From Spirochaetota bacterium (GTDB lineage: Bacteria; Spirochaetota; Spirochaetia; Treponematales; UBA12059), in assembly GCA_029547205.1 (NCBI GenBank), contig JAKPPT010000093.1:1-44607 (forward strand): 44,607 nt of DNA. Direction: 5' to 3'. Below the pieces are notes generated by a model, which worked only from the letters and a program-made list of their open reading frames with translations, searched no databases and was not told the origin of the DNA. Positions 1 through 44,607 of this stretch are shown piece by piece. The first letter of the stretch is position 1, and each line of letters starts with the position of its first letter. The position numbers were made by a program, and so were the translations under genes.

Positions 1-231
1 CGATGCAGAGAGCCGCTCGAGTTCTTCCAGATCGATGATACGTTTTGCATAGTAATGGAGAGAAAACGTCTGTGTGGAGAAGGTTTTACCGCATGCGCTG
101 CACCGGTAACGAAAAACATCTCCAAAAGTTTTGGTTGTGTAACGTCCAAACAGGTAATACCAGTCTGTGCCCTGTGTCCCGGTATGGAATGTACAGCATG
201 GGTTCGGGCAGAAAGGGAACGTGTCTGTCAT
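1..231 (-). CDS. Zinc-ribbon transposase-like protein, N-terminal part (runs off window)
   Basis: The ATG is at 231-229, with an in-frame TGA just upstream and a GAGG ribosome-binding site about 7 bases before it. The reading frame stays open for 77 codons to the window edge. The visible protein has two cysteine pairs typical of a zinc ribbon: C8 with C12/C13 (FCPNPCC) and C44/C47 (YRCSACGKTFS). A basic stretch (HYYAKR) and the start of a helix (IDLEELERL) follow. This resembles the N-terminal DNA-binding zinc ribbon of IS transposases such as the InsA-type proteins. The catalytic domain is not in the window, so family assignment is not possible. Its place directly inside a terminal inverted repeat supports transposase over a free-standing zinc-ribbon regulator. 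Confidence 0.7.
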   Translation of the reverse strand, partial: MTDTFPFCPNPCCTFHTGTQGTDWYYLFGRYTTKTFGDVFRYRCSACGKTFSTQTFSLHYYAKRIIDLEELERLSAS

Positions 232-335
232 CGGTATACCTCACAAATGGTGGATGTGTATACAAATTATTCACTTTCAATCTGTCTATCTGCATGCGGC
301 ACTTAGAAATAATTTTTACAAGCTTCGTGACACTA
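1..335 (-). mobile_element. Partial insertion sequence (element E1), right end
   Basis: The boundary at about 335 is a terminal inverted repeat that reads, on the minus strand, TAGTGTCACGAAGCTTGT. The same terminus bounds six gene-less elements elsewhere in the window. About 100 bases inside the terminus, a zinc-ribbon transposase-like gene starts and reads leftwards out of the window. Similarity to element E2 extends past the terminal repeat: both carry CTTAGAAAT followed by a T-rich stretch just inside the end. The opposite end lies outside the window, so length and family cannot be determined. That this is the autonomous partner of the small elements is inference. Confidence 0.7.
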
Positions 336-363
336 CAGTCTGTTACTTTCTGAAAAAAATAAG

Positions 364-392
364 TTGACAGATTGGTAAAACCGGTTTCTAAT
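364..392 (+). promoter_or_regulatory. Probable sigma-70 promoter for the lipoprotein gene
   Basis: A perfect -35 hexamer TTGACA (364-369) is followed after 17 bases by TCTAAT (387-392), one mismatch from TATAAT. It lies just outside the end of the E1 insertion sequence and about 60 bases upstream of the GTG start at 454. Confidence 0.55.
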
Positions 393-453
393 AAAAACAG
401 CCGACCACCAATCTGGCGTGCCTGGATCCATTTTATCTGTTAAGGAGCTTTGC

Positions 454-2139
454 GTGAGAAAACAAGCATTTTATATTGTTGGTATTCTGATACTAACACT
501 TATCGCAGTAGGTTGTTCTAGTCCGCTATCAGCAATTAGCAAAACTGAAACAGACAATGCAGAAATCGCGCATGGTGATGCAATAAGTTCACGAGCGGCA
601 CTTACAGTGTTATCACATTACTACGATAAGGGCAGTTTTAACCGAAATTACACTTCTTATAGTACTGCTTTTACTGACAAGACCGATGATGTCAATGTTG
701 ATACAGGTGCATGGATAGTTGTTAGATTTTCAAACGCTATCAACCCATCATGTTTGCCTGCATCACTCGATGCGACAGCAAACTATCCTATAAAAGTTGT
801 ACGAACAGAAGATAATCAACCGGTACTCGGAACCTTCGAACTTCGTAATGGAAACAAAGATATTGTGTTTAGGCCGGTACAACGTCACTGGCTTGAACCG
901 CTTTCAGGTACCGAAGGAAGTAAGGCTAGCTGGCAGGGAATTAAACCCAATTATACTTACAAGGTAACTGTGAGTGGTGTTGTTGATGTGAATGGACAGA
1001 CGCTTGCAAGTGCGAATACTTGGACTTTCAAGACGATAGATGTTGATTGGGGTCTATATTTCGTCTCTAAAAAACAGGCTGATGGCTATGTGTATATGGA
1101 AAAATATGTGCCAGGAAGAAACAACAGGTATTTTAATCCATCAGCAAAAACAATGATTTACACACATGGCTATGAGAAAAACGCTGTAATAAACGATTAT
1201 CGTCGTGAAAATATGTTATATTTTATTACCAAAGGTTCAGGAACAATTCCTCTTGGCCTTGATACGTTACAGTATATTATTGATGATGGCTGGAACTTTG
1301 GTATCTTTTTCTGGGATCAGTTTGCTGATGAGCCCGATGAAGTAAAAAATGCAGAAGCAAAAATCTGGAAAACGAGCAATGGATTCCAGGGTATGCGCTA
1401 TCGTGTGAGAACAGGTTTTGGTAAAGGAGAATTCCGTACAACAAATCAGCCGGTTCGTCCGCTTGGTGAAGAATTTTATAACATCTATATCAGTGCACTT
1501 GCTGGCAATACAGCGAATAAGAGAATCATTGCTCATTCTACAGGCGCACAACTCGGTGCGTATCTCGTTCGAGTTATTTCTGATCGGGTTACAAACGGAA
1601 CAATCAGTCAGAGCTATGTTCCGAACAGGCTGGCATTGCTCGAGGGTTTTTGGTCAAAAGATGCAAAAAGCTACTTTAATGGCATCCTTGGTTGGACAAA
1701 ATCGATGTGGAATGGCGAAGCCATACGCTCTATTGTAAGCACTGTAAAGAGTAGACACACTACTCTGGCAATTGAAATGGATAAACATCAAAACTATATG
1801 TGTGGTGATAGCTGGCTTGCTATCGGCGATTCGAACTATGATTTGCGTAAAATGGTCTGCGTTACCTATGTTTATCCTGATTTTATTGGCACCAATGCAA
1901 CTAACGACACCGGGGACAGACACTGCTATGCGCGGCTCTACTACTTCTGGACATATGCATCGAATATTACATCCTGGATTGAGAGTCATGGCGGGGTAAC
2001 AAGCAGAACAGCTGATAGCACGATACGAAGCTACATGAATAATGGCACGAGCAACTATGTCTTTGTCCAAAGTGGCGGAAAGAATAGTGCGACGCCGCTT
2101 GATGATACCTTTTCTAGAGTGAGTTTACGTAATTATTGA
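454..2139 (+). CDS. Lipoprotein with Ig-like (Big_5) domain and alpha/beta-hydrolase-like region
   Basis: The start is taken as GTG 454 because AAGGAG precedes it by about 7 bases and it directly begins a lipoprotein signal peptide (MRKQAFYIVG, then LIAVGC as lipobox). The frame is open upstream to 418. The protein is 561 residues. After a linker, about residues 80-200 look like a bacterial Ig-like Big_5 domain (VVRFSNAI, then YKVTVSGVVDVNG, then WTFKT). The C-terminal part has alpha/beta-hydrolase features: MIYTHGYEKNA, suggestive of an oxyanion-hole strand, and IIAHSTGAQLGA, a nucleophile-elbow-like HSTG. The acid and histidine residues cannot be placed with certainty. It is probably an envelope-anchored esterase or lipase-like protein; substrate unknown. 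A hairpin in element E2 just downstream may end the transcript. Confidence 0.6.
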   Translation: MRKQAFYIVGILILTLIAVGCSSPLSAISKTETDNAEIAHGDAISSRAALTVLSHYYDKGSFNRNYTSYSTAFTDKTDDVNVDTGAWIVVRFSNAINPSCLPASLDATANYPIKVVRTEDNQPVLGTFELRNGNKDIVFRPVQRHWLEPLSGTEGSKASWQGIKPNYTYKVTVSGVVDVNGQTLASANTWTFKTIDVDWGLYFVSKKQADGYVYMEKYVPGRNNRYFNPSAKTMIYTHGYEKNAVINDYRRENMLYFITKGSGTIPLGLDTLQYIIDDGWNFGIFFWDQFADEPDEVKNAEAKIWKTSNGFQGMRYRVRTGFGKGEFRTTNQPVRPLGEEFYNIYISALAGNTANKRIIAHSTGAQLGAYLVRVISDRVTNGTISQSYVPNRLALLEGFWSKDAKSYFNGILGWTKSMWNGEAIRSIVSTVKSRHTTLAIEMDKHQNYMCGDSWLAIGDSNYDLRKMVCVTYVYPDFIGTNATNDTGDRHCYARLYYFWTYASNITSWIESHGGVTSRTADSTIRSYMNNGTSNYVFVQSGGKNSATPLDDTFSRVSLRNY

Positions 2140-2148
2140 TTTCATATA

Positions 2149-2309
2149 TAGTGTCACGAAGCTTGTTAAAAAACTGGGCAGCACAATATGTTGTGTATAT
2201 TGTGCTGCCTAATACGATATGGTGTATCTATTTTGATACAATCGAAAATTAAGCGCTTAGAAATCAGATTTTTACAATTTTCGTGACACAAACATTATCG
2301 TGACACAAA
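2149..2309 (-). mobile_element. MITE-like element E2
   Basis: The left end TAGTGTCACGAAGCTTGT starts at 2149. The right end is the inverse TTTCGTGACACAAAC, present twice (ends at about 2291 and 2308) within a short direct repeat containing TCGTGACACAAACAT. The right end matches the end of insertion sequence E1 beyond the inverted repeat (CTTAGAAAT and adjacent T-rich bases), so it is placed in the same orientation as E1. There is no gene inside. A perfect 13-bp palindrome lies in the centre. It fills the gap between two convergent genes. Confidence 0.7.
2177..2209. terminator. Perfect hairpin inside E2, possible terminator
   Basis: GGCAGCACAATAT (2177-2189) and ATATTGTGCTGCC (2197-2209) are perfect inverted repeats with a 7-base loop. 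There is no clear T-run directly after it on the plus strand, so its role as an intrinsic terminator is uncertain. A related but imperfect hairpin occurs in element E7. Confidence 0.4.
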
Positions 2310-2328
2310 CATATCCGCAACACAAATG

Positions 2329-2760
2329 CTATTGTCTCAGTTTTATCGAAATAGTTACCTCGCTCGAATTGAGAACAAATGCTGCTTTAGAAAACGGTGG
2401 TGCGCTAAAAATCGCTTTTGCGTTGTTAGAAAAACCGTATGGTTCCAGTGGACCGAAAGCACCCATATCCATTTTGCCATTTCCATTAACATCATGATAG
2501 ACGCTTATGGCATACGTCCCATATGGTATATTTTTAAACTCGATATAGTTAGTTTCAGCAGTTACCGTAAGGATTTCGGTTCTGTAGACCTTATCTGCTT
2601 TATCGGGAAAACCGTCGGCAGATGCAAACAATGCAGCATACAGTGAGCCGGTGAACTTTTTGCAGGGTGAAACTTCAACGATAATTGTTCCGGTCGAATC
2701 ACCTCCTATCAATGTGCTCATGCAAATACATGTACACAACAGGCTTAGGAATCGTTTCAT
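2329..2760 (-). CDS. DUF2141 family secreted protein
   Basis: The start is ATG at 2760-2758, preceded by GGAGG about 7 bases upstream; the open frame continues further upstream without translation signals. The product is 143 residues. It begins with a short hydrophobic secretion signal (MKRFLSLLCTCICMSTLIGG). The mature part has the hallmarks of DUF2141: GTIIVEV, an internal IEFKNIPYGTYAISVYHD strand pair, the DVNGNGKMD segment (calcium-loop-like, with a following PLEPYGFSNN) and a C-terminal beta strand ending in SIKL. Members are small exported beta-sandwich proteins of unknown function. It is convergent with the lipoprotein gene and separated from it by element E2. Confidence 0.75.
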   Translation of the reverse strand: MKRFLSLLCTCICMSTLIGGDSTGTIIVEVSPCKKFTGSLYAALFASADGFPDKADKVYRTEILTVTAETNYIEFKNIPYGTYAISVYHDVNGNGKMDMGAFGPLEPYGFSNNAKAIFSAPPFSKAAFVLNSSEVTISIKLRQ

Positions 2761-2914
2761 GCTTTCCTCCAATCGTAGTGATACCGCATATTCAAATCCA
2801 TGATTTTTTCTCTGCTGACCATATAATATACTGATAGCACAATTAAAAACAGTAGGCATGATCCGTTCGGGTTTGGTAAGAGATTCCTGTGTGACATGCT
2901 GGAATAAGGACACT

Positions 2915-3037
2915 ATGTCAGAAAAAGAAGCAAAAGCGCGCATTAAAATAAACAAATTATTGGGAGAATCGGGCTGGAGATTTTTTGATACAGAGGCTGG
3001 GAAAGCCAATATCTTATCTGAATTAGGTGATTGTTAA
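2915..3037 (+). pseudogene. Remnant of a type I restriction enzyme R subunit (HsdR) N-terminus
   Basis: A 40-codon reading frame begins with ATG after AAGGA. It encodes a segment resembling the extreme N-terminus of HsdR-type restriction subunits: KARIKINKLL, then GWRFFD, then GKANI. A stop follows where the full protein would continue for several hundred residues. No other hsdR, hsdM or hsdS sequence was seen in the window. It sits in the AT-rich patch just before the DUF2075 pseudogene, so both look like leftovers of one defence segment. The match is from memory of the family motif, not a search. Confidence 0.5.
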
Positions 3038-3092
3038 ACATTTTAAACAAAAAGTAAAGTTATAAGGAAATAAAGAAAAATAGAAGGTTTAA

Positions 3093-4243
3093 ATGATTTA
3101 CTATTCTAAAGTTGATGAATATTTAAATAATGTAGAAGATGAAGGATTTTAAATATTTTGACAAGTAATTTTAAGCAAATCTTTGATTCCCTACCTTCTG
3201 AAAGCGAAGTTAATTCATGGAAAAATTCTTTAATGGTGCTTGCTAGTGTTTTAAAAAGCAATATCAAATTACATAATTTGTATATTTTTTTAGAATATAA
3301 AATGCCTTCTTGTTCAAGGAGAGCAGATGTAATGCTTTTTGGATTGGATAAAAACCAAAAGCCAACAGCTTTAGTTATAGAATTAAAACAATGGAGTAAT
3401 ATAGGCCAATCAGCAATAACTGATACTATTGCTATAGGTAATAAACCATTTTGCATCCATTTATTCAAGTGAAAGGCTATTGTGAATACTTAAAATACTA
3501 TCATCAAGCTTTCTCAAAAGATAACTATTTAATAAGAGGATGTGCATATCTACATAATTTAAGTGATAAAAAAAATTAGAGCAAATTATAACAAATGATA
3601 TTATAATAGATTATCCTATATTTATTAAAGGTGAGGAAATTAAGTTAAATGAATTTATTACAAATATTTTTTCAGATAAAGAAATAGGTGATGATTATTT
3701 AAATAAAATAATAAATGTAAATTACTATGTTTCTACAAAATTGCTTGATGTATTAAATCAATCTATCCAATCAAATTTTGAATGGAGATTATTAGACGAA
3801 CAAAAAATAGTGTTTAATACAGTAATTGATAAAGTAAATGAATCAATAAAAAACAATAAAAAATCTGTAATAATTGTAACAGGAGGTCCTGGTACTGGAA
3901 AAAGTGTTCTATCTATTCAACTTTTAGTTTATGGGGCAAGGCAAAATTTAAAGGTTGCATATGCTACAGGATCAAAAGCATTTATAACGGTTTTGCAAGC
4001 ATTAACGCAAGATTTGGCGGATGATTTGCTAAAAAAATTCATAATAAAAGAACAAAATCACAAATACCAGTTAAAGATATATTTGTCTTGTCAAAAGATA
4101 TAGCAAAAATTGGATGTAAAGAATCAAGTAGAAACTATTTTGATTTAATTATATACGATGAAGGGCATTGATTATGGGATTTTAGAAGAAATATATTTAA
4201 TAATATGAATAAACAACTATCAGACACCCCAATGATTGCTTAG
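3093..4243 (+). pseudogene. DUF2075-family protein (nuclease-like N-terminus plus P-loop NTPase), frameshifted and truncated
   Basis: Conceptual joining of frames gives one continuous DUF2075-type protein. It has MIYYSKVDEYLN at the start, EINSW-like and RADVMLFG...LVIELKQW (PD-(D/E)XK-like D and E-x-K residues), a Walker A VTGGPGTGKS at about 3880-3909, and a Walker B LIIYDEGH at about 4142-4168. The frames are broken at about 3150, 3450, 3570 and 4030. Each break is repaired by adding one base to a homopolymer run (T, T, A, A). A fifth lesion turns the codon after DEGH into TGA, where family members have arginine. The frame ends at TAG 4241-4243, inside the terminus of element E3, so the C-terminal half is missing. 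DUF2075 proteins are often found near restriction and other defence genes. Not expected to be functional. Confidence 0.75.
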
Positions 4244-4384
4244 TGTCACGAAGCTTGTGAAAATCCAGGTTGAAAGTATTCTATTTTTGATTGTATTACA
4301 ATTAACATACTATTTTGTATATGTAGCGAACCATAATCACTATATATTGTAGTGCAGATTCTATTCACAATCTTCCTGTCACTA
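4240..4384. mobile_element. MITE-like element E3
   Basis: It has left terminus TTAGTGTCACGAAGCTTGTG at 4240 and right terminus TTCACAATCTTCCTGTCACTA ending at about 4384 (shown without its full context). The interior is AT-rich and gene-less, with GAAAGTATTCTATTTTTGAT-like and TATATATTGTAG-like segments shared with E4-E6. It adjoins the broken end of the DUF2075 pseudogene, which suggests insertion into it or into a flank of a deletion. Confidence 0.65.
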
Positions 4385-4431
4385 GTAGGATATCATTATA
4401 TTTATCAAACTTGCTCACTATGCTATAGTTC

Positions 4432-5316
4432 ATGACTATGAACAATCCTATTCAAAATACCAGTGCGGAAGTTCCAGCAATTGCATCGATGAATGTTCCG
4501 TGTTTTGCTATAAAGGCTCTAGAAATACCGGTATTGCGTAAGGCTGCGCTGCAGGTTGTTAAGAATGCAGCAGTCGATTTTTTTGCTGTTCAGTGGCTGG
4601 AGCGGCTTTTGCCGGGGAAAATCCCCATTGCATCAGTCGATCATGAACTCGATAAGGATGTGCCATTTAGCCCCGGGCATGTGCATGTGTACATGGATTT
4701 TATTCCTTTCTGGATTCGAACAGCAGCATGGATGTATACGGTATATGGATGGAAGGAGCGTAAAGCAATTGCTCAATTTGTTGATGGTATTGCCAGGCTC
4801 TACAATCAAGCGGCTTCAGTGTACCGGGTACATCTTTCAACGACCGAGCGCCCCTTTTATATTAAGCGTCCGCGTTTTGCGCTCATTCACGCTGCTGATC
4901 CTCACTATGCCTGTGTGCCGAGCCTCCATGTCATGATCGTGGTGTACTCGTGGCTTGCATTGCGTGATTTTCTCACACAGCGCGGTGATGTTGAGCGCTA
5001 TCATGCTCAGATTGATGAGCTCAGAACTGGTGCGCTTGCGATTACCGAATCGATTTTATTTGTGAAACAGCATAGCGTAAACTGTGTCGGTGCTGCGATG
5101 TATGCAATGACAAAGCTCTATGGGGCATGGTTGACAGAGGAAGAAGCGGTAAAATTTATTAACGATCTTTTTTTACAACCACGGATTGGTAGTGATGCTG
5201 AAATGAGAATTAAAAATCACATTATCACGCTGTATCGCACACTGCTCAAGCAGGGTGAGGCAGCACGGGAATGGCATCATCCGTTACTTGATTTTTTGCG
5301 TTCCTGTCCCCGATAA
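4432..5316 (+). CDS. PAP2/inositol-phosphorylceramide-synthase-like protein, motif-degenerate
   Basis: The product is 294 residues. The best-recognised segment is CVPSLHVMIVVYSW (about residues 162-175), which resembles the second phosphatase motif PSGH/PSLH of the PAP2 superfamily. A following ESILFVKQHSVNCVGAAMYA resembles the third motif, in which KQH is usually followed by a conserved aspartate; that aspartate is not evident here. TTERPFYIKRPRF could stand for the first motif. Few clear transmembrane helices are visible, unlike typical PAP2 proteins. The first ATG at 4432 and the next at 4438 are both possible; no good ribosome-binding site was seen. It stands alone after element E3. Function is uncertain. 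Confidence 0.5.
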   Translation: MTMNNPIQNTSAEVPAIASMNVPCFAIKALEIPVLRKAALQVVKNAAVDFFAVQWLERLLPGKIPIASVDHELDKDVPFSPGHVHVYMDFIPFWIRTAAWMYTVYGWKERKAIAQFVDGIARLYNQAASVYRVHLSTTERPFYIKRPRFALIHAADPHYACVPSLHVMIVVYSWLALRDFLTQRGDVERYHAQIDELRTGALAITESILFVKQHSVNCVGAAMYAMTKLYGAWLTEEEAVKFINDLFLQPRIGSDAEMRIKNHIITLYRTLLKQGEAAREWHHPLLDFLRSCPR

Positions 5317-5443
5317 CTCCTCACGGCGTTGTTATCGCGACGCAGGTTGTAATACGTGTAAGTTTCAGTAAAGTGTCGGCCCCTATCAAGTACAAGTTTC
5401 TTTCAAGTACCATCAACTACGAGCTATCAAACATCACGTTTCA

Positions 5444-5474
5444 AACAAAAAGCACCGGTTTTGTTCCGGTGCTT
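5444..5474 (-). terminator. Intrinsic terminator of htpG
   Basis: AGCACCGG (5451-5458) and CCGGTGCT (5466-5473) form an 8-bp GC-rich stem. On the minus strand the stem is followed by TTTTTG, as expected for termination of the leftward htpG transcript. The rest of the gap (5317-5443) shows nothing recognisable. Confidence 0.8.
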
Positions 5475-5501
5475 GTGTTGTTCATATGTTTATGAAAAGA
5501 C

Positions 5502-7364
5502 TCATTGCGAAAGTAGTCGGTTCAATCGCGTTACAAAATCCGATGGATCTTTTATCGGCACACCTTCGAGGAGAAGTGCTTGGTTAAGGAGCACATGCGC
5601 AATGTCCGATGTGAGTTCATCGCTCTCTGAGTTCTGAGCTTTTTTAAGGAGCGCATGGTCTGGATTGATTTCCAGTATTGGTCTCACTTCAACTTCCTCA
5701 CCGCGGCCGAGTGCTTTCATGAGCTGAGCCATCTGCATGCTCGGATCTTGTTCGTCAAGAATAATGCATGCTGGGCTTTCCGATAATCGCGATGAGACGC
5801 GCACGTCTTTTACAAGGTCACCGAGCGCTTTTTTGATTTTTTCTGCAAGCGGTGCATTCTCTTTTTGTTTTTGCTTTGCTTCTTTCGATTGAATATCTTC
5901 TTCCGCACCTGTTCGATTGGCTGCTTTAAGCTCTATGTCTCCATAGCGGCCAATCATGGGTATGACAAGTTCATCGATTTCATCAAAACAGAGGAGCACT
6001 TCGATACCTTCTTTTTTGTACATTTCGAGTATTGGAGATTTTCGAACGCGCTCTTCACTCTCACCGGTCAGATAGTAAATTGCTTTTTGACCATCTTTCA
6101 TGCGCTTTTTATAGTCTGCAAGACTTGTCCAGCCATCAACTGCTGTGCTCTTAAAGCGAACGAGTTCAAGGAGAGTTTCTTTATTTGCAAAATCGCTGTA
6201 GATACCTTCTTTAATGGGGCGGTTGAATTCGGTAATAAACTGCGCATATTTTTCCGGATCGCGTTCTGAAAGTTCCTTAAGTTCTGATAATATTTTTTTA
6301 ACAGAAGCGCTCCGTATGGTATTCATGATGCGGTTTTGCTGGAGTATTTCTCGGCTTACGTTGAGCGGGAGATCTTCGGAATCTATGATACCGCGAACAA
6401 AGCGGAGATAGGTTGGAAGCAGCTCTTTATCATCATCGGTTATAAAAACACGTTTGACGTAGAGCTTTACACCGGGCTTGTAATCAGCATGGTACAGATC
6501 GAACGGGGCTTTCTCCGGAATATAGAAGAGGGTTGTGTATTCGATAGTGCCTTCTGCTTTAGTGTGTATCCAGTAGAGTGGGTTCTCTTCGGAATCGGTT
6601 ATATTTTTATAAAAATCGATATATTCTTCAGTCGTTATTTCCTGCTTTGATCGGCTCCATAATGCTTTGGCACTGTTTATTTGATCTTTCCGATGAATCT
6701 TTGTGTCTTTCTTTTTGCCCTTATCATCGTATTCAAATCCGTCCCATTCAAGGAAAATGGGGAACGCGATGTGATTGGAATATTTTTTTATGAGCGATTC
6801 AAGACGCCAGCGGGACAGGAACTCTTTTCCCTCATCGTTCATGGTGAGGGTGATGCACGTGCCATGTGATGCCTTTTCGGCCGGCTCAATAGAGAACGAG
6901 CCTTTCCCATCGCTTGTCCAGAGCCATGCAGCATCTTCTCCGGCTTTTCGTGTGAGAACCGAAACGGTTTCTGCCACCATGTAGCTTGCATAAAAACCAA
7001 CACCAAATTGACCAATGAGGTTCATATCTTTTTTGGAAGCCTGAGCAATTGCCTCCATAAACCGTTTAGTTCCCGATCGGGCAATGGTTCCCAGGTTGTC
7101 AATAAGATCCTGTTCGTTCATGCCGATACCGGTATCTTCGATGGTGAGCGTGTTTTTTTCATCATTAAACGAAATGGTAATTGATGGCTCAAACGTGATA
7201 CTTTTATACGCTTCGTCTGATGTAGTCAAATAGCGGAGCTTATCGAGCGCATCAGAAGCGTTTGATATAAGTTCCCTGAGGAATATCTCTTTGTGGGAAT
7301 AGAGCGAATGAATGATGAGGTGAAGCAGATCATTAACTTCAGCCTGAAATTTGTGTACAGACAT
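5502..7364 (-). CDS. htpG: Molecular chaperone HtpG (Hsp90 family)
   Basis: The product is 620 residues, the normal length. HtpG is the cytoplasmic ATP-dependent dimeric Hsp90 chaperone. The N-terminal GHKL ATPase is complete: ELISNASDALDKLRY (helix with the Mg-binding Asn), DTGIGM, and GQFGVGFYASYMVA (lid and ATP-binding loop). The middle domain carries LYVKRVFITDD and GIIDSEDLPLNVSRE (with the conserved catalytic-loop Arg region). The C-terminal dimerisation domain follows. The start ATG at 7364-7362 has AAGGAG about 6 bases upstream. It is a single-gene unit with its own promoter and terminator. No CIRCE operator was seen upstream. Confidence 0.97.
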   Translation of the reverse strand: MSVHKFQAEVNDLLHLIIHSLYSHKEIFLRELISNASDALDKLRYLTTSDEAYKSITFEPSITISFNDEKNTLTIEDTGIGMNEQDLIDNLGTIARSGTKRFMEAIAQASKKDMNLIGQFGVGFYASYMVAETVSVLTRKAGEDAAWLWTSDGKGSFSIEPAEKASHGTCITLTMNDEGKEFLSRWRLESLIKKYSNHIAFPIFLEWDGFEYDDKGKKKDTKIHRKDQINSAKALWSRSKQEITTEEYIDFYKNITDSEENPLYWIHTKAEGTIEYTTLFYIPEKAPFDLYHADYKPGVKLYVKRVFITDDDKELLPTYLRFVRGIIDSEDLPLNVSREILQQNRIMNTIRSASVKKILSELKELSERDPEKYAQFITEFNRPIKEGIYSDFANKETLLELVRFKSTAVDGWTSLADYKKRMKDGQKAIYYLTGESEERVRKSPILEMYKKEGIEVLLCFDEIDELVIPMIGRYGDIELKAANRTGAEEDIQSKEAKQKQKENAPLAEKIKKALGDLVKDVRVSSRLSESPACIILDEQDPSMQMAQLMKALGRGEEVEVRPILEINPDHALLKKAQNSESDELTSDIAHVLLNQALLLEGVPIKDPSDFVTRLNRLLSQ

Positions 7365-7416
7365 GATTTCTCCTTGAAAAATTGCTGAAAATGTTGCTTA
7401 GAAAAAATTTTTAGAA

Positions 7417-7445
7417 AATATACAAAAAAAAACAGATAAAGGCAA
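7417..7445 (-). promoter_or_regulatory. Probable htpG promoter
   Basis: Read on the minus strand, TTGCCT (7445-7440) and TATATT (7422-7417) are separated by 17 bases that include a 9-T tract. It lies about 50 bases upstream of the htpG start. Confidence 0.45.
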
Positions 7446-7553
7446 ATTGATTGAGCGTTTGAGATTCAGGTATATTCGATTATCATCTATAAATAAACTA
7501 TGTTTGATTTTTTTTAAAGCGTGTTATAGTATAGTGCAGTAAAAGGAGACATC

Positions 7554-8096
7554 ATGCGCCAGCTTGACACTATAGAAGAAGTACTAATTAGCGAACTGGG
7601 AAATGCTGTCATATTTAAAGCATTGACGATTGAAGAACTTCGTCATTTGATACCTATTTGCGAAGAATGGGAATATGCACGTGATGAGATTATTATTACA
7701 CAAGATTCAATAAGCAGATATCTCTATATTTTACTTGCAGGAAAAGTAGAAGTTACGGTAAAAGGAAAAGAAAAAGAGACAATAGCGATATCAACAATAC
7801 AACCGGGTGAAGTGTTTGGAGAAGCATCAATTTTTATGGATGTGCGCCGTATTGCAACAGTAAGCGCAAAAGAGGAATCACGAATTCTCAGCATTTCAAG
7901 AGAAAAACTCTTTGCGTTTTGTAATGATCACCCGAAAACAGGATTAAAAATATTTACGTTTATCATATACAGCTTGCTGCGCAGGCTCGATTCTATCAAT
8001 CAAGATCTGGCATATGAACGCGAGACAGCAGTAACTGAGGAAGACCTTGAAGCGCTCAAAAAACTGTTTCCTGTTTCCCTCGACGATATGTTTTAA
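7554..8096 (+). CDS. Cyclic-nucleotide-binding-domain protein
   Basis: The product is 180 residues. Residues 20-140 form a cNMP-binding beta-roll: DEIIITQDSISRYLYILLAGKVEVTV, then a phosphate-binding-cassette-like PGEVFGEASIFMDVRRIATVSA. In that cassette the Gly-Glu and Arg positions resemble true cyclic-nucleotide binders. There is no helix-turn-helix; a short helical tail (EEDLEALKKLF) replaces it, so it is not a CRP-type transcription factor. It more likely acts as a regulatory or adaptor subunit. AAGGAG precedes the ATG. TTGATT at 7504 with TATAGT/TAGTAT-like sequences at 7525-7535 is a likely promoter. Ligand and partner are unknown. Confidence 0.85.
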   Translation: MRQLDTIEEVLISELGNAVIFKALTIEELRHLIPICEEWEYARDEIIITQDSISRYLYILLAGKVEVTVKGKEKETIAISTIQPGEVFGEASIFMDVRRIATVSAKEESRILSISREKLFAFCNDHPKTGLKIFTFIIYSLLRRLDSINQDLAYERETAVTEEDLEALKKLFPVSLDDMF

Positions 8097-8117
8097 TGGC
8101 ATTATGAGGTCACCTGC

Positions 8118-8283
8118 TTAGTGTCCTGAAAATTGTGAAATCGCTGTTTTTGATTACTCCTCACCTGGTTTTTACAGAAAGCATGCAATATATAGTGTAG
8201 TATGAAACTCTATGTACTAAATATTGTATAGGTGTAAGTATGCACAAGCTTCCTGACACTAAGCACAAGCTTCCTGACACTAA
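8118..8283. mobile_element. MITE-like element E4
   Basis: The left terminus TTAGTGTCCTGAAAATTGTG starts at 8118. The right terminus is the inverse GCTTCCTGACACTAA, duplicated in tandem. Inner segments CAATATATAGTGTAGTA and TACTAAATATTGTATAG are imperfect inverted repeats of each other. There is no gene inside. It lies upstream of the large OmpA-type gene. Confidence 0.7.
8242..8283. repeat. Perfect 21-bp tandem duplication of the E4 right terminus
   Basis: The sequence at 8242-8262 (starting GCACAAGC and ending GACACTAA) is repeated exactly at 8263-8283. Each copy is a complete terminal repeat of the element family. Confidence 0.9.
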
Positions 8284-8413
8284 ATAAACTTTGCTTATAA
8301 GATTAGGTGTGATATATTGTACATATTACTATGTCTATAAGTTTTACAAAAATGTATGGGAACCATTCTATAACACTGTAGTTAACTATATAAATTGCAA
8401 TGAGAGAGGTATC

Positions 8414-11400
8414 ATGATGAAAAGAATTGTTGCACTGAGTTTGGTCTTGCTCTTAGCGATTACTGCAATGGCATTTGACCCTCCAGCTGGAGGAGATGGG
8501 CTTCCCTTTATGTGGACGCCGTATCTGGCGGGAGGTAGCATGTCGGTTGCTTCGCTGTTTGGTCCGGGTGCTGATTATCTTAACCCGTCAGCATCTGGTT
8601 TGTTGCAGCGGGTTACGCTCGATGTCGGATATCTTGCACTGACTGGTTTGGGTACCGAACAGGGACTGGGTACAGGTGTAAATCTCGGTATCGCAATTCC
8701 GCAACCGTATGGAGTTTGGACGTTTGGTCTCAATTTTCTTTCAAGCCCGCCTGAACTGGCTTCGCTTCCTATAGGCACACTGTTTGGAGGAAGGATAGGG
8801 CTTGCAAAGGATGTATACCCTAATTTTCTCGTGGGTCTCGGTGTTCGCATGCTGTTGGGGAGCAACGGCAATAGCGATTGGGGACTCGGCGCGGATATCG
8901 GTGTGCTGCACCTTTTAGGAAAAGTAGGCTTTCTCCAGAATGCCCGATATGGTATAGCTGTTCGCAATATGGGAAAGGGTTTTGCACCGGTTGGACTTGT
9001 TGGTTATAACGGAACACAGGCTACAGCATACGATTCCCCATTTACTCTGGCTCTGGGTTTTGCAGGTGACCTTTTTAATGACACAAAGACAGGTTTCCGG
9101 ATTGGAAGCTCTATCGATTTCTATTTCCCAACATTTCAGAATCTGGTGTTTGCAACTGGTATTGAATTTGCTTATAAAAATATTGTATCTGCAAAAATTG
9201 GATGGGATATCAACGTGGGAGAAGCTGTCGCAAATGTGCCGCGTGATTTATATCCATCGTTTAGTGTAATGGCAACAATTCCTATCTCTCGAAAAGCCGA
9301 TGACTCGTTTATTTCCCAACAAGGATGGGATAAATCAGAACTACAGCCGATTGTTTCTGCACGGCCGCTCTACAATGGTATCTGGTCGATAGGCGGAGGC
9401 GCTACTATGCCATTAGGTGTTGTTGATAAGACACCGCCAAAAATTGCTGATAAGTATCCGGAAACAAAATACGATGCATACTACATGAGTCCCAATAACG
9501 ATGGTGTCCTGGATACCATCGAGATTCCAATAACCATTACAGATTCACGGTATGTTAAGTCTTATTCATTCAAAATATACAACGAAGCTGGTGAACTTGT
9601 GAGAACAATCGTAAATAAAGAAGCACTTCCTGAGTCTGTTTCTTTTGGTGATTTCTTTAAACGGCTTATCTATGTAAAAAAAGGAATACCAATACCACAG
9701 AGCCTCATCTGGAATGGAATCAATGATGCTGGCGCTGTTGTGCCAGATGGCGTGTACTTTTATGAGATAGAGGCTATTGATGATAATGGTAACAAAGCTG
9801 TTACCGAACGAAAAAAGTTTATTGTCGATAACACACATCCTGAAATTACTATCAACGTGTCAGCTGATAGTTCTGGTTTAATTTTTAGCCCCGATGGTGA
9901 TGGGAATAAAGATATACTCACAGTAAAACAGAGTGGCAGTTCAGAAGATCTCTGGAAATTAGAGGTGATTGACCTCTCAGGCACAGTCATACGTACCATT
10001 GAAGTAAAAAATTCATCACCTGGAAATTTTGTATGGGATGGTAAAGATAATGCAGATGTTGTGGTCCCCGATGGTATCTATTCGTATAGAATTTCTGCAA
10101 CTGATCGCGCAGGGAATGTTACAACAAAGAAAGTTGATAATATTATAATCAATACGCAGCAGCCTCCAGTCGGTTTTTCAATCAGTACCAATGCATTTAG
10201 TCCCAATGGTGATACTGTTAAAGATACCGTAACATTTACCATTAGTGTTCCTGTTAAGACAGGGCTTTCAAGTTGGTCACTGTCTGTACTGGACAGTAAA
10301 GGTACCGCAGTATGGGAACTTAACGGGAACGAGGCATCTAGCCTCAAAGATAGTTTTGTTTTTGCCGGTCTTGATTCCTCAGGTAAGACGTTACCGGAAG
10401 GACAGTATCAGGCTAAACTTGCGGTTAAATATGTGAACGGTCATAGTCCTGAAATTGTAAGCCCGCTCTTTACGCTTGATGTAACGAGGCCGAATGCTGT
10501 CATCAAACTTGATAGAATTGCGTTTAATCCGCTTGCCGGAGGCGATCAACAGCTTGTGATTACACAGACTGCATCAAAAGAGGACAGGTGGATAGCTGAG
10601 ATAATCAATGCAGAAAATACCGTTGTGAGGAGCTGGACTTTTATTGATATGCCAGAGGCAACACTAATATGGGATGGTGCTGATGACAACGGAAAAGTTG
10701 TAAAAGACGGATTGTATCGGTATAAAATTTCCGCAGTAGATCGGGCTGGGAATGAATTTAGTGTAACATCACAGGCAGTTACTGTTGATACTGCTCAAAA
10801 GCAGGTACGGCTTGCTCTCGATAAGCGTGCATTCAGTCCTAACAACGATAAGGCAAAAGATGATGTAGTGCTCTTACCTGAGGTTGCATCAAATGATCGT
10901 GTACGTTCATGGAGTGTTACTGTAGTTGATGAAAAAGGTACTGTTGTGCGCACTTTTAAGGGTACCGGAAAAGTTCCTGACAAAATAACATGGGATGGTA
11001 AAAATGATCGAGCCGAACTCGCCTCTGATGGATTGTATACCGCAAATCTGGAAGTTCAGTATATTACAAATGAAATTGAAAGAGCTGCTTCATTCAAAGT
11101 AATGCTCGATACAACTCCACCGCAGGCAAAAGTTTCAACACAGTATCTTGTTTTCAGTCCCAATGGGGATAAACAAAAGGATACGCTCGCTATTGAGCAG
11201 GACTCAGTGCCTGGTGATGATTGGGAAGGCGCTATTATCGATGCAAAAGGCACAGTCGTAAAACAGTTTGTCTGGAAAAATAAAGCTGTAACGTTCGAGT
11301 GGGATGGCACTGATAATCAGGGGAATAAGGTACCTGATGGCACATACTCATACAGATTGTCTGCAACAGATGCAGCTGGAAACAAAGCAGAAACAATTGT

Positions 11401-12514
11401 GCGCGGCATCGTGCTTGATACAAGAACGGCTGATGCATACCTTACCGTTGATAATTCCGGCTTTAGTCCTAATGGCACGGTAAAGACTATTACGGTTGGC
11501 GTTGTGGTAACACTAAAAGACGGCGTCGATACATGGAAGCTTGCAATTGTGGATGATGCAGGAAAAGAGTACAGATCTGTAACAGGAAAGGGTGGTACTA
11601 CCATACCTGCTACGTTTGTATGGGACGGAAAAGCTGATACCGGGCTTGCTCCTGATGGTACCTATAAAGCTCTCTTAACAGCAAATTACACTCGAGGCGA
11701 TCGGTTAAGTGCTGCCTCTTCTGCATTTGTTCTTGATTCGACAGGCCCTAAAGTAGCAATAAAGGTAACACCAGAACTCTTTAGTCCTGATAATGATGGT
11801 GTAGATGATGAGCTTCAAATTGCGCTTTCAATCGCTGAACCGAATGGTATTGATACCTGGCGATTCGAGATAAATGAAGTATCAGTTGATGAAGGCACAG
11901 GCGCTGCACGAAAAGAGCGTGGGTTCTTTAGCTGGTCAGGACGTGGAAAACCTGCAGATCGATTAACGTGGGATGGACGCTCATCAAAAGGTGAACTTGT
12001 CGAAGCTGCAACCGATTATCTCTATCGCTTAACTGTTGTCGACATGTATGGTAACCGAACAGTAACAGAAGGCATGATAACCACAGATGTCCTCGTAATT
12101 CGTGATGGTGACAGGCTTAAAATTAAAGTGCCTTCAATAGTGTTCCGTGCAGGTTTTGCCGATTTTAAGGATCTTACACCGGAGATAATTGCACGAAATG
12201 ATGCAGTATTGCGCCGTATTGCACAGATACTCAACCGTTTTAAGGAGTACAACATTAGAATCGAAGGGCACGCTAATAACGTGTCTAAAATAAATGGAAG
12301 ACCGCAAGCAGAGATTGATAAAGAAGAGCGAGAGGTCGTGATACCATTATCTGAAGCGCGTGCGCGTGCAATCATGCAAAAGCTTATACAGTTTGGTGTC
12401 GATCCAAAACGGTTATCGGTACTTGGACGCGGTTCGAGCGAACCGGTAGTTAGCTTTACCGATGCAGAAAACCGCTGGAAGAACAGGCGTGTTGAGTTTA
12501 TTTTAATAAAATAA
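8414..12514 (+). CDS. Large envelope protein: barrel-like N-terminus, FlgD/Ig-like repeats, C-terminal OmpA domain
   Basis: The start is ATG 8414 (or 8417), because a GAGAGG site precedes it and a signal peptide begins there (MMKRIVALSLVLLLAITAMA). The mature product is about 1340 residues. Residues 20-320 are glycine- and aromatic-rich beta strands (LGLGVRMLLGSNG, GFRIGSSIDFYFP) like an outer-membrane barrel of the PorV/UPF0164 kind. Residues about 340-1230 contain about eight FlgD/gliding-type Ig modules. Each starts with an aspartate-rich motif (SPNNDGVLDT, SPDGDGNKDI, SPNGDTVKDT, SPNNDKAKDD, SPNGDKQKDT, SPDNDGVDDE, plus degenerate copies) and includes WDGKDN-like and PDGTYSYRL-like turns. 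The last 120 residues are an OmpA peptidoglycan-binding domain (IRIEGHANN, then LSEARARAIMQKL, then GRGSSEP and NRRVEFI). It probably spans from the outer membrane to the cell wall. Confidence 0.88.
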   Translation: MMKRIVALSLVLLLAITAMAFDPPAGGDGLPFMWTPYLAGGSMSVASLFGPGADYLNPSASGLLQRVTLDVGYLALTGLGTEQGLGTGVNLGIAIPQPYGVWTFGLNFLSSPPELASLPIGTLFGGRIGLAKDVYPNFLVGLGVRMLLGSNGNSDWGLGADIGVLHLLGKVGFLQNARYGIAVRNMGKGFAPVGLVGYNGTQATAYDSPFTLALGFAGDLFNDTKTGFRIGSSIDFYFPTFQNLVFATGIEFAYKNIVSAKIGWDINVGEAVANVPRDLYPSFSVMATIPISRKADDSFISQQGWDKSELQPIVSARPLYNGIWSIGGGATMPLGVVDKTPPKIADKYPETKYDAYYMSPNNDGVLDTIEIPITITDSRYVKSYSFKIYNEAGELVRTIVNKEALPESVSFGDFFKRLIYVKKGIPIPQSLIWNGINDAGAVVPDGVYFYEIEAIDDNGNKAVTERKKFIVDNTHPEITINVSADSSGLIFSPDGDGNKDILTVKQSGSSEDLWKLEVIDLSGTVIRTIEVKNSSPGNFVWDGKDNADVVVPDGIYSYRISATDRAGNVTTKKVDNIIINTQQPPVGFSISTNAFSPNGDTVKDTVTFTISVPVKTGLSSWSLSVLDSKGTAVWELNGNEASSLKDSFVFAGLDSSGKTLPEGQYQAKLAVKYVNGHSPEIVSPLFTLDVTRPNAVIKLDRIAFNPLAGGDQQLVITQTASKEDRWIAEIINAENTVVRSWTFIDMPEATLIWDGADDNGKVVKDGLYRYKISAVDRAGNEFSVTSQAVTVDTAQKQVRLALDKRAFSPNNDKAKDDVVLLPEVASNDRVRSWSVTVVDEKGTVVRTFKGTGKVPDKITWDGKNDRAELASDGLYTANLEVQYITNEIERAASFKVMLDTTPPQAKVSTQYLVFSPNGDKQKDTLAIEQDSVPGDDWEGAIIDAKGTVVKQFVWKNKAVTFEWDGTDNQGNKVPDGTYSYRLSATDAAGNKAETIVRGIVLDTRTADAYLTVDNSGFSPNGTVKTITVGVVVTLKDGVDTWKLAIVDDAGKEYRSVTGKGGTTIPATFVWDGKADTGLAPDGTYKALLTANYTRGDRLSAASSAFVLDSTGPKVAIKVTPELFSPDNDGVDDELQIALSIAEPNGIDTWRFEINEVSVDEGTGAARKERGFFSWSGRGKPADRLTWDGRSSKGELVEAATDYLYRLTVVDMYGNRTVTEGMITTDVLVIRDGDRLKIKVPSIVFRAGFADFKDLTPEIIARNDAVLRRIAQILNRFKEYNIRIEGHANNVSKINGRPQAEIDKEEREVVIPLSEARARAIMQKLIQFGVDPKRLSVLGRGSSEPVVSFTDAENRWKNRRVEFILIK

Positions 12515-12557
12515 AAGCAGATGTTCGGTGACGGGCATCCTGTCACAAGGTTTATTG

Positions 12558-12592
12558 AAAGCCGGCGCTTAACTGTGCCGGCTTTTTATTTT
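12558..12592 (+). terminator. Intrinsic terminator after the OmpA-type gene
   Basis: AAAGCCGGC (12558-12566) pairs with GCCGGCTTT (12577-12585), followed by TTATTTTA. A strong GC-rich stem with T-rich tail, about 45 bases after the stop codon. Confidence 0.88.
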
Positions 12593-12596
12593 ATGC

Positions 12597-12762
12597 TTAG
12601 TGTCAGGAAAAATGTGAAATGGTGCTTGTGAACACTACTGTTTTGATTTTTGATAGAAAGTATCCAATATATTGTATGGCATATAAATAAGACCACTAAA
12701 TATTGTGTTGATACTTTTATTCACAAGCTTCGAGGCACTAATCACAAGCTTCGAGACACTAA
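12597..12762. mobile_element. MITE-like element E5
   Basis: The left terminus TTAGTGTCAGGAAAAATGTG starts at 12597, directly after the terminator. The right terminus GCTTCGAGACACTAA ends at 12762 and is preceded by a second near-identical copy. The interior shares GAAAGTATCCAATATATTGT-like sequence with E6 and E4. It lies directly upstream of the DUF2156 gene. Confidence 0.7.
12721..12762. repeat. 21-bp tandem duplication of the E5 right terminus, one mismatch
   Basis: 12721-12741 and 12742-12762 are the same terminal repeat (starting TCACAAGCTTCGAG), differing at one base (GGCACTAA versus GACACTAA). Confidence 0.9.
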
Positions 12763-12823
12763 TCTGGTATTAATTATTTTAGAAAGAATTGAAAAAAAAA
12801 ATGATTTACAGTACTCTTACCTC

Positions 12824-13702
12824 ATGATCAAATTCTACCCTGATTTTTTGCCTATCGAACTTTCAATGAAAAAAGAGTTCCATCCGGCTCTCAATCTGCT
12901 TGAAGATGGAATTTCAGAATTTACCTTTGCAGGTTTGTATCTTTTTCGTAATACATATCATTACGAGGTTGCAAAACTGCCTGATCGCGGATTTATTATC
13001 CGTGGCATAAAAAACGGCGAAAAGTTTTTCTTTACTCCCTGTTGCCTTCCTGGAAATGAATTTTTGACTGAGCTCTTTAAGGAGTACCGATATCTAAAAA
13101 ACATGTCGGAATCTCAATGCAAAAGAGAACGTATACGACTTGAAATGGCTGGATTTTATGTCATGGAAGATAGAGATAATTTTGATTACTACTATAACAG
13201 GCAGGATCTGGCAGAACTAACCGGAAAGGCATACCATAAAAAACGCAATCTGGTAAACGCATTTCTCAACAACTACCATTACGAACAGCGAAATCTTGAT
13301 ATGACAACGCTTAACGATGGCTTTTATATTCTCGATAAGTGGCGTGAAGAAAAAGGAGAAGATGGCGATTACTATGCAAACCGGGAAGCGCTCGAATTGT
13401 ATAATGAGCTAGAGCTTAAAGGGTCTATATTTTATGTAGAGAATGAACCTGCAGGCCTTGTAATTGGTGAGCCGCTTGCAAAGGCAAGAATGTTTGCTGT
13501 TCATTTTGAAAAAGGGTTAAGTAAATATAAAGGAATTTATCAGTTTATCAATCAGGCTTTTGCTCAGACTTTGCCGCGAACCTATCACTATATTAATCGA
13601 GAGCAGGACCTCGGTGATCCTGGTTTACGACAGGCAAAGATGACGTATCGGCCACAGGGATTTGTAAAAAAGTATCGAGTGTATCAATCAAAACCTGTGT
13701 AA
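12824..13702 (+). CDS. DUF2156 domain protein (phosphatidylglycerol lysyltransferase C-terminal-like)
   Basis: The product is 292 residues from ATG 12824. The frame is open back into element E5, but that part shows no protein character and is not included; no clear ribosome-binding site was found. It shows the DUF2156 GNAT-like fold. FTFAGLYLFRNTYHYEVAKL lies at the N-terminus. GKAYHKKRNLVNAFLNNYHYE in the middle is the family-typical substrate-loop segment. FAVHFEKGLSKYKGIYQFINQAFAQTL and INREQDLGDPGLRQAKMTYRPQGFVKKY at the C-terminus are the strongest family signature. The family includes aminoacyl-transfer domains related to MprF; the exact reaction of this stand-alone form is unknown. It is upstream of glnN in the same direction, 42 bases away. 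Confidence 0.75.
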   Translation: MIKFYPDFLPIELSMKKEFHPALNLLEDGISEFTFAGLYLFRNTYHYEVAKLPDRGFIIRGIKNGEKFFFTPCCLPGNEFLTELFKEYRYLKNMSESQCKRERIRLEMAGFYVMEDRDNFDYYYNRQDLAELTGKAYHKKRNLVNAFLNNYHYEQRNLDMTTLNDGFYILDKWREEKGEDGDYYANREALELYNELELKGSIFYVENEPAGLVIGEPLAKARMFAVHFEKGLSKYKGIYQFINQAFAQTLPRTYHYINREQDLGDPGLRQAKMTYRPQGFVKKYRVYQSKPV

Positions 13703-13744
13703 GCTGGTTTACCTGATATAACGTAAGTTTTTAGCGGAGGAAAA

Positions 13745-15868
13745 ATGAAACACAGGAGGGAGCAAGCACACAAAAAAAAGCTTGCATATGGTGAGTACCG
13801 ATTTTGCGATAGAATAATGCGCGAACGGTTGCCTGCATCTGTATATGAGGAGATAAAAAAAGTGCAGGCTGGTAAAAAAGAGTTAACGTTAGAGATTGCT
13901 GAGACTGTGGCCGGTGCCATGAAGGATTGGGCAATTGAGTATGGTGCGACACACTATACTCATTGGTTCCAGCCTTTGACTGGTCGTACGGCAGAAAAAC
14001 ATGATTCGTTTATTCGCCCGCTCGGTGATGGTAGTGTGCTTATGGAGTTTTCTGGTAAAGAACTCATCAAAGGAGAATCTGATGCATCGAGCTTTCCATC
14101 TGGCGGGCTTCGTGCTACATTTGAAGCACGTGGCTACACTGCATGGGATACGACGAGTCCTGCATTCCTTAAAGAAGATCCGCAGGGAGTAACACTCTAT
14201 ATTCCGACAGCCTTTATTTCCTATAATGGTGAAGCACTCGACAAAAAGGTGCCTCTCTTGCGTTCAATCAATGCGCTTGCAAAACAGACGCAACGTATTT
14301 TGAAATTATTTGGAATTAATAGCGAAGCACGAGTGCTTCCGACAGTAGGACCTGAACAGGAGTATTTTTTAATAGAAAAAACTCTGTATGCACAGCGTCC
14401 TGATCTCAGGTTTTGCGGGAGAACAATTCTTGGCTGTTCTGCACCAAAGGGGCAGGAGCTAGAAGATCATTACTATGGACAAATTCCTGAACGAGTTGCA
14501 ATTTTCATGCGAGACTTGAACCAGGAATTGTGGCGGCTCGGTGTCTCTGCAAAGACTCAGCATAAAGAGGTTGCGCCAAATCAATTTGAAATAGCAACAG
14601 TGTATGGACCCGCAAATGTTGCTGCCGATGACAATCAGCTTGTTATGGAAACAATACAAAAAGTTGCACAGCACCATGGGCTTGTCGCATTGCTCCATGA
14701 AAAACCATTTGCAGGAGTAAACGGTTCAGGTAAGCACATTAACTGGTCTATAAGCTATGATAACAAGAATCTTCTCGAGCCCGGGAACGAGCCCGCTACT
14801 AATTTATTATTTCTCATAACACTTACTGCAATACTCACAGCAGTAGATAGACATGCATCACTTTTGCGTGCAACCGTTGCAAGTGCAGGAAATGATCTCA
14901 GACTTGGTGCAAATGAAGCTCCTCCAGCGATAGTTTCGATTTTCCTGGGAGATGAATTAACTGCAATTATGGATCATTTAGGATCGGGAAATAAAAAATT
15001 ACCAAACTGCAGTGATGCCCTAACTATGGATGCGACACAGCTTCCAAAACTGCCGCGTGACATTTCTGATAGAAATAGAACGAGTCCTTTTGCATTTACT
15101 GGCAATAAATTTGAATTTAGAATGGCTCCTTCAAGTGAATCAATCTCAACAGCCGTCGCAGTTCTCAATGCAGCGGTAGCATCTGTTTTTGAAGAATTTG
15201 CCGATAGGCTTGAACAGGTTCCCTGTCTCGAGGATGCAGTATATTCACTTGTGGCAGAGTATTGGAAAAAATATAATCGTGTTGTCTTTAATGGAAATGG
15301 TTATTCCAAAGAGTGGGTAGAAGAAGCAAAACGGAGAGGGCTCCCAAATCTTTCTGATAGCGTGAGTGCTTTTTCTGCATGGTCTGACCCTGTAAACGTA
15401 GCTATGCTCAAAAAGCAAGGGATATTCTCACAGGAAGAGCTTCATGGAATTCAGCATGTCGAGTATGAAACATACACAAAACGAATCCTCATAGAAGCAA
15501 AGACAATGCAGGATATGATAGAACGTCATATTCTTCCTGCGGTTCGTGAATATTTAGTCGAACTCATTGAATGGAATATGATGACAGGTGATACGGGTCT
15601 CAATGAGCTAGAACTAATTGGTCAGGAACGAGTTAAAACTTTTGCTGAACAGAGTGCTCTGCTTGAAAATGAATTTTCTAAATTTAAACAACAGGTAGCT
15701 TCAATTAGCCATTCCTGTAAACCTTACGAGGAGCAGGCTGTTGATGCTCGAGAGATTCTAGTTCCAGCAATGGTTCGGGTCCGTGCCGCTTCGGATGTAC
15801 TTGAATCTATGATGCCCGCTGATCGCTGGCCATTCCCTGGTTATACAAAATTGCTTTTTGAAATTTAA
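13745..15868 (+). CDS. glnN: Glutamine synthetase type III
   Basis: It catalyses ATP-dependent synthesis of glutamine from glutamate and ammonia in the cytoplasm. The product is 707 residues, matching the long GSIII class (about 700) and not GSI (about 450-470). The family signatures are visible: THYTHWFQPLTGRTAEKHDSF-like N-terminal segment, PTVGPEQEYFLIE (metal and glutamate site), KEVAPNQFEIA, NGSGKHINWS (ATP and ammonium region), and LRLGANEAPPAIVSIFLG. The C-terminal extension is helical. The ATG at 13745 is preceded by GGAGG with 5 bases spacing. An amidotransferase gene follows 14 bases after the stop, so the two are probably co-transcribed. Confidence 0.97.
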   Translation: MKHRREQAHKKKLAYGEYRFCDRIMRERLPASVYEEIKKVQAGKKELTLEIAETVAGAMKDWAIEYGATHYTHWFQPLTGRTAEKHDSFIRPLGDGSVLMEFSGKELIKGESDASSFPSGGLRATFEARGYTAWDTTSPAFLKEDPQGVTLYIPTAFISYNGEALDKKVPLLRSINALAKQTQRILKLFGINSEARVLPTVGPEQEYFLIEKTLYAQRPDLRFCGRTILGCSAPKGQELEDHYYGQIPERVAIFMRDLNQELWRLGVSAKTQHKEVAPNQFEIATVYGPANVAADDNQLVMETIQKVAQHHGLVALLHEKPFAGVNGSGKHINWSISYDNKNLLEPGNEPATNLLFLITLTAILTAVDRHASLLRATVASAGNDLRLGANEAPPAIVSIFLGDELTAIMDHLGSGNKKLPNCSDALTMDATQLPKLPRDISDRNRTSPFAFTGNKFEFRMAPSSESISTAVAVLNAAVASVFEEFADRLEQVPCLEDAVYSLVAEYWKKYNRVVFNGNGYSKEWVEEAKRRGLPNLSDSVSAFSAWSDPVNVAMLKKQGIFSQEELHGIQHVEYETYTKRILIEAKTMQDMIERHILPAVREYLVELIEWNMMTGDTGLNELELIGQERVKTFAEQSALLENEFSKFKQQVASISHSCKPYEEQAVDAREILVPAMVRVRAASDVLESMMPADRWPFPGYTKLLFEI

Positions 15869-15882
15869 CATACAGGATTGTC

Positions 15883-16653
15883 ATGGATACAACTGACGCA
15901 AAGCCATTAGAATTCCTCAACATCAGACACTCTCGTCCTGGTTTTTCATTTAACTTTGAAGCAGATACTGAGTTACAGCGTGCTATAAACGCTCATTTTT
16001 CCACGCTGCTTTTTTCAGAGCTTGCAGCAACAAACGCAGCCTATCCTGATCTAACACAGTACGATGCTGTTCTCGTATTTGGCGGAGCAATGTTTGTGCA
16101 TGAAACGCACAAGTATCCATGGCTCCTCGATGAAATGAAGTTTATAGAAGCTGTGCTCAGGGCAGATATTCCGCTTGTGGGTATCTGCCTGGGCGGCCAG
16201 CTCCTTGCGCACGTACTCGGTGCTCGTGTTTATAAGCTCGATCAGCCTGAATTTGGATATCAGGCACTGACGCTAACGCCAGAGGGTCGTCAGTCTTCAA
16301 TTTTTGAGGGCTTTGCCAGTACGTTTACTGCTTTTGAATGGCACTACGAAGGTTTTGATATTCCTCACGGTGCTGTAAAACTGGCTGAAAGTTCTTTTTG
16401 GCCGAATCAGGCATATGCTTATGGAGCGAATGTATTTGGGTTACAATTTCATCTTGAGTTTTCGTATGATCATCTTGCATATATGTTAACAAATGATAAG
16501 TCAGAAGTACCGCATGAAACTGTAGCAGCACGGAGCATTCACGAAACATTAGATGATCGATCAAGCGCTCGTTCCGTTGCGCTTTCAATGCGGCAGCTTA
16601 TCTTGAATATGAGCAGGCTTGCAGCATTAAGACATCAGGAACGAATGAAATGA
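15883..16653 (+). CDS. Class I glutamine amidotransferase-like protein
   Basis: The product is 256 residues. It has the class I triad: nucleophile Cys in GICLGGQLLAHVLGA (about residue 106) and the His-Glu pair in FGLQFHLEFSYDHL (about 190-192). DAVLVFGGAMFVHE gives the oxyanion strand. It is most similar to stand-alone GMP-synthase-like amidotransferases rather than to a subunit of a named pathway; no synthase partner domain is attached. Such proteins release ammonia from glutamine or hydrolyse gamma-glutamyl compounds. It follows glnN by 14 bases in the same direction, suggesting a link to nitrogen metabolism. Its last 19 bases overlap the convergent PAS gene. Confidence 0.85.
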   Translation: MDTTDAKPLEFLNIRHSRPGFSFNFEADTELQRAINAHFSTLLFSELAATNAAYPDLTQYDAVLVFGGAMFVHETHKYPWLLDEMKFIEAVLRADIPLVGICLGGQLLAHVLGARVYKLDQPEFGYQALTLTPEGRQSSIFEGFASTFTAFEWHYEGFDIPHGAVKLAESSFWPNQAYAYGANVFGLQFHLEFSYDHLAYMLTNDKSEVPHETVAARSIHETLDDRSSARSVALSMRQLILNMSRLAALRHQERMK

Positions 16654-17033
16654 TCCATTTCAAATGGGATTTCGAGCGATAGTTCGATAAGTCCGCCCAC
16701 AGTACCATCTGGCTTTTTCCATGCTTCCTGATAGATGAGCTTTTTTATGCCATTTTTTTCTATTGTGTATACATTTTTTCCAGCTTCTTTCAGGAGTTTT
16801 TGTATTATCGCTTGCGAGTGGGGGTTGTGGCATTCTAGCAGGTTCTTTCCAGTTATTTCACCGTAAGATGCCCATGTTTTACGGGATTTTTCGTTAACAT
16901 AAATAATCGTTAGATTTTCATCGGTAACGGTTATCGCACCATTGAAACAATTCATCCAATCGGGAATATGTTCTAAACTCATAGGAAGAATTGTATCAAT
17001 TGGCAGTTCTTGCGTCAAGCAAACGAACTGCAT
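16635..17033 (-). CDS. Small PAS-domain protein
   Basis: The product is 132 residues from the first ATG; a second ATG at 16982 would give MSLEHIPDW and 115 residues. Neither has a clear ribosome-binding site. Nearly the whole protein is one PAS fold: NCFNGAITVTDENLTIIYVNEKSRKTW, then GEITGKNLLECHNPHSQAIIQKLL, and YQEAWKKPDGTVGGLIELSLEIPF. CHNPHS resembles the CHP-type motif seen in some haem or redox PAS proteins, but no haem ligand can be assigned. It has no output domain, so it may be a sensor partner for another protein. It is convergent with the amidotransferase (19-base overlap), and element E6 lies upstream. Confidence 0.75.
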   Translation of the reverse strand: MQFVCLTQELPIDTILPMSLEHIPDWMNCFNGAITVTDENLTIIYVNEKSRKTWASYGEITGKNLLECHNPHSQAIIQKLLKEAGKNVYTIEKNGIKKLIYQEAWKKPDGTVGGLIELSLEIPFEMDHFIRS

Positions 17034-17086
17034 GTGTTATTTGCTTTCATTTGAAAAACAAATAGGTATGACATACAATTGTACAG

Positions 17087-17265
17087 TAGTGTCAGGAAGA
17101 TTGTGAAACTACAAAGTGCCCTTAGTGTCATGAAAAATGTGAAAAATCTGTATTGAGCATAACTTGTTTGATTTTTTATTGAAAGTATCAAATATGTTGT
17201 ATAGTGTAAAAATATGTCTACTATATATCGTAGAGGTTCTTTTTTCACAAGCTTCGTGGCACTAA
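17087..17265. mobile_element. MITE-like element E6
   Basis: There are two left-type termini (TAGTGTCAGGAAGATTGTG at 17087 and TTAGTGTCATGAAAAATGTG at 17122). One right terminus (CAAGCTTCGTGGCACTAA) ends at 17265. The interior GAAAGTATCAAATATGTTGT and CTATATATCGTAG are shared with E3-E5. It fills most of the gap between the divergent PAS and Nudix genes. Confidence 0.7.
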
Positions 17266-17307
17266 TGAGTAGTTTATTCACAAATGCAAGGAGATTTTAG
17301 TACAACT

Positions 17308-17886
17308 ATGAAAGAAGCTTTTGAGCTCTGGAAAACGATTGAAACACGGGAACTGCTTGATTGTCATATTTTTTCTGTTCATGAGCATGTACGGGAGGGA
17401 CCGCATAAAAAAACCGGCAAATTCATTACACTTCATGCACCACAGTGGGCAATAATTGTTCCTGTTCTGGAAAGACAGGGCAAGCGCTTTTTTATCACGG
17501 TGACGCAGTATCGGCATGGTACCGAGCAGCTCTATCACGAGTTTCCGGGCGGGGTCATTGAACAGGGTGAAGAGCCTCGTGCAGCTGCTCTCCGTGAATT
17601 GCTAGAAGAAACGGGCTATACCGCTGGAATTCTGGAACTTTTGGGAACGTTTTCACCAAATCCTGCGTTTATGGATAATACGCAGTATGTGTTTCTTGCA
17701 CAAAATCTGGTAAAGACTTCTGAACAAAAGCTGGATGAACACGAATTTGTACATGTTTGTGAGGTGCCAGAATCAGAAGTGCTCGCTCAATTGGGACATG
17801 GTGAATGGGGGCATGGGCTCATGGCTGCAGCTGGTTTTTTATATCTGCAATATTGCTATAAAAATCAGTTCCCGCTGCATCAATAG
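17308..17886 (+). CDS. Nudix hydrolase, ADP-ribose pyrophosphatase-like
   Basis: The frame opens at ATG 17284. An AAGGAG lies between that and the next in-frame ATG at 17308, so 17308 is preferred although the spacing (about 14) is long. The product is 192 residues. A complete Nudix box is present (GGVIEQGEEPRAAALREL followed by LEETGY), matching GX5EX7REUXEEXGU. Upstream AIIVPVLERQGKRFFITVTQYRHGTEQLYHEFPGG-type strands, and downstream GTFSPNPAFMDNT, are typical of ADP-ribose pyrophosphatases and related nucleoside-diphosphate-sugar hydrolases. Substrate cannot be fixed from sequence. Its 3' end overlaps the convergent fumarase gene by 68 bases. Confidence 0.87.
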   Translation: MKEAFELWKTIETRELLDCHIFSVHEHVREGPHKKTGKFITLHAPQWAIIVPVLERQGKRFFITVTQYRHGTEQLYHEFPGGVIEQGEEPRAAALRELLEETGYTAGILELLGTFSPNPAFMDNTQYVFLAQNLVKTSEQKLDEHEFVHVCEVPESEVLAQLGHGEWGHGLMAAAGFLYLQYCYKNQFPLHQ

Positions 17887-19438
17887 CGCATACGAGCGGC
17901 ATATCTTTTATGGTAAGTAATCTCACAGCTTCCATTCCCAATTCTGGCCAGTCAATGAGCTGTGCTTGTAAAACATGATGTTTGGCAAGGAGTGCAGCAC
18001 AGCCTCCTGGTGCTGCAAAATAAACACCGCCATAGTTTTTACAGGCCAGAGCAGCCTCATGTGATCGTTCTCCTTTGCCAATCATGGTCATAAATATGCC
18101 ACGCGGAAGAAATTCCGGTAGATAGCTGTCCATACGGCGAGATGTAGTTGGACCAATCGAACCAATAATATACCCTTCGGGAGTTTCGGTAGGTGATGCA
18201 TAAAACACCGGGTACTCATATGCCCAGGATGGCAGCGGGTTATTATTTTTTAAAAGATGTAACAGGCGGGCATGTACGGCATCGCGTGCAAGAATTACAG
18301 AACCAGATGCTCGCACAAGTGAGCCTGCCCTTATGCTCTGGCATGCATTACGATCATTAATGTTGAGTTTGACACAGTGCTGCAGCGCATCATTGGTATT
18401 CAATGGTGGTATGCTTTGAGTGGGATCTGCCATGCGTTCAAGATAGATACCTGTCTTATCGATATGCATGTGTGCCCATCGGTGTGCAGAACAGGAAACC
18501 GCAAAGCTGATGGGAAGGCTTGCAGCATGTCGTGGAAGCCGTATGGCGACAACCTTTCGTGCCAGATAGTGTCCTCCAAATTGTGCACCCCATCCAGAGT
18601 CTGTAGCTAGTTGCATAAAAAGAGCCTCGAGCTCATGATCACGGAACGGTACATCAGGGGCTTCTCCAATGTAATCGAGCATTTCACTCGAAGCAAGTTT
18701 TGCTGCAAACATGCTTTCTTCCGGGCTCTGTCCGCCGATCGCAATACCAATGGTATAGGGAGGGCATGCTGAAACACCTAGTTTTTTGATGTATTCCGCA
18801 AAAATAATGGTAAGACCTTCGCGGTTCAAATTCGATTTTGTGGTTTGAACGAGCGTGCTCTTGTTTGATGACCCACCGCCTTTTGCTGCAAAAATCATAT
18901 CCCAGCTTAAACCAGGAACAGAAAAATTTTCAAAAAGCAGCGGAAGGTTGGTTTGAGAATTCTTCTCACCATAGCATTCCATTGGTAAGAGCTGACTGTT
19001 TCGGAGTTTACTCCTCTGCCATACACGGCTCACAGCATGTGCGCACAGTGTATAATCCGATTTTTCATTCGGAACTGAAATACCTGTTCCACGCCACGAA
19101 TAAATTGATGCGGTTCCGGTATCCTGACAGAGTGGATACACGCCTTCATGTGCAATACATGCATTCGAAATGATAAGATCTAAAAGGTAGCGCTCGAGTA
19201 AGGAATTCCCCTTAGCACCTGCAATAGCAACTATATCGTTATAAAAAATTTGAGGTAGGTTATAGGTAATTGAAGTAAAACCAGCCTCAATAACATATTC
19301 AAGTGCTTCTTTTGAAACGTGGAGCATGTTATTTTTTTCTTCTGGTATGGGGAGAGGAAGTCTTTCATATAATACAGGACTCTCTATAAAACGCCGCTGG
19401 ATTGCTTCATAACACGCTTCATGAAACGACTGGATCAT
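17819..19438 (-). CDS. fum: Class I fumarate hydratase (iron-sulfur), single-chain
   Basis: It interconverts fumarate and malate using a [4Fe-4S] cluster. The product is 539 residues, the fused alpha-beta form. The three cluster cysteines are at positions close to those of the Escherichia coli enzyme: C104 (PLCQDTGTAS), C225 (ACPPYTIGIAIGG) and C316 (VSCSAHRWAHMHID). The C-terminal beta part has GSIGPTTSRRMDSYLPE and FAAPGGCAALLAKH. The start ATG overlaps the stop of the upstream PEGA gene (ATGA), with GGAG inside that gene's end, so translation is probably coupled. The 3' end runs 68 bases into the convergent Nudix gene. A close relative could act on tartrate, but the fused long form favours fumarate. 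Confidence 0.93.
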   Translation of the reverse strand: MIQSFHEACYEAIQRRFIESPVLYERLPLPIPEEKNNMLHVSKEALEYVIEAGFTSITYNLPQIFYNDIVAIAGAKGNSLLERYLLDLIISNACIAHEGVYPLCQDTGTASIYSWRGTGISVPNEKSDYTLCAHAVSRVWQRSKLRNSQLLPMECYGEKNSQTNLPLLFENFSVPGLSWDMIFAAKGGGSSNKSTLVQTTKSNLNREGLTIIFAEYIKKLGVSACPPYTIGIAIGGQSPEESMFAAKLASSEMLDYIGEAPDVPFRDHELEALFMQLATDSGWGAQFGGHYLARKVVAIRLPRHAASLPISFAVSCSAHRWAHMHIDKTGIYLERMADPTQSIPPLNTNDALQHCVKLNINDRNACQSIRAGSLVRASGSVILARDAVHARLLHLLKNNNPLPSWAYEYPVFYASPTETPEGYIIGSIGPTTSRRMDSYLPEFLPRGIFMTMIGKGERSHEAALACKNYGGVYFAAPGGCAALLAKHHVLQAQLIDWPELGMEAVRLLTIKDMPLVCAIDAAGTDFYSNIADIKNQLQP

Positions 19439-20979
19439 AATTCTCCGCCACTTAAAATTTTGAATGTGAGCATGAGACCAGTAGAAAAATCGGTGTTGAG
19501 TTCCTTGAAAATAAGACCTGCCCAGAACCCAATTTCAATAAAGCTTTCTCTGGGGATAAACGCAATATCAAACATAAGTAATGCTGGAAGCATAAAAGTA
19601 AACTGTTCCCGAAGCAAATTGCTCGTGATAAATCGGGATGAGAGAGCAGTAGTTAAACTAAAGGAAGAATACTGTAAAGCTAATTCTGTATAACACTGAA
19701 GTGTTGGGTCGCTTAGCCATGTAAACATGATTCCGGGCAAAGTTGTAAAAGAAATTTCGCGTGAACCTAATGTTATTGGAATTCCTAAGCTGATATTCGT
19801 TCCACCAGCAGTGCTGCTTTGAATGATAGAAGAAACTGCAAAACCCGCAGCCACCGCATTGGTTTTAAGTGCTGGTAATAAATAGCTCACGGTAGCTTGA
19901 AGTAAATCGGGGTCTGTACTTATGCTGGTACCGAGCTGCAGCTTTCCGAGAGCTGGCATAGAAAGTGATAGCTTTAATATAAATGCGAGGAGTCCAAATT
20001 CATCAAAAGAATCTGTGCTTGTGTAAGAAAATCCTGTAGATGTTTTAAGTGTCATCGTGTTTGGCGGAATAATTGAAGGAGCAAAGAATGATCCAGGGGA
20101 AATTCCGCCTTCAGGTTCCGGATAAAAAACAAGTGAACTATCTATAACAACAATACCTTCATATGAAAATGTTGTTGACTGTTTTAAACCGCGAGATGTG
20201 TCAAAGAATTCAATATGAATAGTATATGTGCCATCTGGGAGTATTTTATTATTACTATCTCTTCCATTCCAGCGGATTGTCTGCTCCCACGTTGTAAAAG
20301 ATGGTGTGGTATAAGAAAATACAGGAGTTCCAGTTTCATCAACAACTGAAAATTCAGCAAATCCATATGTCGTAGTATTAAAATTGATCGCTGTAAAACC
20401 AAATAGTCCAGCATTTCTAGGATTAAATGTTGTGTTAGAAGCCGTAATGGTATCAATGCTAAATTCTGCTTCTTTGAGGTTTATTGTTTGGTATGTTGTC
20501 TTGTTATAAAAAATTTCAGTATAAAAGATTTCATCTTCAAAGCCAAACGCACGAGCCGTGCAGGTATATTTGCCTTCTGGAATTTCTATAAAGTTACCTT
20601 GATACGTTTTACCGTTAATTACTATTTCTAAATTTTGAGGGGAATTTATTGATAGATAACCTGTGGCAGGGATAAGATTCATAAAGACAGTAGTTTTCGT
20701 GTTAGCTGAAAGTGTTACAGAAATTGACCGTTCCTTATAACCTTTTTTTTTGATACTTATGAGGTACGTGTCTGGTTTGATGCCAGTAACCGAGAATGGA
20801 GTTATTCCGCAAAAAAATCCGTTTATGTAAACATCTGCTGCAGAAATATCTGTTTGCACCACAAGTGAAGCTAAGCCTTGCTGTTCAAGTGTTTCTACTG
20901 TAATGCGTGGTGGTTCTTCCTCTGTTGCATAGATAAATACGCACGAACAGAATAGCAAAAACATAAACAATTTTTTCAT
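19435..20979 (-). CDS. Exported protein with two PEGA domains, an Ig/FlgD-like module and a C-terminal barrel-like region
   Basis: The product is 514 residues with a signal peptide (MKKLFMFLLFCSCVFIYA). Two PEGA-type carbohydrate-or-surface-binding modules follow: about 38-110 (SLVVQTDISAADVYINGFFCG, DTYLISIKKKGYKE) and about 112-175 (YLSINSPQNLEIVINGKTYQG, GKYTCTARAFGFE). Residues about 185-285 are an Ig-like FlgD-type unit with IRWNGRDSNNKILPDGTY, the same WNGRD and PDGTY turns as the OmpA-type protein at 8414. The remaining 220 residues are alternating strands ending in a short SGGEL, consistent with an outer-membrane barrel. GAGGAG precedes the ATG by about 10 bases. It is first in a two-gene unit with the fumarase. 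Confidence 0.82.
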   Translation of the reverse strand: MKKLFMFLLFCSCVFIYATEEEPPRITVETLEQQGLASLVVQTDISAADVYINGFFCGITPFSVTGIKPDTYLISIKKKGYKERSISVTLSANTKTTVFMNLIPATGYLSINSPQNLEIVINGKTYQGNFIEIPEGKYTCTARAFGFEDEIFYTEIFYNKTTYQTINLKEAEFSIDTITASNTTFNPRNAGLFGFTAINFNTTTYGFAEFSVVDETGTPVFSYTTPSFTTWEQTIRWNGRDSNNKILPDGTYTIHIEFFDTSRGLKQSTTFSYEGIVVIDSSLVFYPEPEGGISPGSFFAPSIIPPNTMTLKTSTGFSYTSTDSFDEFGLLAFILKLSLSMPALGKLQLGTSISTDPDLLQATVSYLLPALKTNAVAAGFAVSSIIQSSTAGGTNISLGIPITLGSREISFTTLPGIMFTWLSDPTLQCYTELALQYSSFSLTTALSSRFITSNLLREQFTFMLPALLMFDIAFIPRESFIEIGFWAGLIFKELNTDFSTGLMLTFKILSGGEL

Positions 20980-21053
20980 ACTGCTTTAGCTCCTCTACTA
21001 ATACCACTAAAATTATGCTAAACAATAAATATGCGTGTTCGTATCGATGTCGT

Positions 21054-21719
21054 TCATACCTTTAAAACCATGAACAGGGAAATTGTTTGCAATACAATAC
21101 CTGCACTGGTAAAGCTTATTTGCAGTAAATATTGAATCGATTGATGCTTTTTTTGACTGTAAAACATGCCAAGAATATAAGATATACAACCAGCAAAAAA
21201 CCAAATCCACGCATACTGAGGCATTTCCGCACAGTATTGCATGAGAAATGGCATTATAAGAAAAAATATCGAATAGCCGGTAGTGAGTGAATATTCCCTG
21301 AAAAACCCTACCAGCGTTATGTATAAGACAAAACCTGTTATGCCATACGTAAGGAGCAGTGCAAACAATACCCAGCGCGTAAATCCATCGAGAGAGAAGA
21401 GCAGGTAGGGAAGAAATACGCCAAACGGAAATAAAAAAGCACCTGCATCAGCGATGAGCAGTATTGTTTTTGAGTTTCGCCATGTATTGATAAAAAAAGC
21501 TATTGCAGATAGTATCAATCGGTACAGAATGAATGCTCCGGATAGCGATAAACCTATAAGCAGGCTGGTATGAATAGTTTTTTCAACGACCAATCTGCTG
21601 GATCTGATAATTAAGAGGACAAAGAAAGGGATATAGCCTGCTGCCGCAGTAATTGCAATGATGGCAGCAGCGAGAAACGATTTGTTATATGTTGTGTGTT
21701 TTTCTGTGCTTTTATTCAT
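21054..21719 (-). CDS. Integral membrane protein of unknown function
   Basis: The product is 221 residues with about six or seven hydrophobic helices: near 14-38, 48-75, 83-105, 112-135, 145-160, 168-185 and 195-217. The N-terminus is short and hydrophilic (MNKSTEKHTTYNK). No conserved family motif was recognised. The ribosome-binding site is weak. It lies 75 bases upstream of the PEGA gene and in the same direction, so it may be part of the same transcript. Confidence 0.65.
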   Translation of the reverse strand: MNKSTEKHTTYNKSFLAAAIIAITAAAGYIPFFVLLIIRSSRLVVEKTIHTSLLIGLSLSGAFILYRLILSAIAFFINTWRNSKTILLIADAGAFLFPFGVFLPYLLFSLDGFTRWVLFALLLTYGITGFVLYITLVGFFREYSLTTGYSIFFLIMPFLMQYCAEMPQYAWIWFFAGCISYILGMFYSQKKHQSIQYLLQISFTSAGIVLQTISLFMVLKV

Positions 21720-21856
21720 CTTTTAGTTCCAGATATGATTATATGGTATTTATCATTAAATTAAAAGACGTAGTTAGTAATGGAAGGTGATTATCTATTT
21801 TTTAGATGCATTTTTTATAGTGCATACAACCGATATAGAAATATGGGAGCGAGTAT

Positions 21857-23905
21857 GTGAAAATGTATGAAGCATTACTTTCTGCGCAAAAAGCTATTAA
21901 TTCCAAAACATCACTTAGTGAAATTCTGGAACAGATACTCAATTCAATCTATGAAGTATTTGGATTACAGCAGTGTGCTGTCCTGTTGCTGGAGGGTTCA
22001 AAGCTCAGAATTGCTGCAGCGAGAGGCTATTCCTCTGATGTTGTCAGTACATGGGAAGGGACTCCGGGAAAAGGTATAACAGGGACAGCAGCATTAGGAC
22101 AGGCTGTATATGTAGCAGATATACAGAACGATCCGCGCTATGTGCGGGGTGTTCCTGGTGCTGTTTCGGAATTAGCAGTACCAATACAGTTTGCTGATGA
22201 AGTGCTCGGTGTACTTGATGCTGAATCACCTCGAACATTTTCAGATGAAGAAAGGCAGTGGTTTGCTCTTTTTGCTGGTCAAATTGCAATAGCGCTGCGC
22301 AATGCATTTTTGCTGGAGAAAGAACGCAATAAGGCACGACAGCTTAAAGCACTTGCTGCAATTAATGCGAGAATCAATAAAACTGGTACACAAGAGCAAA
22401 TTCTTGAAACAATTCTTGAAACAGCAGCTGATATTTTACACTACGATCGCTCTGCAATATTACTGTATAAGTATACATACCTGGAAATGCTGGTTTGCAG
22501 GGGTTACAAAGAGGGTATTGGAAAAGGTTTTAGAATACCAATTGGAGAAGGCATTACGGGAGAAGCAGCACTTCGCCGGGAGGGAATTTTAGTGCAGGAT
22601 GTCCGGAATGATAAGCGTTACATCCATGCATCTGATACTTCATTGTCGGAAATGGCTGTGCCTCTTTTTTATAAAGATGAATTGCTGGGCGTGCTTGATG
22701 CTGATTCATCATCACGTTTTTTTTCTGATGATGATTATTTTATTTTTACAGCGTTTGCAGAACAGATTGCATCAGTGTTGAGTATGCATGAGCTTATTAA
22801 TGAAATTGAACAAAAAAATGCTGCATTAAAACGGCAAATCGATGATATCTATAGAATCAACAAAGAACTTACAAAAACAACCGAAGCGCTGGAACAGGCA
22901 AATAGTGAACTGAAAAAACGAATTGAAGAACTTACAACGCTTTATGAAGTTGGAAAAACAATAACATCAAGTCTTAATCTTGAAGATACACTCAATGCAA
23001 TTTTACAAATGACCGGCCATATTCTCAATGTATCTTCCGGTGCAATTATTCTGCTCAATGATGATGCGTCAGAAATGAAAGTTCAGGCATCGTATACGCA
23101 AGACAGAGAGCCAGGTTTACATCTTGCAACTGAAAATACTGTTAGTGTGAGCAGTAATGAAAATGCTGAAAAAATTATTGATATTCCACTCCAGATAGGC
23201 GAACGTCTCATTGGAAAATTCAGACTCGCACAGCGATCCGATAGTACATTTACCGAAACCGAAAGGACAATGTTGGTTACTCTGGCTTCTCAGGCAGCCA
23301 TAGCGATCGAAAATGCCAGACTGTATGAAAACACACAGAAGGCATACTTTGAAACTATTAAATCTTTGGCGCAAGCTCTTGAAGCTCGTGATGCGTATAC
23401 ACGAGGTCATTCTGAACGTGTTACAGAATATTCACTGTTGCTGGCTCAAAAAGTTGGTGTTTCTCGCAAGTATATGGATATTTTACAATACGCAGGGCTC
23501 CTCCATGATATAGGGAAAATTGGTGTTGCAGATGCAATTCTCTTAAAACCTGATAAATTGTCAGATGACGATCTTGTGCTCATTCGCGATCACACACAGC
23601 TAGGAGATGCAATTTTATCGCCGCTCAGATTCTTACACGATGCACAGGATATTGTACGGTATCACCATGAACGCTGGGATGGAACAGGATATCCCGAAGG
23701 GTTAACTGGTAAAAAAATTCCGCTCCTGGCTCGTATCATTGCAATTGCTGACAGCTATGATGCAATGACAAGTGACAGACCTTACCGAAAAGCTATGCCT
23801 ATTGAAGCTGCTCTTGAAGAAATAAGAGCTGGAGCTGGAACACAATTTGATCCTGAACTGGCAAATTTGTTTATTGAAGTAATTAAAGAAAAATTTGCGG
23901 TATGA
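21857..23905 (+). CDS. Triple-GAF HD-GYP protein (predicted cyclic-di-GMP phosphodiesterase)
   Basis: GTG 21857 is the likely start: GGGAG lies 7 bases before it. The product is 682 residues. Two GAF domains (about 20-155 and 175-315) share GKGITGTAA/GEGITGEAA and LGVLDA signatures. A coiled coil (about 320-370) links to a third, shorter GAF-like domain (about 370-490). The C-terminal HD-GYP domain has LLHDIGKIGV, RDHTQLGD and HHERWDGTGYPEGL with the full catalytic set of metal ligands and the GYP motif. It should hydrolyse cyclic-di-GMP under control of GAF-sensed ligands. No transmembrane segments, so it is cytoplasmic. The stop overlaps the next gene's start by 4 bases. Confidence 0.93.
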   Translation: MKMYEALLSAQKAINSKTSLSEILEQILNSIYEVFGLQQCAVLLLEGSKLRIAAARGYSSDVVSTWEGTPGKGITGTAALGQAVYVADIQNDPRYVRGVPGAVSELAVPIQFADEVLGVLDAESPRTFSDEERQWFALFAGQIAIALRNAFLLEKERNKARQLKALAAINARINKTGTQEQILETILETAADILHYDRSAILLYKYTYLEMLVCRGYKEGIGKGFRIPIGEGITGEAALRREGILVQDVRNDKRYIHASDTSLSEMAVPLFYKDELLGVLDADSSSRFFSDDDYFIFTAFAEQIASVLSMHELINEIEQKNAALKRQIDDIYRINKELTKTTEALEQANSELKKRIEELTTLYEVGKTITSSLNLEDTLNAILQMTGHILNVSSGAIILLNDDASEMKVQASYTQDREPGLHLATENTVSVSSNENAEKIIDIPLQIGERLIGKFRLAQRSDSTFTETERTMLVTLASQAAIAIENARLYENTQKAYFETIKSLAQALEARDAYTRGHSERVTEYSLLLAQKVGVSRKYMDILQYAGLLHDIGKIGVADAILLKPDKLSDDDLVLIRDHTQLGDAILSPLRFLHDAQDIVRYHHERWDGTGYPEGLTGKKIPLLARIIAIADSYDAMTSDRPYRKAMPIEAALEEIRAGAGTQFDPELANLFIEVIKEKFAV

Positions 23906-25146
23906 AAGCAATAAATAATTATATAATTATAACTATTTTTATTTGTTTACTAATACTCTGTAATGCTTGCAATGGGAATGTGAATAATCAGGCAAAAAAT
24001 TCTAAAGCTTCAAGTACATCATTACAGACAATACAGTGTGCTGAATATGCGCGCTATGCTCGTACATGGATTGCTTCTGCTACCGATGAAGAGCTTATTG
24101 GTCAGATACTCATGGTATCTGTTCCGGGAAAAGCTCCTTCTCCCTCAGCAAAACAATTGCTGGAAACAGTGCATCCGGGAGGAGTAATCCTCTTTGAAAC
24201 AAATATTGCCGGTACTCCACAGGAAGTGCGATCGTTTACAGATTTTATTCGCAGTTCAGGTATGACACGGGGTATAGCACCATTTATAGCCATTGATCAC
24301 GAGGGTGGGGTAGTGTATCGCCTAAAAAACAATGCGGTACGGTTGCCGGCACCATTAAAGTATGCCAATTCATATGGAAGCACATATGCAGAAACTGCAG
24401 GTGCCATTGCAGGTGAGGAGCTGAAGTGGCTTGGCTTTACACTCAATCTGGCTCCAGTTGCGGACAGTGGAGCAGCACAGTCTGTCCTTGGTACGAGAAT
24501 CTGGACTCAAGATCCTGAACATGCTGGAAAACTCGCAGGATCATTTTTATCGTTTCATCAAGCACAGGGTACCGCCTGCGCTCTCAAACACTTTCCGGGG
24601 ACAGGTACTGTGGATCCGCATCATGAGCTTGCAGTGCTCACCGATAATGCAGAGTTATTTCATGAAAATTATTTAGTTTCGTTTCAACGCGCACTCGTTC
24701 AAGAACCAGCTGCTATATTGCTCTCATTAGTCATTGCACCCGTGCTCGATTCTGATTTACCTGTTGTTTTCTCACATAAAGCAGTTACAGGTTTTTTGAA
24801 AGAAAAACTTGGTTATAAGGGTTTTGTCCTTACCGATGACCTCTATATGAAGGCACTTTCCGGATATGGAACAATTCCTGAGCGGTGCCTTAAATCATTG
24901 AATGCGGGATGCGATATGCTCATGTTATCGGTAAGTGACGTTAAACCTGTTATTGCTTATTTGCGTAAGGCGCTCGAAGAGAAGCGTTTATCGCGATCCC
25001 GTCTTGAGGACGCAGTTACACGAATTCTCATTCAAAAAAATCGGTTTTCTATTGCTAGTTTACCTGCATTTTCGGAAGAACGCTATACTGATATTCTTGA
25101 AAAACACAAAACAATGCTCAATACGGTTCTGGAAAGTGCTCATTAA
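23902..25146 (+). CDS. Glycoside hydrolase family 3 lipoprotein (NagZ-like beta-N-acetylhexosaminidase)
   Basis: The product is 414 residues, with a lipoprotein signal (IFICLLILCNAC). The catalytic barrel has FIAIDHEGGVVYRL, ALKHFPGTGTVDPHHELAV and GFVLTDDLYMKAL. In NagZ the loop KHFPGHGDT...DSH carries the acid/base Asp-His dyad. Here HGD is replaced by TGT but D-P-H remains, so the dyad may be kept. The nucleophile Asp in TDDL is present. Being a lipoprotein it would act in the periplasm, unlike cytoplasmic NagZ; some spirochaetal and Bacteroidetes homologues are similar. The start overlaps the HD-GYP stop (ATGA), indicating coupling. Confidence 0.85.
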   Translation: MKAINNYIIITIFICLLILCNACNGNVNNQAKNSKASSTSLQTIQCAEYARYARTWIASATDEELIGQILMVSVPGKAPSPSAKQLLETVHPGGVILFETNIAGTPQEVRSFTDFIRSSGMTRGIAPFIAIDHEGGVVYRLKNNAVRLPAPLKYANSYGSTYAETAGAIAGEELKWLGFTLNLAPVADSGAAQSVLGTRIWTQDPEHAGKLAGSFLSFHQAQGTACALKHFPGTGTVDPHHELAVLTDNAELFHENYLVSFQRALVQEPAAILLSLVIAPVLDSDLPVVFSHKAVTGFLKEKLGYKGFVLTDDLYMKALSGYGTIPERCLKSLNAGCDMLMLSVSDVKPVIAYLRKALEEKRLSRSRLEDAVTRILIQKNRFSIASLPAFSEERYTDILEKHKTMLNTVLESAH

Positions 25147-25202
25147 GATTTCCCAATAAAAACCTGGTTATAACTACCTTTGTAATAACCGAAAATTCTA
25201 AT

Positions 25203-26384
25203 ATGAAGAAACGTATATATATTCTGTCAGCAGTATTGCTTGCAGTTTTAGTAGTACTGTATGCGCAAAACCTTGATGCGTTGTCAGTTAAACCCGATGA
25301 TGTCCGCATTGAACAGCGGAATGATGGCGGTTATCATTTATTTATTAAAGCAAAACCTGGCATTGGAAGCGTTTTACTTACCGAAACCACACGTGATCCC
25401 GCCCTCAAAGAAGCAAATTACACATACCGTGCAGAAACATGGAACCCCATCAATGGTGATGAAAAGCGTATCCTTGATGGAAAAATGCTGGGTCCCGAGA
25501 GCAAATTATACTCCCTTATTGATTCGACACCAGAACCTGATGCACAGTTTGGGATGGCATTCCATATTTTTATACCTTGGGTAGTTATCTGGGGATACTC
25601 ATGGTCCCGAAATGGAAAGACATACATTACCGACGGCACATTTATTAATATTCGAGCTTTTGCAAAGCCCTATGCCGATTATTCAGGAGCTTTCAAAGAC
25701 AATCCGTATCTCATTGCAGTCACGCAACGGCCATTCGAGCGCCCTGCAACAGTATCGCAAGCCAATCCTGAACCAGCAGTGGAAAACCAGCAGCGGGAAG
25801 CTCCCCCTAAAGATATATTTATGGATGAAACCGTTAAGGCATTTGAGAATATTGCAGATGCAACCAAAGGTAAAACTGATTATTCATATGGAAAATCTGA
25901 TATTGTAGATGTACTTGCCCAGATTCTGGATTCGCTTAGCGGGGAAACGCTTGACCTTGTCATTTGTCTCGATGCGACCGATTCTATGGCCGATGATATT
26001 GATGCAATCAAAGACAAGCTTCCTGCAATGGTTAAGCAAAAGATTGGCAAATTTAAATCGTTTAGGCTAGGGCTCGTGCTCTATAAAGATTATTTTGAAG
26101 ATTTTGTCGTAAAAAAATATGATTTTACAAAAAATATAGACCAATTCACTCTCTGGGTGACAGGTGTCCGAGTGCAAGGAGGGCGAGATATTCCCGAAGC
26201 TGTTTATGAAGCACTCTATACAGCACTGTCAGAGTTTTCCTGGCAGGCAGAGACAAAGAGCATCATACTCATTGGAGATGCTCCTCCGCATCCGATTCCC
26301 CGCGGTAAAATTGATAGAGCCATGACAGAAGCACTGGCCAAACAACTGGGAGTATCTATCAGTACCATCATCCTGCCGCATTGA
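25203..26384 (+). CDS. Exported VWA-domain protein
   Basis: The product is 393 residues with a signal anchor or peptide (ILSAVLLAVLVVLYAQ). Residues about 25-195 are a beta-rich N-terminal region without a recognised family (NGDEKRILDGKML, FIPWVVIWGYSWSRNG). Residues about 250-393 are a von Willebrand A domain with a metal site: LVICLDATDSMADDI (MIDAS DxTxS-type, here DATDS), GGRDIPEAVYEAL and SIILIGDAPPH. Such domains bind proteins through a divalent metal. No strong ribosome-binding site was seen before the ATG. It is downstream of the GH3 gene by 56 bases and may share its transcript. Confidence 0.8.
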   Translation: MKKRIYILSAVLLAVLVVLYAQNLDALSVKPDDVRIEQRNDGGYHLFIKAKPGIGSVLLTETTRDPALKEANYTYRAETWNPINGDEKRILDGKMLGPESKLYSLIDSTPEPDAQFGMAFHIFIPWVVIWGYSWSRNGKTYITDGTFINIRAFAKPYADYSGAFKDNPYLIAVTQRPFERPATVSQANPEPAVENQQREAPPKDIFMDETVKAFENIADATKGKTDYSYGKSDIVDVLAQILDSLSGETLDLVICLDATDSMADDIDAIKDKLPAMVKQKIGKFKSFRLGLVLYKDYFEDFVVKKYDFTKNIDQFTLWVTGVRVQGGRDIPEAVYEALYTALSEFSWQAETKSIILIGDAPPHPIPRGKIDRAMTEALAKQLGVSISTIILPH

Positions 26385-26398
26385 TTACGAACAGTGCC

Positions 26399-26543
26399 TA
26401 GTGTCAGGAAGCTTGTGAATACAATACAGCAGCCCAATACAAGGTATATATTGTGCTGCTACCCACAATATATTGTACCCCTATCTCAATAATCGTCGAT
26501 TCAATGCTCAGCAATTAGTTTTTCACAATTTTCCTGACACAAA
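26399..26543. mobile_element. MITE-like element E7
   Basis: The left terminus TAGTGTCAGGAAGCTTGTGA starts at 26399. The right terminus TTCACAATTTTCCTGACACA ends at about 26543. It contains an imperfect hairpin (AGCAGCCCAATA with TATTGTGCTGCT) related to the perfect one in E2, and ACAATATATTGT as a perfect palindrome. E2 and E7 form one subgroup; both have the right end GACACAAAC. Confidence 0.65.
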
Positions 26544-26619
26544 CCATGAGCCATACTGCCAGGGTATGGCTTTTTTGCAGTTTTTGCCGATACTGATAGT
26601 AGTGTTGCTCTTTTTTATC

Positions 26620-26649
26620 TTTACAAGCATTTATTGGAAATAGTATAAT
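26620..26649 (+). promoter_or_regulatory. Probable promoter for the LysM-M23 gene
   Basis: TTTACA (26620-26625) and a perfect TATAAT (26644-26649) are separated by 18 bases. It is 37 bases upstream of the ATG at 26687. Confidence 0.6.
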
Positions 26650-26686
26650 ACGGGCAATCAGACAGAACACTGAACCAGGGGTAACC

Positions 26687-27628
26687 ATGAGAAAATATTC
26701 AGATGTACTATTGCAATATATAACACAGAAGTTTCCAATAATCATAATTGCTTCAGTTTTGTGTTTTTCTGTCATGTTACCTGGTTCAGCTATTATTACA
26801 GATAATCAGCTTGCAATGGGTTCTGTTTCACTTTCTGAACTTCCTCCCGAAGCTGGTATCAGTGAAACTGATGAAGATCTATCTTTGAGCGGGGATCTTT
26901 ATTATTTTACCTATATTGTAAAGAAAGGCGATACTATTTCTCAGATTGCTTCCAATTTCAATGTGTACCCTGATGCAATTATTACGCTCAATAATCTTAA
27001 AAGTACCAGATTTATTTCTGTTGGTACGGTACTAAAGATTCCTTCTATAAATGGCATTACCTATACGGTAACAGCTGGTGACACACTTGATAAAATAGCT
27101 GCAGCATACAATATTTCTGCTGAGCGTATTCAGGAAGTAAATATGGCTTCTGGTACAATACAGGGAGATCTTATTGCTGCTGGTAAGGTTATTTTTTTAC
27201 CGGATGCCAGATTGCCTAGCTGGACACTTAAAGAAATAAATGGAGATCTCTTTCTATGGCCTATCCGCGGATACATTACTAGCTGGTACGGCTGGAGAAG
27301 GGATCCTATTACCAATGCACGCTCATTTCATACAGGATTGGATATAGGTGCACCACTCGGTACTCCAGTACGTGCTGCAATGGATGGAACTGTTATAGCA
27401 GTTAATTTTTCAACGGGCATGGGTAACTATATTATAATCAAACACCGCAGTGGTTATAAAACACTCTATGCACATCTCAAGAGTGCTGTTGTCAGTGTTG
27501 GTGATTATGTAACAACATCCAACGTTATAGGCTATGTAGGAAATACCGGCTATAGTACTGGTCCGCACCTCCATTTTACGGTTTATAAAAACGGTTACAC
27601 TATCAATCCTATGGCGGTGCTCAAGTAA
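26687..27628 (+). CDS. LysM-M23 peptidoglycan endopeptidase
   Basis: The product is 313 residues. An N-terminal hydrophobic segment (about 17-40) is a signal anchor or peptide. Two LysM modules follow at about 65-115 (YIVKKGDTISQIASNFNVY) and 122-165 (YTVTAGDTLDKIAAAYNIS). The C-terminal M23 (LytM/NlpD-like) domain has the zinc ligands HTGLD (His and Asp) and GPHLHF (His of HxH), preceded by ITSWYGWRRDP. It is predicted to cut peptide cross-links of the cell wall or to activate other hydrolases. AGGGG precedes the ATG. Confidence 0.94.
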   Translation: MRKYSDVLLQYITQKFPIIIIASVLCFSVMLPGSAIITDNQLAMGSVSLSELPPEAGISETDEDLSLSGDLYYFTYIVKKGDTISQIASNFNVYPDAIITLNNLKSTRFISVGTVLKIPSINGITYTVTAGDTLDKIAAAYNISAERIQEVNMASGTIQGDLIAAGKVIFLPDARLPSWTLKEINGDLFLWPIRGYITSWYGWRRDPITNARSFHTGLDIGAPLGTPVRAAMDGTVIAVNFSTGMGNYIIIKHRSGYKTLYAHLKSAVVSVGDYVTTSNVIGYVGNTGYSTGPHLHFTVYKNGYTINPMAVLK

Positions 27629-27676
27629 GCTCAGAGCATTTGACAGCGCTTGTTTTTTGCAGTACGATAAATTTCA

Positions 27677-29419
27677 ATGACTGTACTGCATGGAATCGCT
27701 GCATCGGCCGGCATAGCCATAGCTCGTGCCTTTGTTTTGCATGATGATGAAAATCCAAAAGTTCCTCGCTATGCTATTACGCTTTCTGATGTAGAATCGG
27801 AATGGTCGCGTTTTATAAATGCTCTGGGCCGTGCGCGTGAAGAAATAATAGTTTTACGTGATAAAACAAAAAAAGAAACGGGTGATGAGCAGAGCGCAAT
27901 TTTTGACAGTCATTTGCTCATGCTCGATGATCCCGATTTGCATAACTCTATACAGAATTCATTAAAATCCACTCTCTATAATATTGAATGGGTCTTATAT
28001 CAGTATGCTGCAGATCTCATTCAGCAGATAGAAATGCTCGATAATCCTATCTTACAGGAGCGCAGCTCTGATATCTATGATGTGACCCACCGCATTTTGA
28101 ACCATCTCATGTACAGGGAACGTTTTTCACTTGCAGATATCAATCATGATATTGTGTTAATTGCTCACAACCTCTTGCCTTCAGATATTGTTTCTATGAA
28201 TAAGAAGCATATAAAAGCACTCGTGATGGATGCTGGAGGTAAAACAAGTCATACGGCTATTCTTGCACGTGCGTTTGAAATACCTGCTGTTTTGGGATTG
28301 GGAAATGTTACCCAGGCAATAAAAAATGATGAACTTATAATAGTAGACGGAGATAGCGGCGTCCTCTATGTCAATCCTGAACCTGAACAGCGCGCATACT
28401 ATGATGGGATAATTCGAAAAAAAGAACAAGCGCTCAAGGTTTTGCTATCAGAAATTAACCGTCCTGCTACCACACTCGATGGGAAAATATGTACCATAAA
28501 AGCGAATATTGAAATTCCTGAAGAAACCGCAGCTGTTAAAAAATATGGCGCAGAAGGCATTGGTTTGTTCAGGTCAGAATTTCTTTTCCTGCAATCAAAA
28601 CATGTTCCTGATGAAGAGGCACAGTTTCAGGCTTATAAAAAAGTATTGGAAGATCTTGCGCCTAAACCGGTTACCATCAGAACACTCGATTTAGGTGGCG
28701 ATAAGGTAGCACCAGAGCTTTTTATTAGCGAAGAGAAAAATCCGCTGCTGGGCTGGCGAGCAATACGTTATTGTCTTTCTGATACCGAACTGTTCCAAAC
28801 ACAATTGAGAGCGCTGCTGAGAGCTTCTGTGTATGGTGAACTTAAAATTATGTTCCCAATGATTTCGGGTGTGCAGGAAGTTGAATTAGCACTGGAACAA
28901 CTTGAGCAGGCAAAGGAATACTGCAGGAGTAAGGATATTGTAATTAAGGATACTATTCCTGTTGGAATTATGATAGAAATTCCTAGTGCCGCGCTCATCG
29001 CAGATATCCTTGCGCAAAAAGTTAATTTTTTTTCAATTGGTACTAATGACCTAATTCAGTATACCATCGCAGTTGATCGTGGTAATGAAAAAGTTGCCTA
29101 TCTTCACGATCAATTTCATCCAGCAGTTTTACGCTTGATTCGTCACATTATCGAAGAAGGACACAAGGCTGGAATTTCAGTGGGCATGTGTGGGGAAATG
29201 GCCAGCGATCCGCTTGCTCTGCCGCTGCTGCTGGGATTTGGGCTTGATGAGTTTTCTATGTCCGCAATCTCAGTACCTCGTACGAAGCAGATTATTCGTT
29301 CATTACAGTATAACGAGGCAAAGGAACTAGCAGAGTATTCGGTAGCACTTGAAAATTCTGCAAAAATAGTGTCACATATAAAAAATTATCTTTCTGATAA
29401 AATTTCCGACACCATATAA
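27677..29419 (+). CDS. ptsI: Phosphoenolpyruvate-protein phosphotransferase (enzyme I)
   Basis: It transfers phosphate from phosphoenolpyruvate to HPr in the cytoplasm. The product is 580 residues, the usual length. The phosphorylated His is H192 in GGKTSHTAILARAF. The barrel part carries GIGLFRSEFLFL (phosphate-binding Arg), NPLLGWRAIRYCL and FFSIGTNDLIQYTIAVDRGN. The active-site Cys is in VGMCGEMASDP. No HPr or sugar-specific component is in the window, so it may serve regulation rather than transport. The ATG at 27677 has no good ribosome-binding site but gives the expected N-terminus. It is 48 bases after the M23 gene and upstream of der. Confidence 0.97.
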   Translation: MTVLHGIAASAGIAIARAFVLHDDENPKVPRYAITLSDVESEWSRFINALGRAREEIIVLRDKTKKETGDEQSAIFDSHLLMLDDPDLHNSIQNSLKSTLYNIEWVLYQYAADLIQQIEMLDNPILQERSSDIYDVTHRILNHLMYRERFSLADINHDIVLIAHNLLPSDIVSMNKKHIKALVMDAGGKTSHTAILARAFEIPAVLGLGNVTQAIKNDELIIVDGDSGVLYVNPEPEQRAYYDGIIRKKEQALKVLLSEINRPATTLDGKICTIKANIEIPEETAAVKKYGAEGIGLFRSEFLFLQSKHVPDEEAQFQAYKKVLEDLAPKPVTIRTLDLGGDKVAPELFISEEKNPLLGWRAIRYCLSDTELFQTQLRALLRASVYGELKIMFPMISGVQEVELALEQLEQAKEYCRSKDIVIKDTIPVGIMIEIPSAALIADILAQKVNFFSIGTNDLIQYTIAVDRGNEKVAYLHDQFHPAVLRLIRHIIEEGHKAGISVGMCGEMASDPLALPLLLGFGLDEFSMSAISVPRTKQIIRSLQYNEAKELAEYSVALENSAKIVSHIKNYLSDKISDTI

Positions 29420-29466
29420 CAGATTCTTGAGCATGCAATGCTTACGAACAAACCAGGAACTAAACG

Positions 29467-30864
29467 ATGAATAAACATACTGATAGTACGCCGGAAACAG
29501 ATAGCAGTGCTCCTAAGCGATGGAAAAATTTACCACTTGTTGTAATTGCAGGTCGTCCTAATGTTGGAAAATCAACATTGTTTAACCGCATCTTAGGGCG
29601 TAGAAAAGCTATTGTGGATCCAACACCAGGTGTTACACGGGATCCTATTGAAGATTACTGGTATCCTCATGGATGTGAAATGCCGGTACAGCTTATCGAT
29701 ACAGGAGGTCTGCGACTTGATCCTGATGCGCTCGACCGGCTTGTGGCTGAAAAAAGCTGGGAGTTTATTAAAAAAGCCGATGTTGTACTATTTCTGGTGG
29801 ATGCAGCGAACATAACGCCCGAAGATGAAGAATTTGCAGAAAAGCTCAGAAAGTATGCTAATAAACTCATTCTCGTTGTTAATAAAGTTGATGCTCCTGA
29901 GCGAGAAAGTATGGCATGGAATTTTGCCCGCTGGGGATTCCCTGCTATGGTTCCTATATCTGCTGAGCATGCGAGAAATATCGATGAGTTAGAGGAAGCT
30001 ATTCTCTGCAGGTTAGACTGGTCACATGCTCAACCAGAGGTAGAAGAACAAAAATCGATTAAGCTTGCAATAATGGGTAAACCAAATGTCGGAAAATCGA
30101 CACTGCTCAATCGATTGCTTGGTGTTCAAAAGTCTATAGTCAGTGATATACCGGGGACCACGCGGGACGTAATAGAAGGACAGTTTCACTATCGTGACTA
30201 CGAAATCACTATTCTTGATACAGCCGGTATTCGTAAAAAGAGCAAGGTAACAGAATCGGTCGAATACTATTCAGTTAATAGATCTATCAAAACAATTGAG
30301 CAATCCGATATAGTACTCCTCCTTATTGACAGCATCGAGGGTCTTTCTGATCAAGATAAAAAGATTACTGAGCTTGCAGTAGAAAAGGGCAGACCGGTCA
30401 TATTTGTTCTCAATAAATGGGATAAAATGCCTGCTATTGGTAACGCATTCAATGCAGCAAAGGATAAACTATACTATAATTTTGGTCAGATGGCTTATGC
30501 GCCTGTGCTCAACATATCAGCAAAAGAAGGAAAAGGTATAGAGAAGCTCCTTGAAATGGTTATTAAAATTTATAAGGAGCTCACGACACGAATTGAAACT
30601 TCACGGCTCAATCGTGCAGTACGCGAATGGGTGCAAAACAATCCGCCTCCTATCAGCAAGGGTGTCAGGTTTAAACTACGGTATGCTGTGCAAACGGGAG
30701 TCAACCCGGTTCAGTTTACGTTTTTTATTACTAAACCTGAACTGGTGAGTGAGACCTATAAGCAATTTATCAAGAACAAAATCCGCAGTGAACTGGGGCT
30801 TTCGCACATACCGATACTGATGAATCTCAAGCCCTCGCGCAAACAGTTTGAAGCACTGGAGTAA
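29467..30864 (+). CDS. der: Ribosome-assembly GTPase Der (EngA)
   Basis: It is an essential GTPase for 50S subunit assembly. The product is 465 residues. Two tandem G domains are seen: first P-loop GRPNVGKSTLFN (about 29-40), DTGG and NKVD; second P-loop GKPNVGKSTLLN (about 202-213), DTAGIRKKSKV and NKWD. The C-terminal KH-like domain (about 380-465) ends with GLSHIPILMNLKPSRK. There is a hydrophilic N-terminal extension of about 20 residues before the first G domain. A MerR-like gene follows 6 bases after the stop. Confidence 0.98.
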   Translation: MNKHTDSTPETDSSAPKRWKNLPLVVIAGRPNVGKSTLFNRILGRRKAIVDPTPGVTRDPIEDYWYPHGCEMPVQLIDTGGLRLDPDALDRLVAEKSWEFIKKADVVLFLVDAANITPEDEEFAEKLRKYANKLILVVNKVDAPERESMAWNFARWGFPAMVPISAEHARNIDELEEAILCRLDWSHAQPEVEEQKSIKLAIMGKPNVGKSTLLNRLLGVQKSIVSDIPGTTRDVIEGQFHYRDYEITILDTAGIRKKSKVTESVEYYSVNRSIKTIEQSDIVLLLIDSIEGLSDQDKKITELAVEKGRPVIFVLNKWDKMPAIGNAFNAAKDKLYYNFGQMAYAPVLNISAKEGKGIEKLLEMVIKIYKELTTRIETSRLNRAVREWVQNNPPPISKGVRFKLRYAVQTGVNPVQFTFFITKPELVSETYKQFIKNKIRSELGLSHIPILMNLKPSRKQFEALE

Positions 30865-30870
30865 CAGAGT

Positions 30871-31236
30871 ATGGCAGAAGGACTTTCAACCATGGATATG
30901 GAAGCACTTCTAGGAGTACCCGAATATACCATTTTGTATTGGGAACGCTGCCTTCCGCTCGTAATGCCCAGGAAGCAATTTGGACGGCGTCAGTTTAGTG
31001 TTGCAGATGCCTGCCTCCTGCTCCGCATGAGGCATTACGTTGTAGAAAAAAATCTCAATCCTTCACGTGCAAGTGATAAAATTGTAGAAGAACGCATACA
31101 TGCTAACAGACCAGAAATCCACGCTTTACATGAACTGCGCTGTGAAATAATTACCCTGTATAAAGAGTTTGTTCATTATAAAAACGCTCGAAAACGACCA
31201 GCTGCACTATACGAAGAAACCTCTGTGCACTTGTAA
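30871..31236 (+). CDS. MerR-like helix-turn-helix protein
   Basis: The product is 121 residues. The first 70 residues resemble a MerR winged-helix DNA-binding domain: MDMEALLGVPEYTILYWERCLPLVMPRKQFGRRQFSVADACLLLRMRHYV, in which YTILYWER and the GRRQFS wing are typical. The remaining 50 residues are helical, with no cysteine-rich or ligand-binding part. It begins 6 bases after der, with GGAG in the end of der as likely ribosome-binding site, so it belongs to that operon. Related short MerR-like proteins occur next to der in other treponemes; this is from memory and unchecked. Confidence 0.78.
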   Translation: MAEGLSTMDMEALLGVPEYTILYWERCLPLVMPRKQFGRRQFSVADACLLLRMRHYVVEKNLNPSRASDKIVEERIHANRPEIHALHELRCEIITLYKEFVHYKNARKRPAALYEETSVHL

Positions 31237-31337
31237 TAAAACAGACATACCAGCATACATAGACCTAATTTCCGGACTGTATTATACTCAATACGACATA
31301 CGATTATACAATATTCGTTGAACAGAAAGGACAAATC

Positions 31338-32618
31338 ATGAGCAATCCAGCTATTAAAAATCTTTGCACGTTTATTGATGCAGCACCAACACCATACCAT
31401 ACCGTCGATGCTTCGATTGCAATGTTAAGTACAGCAGCAGCAGTCAAGCTTGAAGAACATGAACCATGGAAACTTGAACCGGGCACGTTGTATTATGTAA
31501 CGAGAAAGCCAGCGGGGCTCATAGCATTTCGTATTGGTACCGAACGCTTGAGTGGGTTTGTAGTTGCTGGTGCTCATAATGATGTTCCGGCACTTAAGCT
31601 GCGGTTAGAAAAAAAAGTAATTCAGCGTGGCATGGAACGCCTAGCTGTCGAGGTCTATGGTGGTCCAATACTGGCTACCTGGCTCGATCGGCCGCTTGCC
31701 ATAGCTGGTATCGTAATGCTTAAAACAAACCAGGGTGTTGAACAGCGGTTATTCAATAGTGTTAAACCAGTAGCGGTAATCCCTAACCTTGCCATCCATC
31801 TCAATCGTGATATTAACAAAGGGTTTGAATACCTTGCGCATCAAACATTGTTACCACTGGTTGCAGAATCCGAAGGTGCAAATAATTCCTGGATAGTTCG
31901 ATATCTGGCTCGTGAGCTTGATTGCAGCGAGGCAGATATTCTTGCCAGTGATCTTTCGCTCTATGATGCGGAAAAAGCCTTTTTATTTGGACCCGATGAA
32001 GAATTCCTCTCCAGCCCACGTATCGATAATCTTGAAGGATGCCACGCTGTTCTTGAAGCACTCTGCAGTGCACGTACTGGAAAGCAGACGCAAGTATCTG
32101 TTTTGTTCAATTCCGAGGAAATTGGATCTCGGACGCTCGAAGGAGCAGATTCTTTTTTCCTCAGGGATATTCTGGAAAGAATAATACTGGCACAAGGTGG
32201 GACGCGTGAAGATTTTCTGAGAGTATTAAGTCTCTCCTTCTGTGTTTCTGTTGATGGTGCACAAGCCTGGCATCCTGGTTTTGCCGATAAGTTTGATGAG
32301 ACCTATGCGCCATTGCTCAACAAAGGTCCTGCGATAAAATTAAATGCTAACATGCGCTATACAAGTGATGCTGAAAATTCTGCCCGTATCGTTTCTTTGT
32401 GTAAGAACGAAGGAATACCCTGCCAGTTGTTCAGAATGCGCGCAGATCTTCCGAGCGGCACGACTATTGGTCCTTTAACGACATCTACGCTCGGTGTGCC
32501 CGGCGTTGATATAGGAATCCCAATGCTTGCAATGCATTCTGCACGTGAGCTTGCTGGAACAAAAGATCATGAACAGTGCATAAAACTCATCAAAACTGTT
32601 TTTGAGCAAGGGGTATAG
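31338..32618 (+). CDS. apeB: M18 family aminopeptidase
   Basis: It is a dinuclear-zinc aminopeptidase that removes N-terminal acidic or neutral residues in the cytoplasm. The product is 426 residues, normal for M18. Metal and catalytic residues: His in GAHNDVPALKLR, Asp in SPRIDNLEGCHA, the Glu pair in FNSEEIGSRT, Asp in SVDGAQAWHPGF and His in MLAMHSARELAG. AAAGGAC lies 7 bases before the ATG. It is followed by a strong bidirectional terminator. The gene symbol is used in the family sense. Confidence 0.94.
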   Translation: MSNPAIKNLCTFIDAAPTPYHTVDASIAMLSTAAAVKLEEHEPWKLEPGTLYYVTRKPAGLIAFRIGTERLSGFVVAGAHNDVPALKLRLEKKVIQRGMERLAVEVYGGPILATWLDRPLAIAGIVMLKTNQGVEQRLFNSVKPVAVIPNLAIHLNRDINKGFEYLAHQTLLPLVAESEGANNSWIVRYLARELDCSEADILASDLSLYDAEKAFLFGPDEEFLSSPRIDNLEGCHAVLEALCSARTGKQTQVSVLFNSEEIGSRTLEGADSFFLRDILERIILAQGGTREDFLRVLSLSFCVSVDGAQAWHPGFADKFDETYAPLLNKGPAIKLNANMRYTSDAENSARIVSLCKNEGIPCQLFRMRADLPSGTTIGPLTTSTLGVPGVDIGIPMLAMHSARELAGTKDHEQCIKLIKTVFEQGV

Positions 32619-32661
32619 GGTTCCCAGGAGCAAGGAGTATAGGGATTGTAAGGCATGTATG

Positions 32662-32700
32662 CAAAAAAGAGCTGCCCGTAGTGGACAGCTCTTTTATTTT
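32662..32700. terminator. Bidirectional terminator between aminopeptidase and LysM gene
   Basis: AAAAGAGCTG (32665-32674) pairs perfectly with CAGCTCTTTT (32686-32695), with a T-rich tail on the plus strand (TTTTATTTT) and an A-run before it that gives a U-tract on the minus strand. It can serve both convergent genes. Confidence 0.85.
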
Positions 32701-32718
32701 AATCACATGCCTGTTGTG

Positions 32719-33411
32719 CTATTTTTGATCAAATATTGGGTAGGTTAACTTTGGGTCATAGGTGCCTTCACGAAGCTCCCCTCTGATTGAGGGAATTACG
32801 AGCAGGGTACCAGGACGAACAAGATTAGGATTGTTCGGATCGGGGAGCTTCCGTTTGTTAGCTTCATAGATTACAGTCCACATGAGCGGGTTATTATAAA
32901 TAAATGGCAGTGCTGCGATGCGCCAGAAACAATCAGTGTCTTTGCTTCGTTCTATGACAATATAGTAGGCAGGAAACTTAACCGGCGGTTTTATATCAGC
33001 AAGGCTTACGAGTACTGCTTCGGCAAACTGTTTAGCACTGAGATAGTTTTCTGCAGCGTACTCTGTCTTTGCTGTTTCCATACTTGTTTGCGCTGCTGTA
33101 TATTCTGCTGGATACCAGCGAGATGCCTCTATGCTATCGGCATACACAATGCGCTCTTCTGCACGGAGTAATGCCTCGTCCGCAGCTCGTTTTGCAAGCA
33201 TTTTTGCTACATAGAGGTCAGACATTTTTGCATATTCCTGTGCCTGAGCAGCAAGGTCAGCAGCCATATCATAATCGCCATTGTCAAAAGCTTCCTGTGC
33301 CTGAGTGAGGAGTTCCTGGCTTTTTACAAAGTATTCATTATGATAGATGTCCTGAGCAACGAGCAAACAAGCTAAGAGAGTAAATATACTGATAAATATT
33401 ATACGTTTCAT
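32719..33411 (-). CDS. Exported protein with TPR-like helical repeats and LysM-like C-terminus
   Basis: The start is ATG at 33411-33409, because AGGAGG lies about 7 bases before it and a signal peptide begins there (MKRIIFISIFTLLACLLVAQ); the frame is open upstream. The product is 230 residues. Residues about 25-125 are alanine-rich helical pairs (LLTQAQEAFDNGDYDMAADLAAQAQEYA). Residues about 150-215 look LysM-like: DCFWRIAALPFIYNNPLMWTVIYEANKRKLPDPNNPNLVRPGTLLVIP. It is one base after the lipoprotein gene upstream in the same operon, and shares the repeat style of that protein. Confidence 0.83.
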   Translation of the reverse strand: MKRIIFISIFTLLACLLVAQDIYHNEYFVKSQELLTQAQEAFDNGDYDMAADLAAQAQEYAKMSDLYVAKMLAKRAADEALLRAEERIVYADSIEASRWYPAEYTAAQTSMETAKTEYAAENYLSAKQFAEAVLVSLADIKPPVKFPAYYIVIERSKDTDCFWRIAALPFIYNNPLMWTVIYEANKRKLPDPNNPNLVRPGTLLVIPSIRGELREGTYDPKLTYPIFDQK

Positions 33412-33412
33412 A

Positions 33413-34465
33413 TTAGTTTCCTCCTGCTCCAGCTTCGTCAATGATAGTCTGGCTTTCCTGTTGTTTTTGCTGTGCTGCCTGCATTGCTGCTTCTGCCTTT
33501 GCTCGTTTTTCTGCTGCTTTTTGGTAGATTGCTGCAAATAATTGCTGTGCCTGACTATAGAGCATTGCAGCATATTCATATTCACCTTTAGCATATGCTT
33601 CATTTGCTGCGTTTAAAATAGCAAGAGCTGTTGAATACTCTTCCCGGAGCGATACAGCAGCTTTTATACTGTCGGCTTGTGCTTTGACAGTGAGTGTATC
33701 CTGTTTTTTACTGCCAGCCTGTAATTCCCATCCTTTTTGTAAAACAAGATTATACCGGAGGAGGCTTTCTTCGATGAGGTCACGTGCCTTTTGGGGATCT
33801 TTTTCTGCATCGCCCTGAGCGAGCTTTTCTTCGGCAAGATTGAAATTTCCGTTATCCATATTTTCAAACTTAAGTTCAACGATGCGGTCGCGTACCGATA
33901 GTGCTTTAGATCGCTTGCCAGCAATATCGTAATAGAGATACGCCTCATCATACAGGGCTTTTGCTGTTTCAAAATCACCATTTTTGTAGGCTTCCTGTGC
34001 GCGGGCGTACAGCTCATCGGCCTTTGCAAATAGTTCTGATGATTTTTCTTGAGCTTTCAAATCGATTGCAGCTTGTTTGGCTTCATCAGCAAGCTTTTGG
34101 TTTTGTTCTGCTCCGCGCTGGAGCACTAACTGGATGAGAGCAGTAAAAAGTGGTTTTGCTGTTTCAAATTCTGTCTTTGCAGTATCAAGATCGTTTGTTT
34201 CAAAAGCAGAAGTTCCAGCTACATAGTGTTTATCAGCTTCGTTCCATTCTTGTTCTGTAAGTTTTGGTGCTTCAAGATCAAATGCTTTTTTGCGTAGCGC
34301 GAGCACTTCTTCCTGCAATTTTTTTACTGCATCAACTTTTGATGTATCTACTGTTATCACTGGTTGAGGAGTAGTATCGGGTTTGGGTGGTGTAGGTTTG
34401 GTTTGACAGGCGGATAGTAAAACCAGACCAGCCAGCAGTATAACTACTGGTCGAGTAACTTTCAT
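33413..34465 (-). CDS. Lipoprotein with alanine-rich TPR-like repeats
   Basis: The start is ATG at 34465-34463, with GGAGG 6 bases upstream. The product is 350 residues. The signal has a lipobox (AGLVLLSAC) and a proline-rich linker (TKPTPPKPDTTPQP). The rest is helical, with repeated blocks of about 40-50 residues such as YVAGTSAFETNDLDTAKTEF, YARAQEAYKNGDFETAKALY and NAANEAYAKGEYEYAAMLYS, plus a lysine/alanine-rich coiled end. These suggest a scaffold in the envelope. It forms a two-gene operon with the LysM-like protein. Function unknown. Confidence 0.82.
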   Translation of the reverse strand: MKVTRPVVILLAGLVLLSACQTKPTPPKPDTTPQPVITVDTSKVDAVKKLQEEVLALRKKAFDLEAPKLTEQEWNEADKHYVAGTSAFETNDLDTAKTEFETAKPLFTALIQLVLQRGAEQNQKLADEAKQAAIDLKAQEKSSELFAKADELYARAQEAYKNGDFETAKALYDEAYLYYDIAGKRSKALSVRDRIVELKFENMDNGNFNLAEEKLAQGDAEKDPQKARDLIEESLLRYNLVLQKGWELQAGSKKQDTLTVKAQADSIKAAVSLREEYSTALAILNAANEAYAKGEYEYAAMLYSQAQQLFAAIYQKAAEKRAKAEAAMQAAQQKQQESQTIIDEAGAGGN

Positions 34466-34593
34466 AATTACCTCCATACGTAAAATATTTACGATTGTTC
34501 TTAATTAAGCTAAAGAACATGTACTAAAGATAACATATACTTTCAATTTTGAAAACATAAACGGTAAAGATATGAATATTTGTATAAAAAAAT

Positions 34594-34622
34594 TTGACAG
34601 CATAAAAATTATGCACCATACT
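34594..34622 (+). promoter_or_regulatory. Probable promoter of the cas operon
   Basis: TTGACA (34594-34599) is followed after 17 bases by CATACT (34617-34622), which overlaps a perfect TATAAT at 34622-34627. A second TTGACA lies at 34695-34700 with a poorer -10. The gap 34466-34754 holds nothing else recognisable and has a low G+C content. Confidence 0.45.
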
Positions 34623-34754
34623 ATAATAAACTGCTTTTACCTACGATTACAAGTATTAGTATTTATTATTTCTACAGCTGTTAAAAAGAGCTATTTGACA
34701 GAGACTTGTTAGAAATAATAGACACAGGTAAAATAAACACTCTTCGGAGGCTTA

Positions 34755-35534
34755 ATGCGATTTTCTTGTAATGTATTTATCAAAAAGGGAACGGTTATTC
34801 CTTCTGATTATCGTCGTCATTTACTCTCCTTAGTCAAAGAATCAATCAAAAAAAGCAGCAATGATGGAGCAGAGTTCTATAGTCGCTATTACAGTGAAAA
34901 CACAACTAAACCTTTTACCTTTTCGGCTTATATACCTATGAAAAATGAAAATGGAAAATCTCTTCTTTCGGGTGATTTTTTCTCCTTCTTCTTTTCCTCA
35001 AACGATTTTGAATTTCTCATGCGTGTGTATAATGGACTTTTGAAGATAAATTTAGAAAAGAATTTTAAGCTCTTTGGGGAGAATTTTAGTATAAAAAAAA
35101 TTATTGTACTTCCAGAAAAAAAATTTGAAAAAGATACTATGGTTTTTAAGACACTTTCACCATTTCTTGTGAGGGATACGGAGAATGGGGATAACTATCT
35201 TTATCCGAAGGATTTTACGATTCAAACAAGGAATAATGGAAATCAATGGCAATATTGGAAAGAAGTTGAATTAACTAACTATCTCGATTCTTTAAAAAAG
35301 AATATAGAGGCATTAGTAGGAATAAATGATTTTTCTATAACATTAGGCAAAAATATCATTGTGCCCATTCTTCATGGCTCTGGCAATGATGATCATTCAT
35401 TTGTAATGACCTTCCCTGGCATGAAAGGCGAGATAGAAATACAAGCAAACCCAGAGATTTTAAAGCTTATTTATGACATTGGCATTGGAGCCCGCCGCAG
35501 CGAAGGCTTTGGCATGCTGGAGGTGGTGGAATGA
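34755..35534 (+). CDS. cas6: CRISPR-associated endoribonuclease Cas6
   Basis: It cuts the CRISPR transcript within each repeat, leaving the repeat-derived 8-base tag (here ATTTAAAG) on each crRNA. The product is 259 residues. Two ferredoxin-like halves are suggested by RFSCNVFIKKGTVIP at the start and KIIVLPEKKF in the middle. The diagnostic glycine-rich loop is GIGARRSEGFGML at the C-terminus. The catalytic histidine cannot be assigned by eye. GGAGG precedes the ATG. It is the first gene of the operon and overlaps cas8 by 4 bases. Confidence 0.9.
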   Translation: MRFSCNVFIKKGTVIPSDYRRHLLSLVKESIKKSSNDGAEFYSRYYSENTTKPFTFSAYIPMKNENGKSLLSGDFFSFFFSSNDFEFLMRVYNGLLKINLEKNFKLFGENFSIKKIIVLPEKKFEKDTMVFKTLSPFLVRDTENGDNYLYPKDFTIQTRNNGNQWQYWKEVELTNYLDSLKKNIEALVGINDFSITLGKNIIVPILHGSGNDDHSFVMTFPGMKGEIEIQANPEILKLIYDIGIGARRSEGFGMLEVVE

Positions 35535-37153
35535 GTGAAAAACTTACTTTTACACTAACAGGAAATTTTCAATATGATTTAGGTATTCTTGGATTAAAAA
35601 GAGTGTTGGATTTTTTTGGGATTGAGTATGAAAGCGATGGGAAATTTTATATTAGTATTGATAGAGATAAAAATAAACTAATTGAAGATATAATTGCAAA
35701 ATTAATAATTGATAATGAAATTAATTATTTTTGGAATAAGGTGGTTGAAGAACTGCAAAGAAGAATTAGAAGAAATAATTCTAACTACACTATTAACGGC
35801 CTTGAAGAAAGCATCACTTGTTCATTAAATTTTAAACAGTTATATAATGAGGGAGGATTGCAAAACATTGTGAAAAATATTGGAAATGTTATCTATAATA
35901 ACTTCTCTGATACTCTAAGAAATGAGATAGAAATGGAAGTTATTATAGATATTATTTGGCAAAAGGGTGTGAATTTAGTGAATAATATATTACTAAATTT
36001 TCAGGCTGATATGAAAGCAATAGGAATAAATGTTTTGGGTAAAGTAAAAAGCAAATTAAACTCAGATGTAATCTCCAGAAAGAAATGTTCTTTTTGTATC
36101 ACAAGAGATGGCAAAAGACTTACTCGCGATGTCTTTTTCTTTGCTCCCGCTCAATATAATGTTTCCTGGTTTAATGAACCAAATTTATTTATATGCCCAG
36201 AGTGTTTAGTATCAAATTTAGCTATAACGCAAACTTTTGTATTTTTAGGGAATAAACAAGATGCAATTGTTGCATATACCCCGAATTTAAGCGATATGGA
36301 AACTCTTAACTCCACACTTAAAAATGCATTTAGTAATAGCAGTAATTACAATATGGTAAGAATCTTTAAACCAATTATTGAATATGAAAAAACACTTTTA
36401 GAAACAGAGGCTTCTGTAAAAGAAATCCAAATATTAAGTTTTAAATTAGATTCCCAAAATCCATTGATGGAAATGTTTATTTTGACAAATAATGTTTTAA
36501 TGAATCTAATAAAAATTGCAGAAGAATTAGATAACTTTTTTAATGATAAAAATGTGATTAAGCTTTTTGCTTATGTAAAACAACAGAATAAATATATAAA
36601 GATAGATCTATCACGAGAATTATTGCATGCTATTACATTAAATCAAAAGGTATATTATTTAGTTCAAAAATATTCAAGATATTGTGTAATGTCAGAGATT
36701 TTTAGACAAAATAAAACAAGAAATCCGCCTATAAAAGGTTTTTCTGCTTGGACTTTTTTAGAGTTCTTAAAAATACATTATAAGTTGGAGGATAAAGGTA
36801 TGAACGAATTTCAAAGCTTTAAACAATTGGGGCAAAGAATTAGACAAAGGATTTATATGATTTTAACAGATAACAGAACTAAATCTATTAATTGGAATAC
36901 TTTTGATAATAAAATCATTTCCCTTTCTAGTTCTTTTTTAAATGCTTCAAAGGGATCATTACAACAATTTCAAGAGTTATTATGTAGAGTAATTATCACA
37001 AATGGACTGAATGTAAATATAGATACTGTTAACATTATTACAAAAGAAAATTATTCTGAAGTTGCTACAACTATTGCCTTGGCTTTATTAGTTGCTCAAT
37101 CTGAGGAAAGCAGAGAACAAGGTGTTTCTCAGGCAACAGTAGAAGAAATTTAA
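35531..37153 (+). CDS. cas8b: Type I-B large subunit Cas8 (Cst1-like, CXXC-CXXC)
   Basis: It is the PAM-recognising large subunit of the Cascade complex. The product is 540 residues. The N-terminal LTFTLTGNFQYDLGILGLKRVLDFFGIE is typical of Cst1-type proteins of the Tneap branch. Two CXXC pairs at 186-189 (CSFC) and 222-225 (CPEC) form the zinc-binding element that gives the family its name. The rest is helical. The start overlaps cas6 (ATGA). Cas8 proteins diverge strongly, so identity rests on the zinc motif and operon position. Confidence 0.85.
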   Translation: MSEKLTFTLTGNFQYDLGILGLKRVLDFFGIEYESDGKFYISIDRDKNKLIEDIIAKLIIDNEINYFWNKVVEELQRRIRRNNSNYTINGLEESITCSLNFKQLYNEGGLQNIVKNIGNVIYNNFSDTLRNEIEMEVIIDIIWQKGVNLVNNILLNFQADMKAIGINVLGKVKSKLNSDVISRKKCSFCITRDGKRLTRDVFFFAPAQYNVSWFNEPNLFICPECLVSNLAITQTFVFLGNKQDAIVAYTPNLSDMETLNSTLKNAFSNSSNYNMVRIFKPIIEYEKTLLETEASVKEIQILSFKLDSQNPLMEMFILTNNVLMNLIKIAEELDNFFNDKNVIKLFAYVKQQNKYIKIDLSRELLHAITLNQKVYYLVQKYSRYCVMSEIFRQNKTRNPPIKGFSAWTFLEFLKIHYKLEDKGMNEFQSFKQLGQRIRQRIYMILTDNRTKSINWNTFDNKIISLSSSFLNASKGSLQQFQELLCRVIITNGLNVNIDTVNIITKENYSEVATTIALALLVAQSEESREQGVSQATVEEI

Positions 37154-37176
37154 ATTTATATTAGGAGGAGGTTACA

Positions 37177-38136
37177 ATGAAATTAACAGGAGTTTTTTTG
37201 ATTGAAACAGGGGTAGTTAACAGAGGCGATGGCATTGGAAACATAGCAACTGTTAAAAAAATTACAACACCAGATGGTATAAAAATTTATTTTTCACCAC
37301 AGTCATATAAAAGAGCCTTATGGAATAACTTACAGAAGAATTATAACTGGACATTACCATTAGTAACAAGGGAAGGGGGCGTTGTCCAAAGAACTGGAAC
37401 AATTATCGATAGTGAAGAATTTGATTTTGGTGGGACAATGGTGGCTGATCCTAAATATCAACGAAATACTACCTTTTATGTGGATCAGGGAATTTCAATT
37501 AATAATTTTTCTGGTGACATGGAATTCATGACAAATATGGGACTTGCCTCAATGTATGGAGAGAATGAAACAAATATAATAAATAGGGAAAACTTTTATG
37601 GAATATATCTTCTACCTTTTGGTATAGAGATTGATAGAATAGGAGTTCAAGAAATAAACTTAAATGTTGCTCTTGAGGAAAATGAGCCTATGGAAAGTAA
37701 AATTAGAAAGATTTATTCTGAATTAGGTGAGGGCTTGACTAACCAAATAGAGAATAGACTTCAAGAACAACTTATAGGTAGAGTCGAAAGCATAGAATCT
37801 CCAAATAATGTAATAACAATAAGATTGAAGAGGGATGAAATAAAAAGAAGGTTACAACAACTTTTACTGGCAATGGGAGAACTTGGCAGACAAATTGAAG
37901 GCTCAGAACGAAATCTTTCACCTTATTTTGCTGTATTTTCGCGGGATTATGCTACTCCAAAATTTTTGTTATTTATTAAAGATAAACTGAAAAAAAGAGA
38001 ATCAATTACTGAAAATGAATTACATCAATATGCTCAAAATGATGGTAAGAATGTAATCGTTGTAACTCATGAGAACTATACACAAATAGTAAATGGGATA
38101 ATAAATCAAATATTTCCCCAAGAACAAAATATATAA
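37177..38136 (+). CDS. cas7: Cascade backbone Cas7 (Cst2/DevR family)
   Basis: It polymerises along the crRNA as the Cascade backbone. The product is 319 residues. The N-terminus KLTGVFLIETGVVNRGDGIGNIATVKKI is typical of the DevR/Cst2 autoregulator family, and SPQSYKRALWNNL is the conserved following segment. A later SGDMEFMTNMGLASMYG fits the thumb region. AGGAGGAGG lies 5-6 bases before the ATG, the strongest ribosome-binding site in the operon, as expected for a multi-copy subunit. Confidence 0.92.
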   Translation: MKLTGVFLIETGVVNRGDGIGNIATVKKITTPDGIKIYFSPQSYKRALWNNLQKNYNWTLPLVTREGGVVQRTGTIIDSEEFDFGGTMVADPKYQRNTTFYVDQGISINNFSGDMEFMTNMGLASMYGENETNIINRENFYGIYLLPFGIEIDRIGVQEINLNVALEENEPMESKIRKIYSELGEGLTNQIENRLQEQLIGRVESIESPNNVITIRLKRDEIKRRLQQLLLAMGELGRQIEGSERNLSPYFAVFSRDYATPKFLLFIKDKLKKRESITENELHQYAQNDGKNVIVVTHENYTQIVNGIINQIFPQEQNI

Positions 38137-38151
38137 CATTGGAGGAATAAA

Positions 38152-38793
38152 TTGCTGAGGTTAGAGATATATCAAGAAACTGCTCACTTCAGAATTGCTA
38201 CAATTGGTAATCCATACTTAAGTTATTTACTCCCCCCTCCTTCAACAATCTATGGTTTTTTAAGAAAAATGACAAATTATGAAAGTATTAATTACACTAA
38301 TACAAAACTTTCTATTCAAGGCAGATATGAGGCAGTATCTCTTGAGAAGGAACGATTAGTACTTGAAACAAAGAAAGAAATTAAAACGAATATTATTCCT
38401 ATTCAAAAACTTCATAATGCTAAATGGATTATACACATTAATTCTTCACAAGATTTTGAAAATAAAATCAAAAATGCTTTTGGGAGTTTTAGTGGTGTGC
38501 TAAGACTCGGGAGAACTGAAGACTTAATTATTGATTATGCAATAATTGAAATTAAAGAAAAAACAATAGAAAATAACATAAACATTAAAGAAGATTATTT
38601 TATTTACAGAAAGTGGGAAAAAGGAAAGGATTTTAAAGGCCAACTTTTTAGCATGTTTCTCGACAGTGAAGTAGACGAAAATAAAAAAATAATAGGATAT
38701 AAGCCTATTCAGTTAATTTATTCCTCAGTTGGGAATGTAAAAAATGAAATAAAAACTTGTGATGGTGGATACTTAGTGTCATGGATTTCATAA
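38152..38793 (+). CDS. cas5: Cascade subunit Cas5
   Basis: It binds the 5' tag of the crRNA. The product is 213 residues. The start is TTG 38152, preceded by GGAGG with 6-7 bases spacing; no ATG lies nearby in frame. Family features are LRLEIYQETAHFRI at the start, the YLLPPPSTIYGFLRKM segment (the usual PPPSTI/YG signature) and a glycine-rich GRTEDL later. It overlaps cas3 by 13 bases. Confidence 0.9.
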   Translation: MLRLEIYQETAHFRIATIGNPYLSYLLPPPSTIYGFLRKMTNYESINYTNTKLSIQGRYEAVSLEKERLVLETKKEIKTNIIPIQKLHNAKWIIHINSSQDFENKIKNAFGSFSGVLRLGRTEDLIIDYAIIEIKEKTIENNINIKEDYFIYRKWEKGKDFKGQLFSMFLDSEVDENKKIIGYKPIQLIYSSVGNVKNEIKTCDGGYLVSWIS

Positions 38794-41081
38794 AATATGA
38801 TGAAAATATTGAAAAAGAGTTAGTTGAGAAATTTGCACTTAATAACCTATTAGCAAAATCAGGTAATGAGAAAAAAACAATACAATCACATATTGAAGAT
38901 TTAATTGGTAATTTAAATCTTTTTTTGGAGAGATTACCTGATTTGTTAACTGAAGAAGATAAAGAAATTTTAAAATATGCTATTTTGTTTCATGATATTG
39001 GGAAAGTTAATAATCTTTTTCAAAAAAAACTTAACGGAAGAAATGTCACAGATATAATTCCACATAATTGCCTGTCACCACTATTTTTAAAAAAGATTGC
39101 TGATAAGATTAACGATCAATATTTACCACTTTTAACTTATATTATAATAAACCATCATACAAGAGGATGGAAATATTTAATTAATGAAAGACAAGGTATC
39201 CAATTGTTGATAAATGAGATAAATCAAAATCAACAGCAATTCTTTAATGGTTTTCAGTTTTCCACAGAAACATTAAATCTATATAAAGATTGGCTTCAAT
39301 ATGCTTTAAATAATAGAAAAAACAAAAAATATATTGCTCTTGCTGGTCTTCTCATCCGTCTTGACCATGCTTCATCAGGTGAACTTGAAGTTGAAGAGAA
39401 ACCAATAGAAGAAGATAGAAGCAATTTACTAAAAACAGCTTTGAATATAAAAGATTTTAGACCGTTTCAAAAAAAGTTTGGTATTGGCGAAAAAAAAGAT
39501 TGTCAATGTATAGTTGCAGATACTGGAATGGGTAAGACAGGTCTGTCAGTCTTATGGAGCAATAGAAAAAAATTTTATATCTTACCAAACAGAGCATCAG
39601 TCAACGCAATGTATGAAACTTTAAAAAAAGTATATGGAGATGAGAAAGTTGGTCTGTTACACTCAACATCTCTTTATAATCTTCTGGATAATTATAATGA
39701 TGATGATATTTCAGTATTAAAACAGTATGATCAAACAAGGGTTTTATCTAAGCCTGTTACAGTCTGCACAGCCGATCAGCTTTTTACTGCAGCCTTTAAT
39801 ATGCCGGGCTATGAAAAGATTTATGCTACTCTATCATATTCTGATGTGGTCATGGATGAAATACAGGGTTTTCAACCACAACAAATAGTTCCTATTCTTA
39901 AGCAAATAAAAGAAACAAAGGGATTAGGCGCAAGATACTTAATTATTACTGCTACACTACCAGATATTGTTGCTAAAAGGTTATCAGATTATGGCTTCTG
40001 TGTAGTAGACAGTGATGATTGCACTATTGATAATATAAAAAGGCATAAGATAAGAATGGAAGATAAAAAAATAGAAGAATTATCAGATGAAATTATCTCT
40101 AAATTTCAAAACCAGAAAAAGGTTTTAATCGTTACAAATACTGTAAGGAAAGCACAAGATTTATATACTGCATTAAATGCTCGACTGAGTGATGGAGAAA
40201 AATTAAGAATAAATATATTACACAGTAGGTTTATCTGGAAAGACAGGCAGGATAAAGAAAAAAAGGTTCTGGAAGAGACAAAACAGGACGATAATGGAAA
40301 TTACCTTAATAAAGATGGTTGTATCTGGGTATGTACTCAATTAGTTGAAGCATCTCTTGATTTAGATTTTGATTATCTTTTTACTGAAGCATCAACAGCA
40401 GATTCACTTATTCAAAGAATGGGAAGGATATGGAGACATAGAAAAATAGATTATGAAGGAGAAGAAAATATAATTATTGCCACAAATGTAGAATATAAGG
40501 TTTATGAAAAAATACTGGTAGAAAAGACTATCGAGTTAATCAAAAGTACTATTGAACAAAATGATAATTATTTATTATCAAAACAAAAAAGAGAAATTGT
40601 AAAAACTCTATACTCTGAAGAGAAACTCCAAGACGTGGGTTCAAACTATCTTGATGAATGGAAAAAGTTTGAGAATGCAATAAATTCGGGCTGGAATTTT
40701 ATACTTGAAGATAATGCTCAAAAAGCATTTAGGGATGTAATGACTGTTGAACTGATTCCAGCTCGATATAAAAAAGAAGTAGTAAAGAGTTATAATTCAA
40801 TCAAAGATATTTATAATCAAATAAACTCTGATCCCAATCTTTCGGAAAAAGACAAAAAGGACAATAAAAGATTAAAAAGGTTGGAAATATTAAAAAGCAT
40901 TCAAGAATATAAACTTCCAGTTCCAATATATGTTATTAAAAAGATTGGTTGTTCTAACTCAATAGAGTGGTTAGATAGAGATTATGAGATTGGATTTCTT
41001 AACGAAAGTTATGAATATAATGAAGAAATCGGCCTAACAGGCAAAGCTATAGAAACGGAGGAAGATGACAATATAATTTGA
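38781..41081 (+). CDS. cas3: Cas3 nuclease-helicase
   Basis: It unwinds and degrades target DNA recruited by Cascade. The product is 766 residues with fused HD nuclease and superfamily 2 helicase. HD domain: H37 (IQSHIEDL), H71-D72 (LFHDIGKVN), H125 (INHHTRGW) and D195 region (LDHASSG). Helicase: Walker A ADTGMGKTG (about 246-254), DEIQGF (about 359-364), TATLP motif III, and QRMGRIWRH motif VI. All motifs are intact, so it should be active. Start ATG lies inside the end of cas5; cas4 follows after 3 bases. Confidence 0.96.
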   Translation: MDFIKYDENIEKELVEKFALNNLLAKSGNEKKTIQSHIEDLIGNLNLFLERLPDLLTEEDKEILKYAILFHDIGKVNNLFQKKLNGRNVTDIIPHNCLSPLFLKKIADKINDQYLPLLTYIIINHHTRGWKYLINERQGIQLLINEINQNQQQFFNGFQFSTETLNLYKDWLQYALNNRKNKKYIALAGLLIRLDHASSGELEVEEKPIEEDRSNLLKTALNIKDFRPFQKKFGIGEKKDCQCIVADTGMGKTGLSVLWSNRKKFYILPNRASVNAMYETLKKVYGDEKVGLLHSTSLYNLLDNYNDDDISVLKQYDQTRVLSKPVTVCTADQLFTAAFNMPGYEKIYATLSYSDVVMDEIQGFQPQQIVPILKQIKETKGLGARYLIITATLPDIVAKRLSDYGFCVVDSDDCTIDNIKRHKIRMEDKKIEELSDEIISKFQNQKKVLIVTNTVRKAQDLYTALNARLSDGEKLRINILHSRFIWKDRQDKEKKVLEETKQDDNGNYLNKDGCIWVCTQLVEASLDLDFDYLFTEASTADSLIQRMGRIWRHRKIDYEGEENIIIATNVEYKVYEKILVEKTIELIKSTIEQNDNYLLSKQKREIVKTLYSEEKLQDVGSNYLDEWKKFENAINSGWNFILEDNAQKAFRDVMTVELIPARYKKEVVKSYNSIKDIYNQINSDPNLSEKDKKDNKRLKRLEILKSIQEYKLPVPIYVIKKIGCSNSIEWLDRDYEIGFLNESYEYNEEIGLTGKAIETEEDDNII

Positions 41082-41084
41082 ATT

Positions 41085-41579
41085 ATGCTAAAACCAATTA
41101 TCACTGGCACGCAGGTTGCCTACTACATTGTCTGTCAAAGGAAACTCTGGCTTTTTAGTAAAAACATCTCAATGGAACATACGAGCGAACTTGTTGAAAT
41201 TGGCAAGTTAATTCATGAGAATTCTTATCAGCGAAAGAGGAAGGAAATAAATCTCGAAGGGATAAAGATAGATATACTTGATGCAAAAACAGGAGTCATT
41301 CACGAGGTAAAAAAATCAAAATCGCTTGAAGAATCTCACCTCTGGCAGATAAAATATTATATTTATTATTTCAAAAATATTGGCATTGAAGTCGAGGGAA
41401 TAATTGATTATCCAAAATTAAGAAGGAGAGAAAGGATAACTTTATCAGATGCTGATATTTTAAAGCTTAATGATACTTTATCAAAGGTAGAAAAGATTAA
41501 CAATCAATCTTTTCCCCCACCAGTAATCAATAAACCCTACTGCAAAAAATGTAGTTATTATGAACTTTGCTATTGTTAA
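41085..41579 (+). CDS. cas4: CRISPR adaptation nuclease Cas4
   Basis: It trims prespacers and helps select PAM-adjacent ones. The product is 164 residues. The 4Fe-4S cysteines are C17 (YYIVCQRKLW) and C153, C156 and C162 (YCKKCSYYELC). The RecB-type nuclease residues are GKLIHE, the Asp before TGVIHEVKKSK, and E-x-K in that segment. This is the Dna2/I-B type short Cas4. The ATG is 3 bases after the cas3 stop with no clear ribosome-binding site of its own, so re-initiation is likely. Confidence 0.92.
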   Translation: MLKPIITGTQVAYYIVCQRKLWLFSKNISMEHTSELVEIGKLIHENSYQRKRKEINLEGIKIDILDAKTGVIHEVKKSKSLEESHLWQIKYYIYYFKNIGIEVEGIIDYPKLRRRERITLSDADILKLNDTLSKVEKINNQSFPPPVINKPYCKKCSYYELCYC

Positions 41580-41587
41580 GTGGAAAT

Positions 41588-42565
41588 ATGAAAGACTATT
41601 ACATCTTTAAAAGTGGCAGAATAAGCCGAAAGGACAATTCTATTTTTTTGGAGACTTCCGATAGTGATATTCCAATCCCTGTCAATACTATTGATAGTCT
41701 TTACCTATTTGGTGAAATTGATCTAAATACAAAGGCTATAAATTTCTTTGCTCAAGAGGGAATTGTTGTACATTTTTTCAACTACTATGGCTGGTGGACG
41801 GGGAGTTTTTATCCACGGGAAGAACATCTTTCCGGTGAGGTTATTGTGAGGCAGGCGGAACATTATCTTGATAATGCAAGAAGACTTGAAATAGCAAAGG
41901 AATTTGTAAAAGGTGCTATTCACGGATTTATTTACAACTTGAAGCGCTATAAAGAGGTGAGCAATGAATTGTTCAATAAATTTGAGACATACAATAATTC
42001 AATCAATGAGGTTGATAGTATTTCTGCATTAATGGGGCTTGAAGGCAATGCAAGGGATTTATACTACTCTGAGTTTCCTACAGTGATTAATCAGGAAATT
42101 GAATTTGAGAGACGAGTGAAACATCCACCGGATAATATGATAAATGCGCTGATTTCATTTGTAAATAGCCTTGTTTACACAGCTGTGATTAAGGAAATTT
42201 ATAGGACACAGCTTAATCCAACGATAAGCTATCTCCATGAACCGTGGTATAGAAGATTTTCGCTTGCCCTTGATGTTTCAGAAATATTCAAGCCCATTTA
42301 TGGTGATAGGATTATATTTGACCTTCTTAACAACAATCAACTCACTGAAAAACATTTTGATAAGGATTTAAATTACTGCTATCTCAAGGAGGAAGGAAGA
42401 AAGATTGTAGTAAAAGCATTTGATGAAAAAATGAAAACAACGATTATGCATAAAAAACTAAAAAGAAAGGTAAGTTATCAGAGGATAATACGGCTTGAAC
42501 TCTATAAACTTATCAAACACCTGTTAAGTGAAGAAATGTATAAATCTTTTAGAATCTGGTGGTAA
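41588..42565 (+). CDS. cas1: CRISPR integrase Cas1
   Basis: It integrates new spacers with Cas2. The ATG at 41588 is chosen over the upstream TTG because it starts at the family N-terminus (MKDYYIFKSGRISRKDNSI). The product is 325 residues. Metal ligands are E152 (GLEGNARDLYY), H217 (SYLHEPWYRRFSLALD) and E232 (VSEIFKPI). The N-terminal beta domain has VNTIDSLYLFGEIDLNTK. Intact. It follows cas4 by 8 bases; cas2 starts 3 bases after its stop. Confidence 0.96.
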   Translation: MKDYYIFKSGRISRKDNSIFLETSDSDIPIPVNTIDSLYLFGEIDLNTKAINFFAQEGIVVHFFNYYGWWTGSFYPREEHLSGEVIVRQAEHYLDNARRLEIAKEFVKGAIHGFIYNLKRYKEVSNELFNKFETYNNSINEVDSISALMGLEGNARDLYYSEFPTVINQEIEFERRVKHPPDNMINALISFVNSLVYTAVIKEIYRTQLNPTISYLHEPWYRRFSLALDVSEIFKPIYGDRIIFDLLNNNQLTEKHFDKDLNYCYLKEEGRKIVVKAFDEKMKTTIMHKKLKRKVSYQRIIRLELYKLIKHLLSEEMYKSFRIWW

Positions 42566-42568
42566 AGT

Positions 42569-42850
42569 ATGTATGTCATACTTGTTTATGATATATCAAC
42601 AGAAACAAAAGCAGGCAAAAAAAGGCTCCCTAAAGTGATGAAAAAGTGTCGGGAATATCTCCATCATACTCAAAAATCTGTATTTGAAGGAGAGATAAGT
42701 GATGCAAAATTTATGGCACTTAAGAATTCTTTGGAAAATTTAATATACAAAGATGAGGATTATGTAGTAATATATCAGCTAGCTAACAAAAACAATCTTA
42801 GGAGAGAAAATGTTGGTAAGGACTATGATCCAACGAAAAACATTTTGTAA
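42569..42850 (+). CDS. cas2: CRISPR integration factor Cas2
   Basis: It dimerises and bridges two Cas1 dimers. The product is 93 residues. It has the ferredoxin fold signature MYVILVYDISTE (with the conserved Asp) and SVFEGEISDAKFMALKN, followed by DYVVIYQL. The length and order are typical. It is the last cas gene before the leader and array. Confidence 0.95.
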   Translation: MYVILVYDISTETKAGKKRLPKVMKKCREYLHHTQKSVFEGEISDAKFMALKNSLENLIYKDEDYVVIYQLANKNNLRRENVGKDYDPTKNIL

Positions 42851-42949
42851 ATTCATTACCGCCACTTCGAGAATTTATCTTTAAATTACTAAGTATTTTT
42901 ATAGTATAATTTGTTATAATAAAAGAAATAATATTATTTCGAGCAATGG
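42851..42949 (+). promoter_or_regulatory. CRISPR leader
   Basis: The 99 bases between the cas2 stop and the first repeat are AT-rich and contain TATAAT at 42905-42910 and again at 42915-42920. They are positioned as a leader with promoter for plus-strand array transcription. No clear -35 hexamer was seen. By position it should also carry the spacer-insertion site at its junction with the first repeat. Confidence 0.75.
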
Positions 42950-44607
42950 GTTTTAGCTGCCAATAGTGGGATTTAAAGGTTATCAAGTTTTAACTTTTGC
43001 CCAGCGTATTTACCGTTTTAGCTGCCAATAGTGGGATTTAAAGATCTTTAATATTTAGTTCTGCTTTTATTATATTTGCAAGTTTTAGCTGCCAATAGTG
43101 GGATTTAAAGGGCTTGTTGTGTGGTGTAGTAGTACATGCACGGACAGTTTTAGCTGCCAATAGTGGGATTTAAAGATTTCTTTGGCAATTTCTGTTATTG
43201 TGTATGTTTTTGTTTTAGCTGCCAATAGTGGGATTTAAAGGTATTTGAGAAGTATTTTATTTTTTTTACTTCTTTGGTTTTAGCTGCCAATAGTGGGATT
43301 TAAAGGTTTATTTCAATAGATACAAAATAATTAATGCAATTAGTTTTAGCTGCCAATAGTGGGATTTAAAGATCGGTATACTGCGTTAGCGTATGCGAAC
43401 GGAAAAAGTTTTAGCTGCCAATAGTGGGATTTAAAGGCTAATTCGGATTCGCCGTTTTTATTATTGCCATCTTGTTTTAGCTGCCAATAGTGGGATTTAA
43501 AGTAGAAGTCCAGGAGCAATTACAAAAGATTATTATGCGTTTTAGCTGCCAATAGTGGGATTTAAAGTTAATGTAAGGCCAGATGGAGCATCAGCAAATT
43601 TAGGTTTTAGCTGCCAATAGTGGGATTTAAAGTCGAAGGGTAAAAGCGCATTTTTGTTGTCTCTTTTAAGTTTTAGCTGCCAATAGTGGGATTTAAAGGC
43701 GGAAAGCGTGGCGATATAAAGCAAATGCAAGCTGGGTTTTAGCTGCCAATAGTGGGATTTAAAGTCTATCTGCTCATACAATTTTGCAATCTTTTTTTCA
43801 GTTTTAGCTGCCAATAGTGGGATTTAAAGGCATTACAAATATGTCCAATCTCGAATGGATGTATGGGTTTTAGCTGCCAATAGTGGGATTTAAAGTACTC
43901 AATGTTTATGCCAGCGTAATTCGGCTTATCAGTTTTAGCTGCCAATAGTGGGATTTAAAGTTGCGTAAATCCTATTACACAAAATGCACCTAACACTAGT
44001 TTTAGCTGCCAATAGTGGGATTTAAAGTGTGATATCAGTAGCTACAGCCCCGATAGTTTTGCCGTTTTAGCTGCCAATAGTGGGATTTAAAGTTGTTTTT
44101 GCGGGCTGATCCATTACACCACCTTCAAAGTTTTAGCTGCCAATAGTGGGATTTAAAGTGATGAAGCACGGACGGAAGTCGGCTGTCAAGCTATGTTTTA
44201 GCTGCCAATAGTGGGATTTAAAGGAATTTGTCAACAAACTACTACTTGACAAATGTATAGTTTTAGCTGCCAATAGTGGGATTTAAAGTTCAATGTTTTT
44301 AATTCTGAAAATGAACAATCAAACGTTTTAGCTGCCAATAGTGGGATTTAAAGTAAAAAATCAATAGAATTATTAGAAAATGATTTTAAGTTTTAGCTGC
44401 CAATAGTGGGATTTAAAGGAAGTATAAACAGCATTGATTAAATCACTATAACTAGGTTTTAGCTGCCAATAGTGGGATTTAAAGTCTAAAGAAGTTAATT
44501 TTTTACTGTAAGAACAATCAAGTTTTAGCTGCCAATAGTGGGATTTAAAGATTGTTTTATCACAATCAATTGTGATATTTATTTAAGTTTTAGCTGCCAA
44601 TAGTGGG
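42950..44607 (+). CRISPR. Type I-B CRISPR array, 25 full repeats plus one cut by the window edge
   Basis: Repeats are 29 bases, beginning GTTTTAGCTGCC and ending GTGGGATTTAAAG. All appear identical by eye. Repeat starts: 42950, 43015, 43082, 43147, 43212, 43277, 43343, 43408, 43474, 43539, 43604, 43670, 43736, 43801, 43867, 43932, 43999, 44064, 44130, 44195, 44260, 44325, 44390, 44456, 44522 and 44587 (partial). The 25 spacers are 36-38 bases. The last 8 repeat bases (ATTTAAAG) match the usual I-B crRNA tag. The leader and cas2 on the left give plus-strand transcription, newest spacers on the left. The array continues past the window. No repeat degeneracy is seen, as expected for the leader-side part. 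Confidence 0.98.

Follow-up and report, generated by a model that had tools for sequence, protein, structure and literature searches.

The doubled ends of the small elements in this stretch of DNA belong to a pattern that runs through the family: single ends of a DDE-type IS remain in place and multiply in tandem. The stretch analysed (the window, 44,607 nucleotides) corresponds to contig C83 in the 2.65-Mb draft genome G000. The repeated unit is read as the 19-21 bp terminal repeat, with the core GTGTYACGAAGCTT, of the IS and of ~148-bp MITEs. Both would be moved by a transposase of RNase H-like DDE fold, insertion would put the ends in intergenic DNA (as seen for the MITEs, a minority of which have 9-bp duplications), ends would persist singly after loss of the body, and slippage or unequal exchange would turn one end into two or more; the outcome of this last step is seen directly and the enzyme behind it is presumed. 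For the repeated ends of the elements E4, E5 and E2, short local duplication or unequal exchange of single ends is the best reading, held with moderate confidence.

Doubled ends in the window and in the genome

In E4 (MITE body 8117-8263, ends 8119-8139 and 8241-8261), the right end GCACAAGCTTCCTGACACTAA is present in two head-to-tail copies without mismatches (8242-8262 and 8263-8283); the second copy (8262-8283, reverse strand) follows at a 21-bp period. E5 (body 12596-12742, ends 12598-12618 and 12720-12740) has two copies of TCACAAGCTTCGAGRCACTAA that differ by one mismatch (12721-12741 and 12742-12762; duplicated end 12741-12762, reverse strand). In E2, a MITE of about 147 bp (2147-2293, ends 2149-2169 and 2271-2291), TCGTGACACAAACATTA is followed by TCGTGACACAAACATAT with a 17-bp period within 2277-2312, covering the outer half of the right end and flank, and a degenerate third copy comes after. 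These are true local repeats, and an exact 21-bp tandem repeat is far beyond chance. A sequence-only reading had described all three, and each was recovered at positions correct to within a base. It had also placed E6 (17121-17266, ends 17123-17143 and 17244-17264) among the duplicated elements. Two left-type ends are indeed present there, but they start at 17087 and 17123 (not 17122), 36 bp apart, and match each other at 18 of 21 positions, the differences falling where subtypes vary. They look like two separate ends of different variants, not a duplication, and the extra one (17087-17107, forward strand) is probably a separate solo end. E3 (4239-4386) and E7 (26397-26544) are MITEs with single ends. 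The sequence at 3150-4240, ending at E3, is AT-rich with broken ORFs and looks, by eye, like a decayed helicase or nuclease gene.

The common terminus of the elements in G000 is TAGTGTCA(C/G/T)GAA(GC/AA)TTGTGAA, and a pattern search of the genome returned 187 ends, compared with 6 for the reversed control. A weight-matrix scan of 1.16 Mb of G000, taken as stretches, gave 193 candidate ends in 120 clusters, and its control had no site scoring at least 16. Of the clusters, 42 were inverted pairs (most spanning about 144 bp from outer base to outer base), 61 were single ends and 17 had extra ends; chance matches will account for some of the lowest-scoring single sites. Extra ends were thus present in 17 of 59 multi-end clusters, and with four related genomes also carrying them, the doubled ends are not rare accidents of these few copies, the outcome that would have counted against the earlier reading. 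Forty-one full elements could be aligned into a single MITE family with a length of about 148 bp. Shorter pairs (36-103 bp) were internal deletions, and in our own reading several of these have their junctions at short repeats, TTCAC and ATTGTG among them.

Several high-scoring sites inside genes looked native, and solo ends as coding insertions were rejected. One of them (C63:213343, L041), a two-mismatch copy in frame in a phosphofructokinase-like gene, encodes the native-looking motif IHKLGGT by our reading, and is probably a coincidence. Among 32 solo ends, 21-bp inserts with their own target duplication were not found, the real count equalling the null.

The parent IS and its target

Positions 1-335 of the window are an IS end, in which the reverse strand encodes the zinc-ribbon N-terminus of a transposase (first 77 codons, 1-231) and the terminus TAGTGTCACGAAGCTTGTAAA lies at 315-335. 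The same N-terminal sequence begins contig C82; the assembly therefore breaks in the repeat, and the window contig is broken inside the IS. Full-length relatives of the transposase, about 385 aa, are present in other genomes of the family and order, and a Spirochaetaceae MAG also carries a relative. In the related genome G007, the transposase gene has AGTGTCACGAAGCTTCCGGG on both sides and the IS measures 1240 bp overall. IS and MITE termini have AGTGTCACGAAGCTT in common, the inverted terminal repeats being shared by the 41 MITE copies, the G007 IS and the window IS end, so that the MITE appears, from its sequence, to be mobilised by the IS with common termini.

Residues D135, D225 and E284 of the transposase are invariant in seven homologues. 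The predicted structure has an RNase H-like fold (pLDDT 74.9, residues around E284 at low confidence), and the best matches in a fold search were the RSV and HIV integrases, with Metnase and Hermes in the top ten. With both the D, D, E residues and the fold found, the transposase is predicted to be of the DDE (RNase H-like) type. It resembles the ISL3 and IS1 families in its zinc-ribbon and HTH N-terminus, DDE-type catalytic domain and terminal repeats of about 20 bp, and IS1 typically gives 9-bp target duplications. However, scores were far below both curated NCBIfam cut-offs (ISL3, 18.8-23.4 bits against 180; IS1, 15.6-23.6 bits against 100), and no Pfam transposase family passed its cut-off for this protein.

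Target 9-mers were read at -11 to -3 from the terminus, where the favoured bases are C (-11), A (-10), T (-4) and G (-3). Perfect 9-bp duplications were found at three copies, C45:11972 (CAGTTCTTG), C82:853 (CTCAATGTC) and C82:105117 (CAAGCCCTG), and duplications within one mismatch at three more (C17:34197, C45:42435 and C45:80955). In a pair-wise duplication test, four copies were within one mismatch where 0.1 were expected. As the duplications found are of 9 bp, Tc1/mariner-IS630 elements with a TA target duplication were ruled out. A target duplication is absent from most copies, recent ones included; where duplications are missing in other systems, recombination, adjacent deletion or duplication-free insertion has been given as the cause (PMC11708052). 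Flank exchange between copies found no support as the reason here, with 0 exact cross-element matches among 173 ends (0.2 expected).

How single ends become tandem ends

Same-orientation neighbours in G000 separated by no more than 80 bp (n = 20) matched at 18.45 of 21 positions, compared with 16.66 for random pairs, a similarity reached by 0 of 5000 resamplings. Most are therefore local duplications, with a few nested insertions. Minority variants are common to both ends of each pair at E4, E5, C69:46966 and C63:88670; the pair at C63:22688 also has its own interior in common (32 bp), and at C63:1904, C63:12539 and C69:50270 the neighbouring bases are duplicated as well. These are read as local duplications. 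At C45:80911, an IS end contains an inserted MITE, with a 9-bp duplication that has one mismatch, and the case at C69:129258 is a nested element; two independent or nested ends would likewise account for E6 and for several clusters elsewhere.

The earlier reading had offered two mechanisms, slippage at the terminus during transposition, and insertion next to an existing end followed by internal loss. Slippage fits most cases best, given the common variants of neighbours, periods of 17-75 bp, GGG microhomology and copy-number differences at orthologous loci, but the link to transposition was not supported, since solo and array ends without an element body are also duplicated. Insertion beside an existing end is seen directly at C45:80911 and C69:129258, but insertion and internal loss is not supported as a general route.

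That route can be stated more specifically, as a second element entering the 9-bp target AAGCTTGTG at the inner edge of the terminus, after which deletion between the 9-bp repeat and its copy inside the new end, or between the bodies, leaves ends 21 bp apart. It predicts the exact 21-bp step at E4, E5, C69:46966 and C63:88670, and the 19-bp step at C69:129475; AAGCTTGTG fits the target consensus (A at -10, T and G at -4 and -3), and C45:80911 is a real nested case with a target duplication. Moreover, the four 21-bp cases in G000 all join at the same register beside this target-like 9-mer, for which reason self-insertion plus loss may apply to the 21-bp class. We nevertheless consider it unlikely, because the expected 9-mer is absent from the left flanks of E4 and E5, the rare variants common to neighbours mean that the inserting element must be a sibling of its target, periods of 17, 18, 20, 26 and 33-75 bp are not predicted, and arrays without any element body exist.

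It could also be that the doubled ends have no common cause and arose by nested insertion, old decay and ordinary tandem duplication, without these ends being especially prone to it. G000 does have local tandem repeats without these ends, and the short internal deletions at microhomologies mean that generic processes act on the elements. However, local direct repeats with a period of 15-80 bp formed 65 clusters in 1.16 Mb of G000, and 11 of the 65 overlapped termini, which occupy about 4 kb, or about 0.3% of the sequence. Tandem ends also recur in four further family genomes, in arrays of up to six, and with this recurrence an accidental origin is very improbable.

Tandem arrays, promoters and known repeat systems

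The terminus core is widespread in the family, and same-orientation tandem ends were present in all related genomes listed in detail (G001, G007, G013 and G017), where the pattern is more pronounced than in G000. G007 has 72 sites and G013 has 68; by hand count, same-orientation clusters account for nearly half of these and inverted pairs for almost none. Arrays in these relatives have periods of 18-67 bp (G007: six at exactly 21 bp, five at 38, four at 34-35, three at 34 and three at 18; G013: four at 21 bp and five at 38-39; G001: three at 20 bp and three at 26). In the 18-bp array, the GGG ending one unit is the start of the next, a microhomology junction. Two variants alternate in the L134 array and a 67-bp double unit is repeated in L146, as multi-unit duplication would give. 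Across nine arrays, units were 0.96 identical and internal spacers 0.68 (0.48 shuffled); spacers so much more diverged than ends are not predicted by plain neutral duplication without selection or homogenisation. At L138 and L139 (G007:C16, 354.9 and 359.9 kb), a 115-bp block with three ends is 99% identical between positions 5 kb apart, and the sequence beyond the blocks differs.

Sites of G013 were aligned with 1.19 Mb of G007 as orthologues. Copy numbers (G013 vs. G007) were 2 vs. 6 at L150/L134, 2 vs. 3 at both L152/L141 and L153/L139, 3 vs. 3 at L147/L142, 1 vs. 3 at L164 and 1 vs. 5 at L169. At eight orthologous single sites, the 14-bp core was 98% identical and the 20-bp flanks 73% (5') and 66% (3'), a fair comparison in that the G007 side was not picked for the motif, on a small sample partly beside coding sequence.

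In G007 and G013, TTGA often lies 8 bp past the outer edge of an end, followed by a -10 box at the right spacing, and 15 clusters abut such a promoter, compared with 1.0 ± 1.0 after shuffling. The 5' gene reads away from the motif in 15 of 21 intergenic G007 clusters, and the genes next to the ends, read by eye, are varied. The insertion target resembles TCAA, and a preference for -35-like sites could therefore place ends there without function; the conservation of the core relative to its flanks argues that some promoter-side ends have nevertheless been kept. In the related genus g8, single and tandem ends have been held across species more strictly than flanks, often 8 bp upstream of a promoter, most likely because the site does something. 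A more specific proposal, that in g8 single DDE-type IS ends are independent, tandemly multiplying promoter-upstream modules, inserted beside the -35 and kept by selection, with a copy number of 1 to 6 as a tuning device, is put forward tentatively.

The same core conservation, promoter-abutting clusters and gene orientation would be expected if the 19-21 bp unit were primarily a host regulatory or architectural site (a promoter-upstream operator), adopted by the IS as its terminus, with tandem copies as operator arrays. We regard this as distinctly unlikely, because the motif tail varies by lineage in step with the local IS terminus (GTGAA in G000, CCGGG in G007, TTGGG in G001), several genomes of the same family have no copy, neighbouring genes form no obvious regulon, and the context in G000 is random. 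There, the gene context of solo ends was that of random intergenic DNA, and a regulatory motif was rejected. Promoter enrichment in G000 was slight (49 vs. 39 ± 5) and single ends had no orientation bias relative to genes, so that a common function is not established in this genome. The outer duplicated end of E4 is followed 8 bp further on by the promoter-like TTGCTT-16-TATATT (8291-8318, forward strand), the same distance as in the related genus, a match that is weak alone since such matches are common in AT-rich DNA. An IS-end remnant in G000 (C69, L051:13695) and a solo end at G007:C16:375883 lie, in opposite orientation, upstream of the same-looking HAD-type hydrolase gene, possibly by coincidence.

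When bacterial repeats occur as singles, inverted pairs and tandem clusters, RAYT (HUH) transposases are the usual explanation. The present ends share with REP/REPIN/BIME repeats and their RAYT (TnpA-REP, Y1 HUH) the 20-bp-class intergenic singles, inverted pairs and tandem clusters, so that the pattern, which the earlier reading did not recognise from described MITE families, has known parallels. In REP/REPIN/BIME, it is the pair that moves, and singles are regarded as remnants (PMC3116915). REP/BIME is the closest match in architecture but depends on another enzyme class: the present parent is a DDE-type IS that has terminal repeats and, in some cases, a 9-bp target duplication, and the transposase with common termini is not Y1_Tnp. 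Ordinary bacterial MITEs are alike in the non-coding intergenic form of about 148 bp, the IS-shared terminal repeats and the internally deleted forms, whereas here solo ends are abundant and ends are multiplied head to tail, in several genera. A limited full-text search of open-licence literature gave no direct match for tandem solo IS ends. If the DDE assignment is true, an enzyme class other than RAYT can give rise to REP-like populations, in a system where copy number differs at orthologous loci and some sites are better conserved than their flanks. This would offer a tractable case for asking if transposon ends are kept because of their influence on promoters.

G000 itself has RAYT genes, with five Y1_Tnp hits (L154-L157; contigs C45, C82, C132 and C63). 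Solo ends as the REP of these genes were rejected, a different motif (ACCTGGTACC) being present near them. Besides the termini, a second dispersed motif (ACACCTGGTAC / GGTGCCAGGTTT) forms local tandem repeats near at least two RAYT genes, at about 40.1-42.1 kb of C45 and about 77-79 kb of C82. Of the other repeats in the window, positions 42949-44607 hold a CRISPR array with at least 25 repeats of GTTTTAGCTGCCAATAGTGGGATTTAAAG that runs off the contig end; contig C57 carries the same repeat near 79015, and C63 has a different array repeat near 248347.
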